Assembly (NCBI GenBank): GCA_902761755.1
Contig: CACWLP010000004.1
Span: 82,433-137,680 of the forward strand
Length of the DNA: 55,248 bases
Reading direction: 5' to 3'
Source of the DNA: an uncultured Eubacteriales bacterium
Lineage (GTDB): Bacteria > Bacillota > Clostridia > Christensenellales > Aristaeellaceae
Notes under the pieces: model-generated
Database searches by the model: none
What the model saw: only the letters and a program-made list of their open reading frames with translations
Told to the model about the DNA's origin: nothing
Position numbers and translations under genes: made by a program
Shown: positions 1 through 55,248 of the stretch, one piece after another
Numbering within the stretch: the first letter of the stretch is position 1
Layout of the letters: each line of letters starts with the position of its first letter

Positions 1-96
1 TTCATTTGCTCCTCGGCGACGTACATGCCGCCGCCTGCGGATGAGAATCGAAGGGGCTGCGGCCCCTTCGATGCATCCCCTTGGTTTTTCGACAAA
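1..96 (+). repeat. Intergenic hairpin repeat, copy A (cut by window start)
   Basis: Partial copy of a repeat family found five times in this window. Bases 1-96 are nearly identical to the reverse complement of 44433-44525. The hairpin GAAGGGGC-tgcg-GCCCCTTC at about 50-70 (HP1, cUGCGg loop in plus sense) and the GC-rich hairpin before it (HP2) are present; the rest lies before the window. A perfect GGCCCGGC/GCCGGGCC hairpin follows at about 106-127. Strand is given in the proposed transcript sense, by analogy with copies whose upstream gene is visible. Confidence 0.8.
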
Positions 97-105
97 CTGG
101 CGGGC

Positions 106-127
106 CCGGCTTTATCGCCGGGCCTGT
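106..127. terminator. Terminator-like GC hairpin without a clear U tract
   Basis: Perfect 8-bp inverted repeat GGCCCGGC-tttatc-GCCGGGCC between repeat copy A and the stop of the minus-strand gene ending at 144. Neither side has a proper T run, so termination is plausible but not certain. It could serve converging transcripts from both sides. Confidence 0.45.
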
Positions 128-143
128 TCGTTATGCTTATGAT

Positions 144-1526
144 TTATCCGTTGCTATGGTTTTCACCGCAGGAGATCACTTCTCCCGTCCGGGCGTCCAG
201 GACCACGCAGTACACGGGATCCGCGCCCACGGCGCCGTCGGGATCAATCGTCAATGCGTCGAAATAGATGATATAGTATTCTTCCTCCTGGTTTTCGGCG
301 GTGCTGTACACGGCGGGATACAGCCCCTCCGGGGAATACCCCTTCTCTTCCAGCGCCGTCCGGGCCTTTTCGATTGCTTCCGCTTCGCTGATCCAGCCCG
401 CCGCCGGATATTTCCATTCCCCCGCGCCGTAGCGCAGCTTGTCTTTGAGCGTCCAGAAATCCTGCTGCTCCACGCAGCACGGGCAGGGCGTCAGGCGGCC
501 GATCTGCGGGTCCGATACAGGCAGCGCCCGGAGGGGCAGGAAATCTTTCTTCACCATCGGGCAGTCCGGAAGGAAATGATAGTGTTTTCCTCCCTCCGGC
601 TGCCAGTACACGGTATCCTGATCCTTCAGCCGTATCTGCCCCAGCAGGGCGGACATGTCGACGGCCGTTCCCTTCTGCTGTTCCTCCCGGATGCGGGCGT
701 GCGCCGGCGTCAGCCAGCCCTCCGCCGCGTCCTCCGTCACTTCCCCTTCCCGGGTGAGCAGCACGCTGTACCGGGATGCGAACTCACCGCTGTTCCCGTA
801 CCGAGACATAAATTCGATCATCCACCTGGGCGTTTTGCACCCATCGGTGATGAAGAAGGACACGTTGGGGTAATAGCCTTCGATCTCCGCATCCGTCAGC
901 AGATAAGCGTCCTTCACCGCTTGCCGGGCGATGCGGACGGCTTCCTCCGGCGCCAAGTCCCCTTCCTCCGGCAGCACGTCGATCCAGGCGTCGTCTCCGT
1001 ACAGCCCCTTTTCCCTGAGCTTTTCCCAGAACCAATGCTTCTGTTCCAGCGACCAGGTGTGGGGATCGCCCCATTCGGCTTCGGCGATGGTATAGTAATA
1101 CAGGTATTTTTCGTCGCCGTAATACGCCGTCAGGATCCCGTCCGCCAGGGCGTGCTTTTCTTCTTCCGTCAGGTCCTGTCCTTGCAGTTTTTCCCAGTCC
1201 CCGTCCCGGATCCCGATGCCGTCCGCCCGCATGGCGTCGATCAGCTTCAATTTGGCTTCCAGGCTCCATTCCCCGTACGCGCCGCTCTCCACGGCCAGGT
1301 CCATGGCCTTTTCGATGTGCCCCCAGCCGCCCACGGTCAGCGCCAGGGCGGTGCCCGTGGCCAGGAGCGCCAGGATGATGGCCAGGATCAGCCCCAGCGA
1401 CAGTTTTCTTTTCACTTTCTTGTCCTCCTGCTGTTTGAGCTTTTCCAGCGTGCTTTGCACGCGGTAAACGAACTCCCTGTCCGCCCGGCCGAAGGCGCCG
1501 GAAAGGCTGTCCGGAAACCGCTTCAT
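144..1526 (-). CDS. Membrane anti-sigma-like protein with Cys/His motif and PepSY-like end
   Basis: 460 residues. The start at 1526 overlaps the stop of the sigma-factor gene (ATGA), so translation is probably coupled; longer upstream frames only shadow that gene. A short cytoplasmic part (about 1-42) precedes one membrane helix (about 43-64), followed by about 395 residues predicted outside. Around residues 310-350 is a GKHYHFLPDC motif followed by TPCPCC, the layout of small Cys/His metal-binding segments. The C-terminus resembles a PepSY-type repeat (YCVVLDARTGEVI). Position directly behind an ECF sigma gene and the topology suggest a regulator that holds the sigma factor at the membrane until a surface signal arrives. 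The anti-sigma role is inferred from context; I recognise no classical zinc anti-sigma domain. Confidence 0.7.
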   Translation of the reverse strand: MKRFPDSLSGAFGRADREFVYRVQSTLEKLKQQEDKKVKRKLSLGLILAIILALLATGTALALTVGGWGHIEKAMDLAVESGAYGEWSLEAKLKLIDAMRADGIGIRDGDWEKLQGQDLTEEEKHALADGILTAYYGDEKYLYYYTIAEAEWGDPHTWSLEQKHWFWEKLREKGLYGDDAWIDVLPEEGDLAPEEAVRIARQAVKDAYLLTDAEIEGYYPNVSFFITDGCKTPRWMIEFMSRYGNSGEFASRYSVLLTREGEVTEDAAEGWLTPAHARIREEQQKGTAVDMSALLGQIRLKDQDTVYWQPEGGKHYHFLPDCPMVKKDFLPLRALPVSDPQIGRLTPCPCCVEQQDFWTLKDKLRYGAGEWKYPAAGWISEAEAIEKARTALEEKGYSPEGLYPAVYSTAENQEEEYYIIYFDALTIDPDGAVGADPVYCVVLDARTGEVISCGENHSNG

Positions 1527-1993
1527 TCCTTCTGCGCCTCCTCCCATTTTTCTTTCAGGATCTGCCGGGCCCGGTGCACCCGGGAATGGACCGTTCCCTG
1601 GGGGATGCCCAGGGCCTTCGCGGCCTGGGCCGCGGTCATTCCCTCCATGAAGATGAGCACCACGGACATCCTGTATTTCTCCGGCAGGGACAGGATCAGA
1701 TCGTGCATCGTTTTGTCCGCGTCCAGCGGCGCTTGGGGCATCGGCACGTCCATGGATGGGACCACGCGCTTTCCCCGCCGCTGGATGTTGTGGCATTCGT
1801 TCAGCAGGATACGGATCAGCCAGCTTTTCAGCTTCCCGTCGTCCCTCAGGCGTTTTCTTTTTTCCCAGGCCTTTTTCAGCGTTTCCTGCACCGCATCTTC
1901 CCGGTCCGCCCGCTGCCAGAGCTGGGCGTAGCTGACGCGGTACAGCGTTTCTGTCAGATCCAATATGCCCCGTTCAAATGCTTCGTCCGTCAT
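1523..1993 (-). CDS. ECF-type RNA polymerase sigma factor
   Basis: 156 residues from the ATG at 1993, which has GGGAG about nine bases upstream; the open frame runs further back but without a better start. Region 2 (about residues 10-75, including the SWLIRILLNECHN stretch) is followed by region 4 with a helix-turn-helix (MTAAQAAKALGIPQGTVHSR) that would read the -35 element. Such small sigma factors lack regions 1 and 3 and direct core polymerase to a narrow regulon, often including their own operon. It heads a two-gene minus-strand unit with the overlapping membrane protein at 144-1526. A weak ECF-like promoter (TGAAGA, then CGTC about 17 bases later) lies about 60 bases upstream; I do not rely on it. 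Confidence 0.92.
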   Translation of the reverse strand: MTDEAFERGILDLTETLYRVSYAQLWQRADREDAVQETLKKAWEKRKRLRDDGKLKSWLIRILLNECHNIQRRGKRVVPSMDVPMPQAPLDADKTMHDLILSLPEKYRMSVVLIFMEGMTAAQAAKALGIPQGTVHSRVHRARQILKEKWEEAQKE

Positions 1994-2106
1994 GTCTTCG
2001 TATCTCCCTGCCGTGGATTGATCAATCCCGATGATTATGACGGCCCGGCATGGCGTTTTCTTCATTTTTCCGGATATTTTTCTTCTCCGTTTTCTTTCCC
2101 GCGGCA

Positions 2107-2135
2107 TTGACAGCCGCCGGGCGGGGCATTATCAT
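2107..2135 (+). promoter_or_regulatory. Promoter for the GNAT-prmA operon
   Basis: TTGACA at 2107-2112, 17-base spacer, TATCAT at 2130-2135, about 28 bases before the GNAT start. Close match to a housekeeping sigma-A promoter, placed divergently from the sigma-factor gene. Confidence 0.75.
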
Positions 2136-2163
2136 GGAAAAGGAACAAGGAGGAAGCCGACCC

Positions 2164-2694
2164 ATGTATGAAGGAAAGCTGGTGCGCCTGCGGGCGTTCG
2201 ATAACGGGGACCTGATGAAATGCCTGGCCTACAGCAACGATTACGACGTGATGCGCGGCGCGTCCGGCGCCATTCTGTTTCCCTCCACCGTGGACGATGC
2301 GGCCCGGGAAATGGGCAAGAACACCAGCTATTCCTCCGGGGAATACCAGTTCGCCGTCGAAACGCTGCAGGAGGGCCTGTTCATCGGCAAGTGCGGCTTC
2401 ACCCGGGTGAACTGGAAAAACCGTCTGGCGGAACTGGCCATCCTGATCGGTGAAAAGGAATACCGCGGCAAGGGGTACGGCGAGGACGCCATCCGGCTGC
2501 TGTGCCGGTTCGGCTTTGAGGAAATGAACCTGCGCAAGATCAAGGCCTTTGTTTTCGATTTCAACGAAGCGGCCCTGCGCTGCTATGAAAAATGCGGCTT
2601 CCGGAGGGAAGCGGTGCTGAAGAAGGAAATGTACCGGGAAGGGGCGTACCACGACGTGATCATTCTGTCCCTGTTCCGGGATGCGGAGGAATAA
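2164..2694 (+). CDS. GNAT-family N-acetyltransferase (RimJ/RimL-like)
   Basis: 176 residues. The start at 2164 is chosen for the AGGAGG about ten bases upstream; the longer frame from 2050 would begin upstream of the promoter. Sequence MYEGKLVRLRAFDNGD opens like RimJ/RimL and spermidine-type acetyltransferases, and the acetyl-CoA binding motif A is seen as GEKEYRGKGYGEDAIRLL, followed by FNEAALRCYEKCGFRREAVLK. The family transfers acetyl from acetyl-CoA to an amino group of a protein N-terminus, amine or antibiotic; the substrate cannot be read here. It is first in a plus-strand run, four bases before prmA, so both are probably co-transcribed. Confidence 0.88.
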   Translation: MYEGKLVRLRAFDNGDLMKCLAYSNDYDVMRGASGAILFPSTVDDAAREMGKNTSYSSGEYQFAVETLQEGLFIGKCGFTRVNWKNRLAELAILIGEKEYRGKGYGEDAIRLLCRFGFEEMNLRKIKAFVFDFNEAALRCYEKCGFRREAVLKKEMYREGAYHDVIILSLFRDAEE

Positions 2695-2698
2695 CGCC

Positions 2699-3622
2699 AT
2701 GGATTATACGGAAGTTACCGTCTCCACCACCACCCGGGGAGCGGAGATCGTATCCGATCTGCTGATGCGCCTGGGGGCTGCCGGCACCCAGATCCTGGAC
2801 CGCGCCGATCTGCCGGACCCCACCAAGCCCACCGCCATGTGGGAGCTGATGGACCAGTCCGTGATCGACGCCATGCCCGAGGACGTGCAGGTGAAGGCCT
2901 GGTTCACCATGGAAGAATTGCCCAAAGCGCTTTCCGCCCTGAAGGAGGAGCTTTCCCTCATCCGTGAGGATGGCCTGGGTGCCCTGGCCGTATCCACCCA
3001 GGGCGTAAAAGAAGAGGACTGGGCCGAAAACTGGAAGCAGTATTATAAGCCCTTCCGGCTGGGGGATCACATGGTGGTCAAGCCCACCTGGGAGCCCTGG
3101 GACGCCCAGCCCGGCGATCTGATCATCGAGATCGACCCCGGCATGGCCTTCGGCACCGGCACCCACGAAACCACCGCCATGTGCGTGCAGCTGATCGAAA
3201 AGTATTACCGCGGCGGTTCCCTGCTGGACGTGGGCACCGGCAGCGGCATCCTGGCCATCGCCGCGGCGCGGCTGGGGGCGAAGGACATCCTGGCCGTGGA
3301 TATCGATCCGGACGCCGTGCGGGTGGCCCGGGAAAACGTGGCCCACAACGGCCTTTCCGACGCCGTCGAAGTGCGGCAGGGGGACTTGCTCAAGGGCCTG
3401 CACCGCCAGTTCGATTTCGCCGTGGCCAACATTCTGGCCCCGGTGATCTGCATGCTGGCCTCTCCCCTGCGGGATCATCTTTCTCCCGGCGGGCGCTTCG
3501 TCTGCTCCGGGATCATCGCGGAGGCGGAGCAAGAGGTCCGGGACGCGCTGCTTTCCGCTGGATATACCATCGACGAAATCACCCGCAAAGGCGATTGGAC
3601 GGCTTTCGCCTGCCGGGCGTAA
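2699..3622 (+). CDS. prmA: Ribosomal protein L11 methyltransferase
   Basis: 307 residues, the usual length. PrmA adds methyl groups from S-adenosylmethionine to the N-terminus and lysines of ribosomal protein L11. The N-terminal substrate-recognition domain (MDYTEVTVSTTTRGAE) leads into the Rossmann methyltransferase domain with the SAM motif LLDVGTGSGILAIAAARLGA, and the family signature DPGMAFGTGTHETT lies just before it; VANILAPV is the catalytic-loop motif. The start at 2699 follows GGAGGA; an upstream in-frame ATG lies inside the preceding gene. It overlaps no neighbour but is only four bases from the GNAT gene and 15 from the phosphatase, so it sits within an operon. Confidence 0.96.
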   Translation: MDYTEVTVSTTTRGAEIVSDLLMRLGAAGTQILDRADLPDPTKPTAMWELMDQSVIDAMPEDVQVKAWFTMEELPKALSALKEELSLIREDGLGALAVSTQGVKEEDWAENWKQYYKPFRLGDHMVVKPTWEPWDAQPGDLIIEIDPGMAFGTGTHETTAMCVQLIEKYYRGGSLLDVGTGSGILAIAAARLGAKDILAVDIDPDAVRVARENVAHNGLSDAVEVRQGDLLKGLHRQFDFAVANILAPVICMLASPLRDHLSPGGRFVCSGIIAEAEQEVRDALLSAGYTIDEITRKGDWTAFACRA

Positions 3623-3637
3623 AACAGAGGATACAAT

Positions 3638-4405
3638 ATGCTGGATCAGATCGCCCGGATCGCCCGGGAAGCCGGAAAGATCATGCTGTCCTTCCACGAT
3701 GCGGCCACCCACCGCAAGGAAGGGCACTTCAATTACGTCACCGACGCGGACGTGGCGGTGCAGGGATACCTGAAAACCGCCCTGTTCGCCCTGATCCCCC
3801 ATTCCCGTTTTTTTGCTGAAGAACAGGAAAACGAAGCGCTGTCCGACGCGCCCACCTTCGTGGTGGACCCCATCGACGGCACGCTGAATTATATGCGCCG
3901 CCGGAACTGCTCTGCGGTGTCCGTGGCGCTGCTTGAAAACAAAACGCCCGTATATGGCGTCATTTACAATCCTTACGCCGATGAACTGTTTTCCGCGGAA
4001 GCCGGAGAAGGCGCGCGCCTCAACGGTTCCCCCGTTCGCGTTTCTCCTGTGTGCATGGAAAACGCCATGGTCGCCTTCGGCACCTCCCCCTACGACGCGG
4101 ACCTGCGCGAAAAGACCATGAAGGCCGCCGGGCTGTTCCTGCGCCGGGCCGGGGACCTGCGAAGATCCGGCTCCGCCGCGCTGGATCTGTGCGACGTGGC
4201 CTGCGGCCGGGCGGATGTGTTTTTTGAACTGCGCCTGCGTCCCTGGGATGTCGCGGCCGGCTCCCTGATCGTTACGGAGGCGGGCGGGCGCTTTCATTCC
4301 CTGGGCCATGCCGCGCCGTACTATGAGGACGCCTGCGGCATGCTGTGCGCCAACGCCGCCTGCTTTGACGAAGCGCTTACCGTACTGGAGGAGGCCCTGC
4401 GATGA
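3638..4405 (+). CDS. Inositol monophosphatase family protein (SuhB-like)
   Basis: 255 residues. Metal-dependent phosphatases of this family hydrolyse myo-inositol-1-phosphate and related small phosphate esters. The signature DPIDGTLNY carries two metal-ligand aspartates, and the second signature RPWDVAAGSLIVTEAGG supplies the other aspartate near the C-terminus. The first metal-ligand glutamate sits in FAEEQ, where most relatives have GEE, a conservative variation. The stop overlaps the start of the next gene (ATGA). The true substrate is not predictable: relatives also act on fructose bisphosphate, PAP or histidinol phosphate, and the PHP phosphatase that follows makes a histidinol-phosphate link possible but unproven. 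Confidence 0.92.
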   Translation: MLDQIARIAREAGKIMLSFHDAATHRKEGHFNYVTDADVAVQGYLKTALFALIPHSRFFAEEQENEALSDAPTFVVDPIDGTLNYMRRRNCSAVSVALLENKTPVYGVIYNPYADELFSAEAGEGARLNGSPVRVSPVCMENAMVAFGTSPYDADLREKTMKAAGLFLRRAGDLRRSGSAALDLCDVACGRADVFFELRLRPWDVAAGSLIVTEAGGRFHSLGHAAPYYEDACGMLCANAACFDEALTVLEEALR

Positions 4406-5226
4406 GCATTCTTTCCTGCGCCCATACCCACACCCCCCACTGCGACGGCAAAACCCCCGCCCCGGACATGGCCCGCCGCGCGTATGAGCTGGGCTTTATT
4501 TCCCTGGGCTTTTCCTCCCACGCCGCCCAGACCTTTGATCCCGAATACTGCATCGACCCGGCCCGGGAGAATGAATACAAGGCGGAGATCCGCGCCCTTG
4601 CCCGGGAATACGAAGGCCGGATGCGGATTTATCTGGGCATCGAGCGGGATCTTTATTCCTGCGCCGATCCAGCCGGGTACGATTATTTCATCGCCGCCGT
4701 CCATTACTTTGAAAAGCCCGACGGGCATCACGCCGCCGTGGACGGCCATGCGGAAAGCCTGAAAGCCTATGTGGACGAATGCTGCGGCGGCGACGGTATG
4801 GAAATGGCCCGGCGCTATTTTTCCATGCTGCGGGATTACGTGCTGGAAAGCAGGCCCGCCATCATCGCCCATTTCGATCTGATCCGCAAAAACAACGCCA
4901 AACTCCGTTTGTATGATGAAGATTCCCCCGCTTACCGCCGTCTGGCTCTGGACGCCCTGCGCCCCCTGGCCGAAACCGGCGCGCTGCTGGAGGTGAACAC
5001 CGGAGCCATGGCCCGGGGCTACCTGGATACGCCCTATCCCGCCCCGTTCCTGCTCAGGGAATGGAAAAACTGGGGCGGCGAAGTGATCGTCAATTCCGAT
5101 TGTCACGATATGCGCTTCCTCACCTGCGGATATGAAGAAGCGGAAGCCCTTCTGCTTTTCCTGGGGTACGACCACGCTGTCCGGCTGGGCAAAAGCGAAA
5201 TGTGGGAGCAGTTTCCCCTGGGTTGA
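4402..5226 (+). CDS. PHP-domain phosphatase, histidinol-phosphatase (HisJ)-like
   Basis: 274 residues. The N-terminus CAHTHTPHCDGK is the HxH metal-binding motif of the PHP fold; further ligands are in GFSSHA, GIERD, AAVHYF, HFDLIRK and the C-terminal NSDCH. HisJ-type enzymes remove the phosphate from histidinol phosphate in histidine synthesis. Length and motif order fit that family, but no other his gene is in the window, so a different phosphoester substrate is possible. The gene overlaps the preceding phosphatase by four bases (ATGA) and ends three bases inside the -35 box of the promoter for the next operon. Confidence 0.88.
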   Translation: MSILSCAHTHTPHCDGKTPAPDMARRAYELGFISLGFSSHAAQTFDPEYCIDPARENEYKAEIRALAREYEGRMRIYLGIERDLYSCADPAGYDYFIAAVHYFEKPDGHHAAVDGHAESLKAYVDECCGGDGMEMARRYFSMLRDYVLESRPAIIAHFDLIRKNNAKLRLYDEDSPAYRRLALDALRPLAETGALLEVNTGAMARGYLDTPYPAPFLLREWKNWGGEVIVNSDCHDMRFLTCGYEEAEALLLFLGYDHAVRLGKSEMWEQFPLG

Positions 5227-5251
5227 CTTTTTCCCGCAAATGGCCGATAAT
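5223..5251 (+). promoter_or_regulatory. Promoter for DUF512-der-plsY
   Basis: TTGACT at 5223-5228, 17-base spacer, GATAAT at 5246-5251. It overlaps the stop codon of the PHP gene and lies about 35 bases before the TTG start at 5287. Confidence 0.75.
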
Positions 5252-5286
5252 GAATTGTTTGATCGAACGCGAAAGGAGGGGCCCGT

Positions 5287-6594
5287 TTGGCGCATCAGAT
5301 CCTGGGCGTGGAGCCCCATGGCATCGCCTACCGGCGCGGCATCCGCCCCGGCGACAGCCTCCTTTCCATCAACGGCGAGCCCGTCCTGGACGAGATCGAC
5401 TATCAGGCGCTGACCAACCGGTCCCGCCTGGATCTGGATATCATCCGCGCCGACGGCACGCCGGGCCGCGTGCGCATCATCAAAGCCAAGGACGCGCCGC
5501 TGGGCTTGCGCATGGCCGATACCCTGGCCTGCACCCCCCGGCAATGCAAAAACAAATGCGTCTTCTGTTTCATCGACCAGATGCCTCCCGGCATGCGGAA
5601 ATCCCTTTATATCAAGGACGACGACTGGCGGCTGTCCCTGATGATGGGCAATTTCATCACCCTCACCAACGTGGACGATGAGGAATTTGATCGCATCCTG
5701 CGCCGGAAGGCCTCTCCCCTGTATATTTCCGTTCACGCCACGAACCCGGACGTGCGGGTGAAAATGATGAAAAACCCCTACGCCCGTTTCCTGATGGACC
5801 GGCTGAACGCCTTCAGGGATCACGGCATCAAATTCCATTGCCAGATCGTGCTGTGCCCCGGCTGGAACGACGGAGACGTGCTGGAGGACACCCTGAACAC
5901 CCTTTCCTCCCTGTGGCCCGCCGCCCAAAGCGCCGCCCTGGTGCCCGTGGGCCTCACGAAATACCGGGAGGGGCTGGAAAAGCTGGCTCCCTATACCCGG
6001 GATCAGGCAAAAAAGGTGCTGGAGATCTGCCGCAGATGGCAGGAAACCTGCCTGGACCGGTTCGGCACCCGCTTCGTTTTTCCCTCGGATGAAATGCTCT
6101 GCATCGCCGGGGAGGAGCTGCCGGAGGAAGCGTATTACGAAAATTATTGCCAGATCGAAAACGGCGTGGGCCTGATGCGCCGATTCCTCAGCGGCTTCAT
6201 ATCCGCCTCCGGGGTTGATCCCCGCCCTGCCCGGCCCCGCCGGGTTCTGATCCCCTGCGGGGTCAGCATCGCCCCGTATATGCAGAAATGGATCGACCGC
6301 TGGGGCCCCAAGGGCGTATCCGTCCGGGTGCAGCCCATCCGGAACCGCTTTTTCGGCGAGACCGTCACCGTCACGGGCCTGCTCACCGGGCAGGATATCC
6401 TTTCGCAGCTGGATCAGGAGAATGCCGATGAAGTGATCCTGTGCAACGTGACGCTGCGGGAAGGCCGCGACCTGTTTCTGGACGATATGACGCTGGATTC
6501 TTTCCGCGCCGCCTTGAAAATCCCCCTGACGCTGTGCGACAACCGGGGCGGCGCGCTGTACGAAGCCCTGCTGGGCATAAAGGAGCAGCCATGA
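5287..6594 (+). CDS. PDZ / radical-SAM / DUF512 iron-sulfur protein
   Basis: 435 residues starting at TTG (5287), chosen because AAAGGAGG lies just upstream and the PDZ-like fold begins at once (GVEPHGIAYRRGIRPGDSLLSI). Residues about 1-65 form that PDZ-like domain; then comes a cysteine cluster CTPRQCKNKCVFC, where CKNKCVFC gives the CX3CX2C of radical-SAM enzymes; the C-terminal half is DUF512. The family is common in Clostridia and cyanobacteria and is often found next to der. Its reaction is unknown, though an iron-sulfur enzyme is expected. It overlaps der by four bases (ATGA), which suggests a link to ribosome assembly, by context only. Confidence 0.92.
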   Translation: MAHQILGVEPHGIAYRRGIRPGDSLLSINGEPVLDEIDYQALTNRSRLDLDIIRADGTPGRVRIIKAKDAPLGLRMADTLACTPRQCKNKCVFCFIDQMPPGMRKSLYIKDDDWRLSLMMGNFITLTNVDDEEFDRILRRKASPLYISVHATNPDVRVKMMKNPYARFLMDRLNAFRDHGIKFHCQIVLCPGWNDGDVLEDTLNTLSSLWPAAQSAALVPVGLTKYREGLEKLAPYTRDQAKKVLEICRRWQETCLDRFGTRFVFPSDEMLCIAGEELPEEAYYENYCQIENGVGLMRRFLSGFISASGVDPRPARPRRVLIPCGVSIAPYMQKWIDRWGPKGVSVRVQPIRNRFFGETVTVTGLLTGQDILSQLDQENADEVILCNVTLREGRDLFLDDMTLDSFRAALKIPLTLCDNRGGALYEALLGIKEQP

Positions 6595-7937
6595 ATACAA
6601 AACCGCTGGTCGCCATCGTTGGCCGCCCCAACGTGGGCAAATCCACCTTTTTCAATAAGATTTCGGGCCGCCGCATCGCCATCGTGGAGGATGTGCCCGG
6701 CGTTACCCGGGACCGGATCTACGCCGACGTGGAATGGATCAATCGCAAATTCACCCTCATCGACACCGGCGGCATCGACCCCCGGAGCGAGGACGTGCTC
6801 CTGTCCCAGATGCGCCGGCAGGCGGAGATCGCCATTGAAACGGCGGATGTGATCTGCTTTTTCACCGACGCCCGCACCGGGCTGACCCCGGACGACGAGG
6901 AAGTGGCGGCGTTGCTGCGCCGGGCGCACAAGCCGGTAGTCTTGGCCGTGAACAAGCTGGACCACGCCGGGCTCAACGACAATCTGTACGAATTCTACGC
7001 CCTGGGCCTGGGCGATCCGGTGGGCATTTCCTCCACCAACATGCTGGGCCTGGGCGATCTGCTGGACGAGATCGTCAAGCGCCTTCCTCCCCAAAGCGAA
7101 GACGAGGAAGAAGCCAACCGGCACGTAATCCAGCTGGCGCTGGTAGGCCGGCCCAACGTGGGCAAATCCAGCCTCACGAACCGGCTGCTGGGCGAAGAGC
7201 GCACCATGGTTTCCGATATTCCCGGCACCACCCGGGACGCCGTGGACACCTTTTTCACCGGCCCGGACGGCACCGAATACAACGTGATCGACACCGCCGG
7301 CATCCGCCGCAAGCGCGCCATTGAGGACGAATCCCTGGAGCGGTACAGCGTGCTGCGGTCCATTTCCGCCATCCGCCGGTGCGACGTGGCGCTTCTGCTC
7401 ATCGACGCCCAGGACGGCGTCACCGAGCAGGACGCCCGCATCGCCGGCATGATCCATGAGGAAGGCAAGGCCGCCGTGGTGGTCGTCAACAAATGGGATG
7501 CCCTGAACAAGGAAACCGGCACCCTGGAAAAATACAAAAAGCAGGTCATCGAAGACCTGAAATTCATGGATTACGCCCCGGTGCTCTTCATTTCCGCCCT
7601 CACCGGCCAGCGCGCCCAGAACGTGCTGCCCGAGGTTAACCGGGTGTATGCCCAGGCCAGCCGCCGGATCGGCACCGGCGCCCTCAACGACGTGCTGGGA
7701 GACGCGCAGATGTCCCTCCAGCCCCCCACCATCGCAGGCAGGAAGCTGAAAATCTATTACGGCACCCAGACCGGCGTCTGCCCGCCCACCTTTTCCCTCT
7801 TCATCAACGCCGAGGAGCTGATGCACTTTTCCTATCAGCGGTATCTGGAAAATTGCATCCGCAAAGCCTTCGGCTTCGAGGGAACGCCCATCCGCTTTCA
7901 GCTGCGTGAAAAAAAGAAGGAGGATATCCGTCCATGA
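6591..7937 (+). CDS. der: Ribosome-assembly GTPase Der (EngA)
   Basis: 448 residues. Der binds the maturing 50S subunit and is essential in most bacteria. Two tandem GTPase domains are evident: G1 motifs GRPNVGKST near the N-terminus and GRPNVGKSS about 180 residues later, each with DTGG or DTAG (G3) and NKLD or NKWD (G4), followed by the KH-like C-terminal domain. The start at 6591 overlaps the DUF512 stop (ATGA) and has AAGGAG upstream; the longer frame from 6441 only runs inside DUF512. Its stop overlaps plsY by four bases. Confidence 0.98.
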   Translation: MNTKPLVAIVGRPNVGKSTFFNKISGRRIAIVEDVPGVTRDRIYADVEWINRKFTLIDTGGIDPRSEDVLLSQMRRQAEIAIETADVICFFTDARTGLTPDDEEVAALLRRAHKPVVLAVNKLDHAGLNDNLYEFYALGLGDPVGISSTNMLGLGDLLDEIVKRLPPQSEDEEEANRHVIQLALVGRPNVGKSSLTNRLLGEERTMVSDIPGTTRDAVDTFFTGPDGTEYNVIDTAGIRRKRAIEDESLERYSVLRSISAIRRCDVALLLIDAQDGVTEQDARIAGMIHEEGKAAVVVVNKWDALNKETGTLEKYKKQVIEDLKFMDYAPVLFISALTGQRAQNVLPEVNRVYAQASRRIGTGALNDVLGDAQMSLQPPTIAGRKLKIYYGTQTGVCPPTFSLFINAEELMHFSYQRYLENCIRKAFGFEGTPIRFQLREKKKEDIRP

Positions 7938-8527
7938 TCTTCAAATATCTTCTCTGCGCCGTGATCGGCTATCTGCTGGGCAGCATTTCCTCCGGCATCC
8001 TGGTTTCCCGCAAAGCGGGGCATAACCTGCGTCAGGAGGGCAGTCACAACACCGGCGCCAGCAACGCCCTGCGGGTGATGGGCCTCAAGGGCGGAGCGCT
8101 CACGTTCCTGGGCGATTTTGCCAAGTCCGCCCTTTCCGTCGCCCTGGGGCTGCTCATCGCCGGGCAGTACGGCGGCATGATCGCCGGGCTTGCCGCCATC
8201 CTGGGCCATAACTGGCCCGTGTTCTTCGGTTTCCAGGGCGGGAAAGGCATTGCCTGCTCCTCCGCGGTGCTTCTGGTGCTCTTCCCCTGGCACGGGCTGT
8301 TTGCCGGCGCCTGCTGCATCCTGGTGATCTGCCTGTGCAGCTACATTTCCGTGGGGAGCCTGACGATGCTGACGGTGTTTTTCCTCCTCATGGCCATCAC
8401 CCAGCCCTTCTGGCCCTACGCGGTCTGGGCCCTGGTGATGCTGGCATTGGGCGTGTACCGCCACCGCAGCAATCTGGAGCGGCTCCGGAACGGCACGGAA
8501 AACAAGATCGGCCAGAAGGCGAAATAA
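7934..8527 (+). CDS. plsY: Glycerol-3-phosphate acyltransferase PlsY
   Basis: 197 residues, polytopic. PlsY transfers an acyl group from acyl-phosphate to glycerol-3-phosphate, the first step of phospholipid synthesis, at the cytoplasmic membrane. The three family motifs are visible: GSISSGILVSR, the glycine-rich GSHNTGASNALR, and GHNWPVFFGFQGGKG. About five membrane spans are predicted. The start overlaps the der stop (ATGA), so it is the last gene of the DUF512-der-plsY operon, closed by the terminator at 8544-8572. Confidence 0.97.
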   Translation: MIFKYLLCAVIGYLLGSISSGILVSRKAGHNLRQEGSHNTGASNALRVMGLKGGALTFLGDFAKSALSVALGLLIAGQYGGMIAGLAAILGHNWPVFFGFQGGKGIACSSAVLLVLFPWHGLFAGACCILVICLCSYISVGSLTMLTVFFLLMAITQPFWPYAVWALVMLALGVYRHRSNLERLRNGTENKIGQKAK

Positions 8528-8543
8528 AGAATCTGACACAATG

Positions 8544-8572
8544 AAAACCCCTGCGCGCAGCAGGGGTTTTTT
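8544..8572. terminator. Bidirectional terminator between plsY and tRNA-Leu
   Basis: Stem CCCCTGC-gcgca-GCAGGGG with six T on the plus side (8567-8572) and four A on the other (8544-8547), so it can end both the plsY transcript and the converging tRNA transcript. Confidence 0.85.
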
Positions 8573-8575
8573 CCA

Positions 8576-8658
8576 TGCGAGTGGCGGGGCTCGAACCCGC
8601 ACGCCCAGAGGGCACAAGATTTTAAGTCTCGGTTGTCTGCCAGTTCCAACACACTCGC
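8576..8658 (-). tRNA. tRNA-Leu (anticodon UAA)
   Basis: Reading the minus strand, the acceptor stem GCGAGTG/CACTCGC encloses an 83-base class II tRNA. The anticodon loop is CTTAAAA (anticodon TAA, for UUA codons), followed by a long variable arm and the T loop GGTTCGAGCCC. The discriminator base is A at 8576; CCA is not encoded and must be added. The promoter at 8670-8699 gives a start just before the 5' end. Confidence 0.96.
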
Positions 8659-8669
8659 GGGCAGGGCTT

Positions 8670-8699
8670 ATTATATCCCAACCGCCCGCCGCAAGTCAA
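8670..8699 (-). promoter_or_regulatory. Promoter of tRNA-Leu
   Basis: On the minus strand TTGACT (8699-8694), 18-base spacer, TATAAT (8675-8670), about 12 bases before the mature tRNA 5' end. Stable-RNA genes usually have such strong elements. Confidence 0.75.
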
Positions 8700-8709
8700 T
8701 ACTTCCCGT

Positions 8710-9795
8710 TCATCCGTCCTTTTCAACCGCCGCACGGATCACCGCCGCGTTCTTTTGCAGCCGTTCGTTCCCGGGCGACAGCCGCGCCGCTTCCTCCGCC
8801 GCGGCCAGCGCTTCCCGCTTCCGTCCCGTATAGTACAGCCCCAGCGCCCGGTAATCCCAGGGCGTGCTTCCCCAGGCGTCGCTTTCGCTGATATAGCTTC
8901 GCGTCCGCGCCGTGATGGCTAACGCCCGGAAAGCGATATAGGCCAGGGCTTCCCAGTCCTTCCGCAGATAATACATTTTCGCCAGATCCATGCAGGGCTC
9001 CCGCAGGTGCGGGGCCTCCGCCACGGCCCGCCACAGCCATTTTTCCGCTTCTTTTTCGTTGCCCTTGTGCTGATACGCCTTGCCGATATACCGCATGGAG
9101 GCGCAGCGTTCGTCCGCCCAGGTGGCTTTCGGCAGGGCAAGATGCCGCTGCAATGTGCGGATGCAATCGTCCCAGCGATGATAGAAGAAATACTCCCTTC
9201 CAAGGTAGTGCATGTTCCGGTCGTCCTCCGGCGCTTCCTGCACCGACAGTTCCAGCAGCGGCAGATACTGCGCCCGGGATTTTTGGGGATCCGCCAGATG
9301 GTTGAGCTGTATACCCTCCGCCGTGATCCGCTTTTCCTCCCCTTCTCCCTGCCATTCCAGCACCTCGTGCACCGGATGGATCCATTTGTAGCCGTGTCGG
9401 CGATGGATCTTTTCCAGATAGAAAACGTGGCCCTCCGATCCGTCCGGATTGAAATTCCAGGTATAGCGGTACGCTGCCCGGCAGGTATCCTTTTTCCACG
9501 CCGATTCCAGAGCCTTCCGCCAGCCCGGCTCGAACACCTCGTCCAGATCCGTGCATACGCAGACGTCCGCGTCCTGGGGCACCAGCTCCAGCGAACGGTT
9601 CCGCGCCGCGTCAAAGCGCCAGGGGGAAATGATCTCTTCTGTCACATGCACCCCCACCCGGCGCAGCAGCGCCGCCGTATCGTCTTCGGAGCCGGTATCC
9701 AGCGCATAAATCCCGTCCGCCTCCCCCATGGATGCCGCCCAGCGGGCCGCGAATTTGCTTTCGTTTTTGCAGATTGCATATACGATGATCTTCAT
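8710..9795 (-). CDS. Family-2-like glycosyltransferase with C-terminal TPR-like repeats
   Basis: 361 residues. The N-terminal half is a GT-A fold of the family-2 type: start IIVYAICKNESKF, LDTGSEDDTAALL, and the metal/nucleotide-binding aspartates in CVCTDLDEVFEPGW. The C-terminal half (about 200-355) is helical with repeat-like segments (MHYLGREYFFYHRWDDCI, AYQHKGNEKEAEKWLWRA, LGLYYTGRKREALAAAEEA) typical of TPRs. It lies 49 bases behind the collagen-like gene in the same direction, with GGAGG before its start. Similar enzymes decorate surface proteins in spore-formers, so it may attach sugars to threonines of that protein; this is inference from context. Confidence 0.85.
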   Translation of the reverse strand: MKIIVYAICKNESKFAARWAASMGEADGIYALDTGSEDDTAALLRRVGVHVTEEIISPWRFDAARNRSLELVPQDADVCVCTDLDEVFEPGWRKALESAWKKDTCRAAYRYTWNFNPDGSEGHVFYLEKIHRRHGYKWIHPVHEVLEWQGEGEEKRITAEGIQLNHLADPQKSRAQYLPLLELSVQEAPEDDRNMHYLGREYFFYHRWDDCIRTLQRHLALPKATWADERCASMRYIGKAYQHKGNEKEAEKWLWRAVAEAPHLREPCMDLAKMYYLRKDWEALAYIAFRALAITARTRSYISESDAWGSTPWDYRALGLYYTGRKREALAAAEEAARLSPGNERLQKNAAVIRAAVEKDG

Positions 9796-9844
9796 GCCGC
9801 CTCCAAATCGGGGATGGCGAACGCGCCGCCATCCCCTTTGTTCT

Positions 9845-10867
<1,023 letters not shown>

Positions 10868-10892
10868 CTATTCCCCGATCCCAAACAAGTGC

Positions 10893-10922
10893 AAAAAAAG
10901 CCGCGGCGTTTATGCCGCGGCT
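10893..10922 (-). terminator. Terminator of the ileS transcript
   Basis: Perfect 9-bp stem AGCCGCGGC/GCCGCGGCT with a 6-base loop, followed on the minus strand by seven T (10899-10893). It lies just behind the small GNAT remnant. Confidence 0.85.
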
Positions 10923-10930
10923 GCGTCGGT

Positions 10931-11095
10931 TTATTTCAGTTCATACACATCCTGCCGCCGGCCCGTTTCCGGGTCCGTGCTGTTTCCGGCAGGACAAAAG
11001 CCCGCTTTCATCGCCGTGCGGACGGAGGCGGCGTTGCCTTCATGGATTGATACCGCCGTTTGGGGCGCGTAACGGTCAGCTCGTCCGTCATTCAT
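10931..11095 (-). pseudogene. Truncated GNAT acetyltransferase (C-terminal end only), coupled to ileS
   Basis: A 54-codon frame whose ATG overlaps the ileS stop (ATGA). Its sequence ISVATQ-like lead-in then AVSIHEGNAASVRTAMKAGF matches the last strand-helix segment of GNAT enzymes (the N-x-AS..KAGF motif), but the acetyl-CoA binding part and everything before it is missing. I read it as the remnant of a full acetyltransferase gene that once followed ileS, or possibly a tiny protein kept by coupling. No internal stop is present in what remains. The terminator at 10893 follows, so it is still transcribed with ileS. Confidence 0.6.
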
Positions 11096-14000
11096 GCCCG
11101 GCGTACGCTTAAGCGCGCGGCCTTGCCGTTCACGTCGGCGTCCTGGGCGTAAGCGCCCTCCGGCGCGCCGCCGAATACGATCTCCACGGCCAGCACGCCC
11201 TTTTGGATCATATCCTGATAGGCTTTCACCGCTTCGGTCACTTCCTGATCGCCCTGCACGGTGACGCTGATGCGGTCCGTCACGTCAAAGCCCGCGTCCT
11301 TGCGCATATTCTGCACTTTGCTGATCACTTCCCGGGCATAGCCCTCCCGGATCAGTTCCGGCGTCAGCGCGGTATCCAGCACCACGGTGAGCTTGCCATC
11401 CACCTGGGAGGTATAGCCCTCCTTCTTCACGGCCTCCACCAGCACGTCTTCCTTGTTCAGCACGATTTCCGTGCCGTCCAGGATCAGCGTCACGGTTTCG
11501 CCCCGGTCGAAGGCGGCCACCACGTCGGCGCCGTTCAGCTTCTGAAGCTCGCCCCGCATCCGGCCCAGGAACCTGCCGTAGCGGGCCTTGAGGGTGAGGA
11601 AATTGGGCTTCAGATCGTAATTGACGAATTCGCCCGCGTCCCTGATGAACTGCACGTTCTTCACGTTCAGCTCGTCCTCCACCAGCGTCCTGTACACCTC
11701 GCCGAAATCGGCACCGGCCACGTACAGCATGCTCAGGGGCTGGCGCACCTTGATGTTGGAAAGCTGACGGCAGCTGCGGCCCAGCTGCACCACGGTTTCC
11801 ACCGCGGCCATCTGCCGCTCGGCATCCGGGTCGATCCTGCTTTCGTCGCAGACCGGATAATCGCACAGATGCACGGATTCCGGCGCGTTCGCATCCACGG
11901 TGCGCACGATGTTCTGATAGATGCTCTCCGCCATGAAGGGCATGTACGGCGCGATGACCTTTGCCAGCGTGGAAAGGACGGTATACAGCGTCATGAACGC
12001 GGCTTCCTTGTCGCCTTCCATGCCCTTGCCCCAGAACCGGTCGCGGCCCAGGCGCACGTACCAGTTGGAAAGCTCGTCCACAAAGTCGGCGATCTTCCTT
12101 GTGGATTCGGTGATGCGGTAGGCGGTCAGGTCTTCGTCCACGCCCCGGACCACGGTGTTCAGCCGGCTGAGCACCCACCGGTCCATCAGCGTCAGCTCGC
12201 ATTTGTTCAGATCGTGCTTCGTGGGATCGAACTGATCGATGTCCGCGTACAGCACATAGAAATAATAGGTGTTCCACAGCGTACCCATGAACCGGCGGGG
12301 CCCTTCGTTGAGGGCGTCCTCATGGAAGCGGCAGGGCAGCCAGGGCGCGGAGGACGAATAGAAGAACCAGCGCACCGCATCGGCTCCCTGCTTGCCCAAT
12401 ACCGCCATGGGGTCCACCACGTTCCCCAGATGCTTGCTCATTTTCCGGCCGTCCTTGTCCTGCACGTGGCCCAGCACCACGCAGTTTTCAAAGGGCGCGC
12501 GGCCGAAGAGCAGGGTGGAGATGGTCAAAAGCGAATAGAACCAGCCCCGGGTCTGGTCGATGGCCTCGGAGATGAAATCCGCCGGGAAGCGGCGCTCAAA
12601 TTCCTCTTTGTTTTCAAAGGGATAATGCCACTGGGCGAAGGGCATGGAGCCGGAATCGTACCAGCAGTCGATGACCTCCTTGACCCGGGTCATGGGCTTG
12701 CCGCAGCAGGGGCACTTGATCTTCACCTCGTCGATGTAGGGCCGGTGCAATTCGGGCAGATCCACGTTTCCGATGGCCATGTCCATCAATTCCTGCCTGC
12801 TGCCGATGACGTGCATGTGCCCGTCCTCGCACTCCCAGATGGGCAGCGGCGTGCCCCAGTAGCGCTCCCGGCTCAGGGCCCAGTCCACCACGTTCTCCAG
12901 GAAATTGCCCATGCGGCCTTCCTTGATGTTGTCCGGATACCAGTTGATGGCGCGGTTGTTGGCCACCAGGTCGTCCTTGACCGCGGTGGTTTTGATGAAC
13001 CAGCCGCCCCGGGCATAGTACAAAAGCGGCGTATCGCAGCGCCAGCAGAAGGGATATTCATGCTCGAACAGCGCTTTTTTCAGCAGCAGGCCCCGCGCTT
13101 TCAGATCCTCCATGATCGGCTTGTCCGCGTCCTTGACGAAGGTGCCCGCCCAGGGCGTATCCTCCACGAACCGGCCCTGGGTGTTCACCAGCTGCACGAA
13201 GGGCAGCCCGTAATTCCGGCCCACCCGGGCGTCGTCCTCGCCGAAGGCCGGGGCGATATGAACGACCCCCGTGCCGTCCGTCAGCGTCACGTAGCCGTCG
13301 CAGGTGACGTACCAGGCCTTTTCCCGGGGCGGATTCTTCAGCGGGAACAGGGGCTCGTATTCCGTGCCCTCCAAATCTTTACCCGGGAAAGTGCGCAGGA
13401 TGCGGATCTCCTTCCGGTCCTCCTCGCTGAACACGGCGGGGATCAGGGCCTTGGCCATGATGTTCCTGACGCCACCCAGCTCAAATTCGCAGTATTCCTC
13501 CTTGGCGTTGACGCACAGCGCCACGTTGGAAGGCAGCGTCCAGGGGGTGGTGGTCCAGGCCAGGATGTAGGTAAGCTCCTCCGCGTTCCGCACCTTGAAT
13601 CTCACGTAAGCGGAAAATTCCTTCACGGCCTTGTACCCCTGGGCCACCTCATGGCTGCTCAGGGCGGTGCCGCAGCGGGGGCAGTAGGGCACGATCTTGT
13701 GCCCTTTGTAGATCAATCCCTTGTCGGCGATGGTTTTCAGGCTCCACCAAACGGATTCGATGTAGTCGTCGTGATAGGTGACGTAGGGGTGCTCCATGTC
13801 CACCCAGTAGCCCACCCGGTCGCTCATGTCTTCCCATTCGTGCAGGTATTTCCACACGGATTCCTTGCACTGCTTGATGAAGGGCTCGATGCCGTATTTT
13901 TCGATCTGAGGCTTTCCGTCCAGGCCCAGCTTTTTTTCCACTTCCAGCTCCACCGGCAGCCCGTGGGTATCCCAGCCCGCCTTGCGCAGCACGTTTTTTC

Positions 14001-14229
14001 CCTTCATGGTCTGGAACCGGGGGATCAGATCCTTGATGGCGCGGGTCTCCACATGGCCGATATGGGGCTTGCCGTTGGCGGTGGGCGGCCCGTCAAAGAA
14101 CGTGAAGGTGTCCTTCACGCCTTCCCGGGCGGCGAAGGATTTCTTCACGATGCCGTTTTCTTTCCAGAATTCCAGCACTTCCATTTCCCGGGCGGCGAAA
14201 TTCATATCCGTGGTGACTTTTTTGTACAT
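11092..14229 (-). CDS. ileS: Isoleucyl-tRNA synthetase
   Basis: 1045 residues. Charges tRNA-Ile and edits misactivated valine. The HIGH motif is in KPHIGHVETR, the KMSKS loop is KMSKH (DGRKMSKHLGNVVD), and TWAWTTTPWTLPSN-type editing-domain sequence follows the N-terminal catalytic part. GWDTHGLPVE and the overall length resemble the longer, eukaryote-like class of bacterial IleRS rather than the E. coli class; members of that class are often naturally insensitive to mupirocin, which is not tested here. The start at 14229 follows AAGGGGAG; the upstream ATG at 14250 lies in the T-box terminator and has no ribosome-binding site. A small GNAT remnant overlaps its stop. Confidence 0.96.
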   Translation of the reverse strand: MYKKVTTDMNFAAREMEVLEFWKENGIVKKSFAAREGVKDTFTFFDGPPTANGKPHIGHVETRAIKDLIPRFQTMKGKNVLRKAGWDTHGLPVELEVEKKLGLDGKPQIEKYGIEPFIKQCKESVWKYLHEWEDMSDRVGYWVDMEHPYVTYHDDYIESVWWSLKTIADKGLIYKGHKIVPYCPRCGTALSSHEVAQGYKAVKEFSAYVRFKVRNAEELTYILAWTTTPWTLPSNVALCVNAKEEYCEFELGGVRNIMAKALIPAVFSEEDRKEIRILRTFPGKDLEGTEYEPLFPLKNPPREKAWYVTCDGYVTLTDGTGVVHIAPAFGEDDARVGRNYGLPFVQLVNTQGRFVEDTPWAGTFVKDADKPIMEDLKARGLLLKKALFEHEYPFCWRCDTPLLYYARGGWFIKTTAVKDDLVANNRAINWYPDNIKEGRMGNFLENVVDWALSRERYWGTPLPIWECEDGHMHVIGSRQELMDMAIGNVDLPELHRPYIDEVKIKCPCCGKPMTRVKEVIDCWYDSGSMPFAQWHYPFENKEEFERRFPADFISEAIDQTRGWFYSLLTISTLLFGRAPFENCVVLGHVQDKDGRKMSKHLGNVVDPMAVLGKQGADAVRWFFYSSSAPWLPCRFHEDALNEGPRRFMGTLWNTYYFYVLYADIDQFDPTKHDLNKCELTLMDRWVLSRLNTVVRGVDEDLTAYRITESTRKIADFVDELSNWYVRLGRDRFWGKGMEGDKEAAFMTLYTVLSTLAKVIAPYMPFMAESIYQNIVRTVDANAPESVHLCDYPVCDESRIDPDAERQMAAVETVVQLGRSCRQLSNIKVRQPLSMLYVAGADFGEVYRTLVEDELNVKNVQFIRDAGEFVNYDLKPNFLTLKARYGRFLGRMRGELQKLNGADVVAAFDRGETVTLILDGTEIVLNKEDVLVEAVKKEGYTSQVDGKLTVVLDTALTPELIREGYAREVISKVQNMRKDAGFDVTDRISVTVQGDQEVTEAVKAYQDMIQKGVLAVEIVFGGAPEGAYAQDADVNGKAARLSVRRA

Positions 14230-14250
14230 TCCCTTTTTCTCCCCTTTCAT

Positions 14251-14493
14251 AAAGAAAAGCCCGTCCCAAATCCGATTGGGACGGACTGATGCTTTTCTGT
14301 CCGCGGTACCACCCAAGTTGGCGCAGAATCAGCGCCCGCTTTCTTCGCCCTGTATCGCTGGCGCTGCGCCGATCCTTCGACCGGAGGCTCCCAGGTGATC
14401 CGGCGCCGCGGCCCTCCGCCGGGCTCTCACCTGCCCCGGCTCTCTTCGGAAGGGTGTTCGCGGGCCCGTCCTGTTCACGGCCCGATTGCAGTT
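14251..14493 (-). promoter_or_regulatory. T-box riboswitch in the ileS leader (isoleucine, AUC specifier)
   Basis: The minus strand holds the conserved T-box sequence TGGGTGGTACCGCGG (14315-14301), followed by a terminator with stem CCGTCCCAA/TTGGGACGG (14284-14261) and a T-rich run. Upstream is a long stem I with the specifier reading AUC at 14399-14397 in the context GGATCACC. Uncharged tRNA-Ile would pair with both sites and favour the antiterminator, turning ileS on when isoleucine is short. Confidence 0.93.
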
Positions 14494-14522
14494 ATTATAA
14501 GGGAACGGCGGCAATTTGTAAA
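14494..14522 (-). promoter_or_regulatory. Promoter of ileS
   Basis: On the minus strand TTTACA (14522-14517), 17-base spacer, TATAAT (14499-14494), immediately before the T-box leader. Confidence 0.8.
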
Positions 14523-14574
14523 GCCTGAATTTTCAAGCGGCCGGCTTGTCGGCAGGACGCCGGTATCCGCCGGG

Positions 14575-15219
14575 TCATTTCCCTTTGCAGTACTTCCCCA
14601 CGTACGCCGCCGCCAGGTCGTATTCCTGGGCGGGCAGCTTCAGCACCAGGGGAGCGCATCTGGGGGTATGGTACACATAGATCGCGGCGCTGCCCGGCTT
14701 GTAACGGACGCTTACCACGTCCTGCCACAGCATGTGCCTTTCCTGGCTCAGGTGCATCACGCCGCCGTCCTGCTGGGGCACGTTCCGCTTCGGATCGGCG
14801 CTTTGCAGCCGCGCCCAGCTGCGGATCTTTCCGGGCTGATGCCAGGTCTGCAGATGGGCGCCCTGGGGATCCAGCACGTACACGTTCACTTCCCGCCCCT
14901 GCAGCAGCAGGAACAGGAAAACCAATACCAGCCCCGCGGGGATCACCGCGAAAATCAGCCCCGGCAGGCTGCTGTGCCACATGTTCGCCGCCGTCTGGGG
15001 ATTCACCGCCGTTTCCAGGCCGAAAATCACCGTAAACAGCAGCGCCGCCACCGTCACCAGCGCCAGCGCCGCCCCGCGCCAGATGCGCCCGTCGGACAGG
15101 GGAACTGCCGCCACGCTCCAGATATCCCGCTGGCTGGCGGCGGTGGCGCGCTTCCCGCATCCGGGGCACACGTCCCCGGGGCTTTCCATTTTGCATTTTT
15201 TGCAGTATGAGTAAATCAT
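14575..15219 (-). CDS. Uncharacterised zinc-ribbon protein with two membrane helices
   Basis: 214 residues. The N-terminus CKKCKMESPGDVCPGCGKR holds two CxxC pairs, a small zinc ribbon. Two hydrophobic spans follow at about 48-68 and 85-108, then a soluble domain of about 105 residues with several beta-rich stretches (EVNVYVLDPQGAHLQTW, VVSVRYKPGSAAIYVYH) that could resemble a PH-like or photoreceptor-free signalling fold; I do not recognise it. It begins 22 bases after rodA and is probably the last gene of the maf-mre-rodA operon, which may tie it to the cell envelope, but its function is unknown. Confidence 0.75.
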   Translation of the reverse strand: MIYSYCKKCKMESPGDVCPGCGKRATAASQRDIWSVAAVPLSDGRIWRGAALALVTVAALLFTVIFGLETAVNPQTAANMWHSSLPGLIFAVIPAGLVLVFLFLLLQGREVNVYVLDPQGAHLQTWHQPGKIRSWARLQSADPKRNVPQQDGGVMHLSQERHMLWQDVVSVRYKPGSAAIYVYHTPRCAPLVLKLPAQEYDLAAAYVGKYCKGK

Positions 15220-15241
15220 TTCTCTTTTCCGTTCCTGTCGT

Positions 15242-16435
15242 TCACTCGTTTTTCAGCTTCGCCATGGGCACGTCCAGTTCACCCATCATGGTGCGGCTGC
15301 GGGTAATGTTCAGCACCAGCGCCACCGCTGCGATGTTGGTGATGAAATTGCTGCCGCCGTAGCTCAAAAACGGCAGAGGGATGCCCGTGATGGGCATGAC
15401 GCCCACGTTCATGGCGATGTTCTGGAAAACGTGGAAAAACAGCATCGCCATCACCCCGATGATGACCAGCCGGCCGAATTTGTCATTGGTGAACCGGGCC
15501 AGGTAGATCATGCGCAGGATGAGGAACAGATACGCCGCCAGCACCGCCATGCAGCCCACGAACCCGAAGGATTCCCCCACCACGGTGAAAATAAAGTCCG
15601 TGGAGTTTTCCGGCACGTACCCCAGCGTGGCCCAGCTTCCGGGCAGGAAGGTGCCCACCCCGGTCAGCTGGCCCGCGCCGATGGCCTGCCGGGCGCGGAT
15701 GTTCTGATACGCGGCGCTCTGCTGGTATTTTTCCGGGTCCACGAAGGCCAGGATACGGGCCAGCTTATAGTCCGTGCTGCCGGAGATCAGGGCGTAAGCG
15801 ATCACCAGGCCGATGGCGATGATGCCCACGGCGATCAGCCCCACAAGCACCCGCATGTCCACATCCGCAAAAAACAGCATGACCACAAACATGAACAGGA
15901 TCACGATAACCGTGCCCGTTTCGCCCTGGGCAAGCACCACCAGACACGGCACGCCCACGATCAGCATGATGCGGATGAAATCCCGGAATTTGCTCATGGG
16001 CTTTTCCACCCGGCTCAGGTGCCTGGACAGCATCAGCAGAATGGACAGCTTGGCAAATTCGCTGGGCTGGATGGACCGCCCCAGAATGCTGGATTTCATC
16101 CATCCGCGCAGGCCGTTGGAAACCTGGCCCGCCAGCAGCGTCACCACCAGCAGCCCCAGCACGCCGTAATAAATCAGCCGGGCGCGGCCCCGGTATACCT
16201 CGGTGGGCATGGCTACCACCACGCCCATCACCACCGGGCTCACCAAAAGGAAAATGCTCTGCCACATGCCGGACCTGGAATTCAGGATCTTGTTCAGCAG
16301 CGGCACGTTGGCGCTGGCGTCCACGTCGAAGGTGGCCATGCTGATGCAGAGGATGCCGAAAATGGAAAGCAGGTATACGACCACCACCAGCATCCAGTCG
16401 AAATGCCCCCTGGAACGCCAACGGGCTTCCGTCAT
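15242..16435 (-). CDS. rodA: Rod-shape SEDS peptidoglycan polymerase RodA
   Basis: 397 residues, about ten membrane spans. SEDS proteins polymerise glycan strands from lipid II with a class B penicillin-binding protein, here the PBP2 encoded just upstream. The family signature near the C-terminus is GIPLPFLSYGGSN, and QPSEFAKLS marks the conserved loop after the RGWMK region. RodA rather than FtsW is favoured by the operon with mreBCD and PBP2. The ATG at 16435 overlaps the minD stop; a GTG one codon earlier is an alternative. Downstream is the zinc-ribbon membrane protein. Confidence 0.94.
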   Translation of the reverse strand: MTEARWRSRGHFDWMLVVVVYLLSIFGILCISMATFDVDASANVPLLNKILNSRSGMWQSIFLLVSPVVMGVVVAMPTEVYRGRARLIYYGVLGLLVVTLLAGQVSNGLRGWMKSSILGRSIQPSEFAKLSILLMLSRHLSRVEKPMSKFRDFIRIMLIVGVPCLVVLAQGETGTVIVILFMFVVMLFFADVDMRVLVGLIAVGIIAIGLVIAYALISGSTDYKLARILAFVDPEKYQQSAAYQNIRARQAIGAGQLTGVGTFLPGSWATLGYVPENSTDFIFTVVGESFGFVGCMAVLAAYLFLILRMIYLARFTNDKFGRLVIIGVMAMLFFHVFQNIAMNVGVMPITGIPLPFLSYGGSNFITNIAAVALVLNITRSRTMMGELDVPMAKLKNE

Positions 16436-17226
16436 CACCGGCCGTCACCTCCCCGCCTGAAAAACTGCAATACGGCGCTGGGCGCATACCGCTCCATGGG
16501 CACCTCCGCCCCCAGCAGCCTGCCGGCGATGCCCTCTATGGCCCGGACGAACCGCATATCCCCGCACTGCATGGGGGTTTTGTGGGTCAGAAGGGCCTGG
16601 TAAACCTTTTTGCTCTCGGGGATCGCGCCCATCAGCGGCAGGTCCAGGGAAGCGGCCAGCACATCCGGCGGTGTCATGTCCCCTCTTCGCACCAGCCTGG
16701 AGCTGACCCGGTTGAACACGATCACGGGCCGGGGCTCTTCCCGCTGGGTAAGCAGCGCGAAAAGGCGCTCGGCGTCCCGGACGCACACGTCGTCCGGCGT
16801 CGCCACGATCACGGGCTCCGCTGCGGCGCCCAGCAGGTTTTTGAGTCCCCTGCCGATCCCCGCCGGGGCGTCCAGGATCAAAATGTCGTTCTGCTCCGCC
16901 AGCCGCGTCACGATCCGCCCCACGTCCTTTGCCTTCATATCGGACGCCCGCATCATCTGGGGCGCGGCCAGCAACGTGAGCCCCGGGATGCCGCTTGCTT
17001 CCACCGCGGCTTTTTCCAGATCGCAGTTCTTTTCCGTCACGTCGCCCAGGTCGTATACAATTTTATCCTGCAATCCCAGCAGCAAATCCGCGCAGCGCAG
17101 GCCCGTGTCGCCGTCCAGCAGCGCCACCTTTTTTCCTTCCCGGGCATAATACTCCGCCAAAGACGCGGCCAGGGTGCTTTTCCCCACGCCGCCCTTGCCG
17201 GACATGATCGAAAAAATGCGTCCCAT
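16435..17226 (-). CDS. minD: MinD-type septum-site ATPase
   Basis: 263 residues. Deviant Walker A motif SGKGGVGKST at the N-terminus, LILDAPAGIG (Walker B region) and the MinD-specific DGDTGLRCADLLLG are clear. MinD binds the membrane through a C-terminal amphipathic helix; the end here is short (VLQFFRR) but fits. In many Clostridia minC and minD lie together in the mre operon, and minE may follow; here neither minC nor minE is next to it. MinD would normally bring MinC to the poles to block FtsZ. The start at 17226 has AGGAAAG upstream; the longer frame is ignored. Confidence 0.9.
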   Translation of the reverse strand: MGRIFSIMSGKGGVGKSTLAASLAEYYAREGKKVALLDGDTGLRCADLLLGLQDKIVYDLGDVTEKNCDLEKAAVEASGIPGLTLLAAPQMMRASDMKAKDVGRIVTRLAEQNDILILDAPAGIGRGLKNLLGAAAEPVIVATPDDVCVRDAERLFALLTQREEPRPVIVFNRVSSRLVRRGDMTPPDVLAASLDLPLMGAIPESKKVYQALLTHKTPMQCGDMRFVRAIEGIAGRLLGAEVPMERYAPSAVLQFFRRGGDGR

Positions 17227-17305
17227 TTTCCGCTTTCCTTTCCTGTTCTGCGGTCGGTCTGTTTCCGGACCGTCCATCTGCCGCCACTCCCGGCCTGCGC
17301 TCCGC

Positions 17306-19945
17306 TCAGGGCGCCAGGCTGTTCCCGCCGGGCAGCGTCAGGGTGTCGTCCACCTTGCCTTTTTCATCCAGGTAAAACTCGATAAAGTCCCGGGCAGCCC
17401 GGGTGGTATACGCGCCGGAAAGCCCGTTGGGAATGAAGCTTACGATGGCGATTTCCGGCTTGGCGTTGGGGCACATGGCCACAAACCAGCCGTTGTTCTC
17501 CAAATCCAGCCGAATCTTGCCGATGGTCACCTGAGACGTTCCCGTTTTCCCGTACATGACCTCTTTGGGCGTGTACTTCCAATCCTTGAACTGGGCCGCA
17601 GCAGTACCGGTTTCGTCGACCACGCCCTCCAGCCCCCGCAGGATGTACTGCATGTACGGCTTGGCGCTTTCCAGCACGTTGAACTGGGTGGCGGTGCGCT
17701 GGGAGAGGATCTCGCCCTCCGGGGAGATGATGGAATCCACGATGTTGGGATTGTACACGATGGCGTCGTTGGTGACGGACCCGATGTAGCGCACCACGGT
17801 AATGGGCGTCAGCAGCGTAATGGACTGGCCTACGCCCATCTGGATCTCCTGGCTGCCGCCCCATTTGATGGTGTTCAGGTACGTCCACAGATCGCGCATC
17901 AGCGCGGCCTGCAGCACCATCGTCCGGGTCATGTTCAATTCCGTCATGAAGATGGGGCGGGCGTTCACCACCCAGTCGTCGGAGGAGGTGTTGATGGCCA
18001 TATCCATCAGCAGCTTGATACACCGGTCCAGCCGGGCGTTGTCATATTCGATGCCGTAGCTGGCGCCGTAGTTGATCAGGTGCTTTTTGATGGCCGCGGC
18101 CACGATGGCGGGGGTATCCGTCATCTGCTCGGAGATGCTCACCGTCTGGTCATACAGGTTGGTCTGGTTCCCCACCACGGGGCGCAGTTCGCCCGGCAGG
18201 TCGATGCCCGTTTTGCTGGTGAGGCCCATCTGGGCGGCGTATTTGTACAGCCGCTCCTCCGAGGGGAACTGATCGTACAGCCGGGACGCGCAGGTATAGA
18301 AGAAATAGTTGCAGGAATTGGTCAGCCCCTCCACGATGGTCTGGTCCTTATGGGTGGAAGGCTTGCTGGTCCAACACTTGGGCGCGTCCTCGCGGTTGTT
18401 GGTGTACTGCATGAAGCGGCCGCCGTCGTCGATCATTTCAAAGGGAGTCAGCACGCCGTTGGTCAGGGCGGCCAGGCCCGTGACCATCTTGAAAATGGAA
18501 CCGGGCTCGGCGCGGGTCTGGATGGCATAATTCATCAGCAGCCCGCGCTCGTCCTGCACGATCTGCAACGCCGGATCCCCGCCCTTCACCATGGCGTTCA
18601 GATCGTAGTTGGGGTACTGGGCCAGGGCCAGGATGTTGCCCGCGTTGCCCTCCCGCAGGTCCATCACGATCAGCACGCCGGTGGTGGCCAGGCGAATGGG
18701 GAATTCCTCCCAGTCCCGGCTGCTGATCTTGTCTTTGTTGGTTTCCAGCCATTTGGGGTCCCGCATGCGCTTTTCCTGTTCGTTGCGGGTGCGCTCCACG
18801 TTGGCGGCGATGGCGCGTTCCGCCACGGCCTGATACTGGGAATTGATGGTGAGCTTCACGGTGTTGCCGTCCTGGGGTGGCTTGGAGGAAAGCACCCGCG
18901 TCACCTTGCCGTCCGGCGTCACCTCCACCACCCGGCTGCCCTGCCGGTCCTTGATGTTGGCGGTGAGCCAGCTTTCCATGCTGGCTTCGATGCCGTCCTG
19001 GCCGATGTAATCGTTCATGGCGTAGCCGGCGGGCTTCAGATCGCTGTAATAATAATCCGCGTTCTGGATCTTGCCCGTATAGCCGATGACCGTAGCGGCC
19101 AGGGATCCGTTGGGATATACCCGCTTGTCCCCCATCGTCACCCCCACCCAGGGCATGCTCATGCTGCGGCCCTCGATCTCGCTGACGGTTTCATAGCTCA
19201 CGTCCTCGGCGATGGCCACGGGCAGGGAGTTGAAGGCGTTATCCTGCATGGTGGTGTTGATGGCGATGATCTTGAGCACCGTATCCTCGCTCACCGGCAC
19301 GGAAGAAACCACCTTGTTCCGGTTGGGCGATACGGCGTCGGGCACCACGGAGTTTCCCTCCGCGTCCACCTGGAACAGGTACGTTCCGTCCTCCAGCGCG
19401 GTAAAGCCGAAGCGCTGGCGCAGGCGCTTGAAGCACTTTTCCGGCGTATCCAGGGTGGAGGCCGTGAGATAATTGTTGGAATAGAAGTATTCCTTGCGCT
19501 TATTGTAGGCGCTTTCCGAAATGCCTTCGCCGAAATTGAATTCCCATTCCCCGGTTTCCGCATTGCGGATCAGGGGGGACGTGACGGTGATCTGCCCGCC
19601 GTGGCTCTCCACGATCTCGATGGCCTCCAGCAGCTGGGCGGTGGGATAGTCCCAATCACTGTTGTCCCGGTAGAATGTGACGTTGTACGCCTTTTCGGAT
19701 TTGGCCAGCACCACGGAATTGATGTCCGTGATCATGCCGCGGCTGCCCCGGATGGCGATGGATTTGATGCTCTGGTTGCTGGCGGTTTCGGCATATTCCT
19801 GGCCGGACACCACCTGCAGATCGTACAGATTGAGGATGAGCACGCCGAAGGCCAGCATCACCACGCCGGTGAAAAGCAGGAACCGGGTGTTGAGCTGCTG
19901 GCTCTTTTTCTTTCTTCTGCGGTTTTTTTTGAATTCGTCCTTCAC
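17306..19945 (-). CDS. mrdA: Class B penicillin-binding protein 2 (transpeptidase)
   Basis: 879 residues. A basic cytoplasmic N-terminus, one membrane helix (about 23-43), a pedestal domain (from IRGSRGMITD) and the transpeptidase domain. Catalytic motifs: SIFK (SxxK, after AEPG), SCN (SxN) in LTNSCNYFF, and KTGTS. It cross-links new peptidoglycan during elongation with RodA. At 879 residues it is longer than most PBP2 proteins (about 630-720), mainly through inserts in the pedestal and transpeptidase domains. Its start overlaps the mreD stop (ATGA). Confidence 0.94.
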   Translation of the reverse strand: MKDEFKKNRRRKKKSQQLNTRFLLFTGVVMLAFGVLILNLYDLQVVSGQEYAETASNQSIKSIAIRGSRGMITDINSVVLAKSEKAYNVTFYRDNSDWDYPTAQLLEAIEIVESHGGQITVTSPLIRNAETGEWEFNFGEGISESAYNKRKEYFYSNNYLTASTLDTPEKCFKRLRQRFGFTALEDGTYLFQVDAEGNSVVPDAVSPNRNKVVSSVPVSEDTVLKIIAINTTMQDNAFNSLPVAIAEDVSYETVSEIEGRSMSMPWVGVTMGDKRVYPNGSLAATVIGYTGKIQNADYYYSDLKPAGYAMNDYIGQDGIEASMESWLTANIKDRQGSRVVEVTPDGKVTRVLSSKPPQDGNTVKLTINSQYQAVAERAIAANVERTRNEQEKRMRDPKWLETNKDKISSRDWEEFPIRLATTGVLIVMDLREGNAGNILALAQYPNYDLNAMVKGGDPALQIVQDERGLLMNYAIQTRAEPGSIFKMVTGLAALTNGVLTPFEMIDDGGRFMQYTNNREDAPKCWTSKPSTHKDQTIVEGLTNSCNYFFYTCASRLYDQFPSEERLYKYAAQMGLTSKTGIDLPGELRPVVGNQTNLYDQTVSISEQMTDTPAIVAAAIKKHLINYGASYGIEYDNARLDRCIKLLMDMAINTSSDDWVVNARPIFMTELNMTRTMVLQAALMRDLWTYLNTIKWGGSQEIQMGVGQSITLLTPITVVRYIGSVTNDAIVYNPNIVDSIISPEGEILSQRTATQFNVLESAKPYMQYILRGLEGVVDETGTAAAQFKDWKYTPKEVMYGKTGTSQVTIGKIRLDLENNGWFVAMCPNAKPEIAIVSFIPNGLSGAYTTRAARDFIEFYLDEKGKVDDTLTLPGGNSLAP

Positions 19946-20586
19946 GGCGCCTCATCTCCCTTCGTGCGTGTGCGGGGCGTGTACATGCGCAGCACGTACC
20001 GCACCGGCACCATGATCAGCACCGCGATCCCGGCGGTATACAGCGCGGCGCCCGCCGCCCGGGCCGCATGGGTCGCGGTAATGTCCTCCCCGATCAGGTA
20101 CATATACGTGCACAAAGCGATATTCATAATCAGGTCCATCAGCACCGCGCACAGCGGAATGCGCAGATGGGCGGGCAGATCGCCTTCCCGCCGATGGGAG
20201 AGCATCCTCCGCCACCAGCGGTCCCTTCCGCCCCGCTGCTGCTGACGGGTGCGGCGGTTGTCGTTGATGACGCGCTGCCGCTCCAGCTGCCTGTCGCTCA
20301 TGTCCGCGAACGCCTGGGCGCACAGCATGGTGATCACCGGATAAGCGATCACATAAAACCCCGGCACGTTGGAGAGCTTCAGCATGCTTTCCATCAGCAT
20401 GGCGATCACGCAGGAAGCGCAGAAGGCGTATTTCTTCCCGCAGGACACCACGATCACGGCCAGCATGGCAAACAGCACGCTCCCGCAAATGCCGCCGATT
20501 TTCAGGTACTGCATCACGCACGCCTGCACCAGATAGGCCAGCAGGGAAAGCGCCAGCACCTTCACGGCCCTTTTCAGCGCTTTCAC
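19942..20586 (-). CDS. mreD: Rod-shape determining protein MreD
   Basis: 214 residues with five or six predicted membrane spans. MreD is a polytopic partner of MreC in the elongasome. Sequence similarity within the family is low, so the call rests on the hydrophobic pattern and on the position between mreC and PBP2, both joined by four-base ATGA overlaps. A hydrophilic, strongly basic loop at about 97-140 (containing RRTRQQQRGGRDRWWRR) separates the N-terminal spans from the last ones and is unusually long for MreD. Confidence 0.88.
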   Translation of the reverse strand: MKALKRAVKVLALSLLAYLVQACVMQYLKIGGICGSVLFAMLAVIVVSCGKKYAFCASCVIAMLMESMLKLSNVPGFYVIAYPVITMLCAQAFADMSDRQLERQRVINDNRRTRQQQRGGRDRWWRRMLSHRREGDLPAHLRIPLCAVLMDLIMNIALCTYMYLIGEDITATHAARAAGAALYTAGIAVLIMVPVRYVLRMYTPRTRTKGDEAP

Positions 20587-22202
20587 TCGTCATCCTCCAG
20601 TTTCATGGCGCCGGGGTCCGGCGTGGGCACCGACGTGGGCGCCGGGGTAAAGGTCGGCCTCGCCGTGGGCGTAGGCGTCACGTATTCCTTCGGCGCCGGA
20701 CGGTATTCCAGATTCGGCGGCAGCTCCGTTCCCGCGGGGGTGGCGGAGGGGGCCGGCGTAGCGGTGGGGGCATTCTGCGGTTCGGGCGTGGAAAAGTCCT
20801 CCGGGGTCCCGGTGGACGAGGGCGCATCCGTAGCGCTGAAAATGAAATCGCTCACGCCGCCCGTTTCCCATTCCGGGATGGGCCGCGCCGTGGCCAGCGG
20901 CTCCAGCACGATCTCCTGGGACGCGTTGACCCGTGCCTGAGCGGGCTCGGCATAGCTGGGCCGGTAACGGTACACCGTCACGTACTCCAGGTGCTGGAAA
21001 TCCACCACCGGCTCCACCACCACATAGGATTTGTTGTCGTCCATGCTCCGGGTGCTTTCCCGGATGTAGCCGATGGGGATGCCCTTGGGGAATTCCAGGC
21101 CCACGCCGGAGGTGACCACTTCTTCCCCGGGCCGCGGCCGGGTAGTATCCGGCAGATAATACATGCGGCACATAGGCTTTCCGTCAGTCCCCAAAGTGCC
21201 CTTTACGCTGCCCTGGTCCCGGCTGGACACCACAAGGCCCGCCACGGTGCAGTCGCTGTTGATGATGCAGCGCACCTGGCATTTATAGTCCTTCACGTCG
21301 TAGGTGACGCCCACCAGCCCGCCCTGGGCCACGACAGCCATGTATTCCGTCACGCCGTTTTTGCTGCCCACGTCCAAAGTCAGGGTGGAAAAATAATTGC
21401 TGGTGTCCGTGCCGATCACCGTGGCCGCCAGGGGATTCAGGTCCCGGTTGCGCTGCTGCTCATCCAGCAGTTCCTGCAAAGCCTGATTGGTGTGGCGCAG
21501 ATCCTCGTTCACCGCCACTTCCGTGGCCATTTCGTCCAGCTTGATCAGCAGCTGATCGTATTCATATTCCAGATTGCCGCGGACCTTCAGCGTCCTTAAG
21601 TATTCCACCACCCGGTCCGTGACCCCGGCAAACAGCCGCTGCACCGGGGTAAACACCGCCGTGACCGCTTTCTTGGGCAGCTGCAGGATGGGCAGGCTCA
21701 CAAAATTGGATAACACCGTCATAGCCACCATGACGAACAGCACGGAGCAGATCACAATGATGGCCAGATTGCGCAGGAAGCCTTCCTTTTCGCTTCTTTT
21801 GCCGGCTTTTTTCTTTCCTTTCCGGCTTTTCTTCTTTCCGTTGGACTCCTCCGCCTGTCCCCGGCGCCTCTGGGCGGCGCTTTCCACGCGCCTCGCTTCC
21901 CGGCTCCAGGCTTCGTCCGCCGCCCTTTCATCGGTGCGGTCCCCGGCGTTATGCCTGCCCTGCCGCGGGGGTTCCGGCGCGGGCTTTTCCTCCCGGGAGG
22001 CGCTTTCGGCCTGGCCGTCCGCTTTTTCCCCTTTTTCGGAGTCCGCTTCCCGGACGGCTTCCCGCATCAGGTCGTCGGCATGCTCACTGTTTTCCATTTC
22101 CTGGGCCCAAAGCGGCTTGCGTTCTTCCACGCCAAAATCGCCCTGTCCGCTCACGCGCAGGTTTTCGCCTTCGGAAAACTCCCGTTGTTCACGTCTCGCC
22201 AT
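20583..22202 (-). CDS. mreC: Rod-shape determining protein MreC, with long N- and C-terminal extensions
   Basis: 539 residues, about twice the usual 280. A charged, low-complexity cytoplasmic part (1-142) precedes the membrane helix (about 143-166); then a coiled coil (LIKLDEMATEVAVNEDLRHTNQAL) and the two beta-barrel core (AATVIGTDTSNYFSTLTLDVGSKNGV through PKGIPIGYIRE), which is the normal MreC domain linking PBP2, MreD and MreB. The last 100 residues are rich in Pro and Thr (for example TPTPTARPTFTPAPTS). It overlaps mreD by ATGA and begins six bases after mreB. The N-terminal extension could carry an extra regulatory contact. Confidence 0.92.
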   Translation of the reverse strand: MARREQREFSEGENLRVSGQGDFGVEERKPLWAQEMENSEHADDLMREAVREADSEKGEKADGQAESASREEKPAPEPPRQGRHNAGDRTDERAADEAWSREARRVESAAQRRRGQAEESNGKKKSRKGKKKAGKRSEKEGFLRNLAIIVICSVLFVMVAMTVLSNFVSLPILQLPKKAVTAVFTPVQRLFAGVTDRVVEYLRTLKVRGNLEYEYDQLLIKLDEMATEVAVNEDLRHTNQALQELLDEQQRNRDLNPLAATVIGTDTSNYFSTLTLDVGSKNGVTEYMAVVAQGGLVGVTYDVKDYKCQVRCIINSDCTVAGLVVSSRDQGSVKGTLGTDGKPMCRMYYLPDTTRPRPGEEVVTSGVGLEFPKGIPIGYIRESTRSMDDNKSYVVVEPVVDFQHLEYVTVYRYRPSYAEPAQARVNASQEIVLEPLATARPIPEWETGGVSDFIFSATDAPSSTGTPEDFSTPEPQNAPTATPAPSATPAGTELPPNLEYRPAPKEYVTPTPTARPTFTPAPTSVPTPDPGAMKLEDDE

Positions 22203-22208
22203 GCCGAT

Positions 22209-23252
22209 TTACTCCTCGTCTTCCTCCCGAAGGAAGCTGGATTTGCCGATCCGGTGCAGCAGTTCGATGTTGTCCGCCAGATGCCCGGCGCCCAGCGCGG
22301 CGCAGCCCATGGGATCCCGGGCCAGCAGCACGGGCATATCCAGCTCGGACGCAATAAACTGATCCAGCCCGAAAAGCTGGGATGCGCCGCCCGTCAGATG
22401 GATGCCAGATTTCATCACGTCCCCCGCCAGCTCCGGCGGCGTCCTTTCCAGCACGTTCTGAATGGCCCCCAGGATCGCCTGGCAGGTGCCCTTGAGCGCT
22501 TCGTACACGGCGGCGGAGGAAATCTCCGCCGTCTGGGGCAGATTGGTGATCATGTCCCGGCCCCGCACCAGCACCCGGCGCTCCTCCTTGAGGGGCAGGG
22601 CGCTTCCCAGGGCGATCTTCACGTCCTCCGCGGTGCGGTCGCCGATGAGCATGTTGAATTCCCTTTTCACGTAAGCGATGATGCTTTCGTCCATTTTCAC
22701 CCCGCCGATGCGGATGGAACGGGACACCACGATGCCCCCCAGGCTGATCACCGCGGCCTCTGTGGTGCCGCCGCCGATATCCACCACCATGCTGCCCGTG
22801 GGCTCAAACACGGGCAGGCCGCTGCCGATGGCCGCGGCGAAGGGCTTTTCCACCAGGTGCAGCTGCCCCTGGCGGACGCCCGCGTACACCGCCGCCTTGC
22901 GCACGGCCCGGCGCTCGATGGGCGACACCCGGCAGGGAATGGTCATGATGGCCCGGGGCTTCACCAGCCGGGAAGCGCCGATGGCCTTTCTCACAAAATA
23001 CTGCAGCATGTACTGGGTCATATCGAAATCCCGGATCATGCCGTCCGACAGGGGGCGAACGCTGGTCACGTCCGCGGCGGTCCTGCCCAGCAGCGCCCAG
23101 GCTTCTTCCCCGATGGCGCGCACGGCGTGCCGTCCCGTGCGGTCCACCACCAGCAGGGAGGGCTCGTCGATCACGATGCCCTTTTTCCGCACGTATACCT
23201 GCGTATTGGCTGTGCCCAGATCAATGCCGATATCCGGCGCAATGATGGCCAT
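22209..23252 (-). CDS. mreB: Actin-like rod-shape protein MreB
   Basis: 347 residues. MreB forms membrane-bound filaments that guide the elongasome. Actin-fold motifs: phosphate-1 DIGIDLGTANTQVYV, phosphate-2 MVVDIGGGTTEAAVISLGG, and adenosine motif IHLTGGASQLFGLDQF. It lies 30 bases behind maf and six bases ahead of mreC, so it is read from the promoter upstream of maf unless a second one exists in the short gap. Confidence 0.97.
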   Translation of the reverse strand: MAIIAPDIGIDLGTANTQVYVRKKGIVIDEPSLLVVDRTGRHAVRAIGEEAWALLGRTAADVTSVRPLSDGMIRDFDMTQYMLQYFVRKAIGASRLVKPRAIMTIPCRVSPIERRAVRKAAVYAGVRQGQLHLVEKPFAAAIGSGLPVFEPTGSMVVDIGGGTTEAAVISLGGIVVSRSIRIGGVKMDESIIAYVKREFNMLIGDRTAEDVKIALGSALPLKEERRVLVRGRDMITNLPQTAEISSAAVYEALKGTCQAILGAIQNVLERTPPELAGDVMKSGIHLTGGASQLFGLDQFIASELDMPVLLARDPMGCAALGAGHLADNIELLHRIGKSSFLREEDEE

Positions 23253-23282
23253 GTATCTTCATCCGTCCATTCTGTTGATTTC

Positions 23283-23849
23283 TTATAAAACAGGCACGCC
23301 TGCGGCAGCGAGCATATCCCGCACCAGCGCCATGGGCAGGCCGATCACGTTGGAATAGCTGCCCTCAATGCGGCGCACGAACATGCCGCCCTTCCCCTGC
23401 AAGGCGTAGGCCCCGGCCTTGTCCATGGGCTCCGCCGACGCCGCGTACCTCTCGATCTCCTCCGGCGTCAGCGTTACGAACTGCACCCGGGATTCATCCC
23501 AGCGCACGTCCTCGCCCCGGGGAGAGATCACGCACACACCGGTATATACCGTGTGCCACGCGCCGGAGAGCGCGGCGATCATCCGTTTGGCGTCCGCATG
23601 GTCCTTCGGCTTGCCCAGCACCTGCCCGTCCAGGTACACCACCGTATCCGCCCCCAGCACCGTCCGGCCTGGATGGGCGTCTGCAGCGGCCCGGGCCTTC
23701 CGCCGGGCATTTTCCATGACCAGCGTCCGGGGATCCCCATGGGTGGCTTCCTCCGCATCCGCAGCGATCACTTCAAAGGGGATTCCCGTGTAGCCCATCA
23801 GTTCCCGCCGACGGGGGGAAGAGGACGCCAGGATCAACGCTTGCTGCAT
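23283..23849 (-). CDS. maf: Maf-family nucleoside triphosphate pyrophosphatase
   Basis: 188 residues. Maf proteins hydrolyse dTTP/UTP or modified nucleotides to the monophosphate. The signature LASSSPRRRELM begins at residue 7, followed by ADAEEA, LGADTVV and the C-terminal catalytic-loop and IEGSYSNVIGLPM motifs. The start at 23849 follows AAGGAAC; the frame extends further upstream but through the terminator/promoter region. It heads the maf-mreB-mreC-mreD-mrdA-minD-rodA operon, a known gene order in Firmicutes. Confidence 0.94.
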   Translation of the reverse strand: MQQALILASSSPRRRELMGYTGIPFEVIAADAEEATHGDPRTLVMENARRKARAAADAHPGRTVLGADTVVYLDGQVLGKPKDHADAKRMIAALSGAWHTVYTGVCVISPRGEDVRWDESRVQFVTLTPEEIERYAASAEPMDKAGAYALQGKGGMFVRRIEGSYSNVIGLPMALVRDMLAAAGVPVL

Positions 23850-23890
23850 GTGCCTTGTTCCTTTCCTGTTCCGCGCATTTTTGCGTACAC

Positions 23891-23929
23891 AAAAAACGCG
23901 CCCCTTATTATAGCATAATTCAGGGGCGC
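23891..23929 (-). terminator. Terminator of the SH3-like gene that also contains the maf promoter
   Basis: On the minus strand the stem GCGCCCC/GGGGCGC (23929-23923 and 23904-23898) with an inner stem ATTAT/ATAAT, followed by a T run (23896-23891). The inner stem includes the TATAAT of the next promoter, so end and start signals share the same bases. Confidence 0.75.
23907..23915 (-). promoter_or_regulatory. Extended -10 promoter of the maf-mre operon
   Basis: On the minus strand TGCTATAAT (23915-23907), an extended -10 box. No good -35 hexamer is at 16-18 bases. It sits in the loop of the upstream gene's terminator hairpin. Confidence 0.6.
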
Positions 23930-23992
23930 AAGTACAGCCTTTTTGAAACAAATTGAAATAATTTTGTAAACTCTCTATGAATCCGTAATTTC

Positions 23993-25750
23993 TCAACCGT
24001 TTCCGTAACAGATCTCCACGGTGCAGTTCTCCAATTCCAGGAATTGACCGGGCACGAGATCCACCAGCCAGCCGTTTTCGGCAAAGCTTTCGTCCGGATC
24101 CGTCAGGATCACGGTTTCACTCTCCGCAAAGCCGTCGGGATCGCAAAACAGGGTGAAAACCCTCACCCGGCTTTCTTCCGCACCCGGCAGCGGACGAACG
24201 AGGTAAGAGAAATAATTGGAATAATCCGGCAGCTGCAATTCGCAGAAGAACCGGCCGGAACCGGAGAAAATCACGGTTTCCGTATACATATCCGCGGGAT
24301 GCCGGGGCAGGATCACAGGCAGACTATCTTCCGAAGCCGGGGTCAGAACGGCGTCTCCCGTCAGGGTGATGTCCATACCCGGCACGAGATACACGGAATA
24401 GTGCGCTGCGCCGGAAGATGGGGAGGCGGTGATTTCATCCACGATCTCGTCCATGGTCGCGACGTAATGCGCTTCCGCGCCCGCTTCCACCGTCAGCAGC
24501 CACAGCCCCTCGTCCGCTTCTTGGACCGTCCATTCCCCGGCGCCTTTTTTCTCCGTCGCCGCGGGATACAGCGCGGTAATGATCCTTACGCCCGTTTTCT
24601 CAATAAAGAAGTTAGGCTCAAACAGCTTCCGCGCCTGATACCAGTCCTCTCCCTCGCCGATGATCTCGCACAGGCCGGATTCCGCTTCCCAAGGCGCGCA
24701 TTCATCCTCGTTTTCCCGATCCAGGAGCGTAAAGCCCTCGTCTTCGCTCGCCGTCAGCAGGCCGTATGCGATCCGCGGCGGCTGATGCCGGTCCGCCTGG
24801 ACGTCCGTCGCTTGAACCAAAGCCTTTTCCACCAGCCGGGAACAGGTCAGCCCCGTTTCCGGATCGTCGAAAACGATGTGATACTGCCCGTCATACTCCC
24901 CGGCGATCACCAGAGAGGCGCCCTGGGGCAGAAACGGGCCGGTTTTCCCGAGTTCCAGATCCTCCAGGACGGTCCCCTTCACGGCTCGCCCCACGATCTC
25001 CCAGGGCTGGACGAAAATCTGCACGTCCTCCCGGCGCACGTAGCCCATGGGGCCGTCGCCGTCTTCCCCCGTGATCCCGCCGCAGCAGTATACCCTGTAA
25101 CCGCCGTCCGGAGAGCAGCCTTCGACGTACACGCCGGACCCGGCATAGTAAAACCCCGCCGGGATTTCCATTCTTTCATCCGCGTACACCGTCACCCTGT
25201 CGCCGCCGTCAGCGGGAACCAGGAAAGCGCCCTCGGCATAGATTTCTTCGTCCTTCAATTCCTCCGCGGGAACGAAGCCGCACCGGTCCTTTTCATTCGT
25301 CATCACGTACCGCCAGCCGTTTCCCATGTCCGCCAGCAGGTAAACGCTTTCCCGGGCAGTGCCCGAATCGTCGGCGGACGCATCCGGCGCCGTCCGCAGT
25401 TCCGCGCCGGCTTTCTTCTTCACTTCCGCCCGGAAGAGCAATTCCGGCGCACCGTAATTCCGGTTTTTCCGCATCAGCCGGTCCGCAGGCAGGTATCCTG
25501 CCACGCCTTCCACGGCAACCAAAGCAAAGCCGTTCCCCATATCGCCGTTCAGTACGGTCACGGGCGTGCCCCCGTAGATCAGGCAGACGGGTTCGCTTTC
25601 CGCCTCCGGCTTCTTTTTCATTTCGATCCTTTCCGATAAGTCCGCGCACACCGCCACCGCGTCATAGGTTTCCGGGGTTTCTCCCCGCGCCGCGGGAAGC
25701 AGCGCCAGCAGCATCACGGCGGCCAACGCCGCACACAGCAGCTTTCTCAT
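23993..25750 (-). CDS. Secreted protein with SH3-like repeats, function unknown
   Basis: 585 residues with a signal peptide (LLCAALAAVMLLALLPAARG). The N-terminal half holds several beta-rich segments with the spacing of bacterial SH3 (SH3b) domains: PVTVLNGDMGNGFALVAVEGVAGYL and a second with LLADMGNGWRYVMTNEKDRCGFVP, sharing the DMGNG motif. The C-terminal half (about 300-585) is acidic and matches nothing I recognise. SH3b domains often bind cell-wall peptides, so an envelope role is likely but unproven. Its own strong ribosome-binding site (GGAGG) and terminator (23891-23929) make it a single-gene unit. Confidence 0.7.
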   Translation of the reverse strand: MRKLLCAALAAVMLLALLPAARGETPETYDAVAVCADLSERIEMKKKPEAESEPVCLIYGGTPVTVLNGDMGNGFALVAVEGVAGYLPADRLMRKNRNYGAPELLFRAEVKKKAGAELRTAPDASADDSGTARESVYLLADMGNGWRYVMTNEKDRCGFVPAEELKDEEIYAEGAFLVPADGGDRVTVYADERMEIPAGFYYAGSGVYVEGCSPDGGYRVYCCGGITGEDGDGPMGYVRREDVQIFVQPWEIVGRAVKGTVLEDLELGKTGPFLPQGASLVIAGEYDGQYHIVFDDPETGLTCSRLVEKALVQATDVQADRHQPPRIAYGLLTASEDEGFTLLDRENEDECAPWEAESGLCEIIGEGEDWYQARKLFEPNFFIEKTGVRIITALYPAATEKKGAGEWTVQEADEGLWLLTVEAGAEAHYVATMDEIVDEITASPSSGAAHYSVYLVPGMDITLTGDAVLTPASEDSLPVILPRHPADMYTETVIFSGSGRFFCELQLPDYSNYFSYLVRPLPGAEESRVRVFTLFCDPDGFAESETVILTDPDESFAENGWLVDLVPGQFLELENCTVEICYGNG

Positions 25751-25847
25751 TCTTCTTTTCCTCCGCTTCTGTACCGATTTTCAATGATAATGACGGATCA
25801 GGGGGGCATCTTGTTGCATTATGGCGGAAAACTACATAAATTATTTG

Positions 25848-25898
25848 AAAAAGAAGGGAAAAGCCCGGCTTCCATCCTTCATAGCACAGGCTTTCCCC
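25848..25898 (-). terminator. Terminator of the arsR-ATPase operon
   Basis: On the minus strand GGGAAAGCC pairs with GGCTTTTCCC (one bulge) across a 23-base loop, followed by a T-rich run (25852-25848), nine bases behind the ATPase stop. Confidence 0.65.
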
Positions 25899-25906
25899 TA
25901 TGACCG

Positions 25907-27847
25907 TTAATCCTTGGCGGCGTGCATGGCGCGCATGGCGTTGAGGATGGCGAGGAAGCAAACCCCCACGTCCGCAAACACGGCGGCCCACAGGGGCGCT
26001 GCGTGCAATACGCCCAGGACCATCACCAGCACCTTGACGCCCAGGGAGAAAATCACGTTCTGCCGCACGATGGAAAGGGTCTTCCGGGCGATGCGGATGG
26101 CCTTGCCCAGCTTCCGGGGATCGTCGTCCATCAGCACCACGTCCGCCGCTTCGATGGCCGCGTCGCTGCCCAGGGCGCCCATGGCGACGCCCACATCCGC
26201 CCGGGCCAGCACCGGCGCGTCGTTGATCCCGTCGCCCACGAACAGGAGCGCGCCGCCTGCCGGCTTTTCCGCCATCAGCTTTTCCACCTCCGCCACCTTG
26301 CCGTCCGGCAGCAGCTGAGCGCGCATTTCATCCACGCCCACTTCCTGCGCGACGGCTTCCGCGGCGGAAAGGGCGTCGCCGGTGAGCATCACGGTCTTCC
26401 GGACGCCCAGGGCTTTCAGCGCCGCCAGGCCTTCCTTCGCGCCATCCTTCACCTGATCGGAGATTACGATGTGGCCCAGGTATTCCCCGTCCGCCGCCAG
26501 GTGCACGATGGTGCCGCTGCGATGGCAGGCTTTGGGCTGGATCCCTTCGCTTTCCATGAGCTTCTCATTGCCCGCCAGCACGCGCCTGCCGTTCACGATG
26601 GCCCGCACGCCCCGGCCGGAAATTTCCTCCACGTCGGATACCGCCGCGTTTTCCGCCCCGTCCTTGCACTTTTCACGCAGGGATTGGGCGATGGGATGGG
26701 TGCTGAACCGTTCTGCGGCGGCAGCCAGCAGCAGCATTTCCTCCTCGTCCGCGCTGCCCTTTCCGTGCACCGCCGTGACGGTGAATACGCCCCGGGTGAG
26801 GGTGCCGGTCTTGTCGAACACCGCGGTATCCGCCTTCGCCAGCGTTTCCAGATAGCCCGCGCCCTTGATCAGGATGCCTTTGCGGGACGCGCCGCCGATG
26901 CCGCTGAAAAAGGTCAGCGGCACGGAGATCACCAGCGCGCAGGGGCAGGAGATCACCAGGAAGGTCAGCGCCGAGGTGATCCATTCGCTCCAGTTCCCGC
27001 CGAAGAACACCGGCGGGATCACCGCCAGCAGCACCGCCAGCCCTACCACCGCCGGGGTATATACCCGGGCGAAGCGGGTGATGAACCGGTCCGCTTTCGA
27101 TTTCGTTTCATTGGCGTGCTCCACCATCTCCAGGATCCTGGCCACGGTGGAATCGCCGTAGGGATGCGTCACCTGCACCCGCAGCACGCCCTGCCGGTTC
27201 ACGCAGCCGCTGATCACCTGATCCCCGGGCCGCACGGTGCGGGGCACGCTTTCGCCGGTAAGCGCCACCGTATCCAGAGCGGATTCGCCGTCCAGCACCA
27301 TGCCGTCCAGCGGGATCTTTTCCCCGGGCCGCACCAGGATGATTTCCCCGGCGGCCACTTCCTCCGGGCTGACGGTCATGACGGCGCCGTCCCTTTCCAC
27401 GTTGGCGCTGTCGGGCCGGATGTCCATCAGCTCCGAGATGGATTCCCGGCTGCGGTCCACGGCGTAATCCTGAAACAATTCGCCGATCTGATACAGCAGC
27501 ATCACCGCCACGCCCTCGGCAAAATCCCCCAGGCAGAACGCGCCCACCGAAGCCGCCGTCATCAGGAACATTTCGTCCAGCGCGTGCCCGTGCAGCAGGT
27601 TGCGCACGGCTTCGATCACCACGCTGTACCCCACCGTCAGGAAAGAAACCACAAACAGCGCGATCCTGACCCCTTCCTCAAGCGGCAGCAGCAGCCCCAG
27701 CGCCAGCAGCACCGCGGAGATTCCGATGCGGATCAGGATGAGTTTCCTGTTTTCTTCCTCGCCGTGGCCGTGTCCGTGTTCATGGCCGTGTTCATGATCG
27801 TGCCCGTGATCGTGCCCGTGATCGTGTCCGCAATGATTGCAGCTCAT
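25907..27847 (-). CDS. Heavy-metal-exporting P1B-type ATPase (Zn/Cd/Co type)
   Basis: 646 residues. P1B ATPases pump metal ions out of the cytoplasm. Motifs: CPC in ISCPCALVIS (transport site), DKTGT (phosphorylated Asp), HP in STHPIAQS and GDGIND. The N-terminus lacks the usual CxxC metal-binding domain and instead has a His/Asp run (HDHGHDHGHDHEHGHEHGHG), as in zinc or cadmium exporters of some Gram-positive bacteria. The ATG at 27847 has GGAGG eight bases upstream; an earlier ATG at 27868 overlaps the arsR stop and is an alternative. It is the second gene of an operon with an ArsR repressor, which fits metal-induced export. Confidence 0.93.
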   Translation of the reverse strand: MSCNHCGHDHGHDHGHDHEHGHEHGHGHGEEENRKLILIRIGISAVLLALGLLLPLEEGVRIALFVVSFLTVGYSVVIEAVRNLLHGHALDEMFLMTAASVGAFCLGDFAEGVAVMLLYQIGELFQDYAVDRSRESISELMDIRPDSANVERDGAVMTVSPEEVAAGEIILVRPGEKIPLDGMVLDGESALDTVALTGESVPRTVRPGDQVISGCVNRQGVLRVQVTHPYGDSTVARILEMVEHANETKSKADRFITRFARVYTPAVVGLAVLLAVIPPVFFGGNWSEWITSALTFLVISCPCALVISVPLTFFSGIGGASRKGILIKGAGYLETLAKADTAVFDKTGTLTRGVFTVTAVHGKGSADEEEMLLLAAAAERFSTHPIAQSLREKCKDGAENAAVSDVEEISGRGVRAIVNGRRVLAGNEKLMESEGIQPKACHRSGTIVHLAADGEYLGHIVISDQVKDGAKEGLAALKALGVRKTVMLTGDALSAAEAVAQEVGVDEMRAQLLPDGKVAEVEKLMAEKPAGGALLFVGDGINDAPVLARADVGVAMGALGSDAAIEAADVVLMDDDPRKLGKAIRIARKTLSIVRQNVIFSLGVKVLVMVLGVLHAAPLWAAVFADVGVCFLAILNAMRAMHAAKD

Positions 27848-27864
27848 GGATTGTTCCTCCGTCT

Positions 27865-28230
27865 TCATGCTTCTTCCGTCAGGTGTTCGATGCCCATGCC
27901 GATGATGGTGCGCACGTGATCGTCGTCCAATGAATAATAGATCGTCTTTCCGTCCCGCCGGAATTTCACCAGCTGGCTCTGCTTGAGCACCCGCAGCTGA
28001 TGGGAAATGGCGGACTGGGTCATGCCCAGCAGCGCCGCGATATCGCACACGCACATTTCCGCTTCAAACAGCACGTACAGGATCTTGATCCGGGTGCTGT
28101 CCCCGAACACCTTGTACAGTTCCGACAGCCGGTAAAACATTTCCTCATCCGGCAGGCTCCCGTTCAGCTCCGTCACCAGCGCCCGGTTCACCTTTTCCTC
28201 TTCCTGGGGCATTTCAGGAAACCCATCCAT
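27865..28230 (-). CDS. ArsR/SmtB-family metal-responsive repressor
   Basis: 121 residues from the ATG at 28230, with GAGAGG about 11 bases upstream; upstream frames would begin before the transcription start. Winged helix with the recognition helix MTQSAISHQLRVLKQSQLV. Two metal sites are visible: the alpha-3 site EMCVCD, as in CadC, and the alpha-5 site D-x-H-x10-H-x2-E in DDHVRTIIGMGIEHLTE, exactly the SmtB/CzrA zinc pattern. Metal binding should release it from the palindrome at 28249-28262 and induce the exporter behind it. The presence of both sites does not by itself say which metal is sensed. Confidence 0.92.
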   Translation of the reverse strand: MDGFPEMPQEEEKVNRALVTELNGSLPDEEMFYRLSELYKVFGDSTRIKILYVLFEAEMCVCDIAALLGMTQSAISHQLRVLKQSQLVKFRRDGKTIYYSLDDDHVRTIIGMGIEHLTEEA

Positions 28231-28248
28231 CGCTCTCATCCTCTCACT

Positions 28249-28262
28249 TGAACATCTGTTCA
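28249..28262. promoter_or_regulatory. Operator palindrome of the arsR-ATPase operon
   Basis: TGAACA-tc-TGTTCA, a perfect 6-2-6 palindrome placed over the expected transcription start of the operon. ArsR/SmtB repressors bind such TGAACA/TGTTCA-type sites. Confidence 0.75.
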
Positions 28263-28268
28263 TATGTT

Positions 28269-28297
28269 ATTATATTCACGGTGTTGATCTCTGTCAA
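28269..28297 (-). promoter_or_regulatory. Consensus promoter of the arsR-ATPase operon
   Basis: On the minus strand TTGACA (28297-28292), 17-base spacer, TATAAT (28274-28269): a perfect sigma-A consensus with start expected near 28262, inside the operator. Confidence 0.9.
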
Positions 28298-28473
28298 CAG
28301 GGAAAAACGGCAAAATATCCGCCATTTTTGACCGGCGCAGGCGCTTTATGGCGCTTTTCAGGCAAGAAACAAGCAAAAAATTTTGGTTTTTTCCGTTTCA
28401 GGGGTGGCGTTGAAGGCAAGAATATGGTAAAATGCAATGTGGCGTGAAGTGCGCCCATTGGAGGAAATTGTTT

Positions 28474-29541
28474 ATGAACCGACTGGAAAAGACGCTGTCC
28501 CTGGCCGGGATCGGCGCCGGGGACGGTATCCTGATCCATAAGCCGTCCAATATTTTCTACCTGAGCGGCTTCACGGGCGAAGGCCTGCTGGCCGCCGGGA
28601 ACGGCTTTCAGGCCATCGTCACCGATTTCCGCTATACCGAGCAGGCGGAGCGTCAGGCCCCCGGGTTTCAGGTGCTGATGGTGGAAAAGGGCGTAAGCCA
28701 CGCGGCCCTGGCCGCCCGATTGTTCTCGGACCACGATGTGAAAAACGTCCGGTACGAGGATGACGAGGTAACGGTCCGCGCATTCCGGCGCATGGAAAAG
28801 GACATGCCGGGCATCTCCTTTGCTCCCCTGGACGGCGCGCCGGAAAACGCCCGCCGGATCAAGGAAGAAAATGAGCTCCGTCTGATCGAAGCGGCCTGCG
28901 ATATTTCCTGCCGCGCTTTTGATCAGATCCTGCCGAAGATCCGCCCGGGCATGACGGAAAAGCAGCTGCAGATCCTGCTGGATTACGCCATGCTGGATCT
29001 GGGGGCCGACGGCCTGGCCTTCGATACCATCGTGGCCTCCGGGGTCAACGGCTCCCTCCCCCACGCCATCCCCAGCAAAAAGAAGCTGGAAACCGGCGAA
29101 ATGATCACATTGGATTTCGGGGCGAAAAAGGGCGGCTACTGCGCGGATATGACCCGCACCGTCGCGCTGGGCCGGCCCAGCGAGGACATGCGCCGGATCT
29201 ACGATACGGTGCTGCTGGCCCAGGAGACCTGCGAAGGCATGCTGGCCCCCGGGCGCAAATGCAGCGAGATCGACGCCGAGGCCCGGCGCATCATCGACGG
29301 CGCGGGCTTCGCGGGGCGGTTCGGCCACAGCCTGGGCCACGGCGTGGGCATCGACATCCATGAGGAGCCCCGGCTGTCCCCGAGTTGCGAGGATCTGCTG
29401 GAGCCCGACCACGTGGTCACCGTTGAGCCCGGCATCTACGTGCCCGGCCTGGGCGGCGTGCGCATCGAAAACACCTGCGCCGTAACGCCGGACGGCGGGC
29501 GCACCCTGGTACATGCACAAAAGGCGCTTTTGATCGTGTGA
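28474..29541 (+). CDS. M24-family Xaa-Pro aminopeptidase
   Basis: 355 residues from the ATG at 28474, with GGAGGA nine bases upstream. M24 peptidases cut the residue before proline from peptides using two metal ions. Ligands of the pita-bread fold are visible: [16 protein letters not shown] (two Asp), [13 protein letters not shown] (His), and VEPGIY and GVRIEN near the end (two Glu). The N-terminal domain (about 1-130, with [14 protein letters not shown]) fits prolidase/aminopeptidase P. Only 50 bases separate it from efp, a common gene pair in Firmicutes, so they are probably co-transcribed. Confidence 0.93.
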
Positions 29542-29591
29542 TCGGGCCCTTATTGCAAATACACCAACAACGGAAAATGGAGGAAAAAGCA

Positions 29592-30149
29592 ATGATTACT
29601 GCTGGCGATTTCAAAAAGGGTATCACCATCGAATGGGACGGCGGCGTGTGGAACATCGTGGATTTCCAGCACGTGAAGCCCGGCAAGGGCGCCGCGTTCG
29701 TGCGCACCAAGATCAAGAACGTCATGACCGGCGCCGTGGTCGAGCGCACCTTCAACCCCACGGACAAAATGCCCCGGGCCATCATTGAAACCAAGGAAAT
29801 GCAGTACCTGTACAACGACGGCGATCTGTACTACTTCATGGATCCCGAAACCTACGAGCAGATGCCCCTGGGCAAGGATGCGGTGGAGGACGCCATCAAG
29901 TACGTCAAGGAAAACATGAACGTCACCATCCGCTACTTCAAGGGCCAGGCCTTCTCCGTGGAAGCCCCCAACTTCGTGGAGCTGGAGATCACCAAGACCG
30001 AGCCGGGCTTCAAGGGCGACACCGCCACCAATAACTTCAAGCCCGCCACCACCGAAACCGGCCTGGAAATCCAGGTGCCCCTGTTCATCAACATCGGCGA
30101 CATGATCAAGATCGACACCCGCACGGGCGAATACCTGTCCCGCGCCTGA
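29592..30149 (+). CDS. efp: Translation elongation factor P
   Basis: 185 residues, standard length. EF-P binds between the P and E sites and rescues ribosomes stalled on polyproline. Start [17 protein letters not shown] is typical. The loop [16 protein letters not shown] carries the lysine at the tip (PGKG), which in other bacteria is modified; no modification gene is visible here. Domains II and III end with [23 protein letters not shown] lies eight bases upstream. It follows the M24 peptidase and is followed by a zinc-ribbon gene 17 bases on. Confidence 0.98.
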
Positions 30150-30166
30150 CGGATCAAGGAGGAAAA

Positions 30167-30565
30167 ATGAGCAACCTGTCTGACCGCGTTTCCTATGTAA
30201 AGGGCCTGGCCGAAGGATTGAAGCTGGACACCGACAAGAACGAAGGCAAGCTGATCGAAAAGATCCTGGATCTGCTGACTGAGCTGACCAAGGAAGTGGA
30301 ATCCCTCCGGCAGGATCACGAAGATCTGAACGAATACATGGAATCCATCGACAGCGACCTGAGCGATCTGGAAGACGCCTTCTACGGAGATGAGGACGAA
30401 GAGGACGAAGATGCAGACGGGAGTGATGACAACGAGGTGGAATACACCTGCCCCCATTGCGGCGAGGAAATGACCTTCGAGGCGGATTCCTTCGATTTCG
30501 ACGAGGATTACCTCTGCCCCAACTGCCATCAGCCCCTCTTCCCCGAAACGCCGGACGAAGAATAA
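30167..30565 (+). CDS. CD1247-type acidic zinc-ribbon protein
   Basis: 132 residues. The N-terminal 60 residues match the CD1247 N-terminal domain found in clostridial proteins (MSNLSDRVSYVKGLAEGLKL), followed by a highly acidic linker (DEDEEDEDADGSDDNE) and a C-terminal zinc ribbon with CPHC and CPNC. The function is unknown; ribbon plus acidic tail suggests a nucleic-acid or ribosome-linked regulator. It commonly follows efp and is the last gene before the terminator at 30585-30618. Confidence 0.85.
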   Translation: MSNLSDRVSYVKGLAEGLKLDTDKNEGKLIEKILDLLTELTKEVESLRQDHEDLNEYMESIDSDLSDLEDAFYGDEDEEDEDADGSDDNEVEYTCPHCGEEMTFEADSFDFDEDYLCPNCHQPLFPETPDEE

Positions 30566-30584
30566 TTCCCTGAAACGCACAATA

Positions 30585-30618
30585 CGGCCCGCGGCATTTG
30601 CCCGCGGGCCGTTTTTTT
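30585..30618 (+). terminator. Terminator of the efp operon
   Basis: Stem CGGCCCGCGG-catttg-CCCGCGGGCCG followed by seven T (30612-30618). The end overlaps the first bases of the converging SpoIID-like gene. Confidence 0.9.
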
Positions 30619-31594
30619 ACCATGCTTTTTCCACCGTGACGTCGTCGAAATAATACGAAACGATCTCCTCCGCCGTTTTTCCTTCCTCCGCCATGCCGTA
30701 AGCGCCCCACTGCGGCATGCCCACCCCGTGGCCGTAGCCCTTGCCGGAAAAAAGCACCCGGTCATCCGTGACTTGGATATCCGTAAACAGCGTGGACCGC
30801 ATTTTCGTGGACCCCAGCGCCAGCCGCATTTCCGGGGCGTTCACGCTGCGGCCGTTGATCAGCAGCGTCACCGCCCGGCCGCTTTCCCCCGTTTCTCCGG
30901 TCTCAACGGTCTGCACCTCCCCGACGCCGTCGGCCCCCGCTTTCACCGCCGCCGCTGCGATCTCCTGCTTTGAAAACGCCGCCTGCCACGCTTTGGCGCT
31001 GTCCGGGGCTTTTTCGCTTTCCCGGCCTTCGGTCACTTTGGTGTATCCGGGCTCGTCCTTTTCATAGTTCAGCCCCGGCTTCGCCTTTTCCGTCATGCCC
31101 CCGGAATGGGCGTGGAACCAGGCGTAGGGCAATTCTCCCCGATAGGACAGCACCAGCCCCCGCGTTTCCCGCACCGCCTGCTCAATCCGATCGTTGACCC
31201 CGGTCATATCGTACGCCTGGGCCTCCTCAATGTCCGTGGAAATGTCCGCGCCCGCATACTTGCTTTCTTTTTCGGAGCAGAATTTCAGCACGAACGTCCG
31301 CGCCAGGATCGCCTGGGCTTTCAGCGCCTCCAGGGGCCAGTCGTTCTTCATTTCGCCGGCCAGAACGCCCCGCAGATAGCTTTCGATGTCCATTTCCCTG
31401 TTTTCTTCCGCATCCGCGTCCCACACCCGCAGGATCGGCACGCCTTCATCGTTCAATTTCAGCTTTTCCGGCAGCCGGATCTTTGATTGAATGGACGGTG
31501 TCTGTTCCGTTTTTTCAGCCGCTCTCTCCCCGCATCCGCTCAGCAGCACGCCCGCCGCCAGGATGCACGCGGCGATCCTCACCCGTTTTTTCAC
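30617..31594 (-). CDS. SpoIID-domain lipoprotein
   Basis: 325 residues starting at GTG (31594) with AGGAGG nine bases upstream. The signal peptide ends in a lipobox (LLSGC), so it should be tethered to the outer face of the membrane. The SpoIID/LytB domain follows: the AGEM glutamate that is catalytic in SpoIID, ILARTFVL, HSGGMTEKAKPGL and the C-terminal GKGYGHGVGMPQWGAYGMA. SpoIID cuts denuded glycan strands during engulfment in sporulation. The usual spoIID operon partners are not next to it, so it could be a stand-alone peptidoglycan amidase enhancer as well. Confidence 0.88.
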   Translation of the reverse strand: MKKRVRIAACILAAGVLLSGCGERAAEKTEQTPSIQSKIRLPEKLKLNDEGVPILRVWDADAEENREMDIESYLRGVLAGEMKNDWPLEALKAQAILARTFVLKFCSEKESKYAGADISTDIEEAQAYDMTGVNDRIEQAVRETRGLVLSYRGELPYAWFHAHSGGMTEKAKPGLNYEKDEPGYTKVTEGRESEKAPDSAKAWQAAFSKQEIAAAAVKAGADGVGEVQTVETGETGESGRAVTLLINGRSVNAPEMRLALGSTKMRSTLFTDIQVTDDRVLFSGKGYGHGVGMPQWGAYGMAEEGKTAEEIVSYYFDDVTVEKAW

Positions 31595-31660
31595 CGTGCC
31601 CCGCCTCCTTTTCTCCTATCTTTCCTTGGGTTCCCGCGGGGCATGCCGGAAAAAACCGGC

Positions 31661-31695
31661 AAAAAAAGAAGGCCCCGGCAGGAGCCTTCTTTTTC
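31661..31695 (-). terminator. Terminator of the peptidoglycan-binding protein gene
   Basis: On the minus strand AGAAGGC pairs with GCCTTCT across a 10-base loop, followed by seven T. It lies 10 bases behind the stop at 31705. Confidence 0.85.
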
Positions 31696-31704
31696 GTTTT
31701 GCTG

Positions 31705-34062
31705 TTACAGACCCAGCTTCACCTTGGTGGCGGGGCCCACGATGCCGTCGGCCTTGAGGCCGTTGTCCGTCTGGTACTTCTTCACCGCTTCTTCGGTGGA
31801 CGCGCCGAACTTGCCGTCCACTTCGCCGGTGTAGTATCCCAGGGTCTTGAGCTTCTCCTGCAGGGTCTTCACGCTGTCGCCCTTGCTGCCGCGGCGCAGC
31901 TTCGCAGCGGCGATGGAGCTGGGCGTGATGCCCAGGGACAGCAGCGTATCCTTGCCGGCCACGCCGTCAGGATTCAAGCCCTTGCTCAGCTGGTATTGCT
32001 TCACGGCCACTTCGGTGGAAGCGCCGAATTTGCCGTCCACTTCGTCGGAGTAGAAGCCGGCGTCCTTCAGCTTCTGCTGCAGGGTCTTGACGCAGTTGCC
32101 CTTGCTGCCGCGCTTCATGGTGTCGGGGATCTTGGTATCGGTGAACACTTCCGGCGTGGTATCCTCGGGCAGCACCACCGGCGCATCGTTGAAATTGATC
32201 TGCAGGGCCACGAAGGTATCGGTGCCCACCACGCCGTCGGGATTCAGCCCGTTGTCCAGCTGGAACGTGCTGACGGCCACGGAAGTAGCGGGGCCGAACT
32301 TGCCGTCGATGGGGCCGGGATCATAGCCCAGCTCCTTCAGCCGCTGCTGCAGCTTGACCACCTGGGATCCGCGGCTGCCGCGGCTGAGCTTCCGGGTGCT
32401 GGCGCCCACGGAGCTGTTCCCGTCGATGACCACTTTCTGCTCCGCCGGATCGGGGCTCAGGCTCCACAGCACCTGCCAGGTGGACTGGCCGATCACGCCG
32501 TCCTGCTTGAGGCCGTAATCCTTCTGCAGCTTCAGAACCGCCTTCTTGGTCTTGGGCCCGAAGATGCCGTCCGCATTCCCCTGCAGGTAGCCGGCGGCCT
32601 TCAGCTTCATCTGGGCGTTGGCCACACCCTGGCCGGTGGCGCCCTGCTTCAGGGTCTCGCCCACATAGGGATCGAAAATCTGATCGAAGGGATCCTGCTT
32701 GGCGTTTTCGGCGTCCACGGCGGCCTGGTCCTCAGCGTCCACGGTGGCGGTCCATAGGTAGCGCCGCACGGCGGGGTTGAAGGAGCCGGTGACGTCCAGG
32801 CCCTTATCCTTCTGGAAAACGGAAACCGCAGCCGCGGTGGCGGCGTCGTAGGTGCCCAGGGTCACATTGGACAGGGACAGATAATTCAGTTCGTTCAGCC
32901 GCTGCTGCAGGATCGCCACGTCGTAGCCGCGGGTGCCGGAGTACATATTGCGGGACGGGATGCCGCCGTTCAGGATATTGGCGTTGCCGGCCAGCAGGGC
33001 GTTCTGGGTTTCATAGCCCGCCACGCCGTCCGGGGTCAGGCCTTCGGATTCCTGGAAGGATTTCAGCGCTTCCAGCACTTCCACGCCGAAAATGCCGTCC
33101 ACCTTGCCGGCGTAATAATAATACCATTTCAGGGCGCGCTGCAGATCCTTCACCGCTTCGCCGCTCTGCCCGTAGGTGATGGGCACGGTTTCGGTGACGG
33201 GATCCACATCGGATTTCTTGGTGATGTTGGCCGGATCGTCATACAGCTTTGCCAACGTCCTGGGGCCGATCTTGCCGTCCGGGTCCAGTCCGTTGCGGCG
33301 CTGGAAGCTGCGCACGGCCTCCTGCATCTCGTAGCTGAACTTGCCGTCCAGCAGGCCCTTGTAATAGCCGTATTCCTTCAGCAGCTGCTGGGCCGCCATC
33401 ACGTCGGAGCCGGAGGAGCCCAGGATCATGCTGCCGTTGGGAGACAGGCCCTTGCTGTCGTCCGACGGGGCGGTGGTGCCTTCGTTCTTCTTGAGGGCGG
33501 TGCCGTCCGTCAGCTTGGCGTAGGTCTTTTCGCCCACCATGCCGTCCACCTTCAGGCCGTTCTTCTCCTGGAAAGCGCGCACGGCGTACATGGTCTGGTC
33601 GCCGTAGCGGCCGTCCTGGGGGCCGTCGTAATAGCCCAGGGAAGCCAGGATGCCCTGCACGGTCTTGACCGCTTCGCCCGTGGTGCCCAGCGTCATGCTG
33701 CCGCCGGGAGAAAGATGCTCGGTGTTGCCGGCGTCGATCCCGCTGTCGGGATCGTCCTTCTTCACCACGTTCCCGCTCTTGAGCACGGTCAGCGTATATT
33801 TGCCGATCTTGCCGTCGGGGTACAGGTTGTTCCGCTGCTGGAACGCCTTCACGGCCGCTTCGGTGGCCTTGTCGTACACGCCGCTGGCCGTTCCGGTCAA
33901 ATATCCATAAGTAATCAGCAGCTCCTGGGCGGCCTTGACTTCATCGCCTTCGGACCCGAGCACCATGCTGCCGTTCTTGGACAAGTTCTTCGTTTCCGCA
34001 ATGGCCATGGCGGGGAGCATCAGCACCAATGCCACGACCAGCGCCATCAAACGCTTGAACAT
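31705..34062 (-). CDS. Secreted protein of nine peptidoglycan-binding repeats
   Basis: 785 residues, almost entirely repeats. A signal peptide (LMALVVALVLMLPAMAIAE) is followed by nine copies of the peptidoglycan-binding type 1 domain, each about 60-85 residues, of the form GSxGxxVxxLQxxLxxLGYxxGxxDGxFG. They bind the cell wall through the helical bundle. No catalytic domain is attached: no amidase, lysozyme or peptidase signature is visible, so it may be a wall-anchored structural or scaffold protein. Repeats 8 and 9 are the most alike (GSKGNCVKTLQQKLKDAG and GSKGDSVKTLQEKLKTLG), pointing to recent duplication. GGAGG precedes the start. Confidence 0.92.
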   Translation of the reverse strand: MFKRLMALVVALVLMLPAMAIAETKNLSKNGSMVLGSEGDEVKAAQELLITYGYLTGTASGVYDKATEAAVKAFQQRNNLYPDGKIGKYTLTVLKSGNVVKKDDPDSGIDAGNTEHLSPGGSMTLGTTGEAVKTVQGILASLGYYDGPQDGRYGDQTMYAVRAFQEKNGLKVDGMVGEKTYAKLTDGTALKKNEGTTAPSDDSKGLSPNGSMILGSSGSDVMAAQQLLKEYGYYKGLLDGKFSYEMQEAVRSFQRRNGLDPDGKIGPRTLAKLYDDPANITKKSDVDPVTETVPITYGQSGEAVKDLQRALKWYYYYAGKVDGIFGVEVLEALKSFQESEGLTPDGVAGYETQNALLAGNANILNGGIPSRNMYSGTRGYDVAILQQRLNELNYLSLSNVTLGTYDAATAAAVSVFQKDKGLDVTGSFNPAVRRYLWTATVDAEDQAAVDAENAKQDPFDQIFDPYVGETLKQGATGQGVANAQMKLKAAGYLQGNADGIFGPKTKKAVLKLQKDYGLKQDGVIGQSTWQVLWSLSPDPAEQKVVIDGNSSVGASTRKLSRGSRGSQVVKLQQRLKELGYDPGPIDGKFGPATSVAVSTFQLDNGLNPDGVVGTDTFVALQINFNDAPVVLPEDTTPEVFTDTKIPDTMKRGSKGNCVKTLQQKLKDAGFYSDEVDGKFGASTEVAVKQYQLSKGLNPDGVAGKDTLLSLGITPSSIAAAKLRRGSKGDSVKTLQEKLKTLGYYTGEVDGKFGASTEEAVKKYQTDNGLKADGIVGPATKVKLGL

Positions 34063-34123
34063 CTTTTTGTCCTCCTCTCGATAATGCGGTCAGGCAAACA
34101 GACGCCTGATTACGCGCAGATAC

Positions 34124-34133
34124 ATTGTATCAC
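34124..34133 (-). promoter_or_regulatory. Possible extended -10 promoter of the peptidoglycan-binding gene
   Basis: On the minus strand TGATACAAT with -10 at 34129-34124, about 60 bases before the start at 34062, without a convincing -35 box. The rest of the 34063-34369 gap holds the terminator at 34241-34272 and otherwise AT-rich sequence with nothing else I can identify. Confidence 0.4.
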
Positions 34134-34240
34134 AAATTTGTCAAAATTCCTATTCCAGAATTATTTCAAAATGCAGAATTTACATGTAATATCTGTAAAC
34201 CCGCTTTTCTTTCCCTTCTCCGCCCCGATGCCTGCAAAAC

Positions 34241-34272
34241 AAAAAACACGCCCCACAGGTTGTGGGGTGCGT
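34241..34272 (-). terminator. Terminator of the radA operon
   Basis: On the minus strand ACGCACCCCACA...TGTGGGGCGTG stem followed by six T (34246-34241). It lies about 100 bases behind the PIN-TRAM gene. Confidence 0.75.
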
Positions 34273-34369
34273 ATGCCGAAAGGACAAGATCATGCGTCAT
34301 GACTGTTTATCAATATTTTTTCAATCCGTTTTCTTTTCGTAATAATTTCTTAATATTCTCGACTTCTTT

Positions 34370-35206
34370 TTATCCGGCCCGGTTTTCATCCGTTGGGACG
34401 CGGGCAAAAATCATGCGTCCCGCGCTGGTCTGGAGCACGGTGGTGACTTCGGCGTTCAGGGTTTCTCCCACGCGCCTGCGGCCGTTCTCCACCACCACCA
34501 TGGTGCCGTCCTCCAGGTAGGCCACGCCCTGGCCGGGCTCCCGTCCTTCCCGGATCACCCGCACCGTCATTTCCTCCCCCGGCAGCACGTTTGGCCGCAG
34601 GGCGCCCGCCAGGTCGTTCACGTTCAGCACCGGCACCCCGGCCACGCCGGCCACCTTGTTCAGGTTGTAGTCGTTGGTCATGACGGCGCCCTTCAGGTCC
34701 CGTGCCAGGCGGAGCAGCTTCACGTCCACTTCCCCGTCGTAATCGTCCTTTTCCTCGATCCGCAGGGGCACTTCCTCCTGGAGTTTTTGCAGCACGTCCA
34801 GCCCCCGCCTGCCCCGGCTCCGGCGGAGGGCGTCGGCGCTGTCGGCGATGTGGCGCAGTTCATCCAGCACGAAGGCGGGCACCACGATGTCCCCCTCCAG
34901 GAATCCCGTGCGGCAGATATCCAGGATGCGCCCGTCGATGATGGCGGAGGTATCCAGCACTTTGGGGCACGCCCGTCCGGGCGCGGACGCCCCTTCCGCT
35001 TCCGCCGGCGTTTCCCATCTTTTTCCCATCCGATAGCCGCAGCCCATGAAGAACGCATACAGCGCGGCCGCGGGAAGGAAGGCGTATCCGCCCAGGGGCA
35101 GCAGGAAAAGCGGCACCGTCATCAAGGCGGCGAACGCCGCGCCTGCCAGCAGGCCCATCAGTGCAAAGGGATAACGGGACGGGGGCGCGGACTGCGCTTT
35201 GTCCAA
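34370..35206 (-). CDS. PIN-TRAM membrane RNase-like protein (YacL-type)
   Basis: 278 residues starting at TTG (35206), chosen for AAGG eight bases upstream and because it keeps the N-terminal hydrophobic part. Two membrane spans (about 15-35 and 38-56) precede a PIN domain: [17 protein letters not shown] (first acidic residues), [16 protein letters not shown] and [11 protein letters not shown], then a TRAM domain from [30 protein letters not shown]. The domain order equals that of YacL, a membrane-anchored RNase-like protein of unknown target; YacL homologues usually have four spans and about 360 residues, so this is a shortened version. It follows radA, which is the usual gene order. Confidence 0.9.
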
Positions 35207-35273
35207 GGAAACGACCTTCTTTCCGTTGCAGGATACCTGCAGTATGCGTGTTTCCGCCCCGTTTTATGCGCCG

Positions 35274-36656
35274 TCAGGAGGAGGGCATCAGGTCCAGCAC
35301 CGCCATGGCCTGGGCCACGGTGTCCACGCCGTGGAGGGACACCCCTTCGATGGGCTTCACATGCCGGGCGCTGTCCCGGGGGCAGAGGATATGGGTAAAG
35401 CCGAGGCGGCGGCATTCGGCGGCCCTCCGTTCCAGGTGCGAAATAGCCCGCACCTCCCCCGCCAGGCCCACTTCGCCCATCACGGCCCATTCCGCGGGCA
35501 CAGGCCTGTCCACGTACGAGGAAGCCACCGCCATGCAGAAGGCCAGGTCCGCCGCGGGTTCGTTGAGGGAAAGGCCGCCCGCCACGTTGATGTAGGCGTC
35601 CCGGCAGTACATTTTGAGCTTTGCGCGCTTTTCCATCACCGCCAGCAGCAGCATCACCCGGCTGGTGTCCATGCCGTCGGCAGTGCGCCGGGGCACCTGC
35701 AGGAAGGACTGGGTCACCAGCGCCTGGATATCCACCAGCACCGGGCGGCTGCCCTCCATACCGCAGAACACGCAGCTGCCGCTGGCGCCCTTCGCCCGCT
35801 GGGACAGAAGCGTTTCCGACGCGCCCTGCACGGGCATCATGCCCTCTCCCGTCATTTCAAAGATCCCCAGCTCGTTTACCGAACCGAAGCGGTTCTTCAC
35901 CGCCCGGAGCAGGCGGTATTCGTGCTGGTGGTCCCCCTCGAAATACAGCACCACGTCCACCATGTGCTCCAGCACCCGGGGGCCGGCCAGCGCCCCTTCC
36001 TTGGTCACATGGCCCACCAGGAAAACGGCGCAGCCCGTGGTTTTGGCGTAGCGCATCAGGATAGCGGCGCTTTCCCGCACCTGGCTCACGCTGCCCGGGG
36101 CGCTGCCCATCTCCGGGCGGTACATGGTCTGGATGGAGTCGATCACGCAGAATTCCGGCTGCACCCGGTTCAGCTTTTCCTCCACCTGGTCCATGGCGTT
36201 TTCCGTCAGCACCATCAGATCGCTGTCCGCGGCGCCCAGGCGCCGGGCCCGGAGCTTTAACTGCCTGGCGCTTTCCTCGCCGCTCACGTAAAGCACGCGC
36301 CTGCCTTCCCTGCACAGGTGGTTGCACACCTGCAACAGCAGCGTGGATTTCCCGATGCCCGGGTCGCCGCCCACCAGAATCAGCGCCCCTTCCACGATGC
36401 CGCCGCCCAGCACCCGGTCCAGTTCGCTGATGCCGCTGGAAACATAGCTCTGGCTGCCGGACTCAATATCCCGCATCCGCGTTTCCTCCGCACCCTGGCC
36501 GCCCCGCTGCTTATAGTTTTTCCCGGCAGCCTCCTCCGGCGGCGGCAGCGTTTCTTCCAGCGTGTTCCACGCGCCGCAGGAGGGGCACTTGCCCATCCAG
36601 CGCGGGGTCTCGTATCCGCAGGCGCTGCACTGAAAGCTGATTTTTTTCTTCGGCAT
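35274..36656 (-). CDS. radA: DNA repair protein RadA (Sms)
   Basis: 460 residues. RadA is a RecA-like helicase that extends recombination branches. N-terminal zinc finger CSACGYETPRWMGKCPSCG, Walker A GGDPGIGKST, the RadA signature KNRFG (AVKNRFGSVNE) and a Lon-like C-terminal domain. The start at 36656 follows AAGGAGG; upstream frame ignored. The PIN-TRAM gene follows 67 bases on. The usual disA gene is not present here. Confidence 0.96.
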   Translation of the reverse strand: MPKKKISFQCSACGYETPRWMGKCPSCGAWNTLEETLPPPEEAAGKNYKQRGGQGAEETRMRDIESGSQSYVSSGISELDRVLGGGIVEGALILVGGDPGIGKSTLLLQVCNHLCREGRRVLYVSGEESARQLKLRARRLGAADSDLMVLTENAMDQVEEKLNRVQPEFCVIDSIQTMYRPEMGSAPGSVSQVRESAAILMRYAKTTGCAVFLVGHVTKEGALAGPRVLEHMVDVVLYFEGDHQHEYRLLRAVKNRFGSVNELGIFEMTGEGMMPVQGASETLLSQRAKGASGSCVFCGMEGSRPVLVDIQALVTQSFLQVPRRTADGMDTSRVMLLLAVMEKRAKLKMYCRDAYINVAGGLSLNEPAADLAFCMAVASSYVDRPVPAEWAVMGEVGLAGEVRAISHLERRAAECRRLGFTHILCPRDSARHVKPIEGVSLHGVDTVAQAMAVLDLMPSS

Positions 36657-36855
36657 GGGGATCCTCCTTGCGCAGGCGGGGCCCGCCTGTATGGTATCAC
36701 GTTTTCCTTCCCGGCGCGATGGGGGCTTTTGCCGATCCGCGTCGAATGCTCCATAATTCGTTCGGCACGAAAAGCCAAAATCCTGCAAAGGGGGTTTACG
36801 CCTTTTCATGCCGGGCGGCTGCCGTGTAAAACTTTCATCCAACGGCGTTCACGCA

Positions 36856-36884
36856 TTGCGCGAAAGCGGTTTTTCATATATAAT
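36856..36884 (+). promoter_or_regulatory. Promoter of the metallophosphoesterase-ppk operon
   Basis: TTGCGC at 36856-36861, 17-base spacer, TATAAT at 36879-36884, about 28 bases before the start at 36912. Confidence 0.8.
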
Positions 36885-36911
36885 AAAAGTCCACTGTGAA
36901 AGGAGCTGCGT

Positions 36912-37991
36912 ATGCGATACACCGAAGATCCCCTGTTCGCCGATGAAAAAAGAAAGCATCCGGCCCTGACGCTGGCGCTGCTTCTGATCATTACGGTGCT
37001 GGCGCTGACGCTGGTTCTGAATCATATCAACAACAGCCGGGTGGACCTGCGGAAGGAAACCGTCACGGTGGATTATCTGCCCTCTCCCCTGGAAGGCTTC
37101 CGCATCCTGCACATCAGCGACCTGCACGGCATCTGGTTCGGGAAAGATCAGTCCCGATTGCGGGACACCCTCGCCTCCGCCTCGTATGACGCCGTCTGCA
37201 TCACCGGGGACATGACGGGCGCGGACGGGGATTCCGAAGCGTTTCTTTCGCTGCTGGATCTTCTGGGCACGGAAAAGCCTGTCTTTTTCATTCCCGGGGA
37301 CGAGGACCCGCCCGCCATCACCGCCAGGCCCACCGAAGGCGGCGGCTGCAAGGCCGCCTATATCCTGGAAGCGGAAGCCCGCGGCGCCGTGTATCTGGAC
37401 GCGCCGGTGAAGATCACGGTGCGGGGGGCCAATCTGTGGTTCTCTCCCGAATGGGTGTATACCCTGGATTACGCCCCCTCCGAGGAAGCGTACCGGACCC
37501 GCCTGGAGGAACTGCGCGGGCAGCCCGCTTCCCCCGAACGGGACACGGCGCTTGAAGCGGTGGAATACCAAATCGCCCAGCTGGACAGGATCCGCGCCGC
37601 CCGGCGGGAAATGCTGGAAACGGACGTGCATATCGCCCTGACCCATCATCCCCTGCAGATGAGCGCCCTGCGCACCCTGCAGGAATGGACCGGCACCGAC
37701 AACGACAGCTACGTCCGCACTGTTTCCCTGGTGCTGGCCGGGCATTACGTGGGCGGCCAATGGCGCCTGCCCGGCATCGGCGCCGTGCGCCTGCCCGAAT
37801 CCGCGGAAACGGGCGGCGGCGGCTGGTTCCCGGACGATAAACGGGCCACGGGCCTTTCCATGTTCCTGGGCATCCCCCAGTATATCAGCCCGGGCCTGGG
37901 CACCTCCGCGGCCATCGGCCTTCCCCCGTTCCGCCTTTTCAATACGCCCGCCGTCACCGTGCTTACGTTAACCAGCCGCCTGACGCACTGA
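36912..37991 (+). CDS. Membrane-anchored metallophosphoesterase-like protein with altered motifs
   Basis: 359 residues with one N-terminal membrane helix (about 18-39). The calcineurin-like fold is recognised by ISDLHG (motif I), TGDMTG (motif II) and THHPL (motif IV). Two metal-binding motifs are altered: GNHD/E is replaced by GDED, which lacks the catalytic His, and GHTHGGQ appears as GHYVGGQ, missing its first His. Such changes often mean loss or change of activity. It is 19 bases ahead of ppk and shares its promoter, so a link to phosphate metabolism is possible. The catalytic state cannot be decided from sequence. Confidence 0.78.
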   Translation: MRYTEDPLFADEKRKHPALTLALLLIITVLALTLVLNHINNSRVDLRKETVTVDYLPSPLEGFRILHISDLHGIWFGKDQSRLRDTLASASYDAVCITGDMTGADGDSEAFLSLLDLLGTEKPVFFIPGDEDPPAITARPTEGGGCKAAYILEAEARGAVYLDAPVKITVRGANLWFSPEWVYTLDYAPSEEAYRTRLEELRGQPASPERDTALEAVEYQIAQLDRIRAARREMLETDVHIALTHHPLQMSALRTLQEWTGTDNDSYVRTVSLVLAGHYVGGQWRLPGIGAVRLPESAETGGGGWFPDDKRATGLSMFLGIPQYISPGLGTSAAIGLPPFRLFNTPAVTVLTLTSRLTH

Positions 37992-38010
37992 AAAAACCGA
38001 GGAAACAATC

Positions 38011-40065
38011 ATGGAAAAAAGCGATCTGATCAACCGGGAACTGAGCTGGCTCGCCTTCAACCGCCGGGTATTGGAAGAGGCCGCCAATCCGGACAATCCC
38101 CTGCTGGAAAGGGGCAAATTCCTTTCCATCTGCGGCACCAACCTGGATGAGTTTTTCATGGTGCGCATCGGCTCCCTGGCCCACGCCGCCGCCATGGGCG
38201 ACAAGAAAAAGGACCCCACCGGCCTGACCCCCCAGCAGCAGCTGGGCAGGATCTTTCCCGCCGTCCGCCGCCAGGTGGAAAGGCAGTACGCGCTGCTCAA
38301 CGGGGAATACCTGCCCGCCCTGGAAGCGGAGGGCATTTACCTGATGAACCGGCATCAGCTCACCGGCGAACAGCGGGATTGGCTGTCCCATTATTTCGAC
38401 GCCCAGATCCAGCCCCTCCTGACTCCCCGGGCCATCGACGACAAGCGTCCCTTCCCGCTGCTGAGCGCAAGGCGGCTGCATCTGGCGCTTCTTTTGCCCC
38501 CGAACGTGCGGGCGGGCGCGCCCCGCATGGCGCTGATCCCCGTTCCTTCCTCCCTGCCCCGGGTGACGATGCTGCCCATGGGCCGGGGAAAGGCCCGGGG
38601 CATCCTGGTGGAAGACGTGATCGCCATGTTTGCCCACCGCCTGTTCGGGCAGAAAAAGCCCCTGGCCGTCCTGCCCTTCCGCATCACCCGGAACACCGAT
38701 TTTCTCTATAACGATTCCGACGCCGACGCCCTGATCGTGGAGATGCGCAAGAACCTGAAAAAGCGCAAATGGGGGCGCGTGCTGCGGCTGGAGATCCCCT
38801 TGGGAGGCGATTTCCGCCTGACGGAAAGGCTGATGCGTTATCTGGACGTATCGGAGCAGGGCGTGTTTCCCGTGCCCGGGCCCATCAGCCTGGATTTCTT
38901 CATGAAGCAGATTTCAGGATTGCCGGGGTTCGATTCTCTGCGCTTTCCGGCCTTTTCTCCCCGGATCGACGATCGCTTCCGCCAGGAAGGCAGCATTTTC
39001 CGGGCCATCCGGGGCGGGGATATCCTGCTCAATCACCCCTACGACAGCTTCGATCCCGTGGTGCGCTTCGTGTGCGAGGCGGCGGACGATCCCAACGTCA
39101 TGGCCATCAAGCAGACGCTGTACCGGGTCAGCGGCAAAAGCCCCATCGTGGCGGCCCTGGGCCGGGCGGCCCAGAACGGCAAGCAGGTCACGGTGCTTAT
39201 CGAGGTCCGGGCCCGGTTCGACGAGGAAAACAACATCAACTGGTGCCTGGAATTGGAGAAAGCCGGCTGCCACGTATTCTACGGCGTACCCAAGCTCAAG
39301 ACCCACAGCAAGATCACCCTGGTGGTGCGCCGGGAGCCCTCCGGCCTGCGCCGTTACGTGCATCTGGCCACCGGGAATTACAACGACGTCACCGCGAAGC
39401 TGTACACCGATATGGGCCTGTTCACCTGCGACGAAACCATCGGCCGGGACGCGGGAAATTTCTTCAACGTGGTCACCGGCTACGGCGAAAGCGCCGGCAT
39501 GGAAAAGCTGGTGGCCGCGCCCACGCACCTGCGCAAGGAGATCAAGCGCCTCATCCGCCGGGAGCAGGAACACGCGGAAAACGGCCTCCCCGCCCGGATC
39601 ACCGCCAAGATCAACGCGCTGGTGGACCCCAAAATCATCAAGCAGCTCTATAAGGCCGCCGACGCCGGCGTGGAGATCGACCTGATCGTGCGGGGCATCT
39701 GCTGCCTGAAAACCAACGGGCGGGAAAACCTGCGCGTCCGGTCCATCGTGGGCCGGTTCCTGGAGCACACCCGGGCCTTCGTTTTCGAGAATGGCGGCGA
39801 CACGGAGGTATACCTTTCCTCCGCCGATTGGATGCCCCGGAACCTGGACAAGCGGGTGGAGCTCATGTTCCCGGTGGAGGACCCCGCCCTGCAGCGCCGC
39901 GTCATCGCTTCCCTGCAGGACGAGCTGCACGATAACGTGAAGGCCTGGACCATGAAAAAGAACGGCAAGTACGTCCGCGTCAGGCGGGAAGAGCCCCTGC
40001 TCAATTCCCAGGAAGCACGGGTGCTCGGCCCGGCGGAGATCGCGACCCCGGTGGACGCGGAATAG
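38011..40065 (+). CDS. ppk: Polyphosphate kinase 1
   Basis: 684 residues, full length. PPK1 makes polyphosphate from ATP through a phosphohistidine. All four domains are present: N-terminal (LINRELSWLAFNRRVLEEA), head, and the two phospholipase-D-like C domains with the catalytic His in KLKTHSKITLV and the second in VHLATGNYNDVTAK. The start follows GAGGAAAC. It shares its transcript with the preceding metallophosphoesterase-like gene and with the membrane protein eight bases downstream. No exopolyphosphatase is in this window. Confidence 0.97.
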   Translation: MEKSDLINRELSWLAFNRRVLEEAANPDNPLLERGKFLSICGTNLDEFFMVRIGSLAHAAAMGDKKKDPTGLTPQQQLGRIFPAVRRQVERQYALLNGEYLPALEAEGIYLMNRHQLTGEQRDWLSHYFDAQIQPLLTPRAIDDKRPFPLLSARRLHLALLLPPNVRAGAPRMALIPVPSSLPRVTMLPMGRGKARGILVEDVIAMFAHRLFGQKKPLAVLPFRITRNTDFLYNDSDADALIVEMRKNLKKRKWGRVLRLEIPLGGDFRLTERLMRYLDVSEQGVFPVPGPISLDFFMKQISGLPGFDSLRFPAFSPRIDDRFRQEGSIFRAIRGGDILLNHPYDSFDPVVRFVCEAADDPNVMAIKQTLYRVSGKSPIVAALGRAAQNGKQVTVLIEVRARFDEENNINWCLELEKAGCHVFYGVPKLKTHSKITLVVRREPSGLRRYVHLATGNYNDVTAKLYTDMGLFTCDETIGRDAGNFFNVVTGYGESAGMEKLVAAPTHLRKEIKRLIRREQEHAENGLPARITAKINALVDPKIIKQLYKAADAGVEIDLIVRGICCLKTNGRENLRVRSIVGRFLEHTRAFVFENGGDTEVYLSSADWMPRNLDKRVELMFPVEDPALQRRVIASLQDELHDNVKAWTMKKNGKYVRVRREEPLLNSQEARVLGPAEIATPVDAE

Positions 40066-40073
40066 GAGGAAAC

Positions 40074-41270
40074 ATGCTTTCTGCTTACAGCAAGCGGGAT
40101 TACGTGCCCTGGCTCCTGGTCTTCGCCATGTGCTTTACGTGGATCGTGCTGAGCTATGCCACGGGCACATCCCTCCTGGACCCTACCTCGTTCAACAGCT
40201 ATTCCCGTCAGGCCATGGCCTGGCGGCAGGGCCTGATGCACCTGCCGCAGGATGTGCCGCATCTGGAGCTGGCGGTCTACCAGGGGGAATATTACGTTTC
40301 CTTCCCGCCGCTGCCTTCGGTAATGCTCTGGCCGCTGACGTTCATTTTCGGGATGGATACGCCGGATAACCTGCTGGTGAAGCTCTATGCCCTCGCCGCC
40401 TGCCTGATGATGTATTTTTCCCTGCGCCAGGCGGGGTATTCCCCCGTGTCCGGCGGGCTGTTTGCCTTCTTTTTCTGCTTTTCTTCTTCCATGCTGCCCC
40501 TCACCATGAGCGGCGCGGTGTGGTATCACGCTCAGGTGCTGGCCTTCATGCTCACGGTGTTTTCCGTCTGTTTCCTGTGCCGGGATATGCCGGCGGCGTC
40601 CCTGCTGTGCTGCGCCCTGGCCGTGGGGTGCCGCCCGTTCAACGCGCTGTACCTGATCCCGCTGCTGCTTTCTTACCGGCTGATCCAGCGGCGGGCGGGC
40701 ATGTCCTTTCGGGATACGTTCAACCGCCTGTACTGGGGGCTGTATCTGGGTTTCTGCGTGGCGCTGGCGCTGGGGCTGTACAATTACCTGCGCTTCGGCA
40801 ATCCCCTGGAATTCGGCCATAATTACCTGCCGGAGTTTTCCACCCAGGGCGGCGTGCAGTTTTCCATCGAACAGATCGGCAAAAACGCGAAAACGTTCCT
40901 GTGGGGATGGCCGCTGAAAACCGTCAACCGAACCACGCAGTTCGAGCAGTACGGCTATTCCATGCTCCTGGCCTGCCCCACGCTGTCGCTGATGCTCTTC
41001 TGGGCAGTCCGGGACTGCCGCAGGGGCGCCATGCGCTGGGAGAAGGCCGCCGTGCTGCTGACCTGCCTGCTGCACGTTTTCTTCCTCCTGCAGCACCGCA
41101 CCTTCGGCGGCTTCCAGCTGGGCGCCCGCTACGCGGTGGATCTGGTGCCCTACTCCTTCCTGTATCTGATGCTGACCCCGGAAAAAAAGCGGATCGACCG
41201 CTGGGAAGCGGCGCTGCTGGCGGCGGTGTTCCTCTTCACCTGCGTGGGCTTTACAGAAGTACATGTCTGA
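40074..41270 (+). CDS. Polytopic membrane protein, possible GT-C-type glycosyltransferase
   Basis: 398 residues with about ten membrane spans. The first extracytoplasmic loop (SYATGTSLLDPTSFNSYSRQAMAW) has the position of the substrate loop of GT-C or dolichyl-phosphate-mannose-type transferases, but the acidic motif expected there is not obvious, so the family is uncertain. Eight bases after ppk, GGAGG before its start. It ends FTCVGFTEVHV, and the stop (41268-41270) is directly followed, one base on, by hairpin HP5 of repeat copy D, so the repeat may have replaced the original end of the gene. Confidence 0.65.
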   Translation: MLSAYSKRDYVPWLLVFAMCFTWIVLSYATGTSLLDPTSFNSYSRQAMAWRQGLMHLPQDVPHLELAVYQGEYYVSFPPLPSVMLWPLTFIFGMDTPDNLLVKLYALAACLMMYFSLRQAGYSPVSGGLFAFFFCFSSSMLPLTMSGAVWYHAQVLAFMLTVFSVCFLCRDMPAASLLCCALAVGCRPFNALYLIPLLLSYRLIQRRAGMSFRDTFNRLYWGLYLGFCVALALGLYNYLRFGNPLEFGHNYLPEFSTQGGVQFSIEQIGKNAKTFLWGWPLKTVNRTTQFEQYGYSMLLACPTLSLMLFWAVRDCRRGAMRWEKAAVLLTCLLHVFFLLQHRTFGGFQLGARYAVDLVPYSFLYLMLTPEKKRIDRWEAALLAAVFLFTCVGFTEVHV

Positions 41271-41271
41271 A

Positions 41272-41555
41272 CCAACGAAAGCCAGCTAAAGCAGTCTTTC
41301 GTTGGAAACATCAATTTATTGTAAAAAGGCATTTCCGAGCAAGTATGCCCGGAAATGCTCTTTTTACGGCCATAAATTGATAGAGGAAGCAGTCATTCTG
41401 ACTGCCCCGGACCGGCAAACCCGGTCCTGCGGATTGTTGATGAAGGGGGCCGAAGCGCCCGAAAAATATGCCCTTTGGCATATTTTTAGCGTAGGCCGGG
41501 CCGGAAGGCCCGGGGAGCGGCCCCTTCATACTACCCCAAGGTACTTTGTCGATAA
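41272..41555 (+). repeat. Intergenic hairpin repeat, copy D (complete, composite)
   Basis: Complete copy in plus sense behind the membrane-protein gene. Hairpins in order: HP5 CCAACGAAAG/CTTTCGTTGG (41272-41305); HP4 at 41310-41381, a long stem made of 10, 8 and 9 bp segments; HP3 GCAGTC/GACTGC (41389-41405); HP2 GGACCGG/CCGGTCC (41409-41427); HP1 TGAAGGGG/CCCCTTCA (41441-41528), enlarged here by two extra hairpins (AAAAATATGCC/GGCATATTTTT and CCGGGCC/GGCCCGG). The end box CTTTGTCGATAA follows. Its reverse complement aligns with copies B and C. Confidence 0.85.
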
Positions 41556-41631
41556 TCTAAGCCGCTCTGCAATATCCTCTTTGTTTACAGGGATACTGTT
41601 TCTCATAGAAGAATGAGCGACATTGAATACC

Positions 41632-41824
41632 GGGAAACCGAAAACCCCGGGGAAGTTTGGAGGGGCCGCAGCCCCTCCAAGCGGAATCCGCAGCAGCGAC
41701 CTGTGCGCTGCGAGGAGCATTTTTGCGAAGCAGAGCATGCCCTGCGAGAGCAAGAGGAAAAGGCGTTTTTGTCGATCAAATGGAGGATCCATTTGATCGA
41801 AGGGGCTGTGCAACAGCCCCTTTT
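41632..41824 (-). repeat. Intergenic hairpin repeat, copy E (divergent)
   Basis: Most divergent copy, in minus sense behind the hydrolase gene and tail to tail with copy D. In minus order: a terminator-like hairpin (41824-41800), HP5 TCGATCAAATGG/CCATTTGATCGA (41800-41772), a shorter middle part, HP2 GCAGCG/CGCTGC (41711-41693) and HP1 TTGGAGGGGC/GCCCCTCCAA (41680-41657). HP1 has the cUGCGg loop in minus sense. The order and the boxes between hairpins show it is the same family although base identity is low. Confidence 0.7.
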
Positions 41825-41833
41825 ATAATTTGT

Positions 41834-42835
41834 TCATTCGTCCTTCAGGAAGGAAAGCACGTCGTGCCACCAGGGGAACAGCACCCCATCCTCGGAGCGG
41901 TAAATCTCGTGCCGGGCGTTTTTGACGAACACCCTTTCCCCCTGCCTGACCCGGGAAATAAACTGTTCCTGGGGCTCCGGCAGCACGCTGCCGTCCGTTT
42001 CCGCGGTATACAGCCTCACCGGGCAGGCGATCTTTTCCACCTCGCCTTTTTTCAGGATCTGTTTTGTCACCTTCATGGATTCCAGCGTCCAGCAGTAGGT
42101 GGGGCCGTTGTTGGAAAAATCCTTCCGGGAAGCCTTCACCGCGTCGTACCAGTCGAACCGGTTCCGGTCCGTGGCGCAGGAAGTGGAGAAATCCTCGGGC
42201 CCAGCGTAGGGCTTGGAAAGGAAGATCCGCTTTTTCCCCTTTCCCAGCAGCTTTTCGCCCCGGCAGATGCCCATGACGGCAAAAAGCGGAATATTGTTCC
42301 TGCAGGGAGCGATCATGGGCGCGCACATCGCGGCCTTGGCGAAGGTTTCCGGATGCTGTTCCAGATACAGCGCCGTCACCGCGCCGCCCATGGAATGGGA
42401 AAAAATCATCCAGGGCTTGGGCATGCCGGAGAGCGCCTGTTCGCATACCGCTTCCAGGTCCTCCACGTATTCCCCGAACCTGTCCACATGGGTGAGAGAC
42501 TGATCCGCCCGCACCGCTTCGTCCCGCCAGGAACGGCCGTGGCCCCGCTGATCGTAGGCCACCGCGGAAAAGCCGTTGTGCAGCAGGGAATAAATCAGCT
42601 CCGAAAACTTATAGGCGTTCTCCGTGAATCCGTGCAGCACCAGCACGGTGCCCCGGGGCGCTTCCGCATCGTAGGAAACGCAGTACAGCGCCCGGCCGTC
42701 CGCGCCTTTTACGGCAATTTCTTTTTGCTTTTCTTTCAGATACGGCAAGATCGCTTTCTCCATGGCGTCGGCATAGGCTTCGCTTTTCGCCAGATGATCC
42801 TCATTGAACCAATCGTTTTCCGCCATGTCCGTCAC
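41834..42835 (-). CDS. Alpha/beta hydrolase (serine aminopeptidase S33/monoacylglycerol-lipase type)
   Basis: 333 residues, no signal peptide. The nucleophile elbow is HSMGG, the catalytic His lies in KNARHEIYR near the end, and the acidic residue probably in AETDGS. LVLHGFTENA forms the oxyanion loop, and YDQRGHGRS is typical of monoacylglycerol-lipase-like hydrolases. The start is taken at the GTG (42835), which overlaps the transporter stop (GTGA); the ATG at 42826 is an alternative. It follows the GPH-type transporter in one operon, so it may act on the imported substrate; the substrate is unknown. Confidence 0.86.
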   Translation of the reverse strand: MTDMAENDWFNEDHLAKSEAYADAMEKAILPYLKEKQKEIAVKGADGRALYCVSYDAEAPRGTVLVLHGFTENAYKFSELIYSLLHNGFSAVAYDQRGHGRSWRDEAVRADQSLTHVDRFGEYVEDLEAVCEQALSGMPKPWMIFSHSMGGAVTALYLEQHPETFAKAAMCAPMIAPCRNNIPLFAVMGICRGEKLLGKGKKRIFLSKPYAGPEDFSTSCATDRNRFDWYDAVKASRKDFSNNGPTYCWTLESMKVTKQILKKGEVEKIACPVRLYTAETDGSVLPEPQEQFISRVRQGERVFVKNARHEIYRSEDGVLFPWWHDVLSFLKDE

Positions 42836-44286
42836 GCTTCCCCGTCTTTCCGGTTGAGGATCTTGTCATAAATCTTCTTTTCGTTATACTTTGTGAACAG
42901 CAATCCGCCCACGATACAGGCGACCGCCGCCACAATGGCGATCAGGCGATAGCCCAGGCCGGTGCCGTTCTTCGCCGCTTCGATCAGCGCGGCTTCGTTA
43001 TCCTCCATGCCCGCGGGGATCGGCGCTCTGCCGATGGTACCCAGCGAAGTCACCAGCAGCATGGCGATGGCCTGGCCCATTTTCATGGAGAACGTACGGG
43101 CGGCGTAGAACATGCCGCTGCGGTTTTCCTTGGTGTCCAATTCATCCGCCTCGGCGATATCCGCCACCACCGCCTGGGGCAGGATGCCGAAAATCGCCAT
43201 GGCCGGCGCCGCCAGCACGCAAAGGATATAGCCCTGCACTTCCGCCGGGATCGGCAGGGCCGACCCCATGCACGCCGTATACCCGAAGGCCACGGTAAAG
43301 ATGCAGAAAGCGATCAGGATCAGCTTCTTTTTCCCGAATTTCGGCGTCAGCTTGCTCACCAGCGGATAAAACAGCACCGAAAGCGCCGTCATCCCCACAA
43401 AAAAGATGGAGGACATGCCGTCGCTCAGCTTCAGCAGGCCGGTGACGAAATACAGCATAGCGGTCTGAAACATGGTAATGCCCAGGAAATACACGATATC
43501 GGAGGATACAAAAATCCGGAAGGATTTATTCCTGAAAGTAGCCGATACGGATTTGAGGGCGGTGGATTCGCTGGGCTGCGCGGTTACGTATTCCTTTTCT
43601 TTGATGGTGAATACCGGCACGAACAGGCACACCAGCGCGATCAGGGCCATCACGGTGTAGGTGAGCCGCAGGGCCATCACCCGGTCTCCTCCCACCATGG
43701 GCTGAACCATGTTGCCAACCATGGGCGCCATATAAGCGATTGCCATGCCCGCGATGAAGGTGAAGGAAATGGAAGTGGAAATGGCCATGCGCGTTTTCTG
43801 ATCGGTGCCCAGTTCGGGAATCAGGGCGTTATAAGGCGTGCAGTACATGGTCATGAACAGGTAGAACAGCGTCAGCATCACGAACAGGAACAGCGCATTG
43901 ACCCAGCTTTGTCCCTGAATGGGGCACCAGAAGGTAAGGATGGTAGCGGCAGCGAACGGAACGGCGGCGATGCGCATGAAGGGGATGCGGCGGCCGTCCT
44001 TGGCCTTGCTGCGATCCGATTTCGAAGCGATCCACGGATCCGTCACCGCATCGAAGATCCGGCCGAAGGCGGTGATGGCCCCCAGGATGGTCAAAATGCC
44101 CAGGATCACCCGGCCCTGGGGAATGAAAATGATGTTGATGGGGTTTTCAGCCGTCAGATCCGGCTGATAGAACGCCACCAGGAAGCTGGAAATCAGGGCG
44201 CTCAAAAGAGACCAGCCCAGCTGACCGATGGCAAAGTACCAAATGATTTTCCGGGTGACAGGTTTTTTCCTTATTTCCACATTCAT
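42832..44286 (-). CDS. GPH-family (glycoside-pentoside-hexuronide) sodium or proton symporter
   Basis: 484 residues with twelve predicted membrane spans. Typical family motifs: AFGRIFDAVTDPWIASKSDRSK between the first spans, MYCTPYNALIPELG and, in the second half, ADIAEADELDTKENRSGMFYAA. Members import sugars and their derivatives. GAGAGGGG lies just upstream of the ATG at 44286. The promoter at 44338-44366 lies about 55 bases upstream, so this is the first gene of an operon ending with the hydrolase. Confidence 0.9.
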   Translation of the reverse strand: MNVEIRKKPVTRKIIWYFAIGQLGWSLLSALISSFLVAFYQPDLTAENPINIIFIPQGRVILGILTILGAITAFGRIFDAVTDPWIASKSDRSKAKDGRRIPFMRIAAVPFAAATILTFWCPIQGQSWVNALFLFVMLTLFYLFMTMYCTPYNALIPELGTDQKTRMAISTSISFTFIAGMAIAYMAPMVGNMVQPMVGGDRVMALRLTYTVMALIALVCLFVPVFTIKEKEYVTAQPSESTALKSVSATFRNKSFRIFVSSDIVYFLGITMFQTAMLYFVTGLLKLSDGMSSIFFVGMTALSVLFYPLVSKLTPKFGKKKLILIAFCIFTVAFGYTACMGSALPIPAEVQGYILCVLAAPAMAIFGILPQAVVADIAEADELDTKENRSGMFYAARTFSMKMGQAIAMLLVTSLGTIGRAPIPAGMEDNEAALIEAAKNGTGLGYRLIAIVAAVACIVGGLLFTKYNEKKIYDKILNRKDGEA

Positions 44287-44337
44287 ACCCCTCTCATGAT
44301 CGGCGAAGACTCGCCTTTATTCTGCTCTGATAAATAC

Positions 44338-44366
44338 AGTATATCATATATCCCGCCGCAAAACAA
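44338..44366 (-). promoter_or_regulatory. Promoter of the GPH-transporter operon
   Basis: On the minus strand TTGTTT (44366-44361), 17-base spacer, TATACT (44343-44338) with an extended TGA before it. It lies directly behind the terminator at 44369-44401. Confidence 0.65.
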
Positions 44367-44368
44367 GC

Positions 44369-44401
44369 AAAAAATGGACGATCTTTGAACAGATCGTCCA
44401 T
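44369..44401 (-). terminator. Terminator behind repeat copy B (end of the era transcript)
   Basis: Perfect 11-bp stem ATGGACGATCT/AGATCGTCCAT with a 6-base loop, followed on the minus strand by six T (44374-44369). A transcript leaving era would pass through repeat copy B and stop here. Confidence 0.85.
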
Positions 44402-44432
44402 TGCATGGCGTCAATTTTGTCGACTCCTTTAG

Positions 44433-44652
44433 TCTATCGAAAAACCAAGGGGATGCATTGAAGGGGCCGCAGCCCCTTCGATTTTCATCCGCAGGCGGCG
44501 GCATGTACGTCGCCGAGGAGCAAATGAAATTTGCTTCCGCTATCAATTTCTGGCCGCAAAATGAGCGTTTTCGCTGGCGAAAATGCCATTTTGCAAGAAA
44601 ATCCTTTCTTCCGCTTTTTTCGCAAGGTGTCGAAAACTCTATTTTCGACACC
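44433..44652 (-). repeat. Intergenic hairpin repeat, copy B (complete)
   Basis: Complete copy that begins four bases behind the era stop. In minus order: HP5 GGTGTCGAAAA/TTTTCGACACC (44652-44626), HP4 with base stem GCAAAATG/CATTTTGC and tip CGTTTTCG/CGAAAATG (44594-44556), HP3 AGCAAAT/ATTTGCT (44535-44519), HP2 GGCGGCG/CGTCGCC (44514-44494), HP1 GAAGGGGC/GCCCCTTC (44479-44460) with a cUGCGg loop in minus sense, then the box reading TCGATAGACT in minus sense. The first 90 bases match copy A closely and the core matches copy C. Confidence 0.85.
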
Positions 44653-44656
44653 CTGT

Positions 44657-45556
44657 TTACCGGTTCTGCACGTACCCCAGGGTTTTCAGGTCCTCGGCGC
44701 TGTCCCGCCAGCCGGGGCGCACCTTCACCCACAGCTGCAGGTTCACATGGGTATCCAGCAGCCGTTCGATATCCGCCCGGGCCTCCGCGCCGATCTTCTG
44801 CAGCATGGCGCCCTTTTTGCCGATGATGATGCCCTTGTGGGACGCCCGTTCGCAGTAGATGGTGGCGTCGATCTCGGTAAAATGATCGTTGATTTTCTTT
44901 ACCGCCATCATTTCCACGCCGATGCCGTGGGGCACCTCGTCCCTTAGGTTCCGCAGGGCCTTTTCCCGGATCAGTTCGGCGCAGATGTCCCTTTCCGGCT
45001 GATCGGTGAGCATATCGTCAGGGAAATACTTGGGGCCCTCCGGCAGATGGGCGGTCAGCTCCTTTTTCAGCTGCTCCACCCCATCCCCGGTGCGGGCGCT
45101 GACGGGGATGATGCCGTCGTATTTGCAGTCCTTGAAAGAATCAATGATCCCCAGCAGAGCCTGGGGCTCCACCAGGTCGATCTTGTTGAGCACCAGCAGC
45201 CTGTACACCTTTTTCCGGCTCATTTCCTCCACGATGGCGCGGTCGTGGGGCCCGATGGCGGTGACGTCCACCAGCACCAGCAGGGCGTCGATGCCCTCCA
45301 TGGCTTCCTCGATGGACTGCACCATGTATTCCCCCAGCTTCGTCCGGGGCCGGTGGATCCCCGGCGTGTCCACAAAGACGATCTGGCAGTTTTCGCCGCC
45401 CATCACGCCCATCACCCGGCTGCGGGTGGTCTGGGGCCGGCTGGAGGTGATGGCCACCTTTTCCCCCACCAAAGTATTCAGCAGGGTGGATTTCCCCACG
45501 TTGGGCCGCCCCACGATGGTGGCGAAGCCCGAGCGGAACGCTTGCTTGTCCGTCAT
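44657..45556 (-). CDS. era: GTPase Era
   Basis: 299 residues. Era binds 16S rRNA and helps 30S assembly. GTPase motifs GRPNVGKST (G1), DTPG (G3) and NKIDL (G4); C-terminal KH domain with the family signature IIGKKGAMLQKIG. The start at 45556 follows GGAAAGGGA and is four bases after the ybeY-cdd fusion. This gene order is the standard Firmicute cluster. Confidence 0.98.
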   Translation of the reverse strand: MTDKQAFRSGFATIVGRPNVGKSTLLNTLVGEKVAITSSRPQTTRSRVMGVMGGENCQIVFVDTPGIHRPRTKLGEYMVQSIEEAMEGIDALLVLVDVTAIGPHDRAIVEEMSRKKVYRLLVLNKIDLVEPQALLGIIDSFKDCKYDGIIPVSARTGDGVEQLKKELTAHLPEGPKYFPDDMLTDQPERDICAELIREKALRNLRDEVPHGIGVEMMAVKKINDHFTEIDATIYCERASHKGIIIGKKGAMLQKIGAEARADIERLLDTHVNLQLWVKVRPGWRDSAEDLKTLGYVQNR

Positions 45557-45560
45557 TTTT

Positions 45561-46463
45561 TCATTCCCTTTCCTGCAGGATCTCCGTCATGCCGCTGGCG
45601 GGGCCGAAGCCATGGGGCAGCAAATCGGACAGGAGCGCCGCTTCTTTCTTGTCTTCCCAGCCCACGATCACCCGCAGGTCCGGCGCGAATTCATACAGCG
45701 CCTGGCGGCATACGCCGCAGGGCCAGGCCATCGCTTTTTCCGCGGTGATGGCGATGGCAATAAACTCCCTTTCCCCCTCGCTGACCGCCTTGAACAGCGC
45801 CGTGCGTTCGGCGCAGTTGGAGACGCCATAGGAGGCGTTTTCGATGTTGCAGCCCGTATAGATCTTCCCATCCCGGCACAGCAGCGCCGCGCCCACCTTG
45901 AAGTGGGAATAGGGGGAATAGGAAAAGGCCATCGCTTCCCGGGCCTTCTCGATCAGCTCTTCGTCGGTCACCCGGCTGATCCCGGCGTGCCGAAGTGCTT
46001 TTTCTTCCATATCGCGCATCCTCTCTTTATCTTTTTCGTTCATATGATCGTATCCCATCAGGTGAAACAGGGCGTGGGCGGTCAGGTACGCCAGCTCCCG
46101 GTTCAGGCTGTGGCCGTATTCCTCCGCCTGCTCCCGGGCGCGCTCCAGGGAGATCACGATGTCCCCCAGAAAGCAGCGCCCCGTTTCGTCCATTTCCCTT
46201 TTCAGCCTGTCCTGCCGCTTGCCCAGGGTGCATCCTGGGTCCGCGTTCACGGAAGGGAAGGACAGCACGTCCGTGGCCCGGTCCACGCCGCGGTATTCCC
46301 GGTTGATTTCCCGGATTTCCGCATTGCCGGTCACCCGCACCTGGGCATAGGCCGGCAGGGTGATCCCTTCCGCCCGGACGCAGCAGGCGGCCACCCGCAG
46401 CAGCATTTCCTCCGCTCCCGGCAGCGCCTCCGCTTCCCATTCGAACGTCAGCAGCCCGCTCAT
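45561..46463 (-). CDS. Fusion of endoribonuclease YbeY and cytidine deaminase
   Basis: 300 residues in one frame. Residues about 1-165 are YbeY, the metal-dependent RNase for 16S rRNA 3' maturation: REINREYRGVDRATDVLSFP and the zinc motif HALFHLMGYDH. Residues about 168-296 are a homotetrameric cytidine deaminase: YSPYSHFKVGAALL, CNIENASYGVSNCAERTA with the zinc Cys and catalytic Glu, and PCGVCRQ with the other two Cys. In most Firmicutes ybeY, dgkA and cdd are separate genes at this place; here dgkA is gone and ybeY is joined to cdd. Both active sites look intact. The start overlaps the pgpH stop (ATGA). Confidence 0.94.
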   Translation of the reverse strand: MSGLLTFEWEAEALPGAEEMLLRVAACCVRAEGITLPAYAQVRVTGNAEIREINREYRGVDRATDVLSFPSVNADPGCTLGKRQDRLKREMDETGRCFLGDIVISLERAREQAEEYGHSLNRELAYLTAHALFHLMGYDHMNEKDKERMRDMEEKALRHAGISRVTDEELIEKAREAMAFSYSPYSHFKVGAALLCRDGKIYTGCNIENASYGVSNCAERTALFKAVSEGEREFIAIAITAEKAMAWPCGVCRQALYEFAPDLRVIVGWEDKKEAALLSDLLPHGFGPASGMTEILQERE

Positions 46464-48856
46464 GGCTTTTCCTCTTGTCCGCCGTCCTCCTTTTTGGGCA
46501 GCGGCTCGATGTTCACCAAGGTGTCGATGGCGACGGGCGTCACCGTGGGCGGCGGCGCCACGGTGCGCACTTCCGGCGCGGCCTCCAGCGTCACGGTGGG
46601 CATCGCCTCCCGGGGCGCCAGCTCCACCTTGGGCAGCTTGCTTCCTTCGGGCGTCACGATGGTCACGGCGTCTTCCCTTTCCATTTCCATTTCCGCCGCT
46701 TCCATCTGGTCCTGCCTGGCCTGCTGCTTTACTTCATCCAGGTCCGGGTATTCGATCCGTTCGTGGAACACCCCCGCCAGCACCTGGGTGGCGGCGGCGC
46801 AGATCTTGTCGATGTCCCGCAGCGTCAGGGGGCTGTCGCTGAGCTGGCCGTCCTCCAGCTTGCCCCGCACCAGCTTGACGATGAATTCCTCGATCCCTTC
46901 GGTGGTGGGGTTTTTCATGGTGCGTACGGCGGCCTCGATGGTATCGCACAGCATAATGATGGCCCCCTCCTTGCTCCTGGGAGGATGCCCATCGTAACGG
47001 AAAGCGTCTATGTCCACCGGCTTGCCGTCCGCCATCTGCAGCGCCTTATGATAGAAGAACATGACGGGGGTATTGCCGTGGTGCTCGCCGATAATGTCCT
47101 GCACAGCCCGGGGCAGCCGGTATTGCTTGGCCATGGCCACGCCGTCCCGGGTATGGGCGGTGAGGATCGCGGCGGATACGTAAGGATCGGTATGATCGTG
47201 GGCGTTGATGCCGCCCATCTGGTTTTCCGCAAAGAAGGAAGGCCGCTTCAGCTTGCCGATATCGTGATAATACCCGCCCACCCGGGCCAGCAGCGGATTG
47301 GCGTTGATCGCCTCCGCCGCGGCTTCGGCCAGGCTGGCCACGATAGTGCTGTGGTGATAGGTGCCCGGCGCTTCCAGAAGCAGCCGGCGCAGCAGCGGCT
47401 GATTGGGATTGCTCAGCTCCATCAGCTTCATGGGGGTCGCCAGGTTGAAGATCATTTCCAGCAGCGGCTGGAACCCGACGCACAGAAGCGTGCCCACCAG
47501 CGTGCCGCCGGCGCGCCAGGCGGCGCTGATCAGCGCCCCGTTGAGGGATTTGGCCGTCATCAGGCCCAGGGCGATCATCACCGCCGCATCCGTCGCCGCC
47601 GCCGTCAGGCCGGACAGCAGCATCCACAGCCTGCCGGCCTTCCGGCTGGTCATCAGGGCCGCCACCGTGCCGGAAATCAGGCCGCAGACCATCAGCACGG
47701 CCATTTTTTCCGCGTATTCATCGCTGCCGCCGGCGCACAGCGCCGCCACCAGGATGGTCAGCGCCGTATTGCACACCAGCGCGGGCCTGAGCCCCAGCAG
47801 CGCGGTGCACAGCAGCGCGCAGAGCACCATGGGCGCCATGTAGGCGTTCACCAGCCGGGCCAGCACGCTCAAGAGCAGCACCAGCGTCAGGATCACAAAC
47901 ATGAGGATCGTCCGGTCCGTATCCGACAGCACCTGATCCTGCTGCAGGTTTTTCAGCCGCCACAGCATGGCCGCCATCGTCAGGATCACCAGCAGCGCCG
48001 CGCCCAGATACGTGGTCATATCCAGGCCCCCGTTGGTCAGCAGGCCCAGGCTGGAAAGCATGTCCAGCTGCCCGGCGGTGATTTCTTCATCCCGGTTCAC
48101 AATGACCTGCCCCTGCTTGTAGATCACCGGCTCCACCGCGTCCCGGGCCGCCTGGCGCGCGGCTTCCGTGGCCTCCTGGTCAATCAGGATATTGGCCCGG
48201 ACGCAGGCGTTGAGCACCGGGCGGATCACCCATTCGGTGAGGGTCCTGAAATCGTTGCCGTAGCTGATGACCTGGTAAACGGCGGCCACCGTCTCGGCTT
48301 CTTTCCCTTCCTTCACGCCCTGCTGCATAAACAGCTGCAGGTTCTGATAGGTCAGGGCATAGGCTTTTTCCAGGTCGGCGGCGTTGCTGTGCAGCAGCGC
48401 CGTGATCTGGGGATCGTTCAGCGTCACCAGCGTCAGCAGCTCCCGTGCGTTCTGCTTTTCCTGTTTGGAATACATCCGGGTGGCGCTCTGGCCGGGGAGG
48501 GTGTCGCCGTAATAAATCACGCTGCGCAGCTGGGTGAAGATCTCGTCCAGGTCGGCGAGCACCGCTTCCGTGATTTCGTCGTCCTGATCCTGATATTTGG
48601 TTTCCCGGGCGGCGGCTTCATCCTGCAGCTTCCGGGTGGTGTTTTCATCCACCACGTCCTTGGTGGCGGCGATGGTGGCGGGCGACGGCTCGCCGAGCTG
48701 CAGATTATACCGGGCCGGAATGATGGCCGCCACGAACACAGCCAGGATCACCGCGATCCCCGCCATGCACAGCAGCATCCGCGCCGTCAGGGAGGATTTC
48801 AGGTATTCGCTGAAGCTCTTCCTTTTTCTGCCCGGTCCGTCATTTTGCCGCTTCAC
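46460..48856 (-). CDS. pgpH: 7TM-HD phosphohydrolase, c-di-AMP phosphodiesterase PgpH type
   Basis: 798 residues. PgpH-type proteins hydrolyse c-di-AMP with a cytoplasmic HD domain. The order is: membrane helix, an extracytoplasmic 7TMR-HDED domain (about 40-285), six or seven membrane spans (about 285-480) and the HD domain with GTYHHS, YYHDIGKLKRP and GEHHGN (about 495-690). After the HD domain is an acidic, Pro/Thr-rich tail of about 100 residues that ordinary PgpH proteins lack. Start overlaps the phoH stop (ATGA). Its place between phoH and ybeY is conserved across Firmicutes. Confidence 0.94.
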   Translation of the reverse strand: MKRQNDGPGRKRKSFSEYLKSSLTARMLLCMAGIAVILAVFVAAIIPARYNLQLGEPSPATIAATKDVVDENTTRKLQDEAAARETKYQDQDDEITEAVLADLDEIFTQLRSVIYYGDTLPGQSATRMYSKQEKQNARELLTLVTLNDPQITALLHSNAADLEKAYALTYQNLQLFMQQGVKEGKEAETVAAVYQVISYGNDFRTLTEWVIRPVLNACVRANILIDQEATEAARQAARDAVEPVIYKQGQVIVNRDEEITAGQLDMLSSLGLLTNGGLDMTTYLGAALLVILTMAAMLWRLKNLQQDQVLSDTDRTILMFVILTLVLLLSVLARLVNAYMAPMVLCALLCTALLGLRPALVCNTALTILVAALCAGGSDEYAEKMAVLMVCGLISGTVAALMTSRKAGRLWMLLSGLTAAATDAAVMIALGLMTAKSLNGALISAAWRAGGTLVGTLLCVGFQPLLEMIFNLATPMKLMELSNPNQPLLRRLLLEAPGTYHHSTIVASLAEAAAEAINANPLLARVGGYYHDIGKLKRPSFFAENQMGGINAHDHTDPYVSAAILTAHTRDGVAMAKQYRLPRAVQDIIGEHHGNTPVMFFYHKALQMADGKPVDIDAFRYDGHPPRSKEGAIIMLCDTIEAAVRTMKNPTTEGIEEFIVKLVRGKLEDGQLSDSPLTLRDIDKICAAATQVLAGVFHERIEYPDLDEVKQQARQDQMEAAEMEMEREDAVTIVTPEGSKLPKVELAPREAMPTVTLEAAPEVRTVAPPPTVTPVAIDTLVNIEPLPKKEDGGQEEKP

Positions 48857-49839
48857 GGTTCCATCCCTTCCTTCGTTTCATAGGCCTCATATGCCCGCAC
48901 GATCCGCTGCACCAGGTCGTTGCGCACCACGTCCCGGGCGGTCAGCTCCACGATGCTGACCCCGGGAATATCCCGCAGCACGTCGATCGCTTCCACCAGG
49001 CCGCTTTTGCGGCCCTTTGGCAGGTCGATCTGGGAAATATCGCCGGTCACGATGCACCTGCTGCCCGCGCCCATGCGCGTTAAAAACATCTTCATTTGTT
49101 CCGTGGTGGTGTTCTGCGCTTCGTCCAGGATAATAAAGGCGTCCGCCAGGGTGCGGCCCCGCATGAACGCCAGCGGGGCTACCTCCAGGGTGCCGCGCTC
49201 CGTAAGCCGCTGATAGCTTTCCACGCCCATGATCTCATACAGCGCGTCGTACAGCGGCCGCAGATAGGGGTCTACCTTCTGGGTCATGTCCCCCGGCAGG
49301 AAGCCCAGCCTTTCCCCGGCCTCCACCGCCGGGCGGGTCAGCACGATGCGCTCCACTTCCTTGTTTTTCAGCGCCACAACGGCCAGGGCCATGGCCAGGT
49401 AGGTTTTGCCCGTTCCGGCGGGGCCCACCGCCACGGTCAGTTCGTTCTGCCGCACGGCGTTCACGTATTCCCGCTGCCCCAGGGTCTTGCACTGGATGCG
49501 GCGCCCCCGGTGGGTGATGGCCACCACGTCCCCCAGGATCTCCTCCATCTGGTCCAGCTTTCCTTCCCGGGCCAGGGTGACGGCGTAGCGGATGCGGGCG
49601 GCGTCCACGTATTCCCCCCGGCGCAGCATGCCGATCAGCTTTTCGATCACCTGCTCCGCCAGCGCAATATCATTTTCGTCGCCCTGGATGTGCAGCTCCT
49701 GGCCGCGCAGGGCGACGGAAACGTTCAGCTCCTGCTCCAGCGCCGCCATGTTCCGGTCGTTCATGCCGAAGAGGGAAAGATAGGTTTCCATATTTTCAAG
49801 TGTCAGCTGCAAAAATAAGTGCATCTCCTTCAGTGTCAT
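48853..49839 (-). CDS. phoH: PhoH-like P-loop ATPase
   Basis: 328 residues. Walker A motif GPAGTGKT, Walker B ADAFIILDEAQN and the C-terminal sequence GRKSGLVEAIDVL with ARDVVRNDLVQ fit the PhoH ATPases of the ybeY cluster, thought to be RNA helicases or nucleases acting with YbeY in RNA processing. Its stop overlaps the PgpH start (ATGA). A poor ribosome-binding site precedes the ATG at 49839, but coupling to yqfD 18 bases away is possible. Confidence 0.95.
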   Translation of the reverse strand: MTLKEMHLFLQLTLENMETYLSLFGMNDRNMAALEQELNVSVALRGQELHIQGDENDIALAEQVIEKLIGMLRRGEYVDAARIRYAVTLAREGKLDQMEEILGDVVAITHRGRRIQCKTLGQREYVNAVRQNELTVAVGPAGTGKTYLAMALAVVALKNKEVERIVLTRPAVEAGERLGFLPGDMTQKVDPYLRPLYDALYEIMGVESYQRLTERGTLEVAPLAFMRGRTLADAFIILDEAQNTTTEQMKMFLTRMGAGSRCIVTGDISQIDLPKGRKSGLVEAIDVLRDIPGVSIVELTARDVVRNDLVQRIVRAYEAYETKEGMEP

Positions 49840-49857
49840 TGCGGACGCCCCGCCGCT

Positions 49858-51003
49858 TTATCTTTTCACGAAACGCCCGATATCCCGCCGGACTTCGGCC
49901 ACCGCCTCGGCCCGTACAGCATCCCCTTCTATCATACTGAAATTGATCCATTTGTCAACTGTTTCATCCCCGGAAAGGGCTTCCGTCAGCAGCCGCATGG
50001 CCGCTGCGGCGCATTCCCGTTTCGTTTCCTCCGCGTCCCGGGGCGTCCTTTCCGCCGACGCCTCCCAATACGTTTCCCTCCGCAGCCGCACCGGCGCCCA
50101 TGCGCCGCCAAGGGGCAGCGTTTCCGTTTCCAGATCCCAGGTAAGATACGACGGCTGTTCCCTGGGGCTCCAGGAAAGGAACGGCGTTTCGATCACCCAC
50201 CTGCCCTCTCGCCTTCCGGTGGGCGACGTTTTTTCCTCCCACAGCGGCATTTGGCACCGCGCCGCGACCCAGACCCGGGCGACGGCCTCGCCCCGGGCCT
50301 TCACGGGATGCATTCCGCCGTCCCGTCCCCTCTCCTCTCCCCGGATCAGCACCTGACCGGCGCGCACCAGATCCCCCGCCTTTGCGGCGGGCGTGCCGGC
50401 ATATACCGTCAGCCGCAGCAGGATCCCGTCCTCCGCGGCCACCACGTCCCCGTTTTCCCCGCGGGTTTCCACCTGCGGCGCGCGCACCCCTTCATCCAGC
50501 AGGATGCGCAGCGTCACCCCGGCCCATTCCGTCCGCACCCATTGCACCGCGGGCCAGCGCCATTCCATTTCCTCCCGCAGCGCGGATAGATCCACCTCCG
50601 AACGCAATATGCCGGGGCGGATGCCCTTCTCCTCCAGGAAAGTCCGCACATCCGCCCCGTAAGCACCCGCGTTTTCGATCTGCACCCGCCAAACAAAGCG
50701 CAGCGAAAACGCCGTCAGCACGGCTCCCAGCACCGCGCCGGCGGGCAGCCCCCACCGCGCCCGAAAAAACCGCAGCCACCGCAGCCATCCCACGGGGCGG
50801 GCCTCCCCCGTTTCGTACCCCTTCTCCCGGGCCAGGGCCGACAACGTCACGCAGTCTTTTTCCCCGCAGGTGATCTCCGCCGTCCGGCTGCCTTTCCTCA
50901 CCACCCGCATCAGGCGGATCTTCCGTTTCCCCGCTTCGTTCATCAGCCTTTCCAGGTTCAGCCCCCGGACGGTGAAGCGCACGCGTTTGAGCCGCATGTT
51001 CAC
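49858..51003 (-). CDS. yqfD: Sporulation protein YqfD
   Basis: 381 residues. Similar in length and layout to Bacillus YqfD, a protein of the mother cell during sporulation: a cytoplasmic part (1-90), one membrane span (about 88-108) and a large C-terminal domain with VRTEWAGVTLRILLDEG and AGTPAAKAGDLVRAGQVLIRGE, the typical retention of the family. Its start overlaps the yqfC stop (ATGA). Together with yqfC it gives the best evidence that this organism makes endospores. Confidence 0.88.
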   Translation of the reverse strand: MNMRLKRVRFTVRGLNLERLMNEAGKRKIRLMRVVRKGSRTAEITCGEKDCVTLSALAREKGYETGEARPVGWLRWLRFFRARWGLPAGAVLGAVLTAFSLRFVWRVQIENAGAYGADVRTFLEEKGIRPGILRSEVDLSALREEMEWRWPAVQWVRTEWAGVTLRILLDEGVRAPQVETRGENGDVVAAEDGILLRLTVYAGTPAAKAGDLVRAGQVLIRGEERGRDGGMHPVKARGEAVARVWVAARCQMPLWEEKTSPTGRREGRWVIETPFLSWSPREQPSYLTWDLETETLPLGGAWAPVRLRRETYWEASAERTPRDAEETKRECAAAAMRLLTEALSGDETVDKWINFSMIEGDAVRAEAVAEVRRDIGRFVKR

Positions 51004-51251
51004 TGTTCCCCGTCCAGCAGGATCTGATGCACCCGGCCCCGCACGGCCAGGTCCTGCGCGCCGAAAAAGGAAAGGATCATTCCTTCCCCCAGAATGGTCA
51101 CGGTGCCTTTCGGCGTGCGCACCCGGATCTTCTCCGTTTCATATGAAAAAAGGCCGGTATGGCCCTCTATGGTCACTTCATCCCGGCCGTTCACGATGAT
51201 CCTGGGCCGCAGACAGTCCCCGCCAGCGGCGATCCATTCGCCGATCCCCAT
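51000..51251 (-). CDS. yqfC: Sporulation protein YqfC
   Basis: 83 residues from the ATG at 51251, eight bases behind GAGG; two alternative starts lie up to nine bases upstream. The sequence CLRPRIIVNGRDEVTIEGHTGL and RVRTPKGTVTILGEGMILSFFGAQDLAVRG match the YabP/YqfC family of small sporulation proteins. It heads the cluster of yqfD, phoH, pgpH, ybeY-cdd and era. In Bacillus the pair is read by the mother-cell sigma factor SigE; I see no certain SigE promoter here. Confidence 0.88.
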   Translation of the reverse strand: MGIGEWIAAGGDCLRPRIIVNGRDEVTIEGHTGLFSYETEKIRVRTPKGTVTILGEGMILSFFGAQDLAVRGRVHQILLDGEQ

Positions 51252-51289
51252 GCCCATCACCTCGGGGCAGTATATGCGGTTTTTGCGGC

Positions 51290-51322
51290 AAAAAAGAACA
51301 GGGGCGGCTTAAGCGCCGCCCC
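51290..51322 (-). terminator. Terminator of the HPr-like gene
   Basis: On the minus strand GGGGCGGC pairs with GCCGCCCC across a 6-base loop, followed by TGTTC and six T (51295-51290), 18 bases behind the stop at 51341. Confidence 0.85.
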
Positions 51323-51340
51323 CGGGATGCTCCGCACCGG

Positions 51341-51568
51341 TCAGATGGTGAACTGCTGAATATCGGCCACCAGATCGTCGCAGTTGTCGTCATACACGTC
51401 CAGCGTAATGGGCTTGCTCAGATCCAGGGAGAAAATGCCCAGAATGGACTTGGCGTCCACCACATGGCGGCCCGCCCGCAGGTCCACTTCGTAGGGATAC
51501 CGGTTCACCGTATTGACAAACGCCTTGACTTCCTCGGCATAATTCAGCCGGATGGGAATGGATTTCAT
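51341..51568 (-). CDS. HPr-like small protein without the active-site histidine
   Basis: 75 residues from the ATG at 51568, with GAGGAGG nine bases upstream. The C-terminal part, DAKSILGIFSLDL, matches the HPr segment around Ser46 (LKSIMGVMSLGI), and the length and beta-alpha pattern fit. The region that would hold His15 (GIHARPA in Bacillus HPr) reads NYAEEVKAF, so it cannot carry phosphate from enzyme I. It may instead be a regulatory HPr-like protein, comparable to Crh; that is inference. Confidence 0.8.
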   Translation of the reverse strand: MKSIPIRLNYAEEVKAFVNTVNRYPYEVDLRAGRHVVDAKSILGIFSLDLSKPITLDVYDDNCDDLVADIQQFTI

Positions 51569-51594
51569 CTTCGCGCACCTCCTCAATTACGGCT

Positions 51595-51623
51595 ATTATA
51601 CCGCATCGATTGCCCGTTTGCAA
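51595..51623 (-). promoter_or_regulatory. Promoter of the HPr-like gene
   Basis: On the minus strand TTGCAA (51623-51618), 17-base spacer, TATAAT (51600-51595), about 27 bases before the start. Confidence 0.8.
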
Positions 51624-51675
51624 GGGATCGGATGGAAAAATCTTATCGTTTTTTGCCGTTTTTTCAATCGTCGCA

Positions 51676-53127
51676 TCAGCCCAGCTTCGCAATGGACGCC
51701 CGCAGGCGGCGCAGCGTTTCCTCCCGGCCCAGCAGGTAGGCGATCTCGAACGCGCCGCCGGGAGTGCTCTCCTGGCCGGAAATGGCGATGCGCATGGGCC
51801 AGAGCACCTGGCCGTTCTTCTTCCCCCACGCGGGGATCTTCGCCATCACCGCGTCGTGGATGGCCGCCTCCGTCCATTCGGGAACGCTCTCCAGCACGGG
51901 CAAAAGCTGCGGCAGCACTTCCCGGGCCACCGTTTCGTCGCTCTTCTGCTTTTTGTTGAAGAAGATGGCGGGATCGTAATCCGGCATTTCCGCCAGGAAC
52001 GCGATCTTCTCCGGGATGCGGCTGAAAATGTCCGTGCGGCTCTGCATCAGCTCCGCCAGGCGGCGGTAATCGGTGCCCTTCCCGGCCAGCACCTTGTCGA
52101 ACCAGGGCGCGGCCATTTTCAGGTAGTCCTCAAAGTCCATCTTCTGCACGTACTGGCCGTTCATCCACTCCAGCTTGGTCACGTCGAAAATGCCCGGGGA
52201 CTTATTCAGGTGCCGCACGTCGAAGGCCTGGATCAGCTCGTCCATGGTGAAGAACTCCTGGTCCGTGCCGGGATTCCAGCCCACCAGCGCCAGGTAATTG
52301 ACCAGCGCTTCCTTCAGAAAGCCCTTATTGATGAAATCGCTGTAATAGGCGTCCCCGTCCCGCTTGGAGAGCTTGTGCTGGGCGTCCCGCATCACGGTGG
52401 TGAGGTGGATATACTGGGGGATCTCCCAGCCGAAAGCATTGTAGAGGAAATTGTACCGGGGGGTGGAGGACAGGTATTCCGTGCCCCGCATCACGTGGGT
52501 GATCCCCATCAGGTGGTCGTCGATGACGTTGGCGAAATTGTAGGTGGGCATGCCGTCCTGCTTGATGAGCACCATATCGTCCATGGTGTCGGCGTTGGGG
52601 AAGGTCATATCCCCAAACACCAGGTCGTGATAGCTGGTGCTGCCTTCCGTGGGCGCGTTCATGCGGATCACGTAGGGCACGCCTGCGTCCAGCTTTGCCT
52701 GCACTTCTTCCTTGGAAAGGCTCAGGCAGTGCTTGTCGTACTTGAACACCTCGCCCCGTGCTTCCGCCGCGGCGCGCCTTTCGTCCAATTCCTCCTTGGT
52801 GCAGAAGCAGTAATACGCCGCGCCTTTTTCCACCAGCTGCTGCGCGTAGGGCAGATACAGGCTCTTGCGCTCGCTCTGGATATAGGGGCCGAAATCGCCG
52901 CCGATATCCGGGCCCTCGTCCCAGAGGATGCCGCAGTCCCGGAGGGTATCGTAGATGACCTCGGTGGCGCCGGGAACAAAGCGCTCCTGGTCGGTGTCTT
53001 CAATGCGCAGGATAAATTTTCCGCCGTTTTTCTTGGCGAACAGGTAAGCGTACAGCGCCGTGCGCACGCCTCCCAGGTGCATGAAGCCCGTGGGCGACGG
53101 GGCAAAGCGGGTGCGGACTTGAGTCAT
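51676..53127 (-). CDS. gltX: Glutamyl-tRNA synthetase
   Basis: 483 residues, bacterial class I. The HIGH-type motif is HLGG in RFAPSPTGFMHLGG and the KMSKS-type motif is KLSKRDGD. The start at 53127 follows AGGAGG; the long upstream frame runs into the leader. It lies 131 bases behind glnS in the same direction, the space holding a 20-bp palindrome. With a separate GlnRS next door, this enzyme probably charges only tRNA-Glu, but this depends on residues that cannot be judged by eye. Confidence 0.96.
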   Translation of the reverse strand: MTQVRTRFAPSPTGFMHLGGVRTALYAYLFAKKNGGKFILRIEDTDQERFVPGATEVIYDTLRDCGILWDEGPDIGGDFGPYIQSERKSLYLPYAQQLVEKGAAYYCFCTKEELDERRAAAEARGEVFKYDKHCLSLSKEEVQAKLDAGVPYVIRMNAPTEGSTSYHDLVFGDMTFPNADTMDDMVLIKQDGMPTYNFANVIDDHLMGITHVMRGTEYLSSTPRYNFLYNAFGWEIPQYIHLTTVMRDAQHKLSKRDGDAYYSDFINKGFLKEALVNYLALVGWNPGTDQEFFTMDELIQAFDVRHLNKSPGIFDVTKLEWMNGQYVQKMDFEDYLKMAAPWFDKVLAGKGTDYRRLAELMQSRTDIFSRIPEKIAFLAEMPDYDPAIFFNKKQKSDETVAREVLPQLLPVLESVPEWTEAAIHDAVMAKIPAWGKKNGQVLWPMRIAISGQESTPGGAFEIAYLLGREETLRRLRASIAKLG

Positions 53128-53152
53128 AAGAAAAACCTCCTGTATTATGTTT

Positions 53153-53194
53153 GCGGGGGAGACGTTCTTTGGGGCCAAAGAACGTCTCCCCCGC
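53153..53194. repeat. Perfect 20-bp inverted repeat between glnS and gltX
   Basis: GCGGGGGAGACGTTCTTTGG, a two-base centre (GG) and the exact reverse complement. No T run follows, so it is not a standard terminator. It may be a REP-like palindrome, a transcript-stabilising hairpin or a cruciform-forming site; the sequence shows only the symmetry. Confidence 0.9.
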
Positions 53195-53258
53195 GCCCCC
53201 TCCAAGAAAGCGATCCCGGGACAGGAGCATGATCGTTCTTTGATTGTGTTTGTCCCCT

Positions 53259-54959
53259 TTATTTCTGGGGCTTGTAGCTGTCCTTCAGGCTCACCACGCG
53301 GTTATAGACGCTCTTTTCCGCCGTGGAATCCTTGTCCTTGCAGAAATAGCCCATGCGCAGGAACTGGAAGGTATCGCCCACCTTGGCGTGCACCAGGGTA
53401 TGCTCGCACCAGCCGTTCTTCACGATCAGGGAATCGGGGTTCAGGAAACGGCGGAAGGATTCAAAGTCCTTCTTTTCCTCGGCGGGCGCGCTGTCCCATT
53501 CCTCGGTCATCAGCTGATCGTACAGCCGGGCTTCGAAGGCCGCGCAGTCCCGGGCGTTGACCCAGTGGATGGTGCCCTTCACCTTGCGGTCGGCCCCTTC
53601 AGAGCCGGAACGGGAGGAAAGGTCAACGGTGCATTCCAGGCGGTCGATGCCGCCCTCCGCGTTCTTCACCACGTTTTCGCACTTGATGATGTACGCGCCC
53701 TTGAGGCGCACTTCCCCGTCGGGCTTGAGGCGGAAGAATTTTTTCGGCGGGTCTTCCTCGAAATCTTCCCGTTCGATCCAGATCTCCCGGCTGATGGTCA
53801 CCTGCCGCGACCCCATTTCGGGATGGTCGGGATGGTTTTCCATGGTCAGGGTGTCGCTCCAGTCCTCGGGCACGTTGGTGAGCACCACCTTCACCGGGTT
53901 GAGCACCGCCATGACCCGGGGTGCGGTCTCGCCCACGGATGCGCGGACGCAGGCGTCCAGCATCTGCACGTCCACGGTGGAATCGGCTTTCGCCAGGCCC
54001 ACCTGGTCCACGAACGCGCGGATGGCGCTGCCGGGATAGCCGCGGCGGCGCATGGCGCACAGCGTGGGCATCCGGGGATCGTCCCAGCCGCTGACCAGGC
54101 CTTGCTCCACCAGGTAGCGCAGATACCGCTTGCTCATCAGCGTGCGGGTGATGTTGAGCCGAGCGAATTCGATCTGCCGGGGGCCGAAATAGCCTTTCCC
54201 GTCCCCCTTGCGGAAGCCCGCCTTTTCCACAAACCAGTCGTACAGGGGGCGGTGATCCTCAAATTCCAGGGAGCAGAGGGAGAAGGTGATGCCCTCGAAG
54301 GCATCGGAAAGGGGGTGGGCAAAATCGTACATGGGATAGATGCACCATTTGTTCCCCGTGCGCCAGTGCTCCTTGTAGAGGATGCGGTACATGGCGGGGT
54401 CGCGCATGTTCATGTTGGGGGACGCCATGTCGATCTTCGCCCGGAGGATGTAGCGGCCCTCGGGGAATTCGCCGTTTTTCATGCGGCGGAAAAGATCCAG
54501 GCTTTCTTCCGCGGGCCGGTCCCGCCAGGGGGAATTCTTGCCCGGGGCGGTGAGGGTGCCGCGGTATTCCCGCATTTCATCGGCGGAAAGCTCGTCCACG
54601 TAGGCAAGGCCCCGCTGAATGAAATCCTCGGCGATATCGTACAGCCGCTGATAGTAATCGCTGGCGTAATACAGCCCGCCCGTCCAGTGGAAGCCCAGCC
54701 ATTCGATGTCCCGCTTGATGGCTTCCGCGTATTCGGTGTCTTCCTTGGCGGGGTTGGTGTCGTCAAAGCGCAGGTTGCAAAGCCCGCCGTATTTTTCCGC
54801 CGTGCCGAAATCCGTCACCAGAGCCTTGCAGTGGCCGATGTGGGGATAGCCGTTGGGTTCGGGAGGAAAACGGGTGTGCACCTGCTGGGCGCGGCCCTCC
54901 GCCAGATCCTGGTCGATGGCGTCCCAGATAAAGTTGCTGCGCGCGTTTTCGTTTTCCAT
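53259..54959 (-). CDS. glnS: Glutaminyl-tRNA synthetase
   Basis: 566 residues from the ATG at 54959, eight bases behind GGAGG; the upstream start candidate (54977) is within the ribosome-binding site. FPPEPNGYPHIGH contains the HIGH motif, LMSKRYLRYL the KMSKS motif, and RFDDTNPAKEDTEY is typical of GlnRS. The beta-barrel C-terminal domain is complete. Most Firmicutes have no GlnRS and make Gln-tRNA by amidation; this one has it, directly ahead of gltX. Confidence 0.96.
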   Translation of the reverse strand: MENENARSNFIWDAIDQDLAEGRAQQVHTRFPPEPNGYPHIGHCKALVTDFGTAEKYGGLCNLRFDDTNPAKEDTEYAEAIKRDIEWLGFHWTGGLYYASDYYQRLYDIAEDFIQRGLAYVDELSADEMREYRGTLTAPGKNSPWRDRPAEESLDLFRRMKNGEFPEGRYILRAKIDMASPNMNMRDPAMYRILYKEHWRTGNKWCIYPMYDFAHPLSDAFEGITFSLCSLEFEDHRPLYDWFVEKAGFRKGDGKGYFGPRQIEFARLNITRTLMSKRYLRYLVEQGLVSGWDDPRMPTLCAMRRRGYPGSAIRAFVDQVGLAKADSTVDVQMLDACVRASVGETAPRVMAVLNPVKVVLTNVPEDWSDTLTMENHPDHPEMGSRQVTISREIWIEREDFEEDPPKKFFRLKPDGEVRLKGAYIIKCENVVKNAEGGIDRLECTVDLSSRSGSEGADRKVKGTIHWVNARDCAAFEARLYDQLMTEEWDSAPAEEKKDFESFRRFLNPDSLIVKNGWCEHTLVHAKVGDTFQFLRMGYFCKDKDSTAEKSVYNRVVSLKDSYKPQK

Positions 54960-55015
54960 TGCCGATCCCTCCTTCAAAAAGAATACGTGAATACGCGCCG
55001 AAAGGCGCTTTCAAC

Positions 55016-55044
55016 ATTATATCGGGAAAAACCCAAAAATACAA
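55016..55044 (-). promoter_or_regulatory. Promoter of glnS
   Basis: On the minus strand TTGTAT (55044-55039), 17-base spacer, TATAAT (55021-55016), about 57 bases before the glnS start. It lies directly behind the terminator at 55046-55076. Confidence 0.75.
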
Positions 55045-55045
55045 G

Positions 55046-55076
55046 AAAAAAATGCCCGGGTCTATGCTGGGCATTT
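55046..55076 (-). terminator. Terminator behind repeat copy C
   Basis: On the minus strand AAATGCCC pairs with GGGCATTT across an 11-base loop, followed by seven T (55052-55046). It ends a transcript entering from beyond the window through copy C. Confidence 0.75.
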
Positions 55077-55080
55077 CAGA

Positions 55081-55248
55081 CTGTCGACAAAGCATCCTGG
55101 GGAAGTATGAAGGGGCCACAGCCCCTTCATCAATAATCCGCAGGCGGCAGCGTGTACGTCGCCGAGGAGCAACAGAATGTTGCTTCCTCTATCAATTTCT
55201 GGCCGTAAAATGAGCGGTTCCGGCAAAATATGCCGGAACTGCCATTTT
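55081..55248 (-). repeat. Intergenic hairpin repeat, copy C (cut by window end)
   Basis: Contains the end box TGTCGACAAAG, HP1 GAAGGGGC/GCCCCTTC (55108-55127), HP2 GGCGGCA/CGTCGCC (one mismatch), HP3 AGCAAC/GTTGCT, and HP4 with tip GCGGTTCCGGC/GCCGGAACTGC; the remainder lies outside. Its core is nearly identical to copy B; the left box is closest to copy D. Minus is the proposed transcript sense because the terminator (55046-55076) lies at its HP1 end. Confidence 0.8.

Follow-up and report, generated by a model that had tools for sequence, protein, structure and literature searches.

The window, a stretch of 55,248 nucleotides analysed as a whole, contains five copies of a repeat composed of ordered hairpins (Table 1). 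The original prediction had recognised these five copies, all of which are matched by a covariance model, and the stem sequences that it quoted are present by eye as written, while several of its details required correction. Its common order of parts does not extend to copy E, a distinct longer subtype without the TATCAATTTMTGGCCG box, and copies A and D lie on the minus strand. Its hairpin HP5 mixes two structures, namely the terminal hairpin (HP6) in copy B and the hairpin before it in copy D. The element is also larger than the limits it had been given and extends from CAG..TGTCGA to TCGACACCCTG. Inside the window, only B and D are near-complete copies.

Table 1. Copies of the element and associated hairpins in the window
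Feature	Position	Strand	Description
Copy A	1..99	-	Model match 1-76, cut by the window edge; left part of the element: left end CAGTTTGTCGAAAAACC, HP1, ATCCGCAG, HP2, start of HP3
Target hairpin of copy A, one copy	101..127	.	27-base repeat with a few mismatches, abutting both ends of the whole copy (L009)
Copy D	41271..41556	-	Model match 41309-41469, ends set by eye; left end, HP1, ATCCGCAG, HP2, HP3, closing helix with HP4, HP5; terminal hairpin HP6 absent
Nested hairpin module within HP1 of copy D	41448..41516	+	Expands HP1; limits approximate
Copy E	41570..41824	+	Model match 41653-41798, weak (44.6 bits); limits approximate; HP1, ATCCGCAG, HP2 and HP3 present, closing helix and ends different (by eye)
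Copy B	44430..44655	+	Model match 44453-44603; from left end TAGTCTATCGAAAAACC to terminal hairpin GGTGTCGAAAACTCTATTTTCGACACC
Target hairpin of copy C, left copy	55050..55076	.	AAATGCCCGGGTCTATGCTGGGCATTT; partner at the end of contig C3
Copy C	55077..55248	+	Model match 55103-55248, cut by the contig end; from left end CAGACTGTCGACAAAG into HP4

Past the left edge of the window, copy A continues in G000:C4 as far as about 82330 and is interrupted by an assembly gap (NNNNN); the second copy of its target hairpin lies outside the window, past the right end of the element. In other copies, relatives of the module nested in copy D occupy the interval from HP2 to HP3 and have the opposite orientation relative to the element. 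The flanks of copy B were searched for a duplication and none was found. For copy C, the hairpin partner on contig C3 adjoins a right half-element and is identical at 25 of 27 positions, with a score of 21 (next-best contig end, 4).

A typical full element measures about 230-260 bp, is bounded by terminal inverted repeats like CAG..TGTCGACAAAG, and contains the conserved core boxes ATCCGCAG and TATCAATTT..GGCCG. The claim that its stems co-vary is borne out by pairing far beyond chance. When 48 copies are aligned with MAFFT by sequence only, 97.6% of cells pair, whereas shuffling gives 86.5% (0/500) and sliding no more than 51.9%, and 26 of 45 pairs show changes on both sides; these controls model the relatedness of the copies only partly. 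Of 66 sequences, 56 were kept, and the alignment (A1) comprises 48 of these; the eight left out by hand (L114, L122, L124, L130, L136, L145, L160 and L209) mostly have another left module or are without HP1. Of the box matches, 143 were discarded for lack of ATCCGCAG, 34 for lack of the closing arm and 21 as duplicates, which left a set of 82 distinct cores; 72 of these cores were parsed, and for each of HP1-HP4 the arms of the same copy pair better than arms of different copies (0/5000 permutations each).

Covariation across hairpins and conserved boxes are consistent with a view of the repeat as first of all a family of structured RNA (cis-regulator or sRNA), its repetition being incidental; the original prediction had spoken of selection for folding in RNA or single-stranded DNA. 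The plus-strand fold is more stable in 65 of the 82 cores, and G-U accounts for 5.5% of pairs on the plus strand versus 3.6% on the other, which points in the same direction; however, this strand bias is weak evidence since the copies share ancestry and a large part of the G-U excess comes from a single column pair. Such a family is improbable given that copies sit between duplicated target hairpins and have ends resembling those of transposons (see below), and that no clear orientation toward neighbouring genes was seen among 34 copies in a crude ORF-based test, in GC-rich DNA with unreliable ORF calls. The repeat had been thought to belong to no named family, and this view holds: at gathering score, an Rfam scan of the window returned only a tRNA, on which ground a known structured RNA family was rejected, and six loci scanned at relaxed score gave sub-threshold matches only.

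Another view of the fold, which leaves the question of mobility aside, is that a mutational process, through template switching between arms or hairpin exchange between copies, keeps the stems matched in place of selection on the fold. In HP3 and the closing helix, double changes occur and G-U intermediates are few, which would fit this process, as would the equal rarity of G-U and A-C cells (23 each by hand count, outside columns 94-171 and 120-148) and the many combinations in which HP2 and HP3 types are found. Acting alone, however, it would not be expected to keep the order of the hairpins and the single-stranded boxes across genera, and it is considered a possible but somewhat unlikely origin of the pairing.

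Dozens of genome copies had been expected, and the covariance model finds at least 77 matches in the host MAG, with 150 of 1502 candidates scored. The element is present in 37 of 100 sampled genomes of the host family, which consists of uncultured gut Clostridia (29 candidates scored per genome), the folded core in 23 of 50 sampled genera of that family, and 0 of 98 other genomes sampled from the host class contain the element. A weak DNA match (E 5e-5) occurs in G057, a member of another family of the same order. At 28 metK loci, the covariance model, which replaced a loose core pattern giving spurious matches in the spacers, finds the element only in the host genome and in G009, with one weak partial match at L272. 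A further 9 loci, which have the same methyltransferase as their neighbour, are all empty sites from which the element is absent.

Duplication of a flanking hairpin was found in 28 of 44 two-ended copies, in the form of a direct repeat of 19-37 bases located at most 4 bases from both ends; at the chosen cut-off it was not detected in 16 of the 44. These copies are those in loci L001-L213 with two ends matching the end patterns (44 of 45 rows, the extra row being a second start for L002), and L087 and L177 among them have identical flanks. The sequence of the duplicated hairpin varies between loci, and in the 28 copies the repeat folds with a mean of -16.6 kcal/mol versus -5.4 when shuffled. 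When left flanks were paired with right flanks of other copies as a control, 0 of 352 combinations gave a duplication, with a maximum score of 7. A T tract or A tract, as in terminators, stands just outside the hairpin in 16 of 28 cases, versus 1 of 28 at forty bases further out. Eight left half-elements lie at contig ends and were compared with 10 right halves by the hairpin alone: three, including copy C of the window, have a single unique partner each (scores 21-25, next best 4-7), and the remaining five find no partner, with scores of 4-5.

Exact hairpin duplications also flank 4 of 6 examined IS1182 copies in related genomes, namely L307 (31 bases), L245 (33), L244 (22) and L314 (20), while the hairpins on either side of L309 differ from each other, and L315 showed no right end and no duplication. 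Outside these six, L311 is broken by stops, and L308, L310, L312 and L316 are without a flank. Four scanned transposases reach 410-440 bits on NF033551 (cut-off 270), and one of them has relatives encoded in L244 (73% identity) and L245 (72%), both from the genus to which the window belongs. The element end CAGACTGTCGACAAAG has similar counterparts among the IS ends, for example CAGACCATCAACAAA and CAGACCGTTGACAAA. In G027, element L091 and IS L245 have 16 of 18 bases in common at one end (E 0.026); near the opposite end 13 of 15 agree (E 1.1), and their interiors match over short stretches only. Terminal inverted repeats common to the element and IS1182 are short and partial, with weak E-values, and similar ones are found in other IS copies. 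Ends of this type occur in 5 of 30 fetched PF05598 loci (L215, L216, L217, L223 and L227), the others being fragments, cut by contig ends or of other kinds.

Element and IS1182 are found together in G020, G027, G075, G144 and G145. Over 100 family genomes, the element and PF05598 have 37 and 39 carriers, with 14 carrying both and 14.4 expected. Among these genomes, 10 of the 21 with IS1182 protein matches below E 1e-20, a cut-off of our own choice, carry the element, with 7.8 expected. Neither comparison, both counted by hand, gives a genome-level association. In the host MAG, which is 73% complete, there are 0 matches to an IS1182-type gene or PF05598. Other machines might move the element, such as a group IIC intron-like retroelement, an IS200/IS605-type transposase or a palindrome-duplicating Cas1-like integrase, given that terminators are the targets of group IIC introns and that Cas1 duplicates palindromic repeats. 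This is very improbable, as IS1182 transposons from genomes of the host family have ends like those of the element and are likewise flanked by hairpin duplications, and no Rfam intron match was found in the window or in the six scanned loci.

Terminal inverted repeats, duplication of the whole hairpin, a covarying folded core and IS1182 relatives with similar ends and exact duplications lead us to conclude from sequence comparison that the repeat is likely a non-autonomous MITE-like element mobilised in trans by IS1182-family DDE transposases. The original prediction had rightly described a family of covarying hairpin repeats and had missed the terminal inverted repeats, the target-hairpin duplications and the IS1182-like ends. 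The element, moved by an IS1182-type transposase supplied in trans, would insert at the foot of a hairpin, often a transcription terminator, and insertion would copy the whole hairpin, leaving one on each side. A terminator kept on each side of the insertion is a likely benefit and suggests a simple, harmless life in a compact genome.

The folded core would be kept by selection on the element, either helping the ends to meet in single-stranded DNA or insulating the element from passing transcription; this selection is the least certain part of the explanation. It is doubtful, though conceivable, that the conserved fold, as single-stranded DNA or RNA, recruits or guides the IS1182 transposase in a structure-for-structure transposition system, in which case hairpins would be both the body of the element and its target. 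With the folded core spread across so many genera, the question of why some non-autonomous elements keep interior structure becomes directly testable.

Among the closest known systems is IS1272 / TnSha1 of staphylococci, an IS1182-family element with 16-bp terminal inverted repeats and hairpin targets of little primary sequence specificity, several being terminators (PMC4923244, PMC5678879). As these reports describe it, IS1272 removes or replaces the target hairpin and leaves no duplication, and hairpin duplication was proposed there as pathway b (Wan 2017) and not observed. The present element is alike in its hairpin targets, several of them terminators, and in its terminal inverted repeats; IS1272, however, loses the hairpin, whereas this element duplicates it whole and carries no transposase. 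Stem-loop replacement of the IS1272 type does not fit the 28 of 44 copies that have the hairpin on both sides. The many natural cases of a variable-length target hairpin duplicated whole correspond to the route hypothesised for IS1272. Palindromic targets, a further likeness, are described for other IS1182-family members (Siguier 2015, via PMC4923244 and PMC5678879).

Bacterial MITEs are described as under 500 bp and intergenic, with terminal inverted repeats, direct repeats and a stable fold (PMC10969869), and the element has all these traits. Unlike MITEs in general, as that source presents them, its direct repeat consists of an entire hairpin whose length varies, and its interior fold is kept across many genera. 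Folded interspersed repeats are likewise intergenic, of similar size and with conserved stem-loops (PMC2267715). Compared by description only, bcr1 and other such repeats resemble the element in size, intergenic site and stem-loops. Mobile-element traits were reportedly noted for bcr1. In the open-access papers covered, we saw neither this repeat nor an IS1182 element that duplicates hairpins described. Long direct repeats may already have been recorded in ISfinder for some IS1182-family members, and the IS side of the finding would be less new if these are whole hairpins. A minor observation concerns the choice of target: L176 is flanked by two copies of a stretch holding the ATCCGCAG-HP2 part of a relict copy, and the target hairpin therefore need not be a terminator.

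Copies of the folded repeat (typically about 230-260 bp) are often flanked on both sides by the same hairpin, which varies by locus (for example, AAAGCCCTCCGGCCAGGAGGGCTTT on both sides of locus L010 and AAACGCCGTACGCGAAGTACGGCGTTT on both sides of L035). With a score of at least 13 and a distance of at most 4 bases from both ends as criterion, a flanking repeat of length 19-37 was found in 28 of the 44 copies having both ends matched, versus 0 of 352 control comparisons of left flanks with right flanks of other copies. Just outside the flanking hairpin, a T or A tract occurs in 16/28 cases, versus 1/28 forty bases further out, so that targets are terminator-like in many, not all, cases. Locus L176 is flanked by two copies of a stretch holding ATCCGCAG and the second internal hairpin (HP2) of a relict element, which shows that the target hairpin need not be a terminator. 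In the metK spacer of the host genome (L008), the element lies between two identical 22-base hairpins; among 28 congeneric metK loci, from 28 of 29 genomes, the core covariance model detected it in the host genome and in one congener (G009) only, besides a weak partial match in L272, and it was absent from all nine other loci with the same methyltransferase neighbour. Contig ends carry eight left and ten right half-elements; through the flanking hairpin, three of the left halves, including window copy C, whose partner lies at the end of contig C3, could each be assigned to exactly one right half, and the remaining five to none of the ten. Inspection by eye revealed duplicated hairpins in further genera as well (L290, L293).

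Transposons of the IS1182 family are the probable mobilisers of the element. The transposase-linked domain PF05598 is present in 39 of 100 genomes of the family Aristaeellaceae, and element-like ends occur at 5 of 30 fetched PF05598 loci, several immediately after a hairpin. Four transposases score 410-440 bits against the NCBIfam IS1182 model (cut-off 270), and within the genus to which the window belongs, full-length relatives exist in two of 29 genomes, G020 (frame with one stop) and G027. Exact hairpin duplications surround four of the six IS copies having both flanks, with lengths of 31 (L307), 33 (L245), 22 (L244) and 20 (L314); the hairpins on the two sides of L309 are unlike, and for L315 neither a right end nor a duplication was found. 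Within G027, element L091 and transposon L245 have 16/18 bases in common at one end and 13/15 near the other, with short matches only away from the ends. No IS1182 gene was found in the host genome (73% complete), and co-occurrence of element and transposase across genomes is no greater than chance.

Hairpins are also the reported targets of IS1272, another member of the IS1182 family, but are deleted or replaced there (Furi 2016 PMC4923244; Wan 2017 PMC5678879), whereas the pattern seen here, for both the element and the IS1182 transposons, is duplication of the hairpin. Further routes are drawn in Figure 13 of Wan 2017 (PMC5678879), among them route b, in which 3′ ends join the 5′ feet of stem-loops, with duplication of the entire stem-loop as the outcome; element and transposons share the pattern that this route would predict. 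The flanking repeat spans the entire hairpin at any length, which fits better with recognition of an extruded hairpin, as we infer, than with a fixed stagger. For some IS1182 members ISfinder records direct repeats that are long, and what is found here for the transposons may therefore be partly known already.

The left end of the element, CAG..TGTCGACAAAG or CAG..TGTCGAAAAACC, is followed by a GGGG or GGGATG box, HP1, ATCCGCAG, HP2 and GAGGAG-HP3-CTTCC. A closing helix, TATCAATTT..GGCCG, then encloses HP4 and is followed by HP5 and a terminal hairpin (e.g. CAGGGTGTCGACTTTGTCGACACCCTG), whose outer half forms the right inverted repeat. From copy to copy, HP4 and HP5 are entirely different and the types of HP2 and HP3 are combined in many ways; a longer subtype, comprising copy E and its relatives, has another closing helix and other ends. 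Many copies carry between HP2 and HP3 a hairpin module, AGCGCCCGGAAAA..TTTTCAGCGTAGG.CGGGCCGGAAGGCCC, which in copy D lies reversed inside HP1 and may represent another mobile hairpin, nested in the element. This core is also found with other left parts, one bearing a GGGCGCAATGATAC..TTGCGTCC hairpin and another of type GGGGGTGTCGGGGG..CCCCCGACTG; it appears that ends can be exchanged between cores.

Positions in the window and fetched loci of the features observed
Feature	Window position	Loci
Repeat array, 9- and 18-base spacing	9920-10730	
Large ORF, 785 aa	31705-34062, minus strand	
Hairpin module, ~70-80 bases	41448-41516 (copy D)	L083, L120, L125, L126, L135, L172, L183, L187, L292
Junction of copies D and E	41545-41600	
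Alternative left parts joined to core		L006, L013, L083; L122, L124, L130, L136

The compensating pairs of the original prediction are borne out by 48 copies aligned by sequence only, in which RNAalifold proposed 45 pairs: standard pairs fill 97.6% of cells versus 86.5% in 500 shuffles, 26 of the 45 pairs change on both sides, and no more than 51.9% of cells pair when the partners are slid by 1-3 columns. In 68 of 72 copies the partner matches the dinucleotide following TATCAATTT, which takes six different forms. A mutational origin of the matched arms is a serious rival to this covariation reading, not to mobility. The plus strand is more stable in 65 of 82 cores and has a small G-U excess, which together hint at RNA, but the copies are related and one column pair gives much of the excess. 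As anticipated, no Rfam family matched the repeat: a tRNA was the sole match in the window, and six loci gave sub-threshold matches only.

The host genome (2.2 Mb, 46 contigs, the window being positions 82433-137680 of contig C4) contains 47 BLASTN matches to copy B. The core covariance model, built from 48 copies, recovered all five predicted window copies and gave 77 matches (E <= 0.001; 150 of 1502 candidates scored), some partial and some overlapping on opposite strands, so that the copy number is several dozen, in line with the dozens expected, rather than exactly 77. Many host contigs are broken within copies (ends of C1, C3, C4, C5, C7, C8, C18, C24, C27, C36, C38, C39, C40 and C44). 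Copies D and E adjoin, and by eye the left hairpin of E is apparently cut by D, as though D had inserted in E's left module.

At family level, the model found the element in 37 of 100 genomes, spread over 23 of 50 genera, and a DNA search of 60 genomes matched every one of the 28 congeners plus three others, one of them (G057, from another family of the order) weakly. In a class-wide sample, three of whose 98 genomes belong to the same order, the model matched 0/98 beyond the host under stricter filters, with which weak matches can be lost. A pattern taken from the box of the element matched 106 stretches of public contigs; all 80 titles listed among these name uncultured Clostridia, Clostridiales or Christensenellaceae bacteria, and many of the names refer to gut samples of goat, sheep, buffalo or deer.

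Two other repeat-bearing features were observed in the window. The array has at least 33 overlapping copies and, by eye, abundant GGNCCN triplets, and possibly encodes a collagen-like protein. The large ORF contains repeats that reach 159 bases in length, many of them ~220-270 bases apart.
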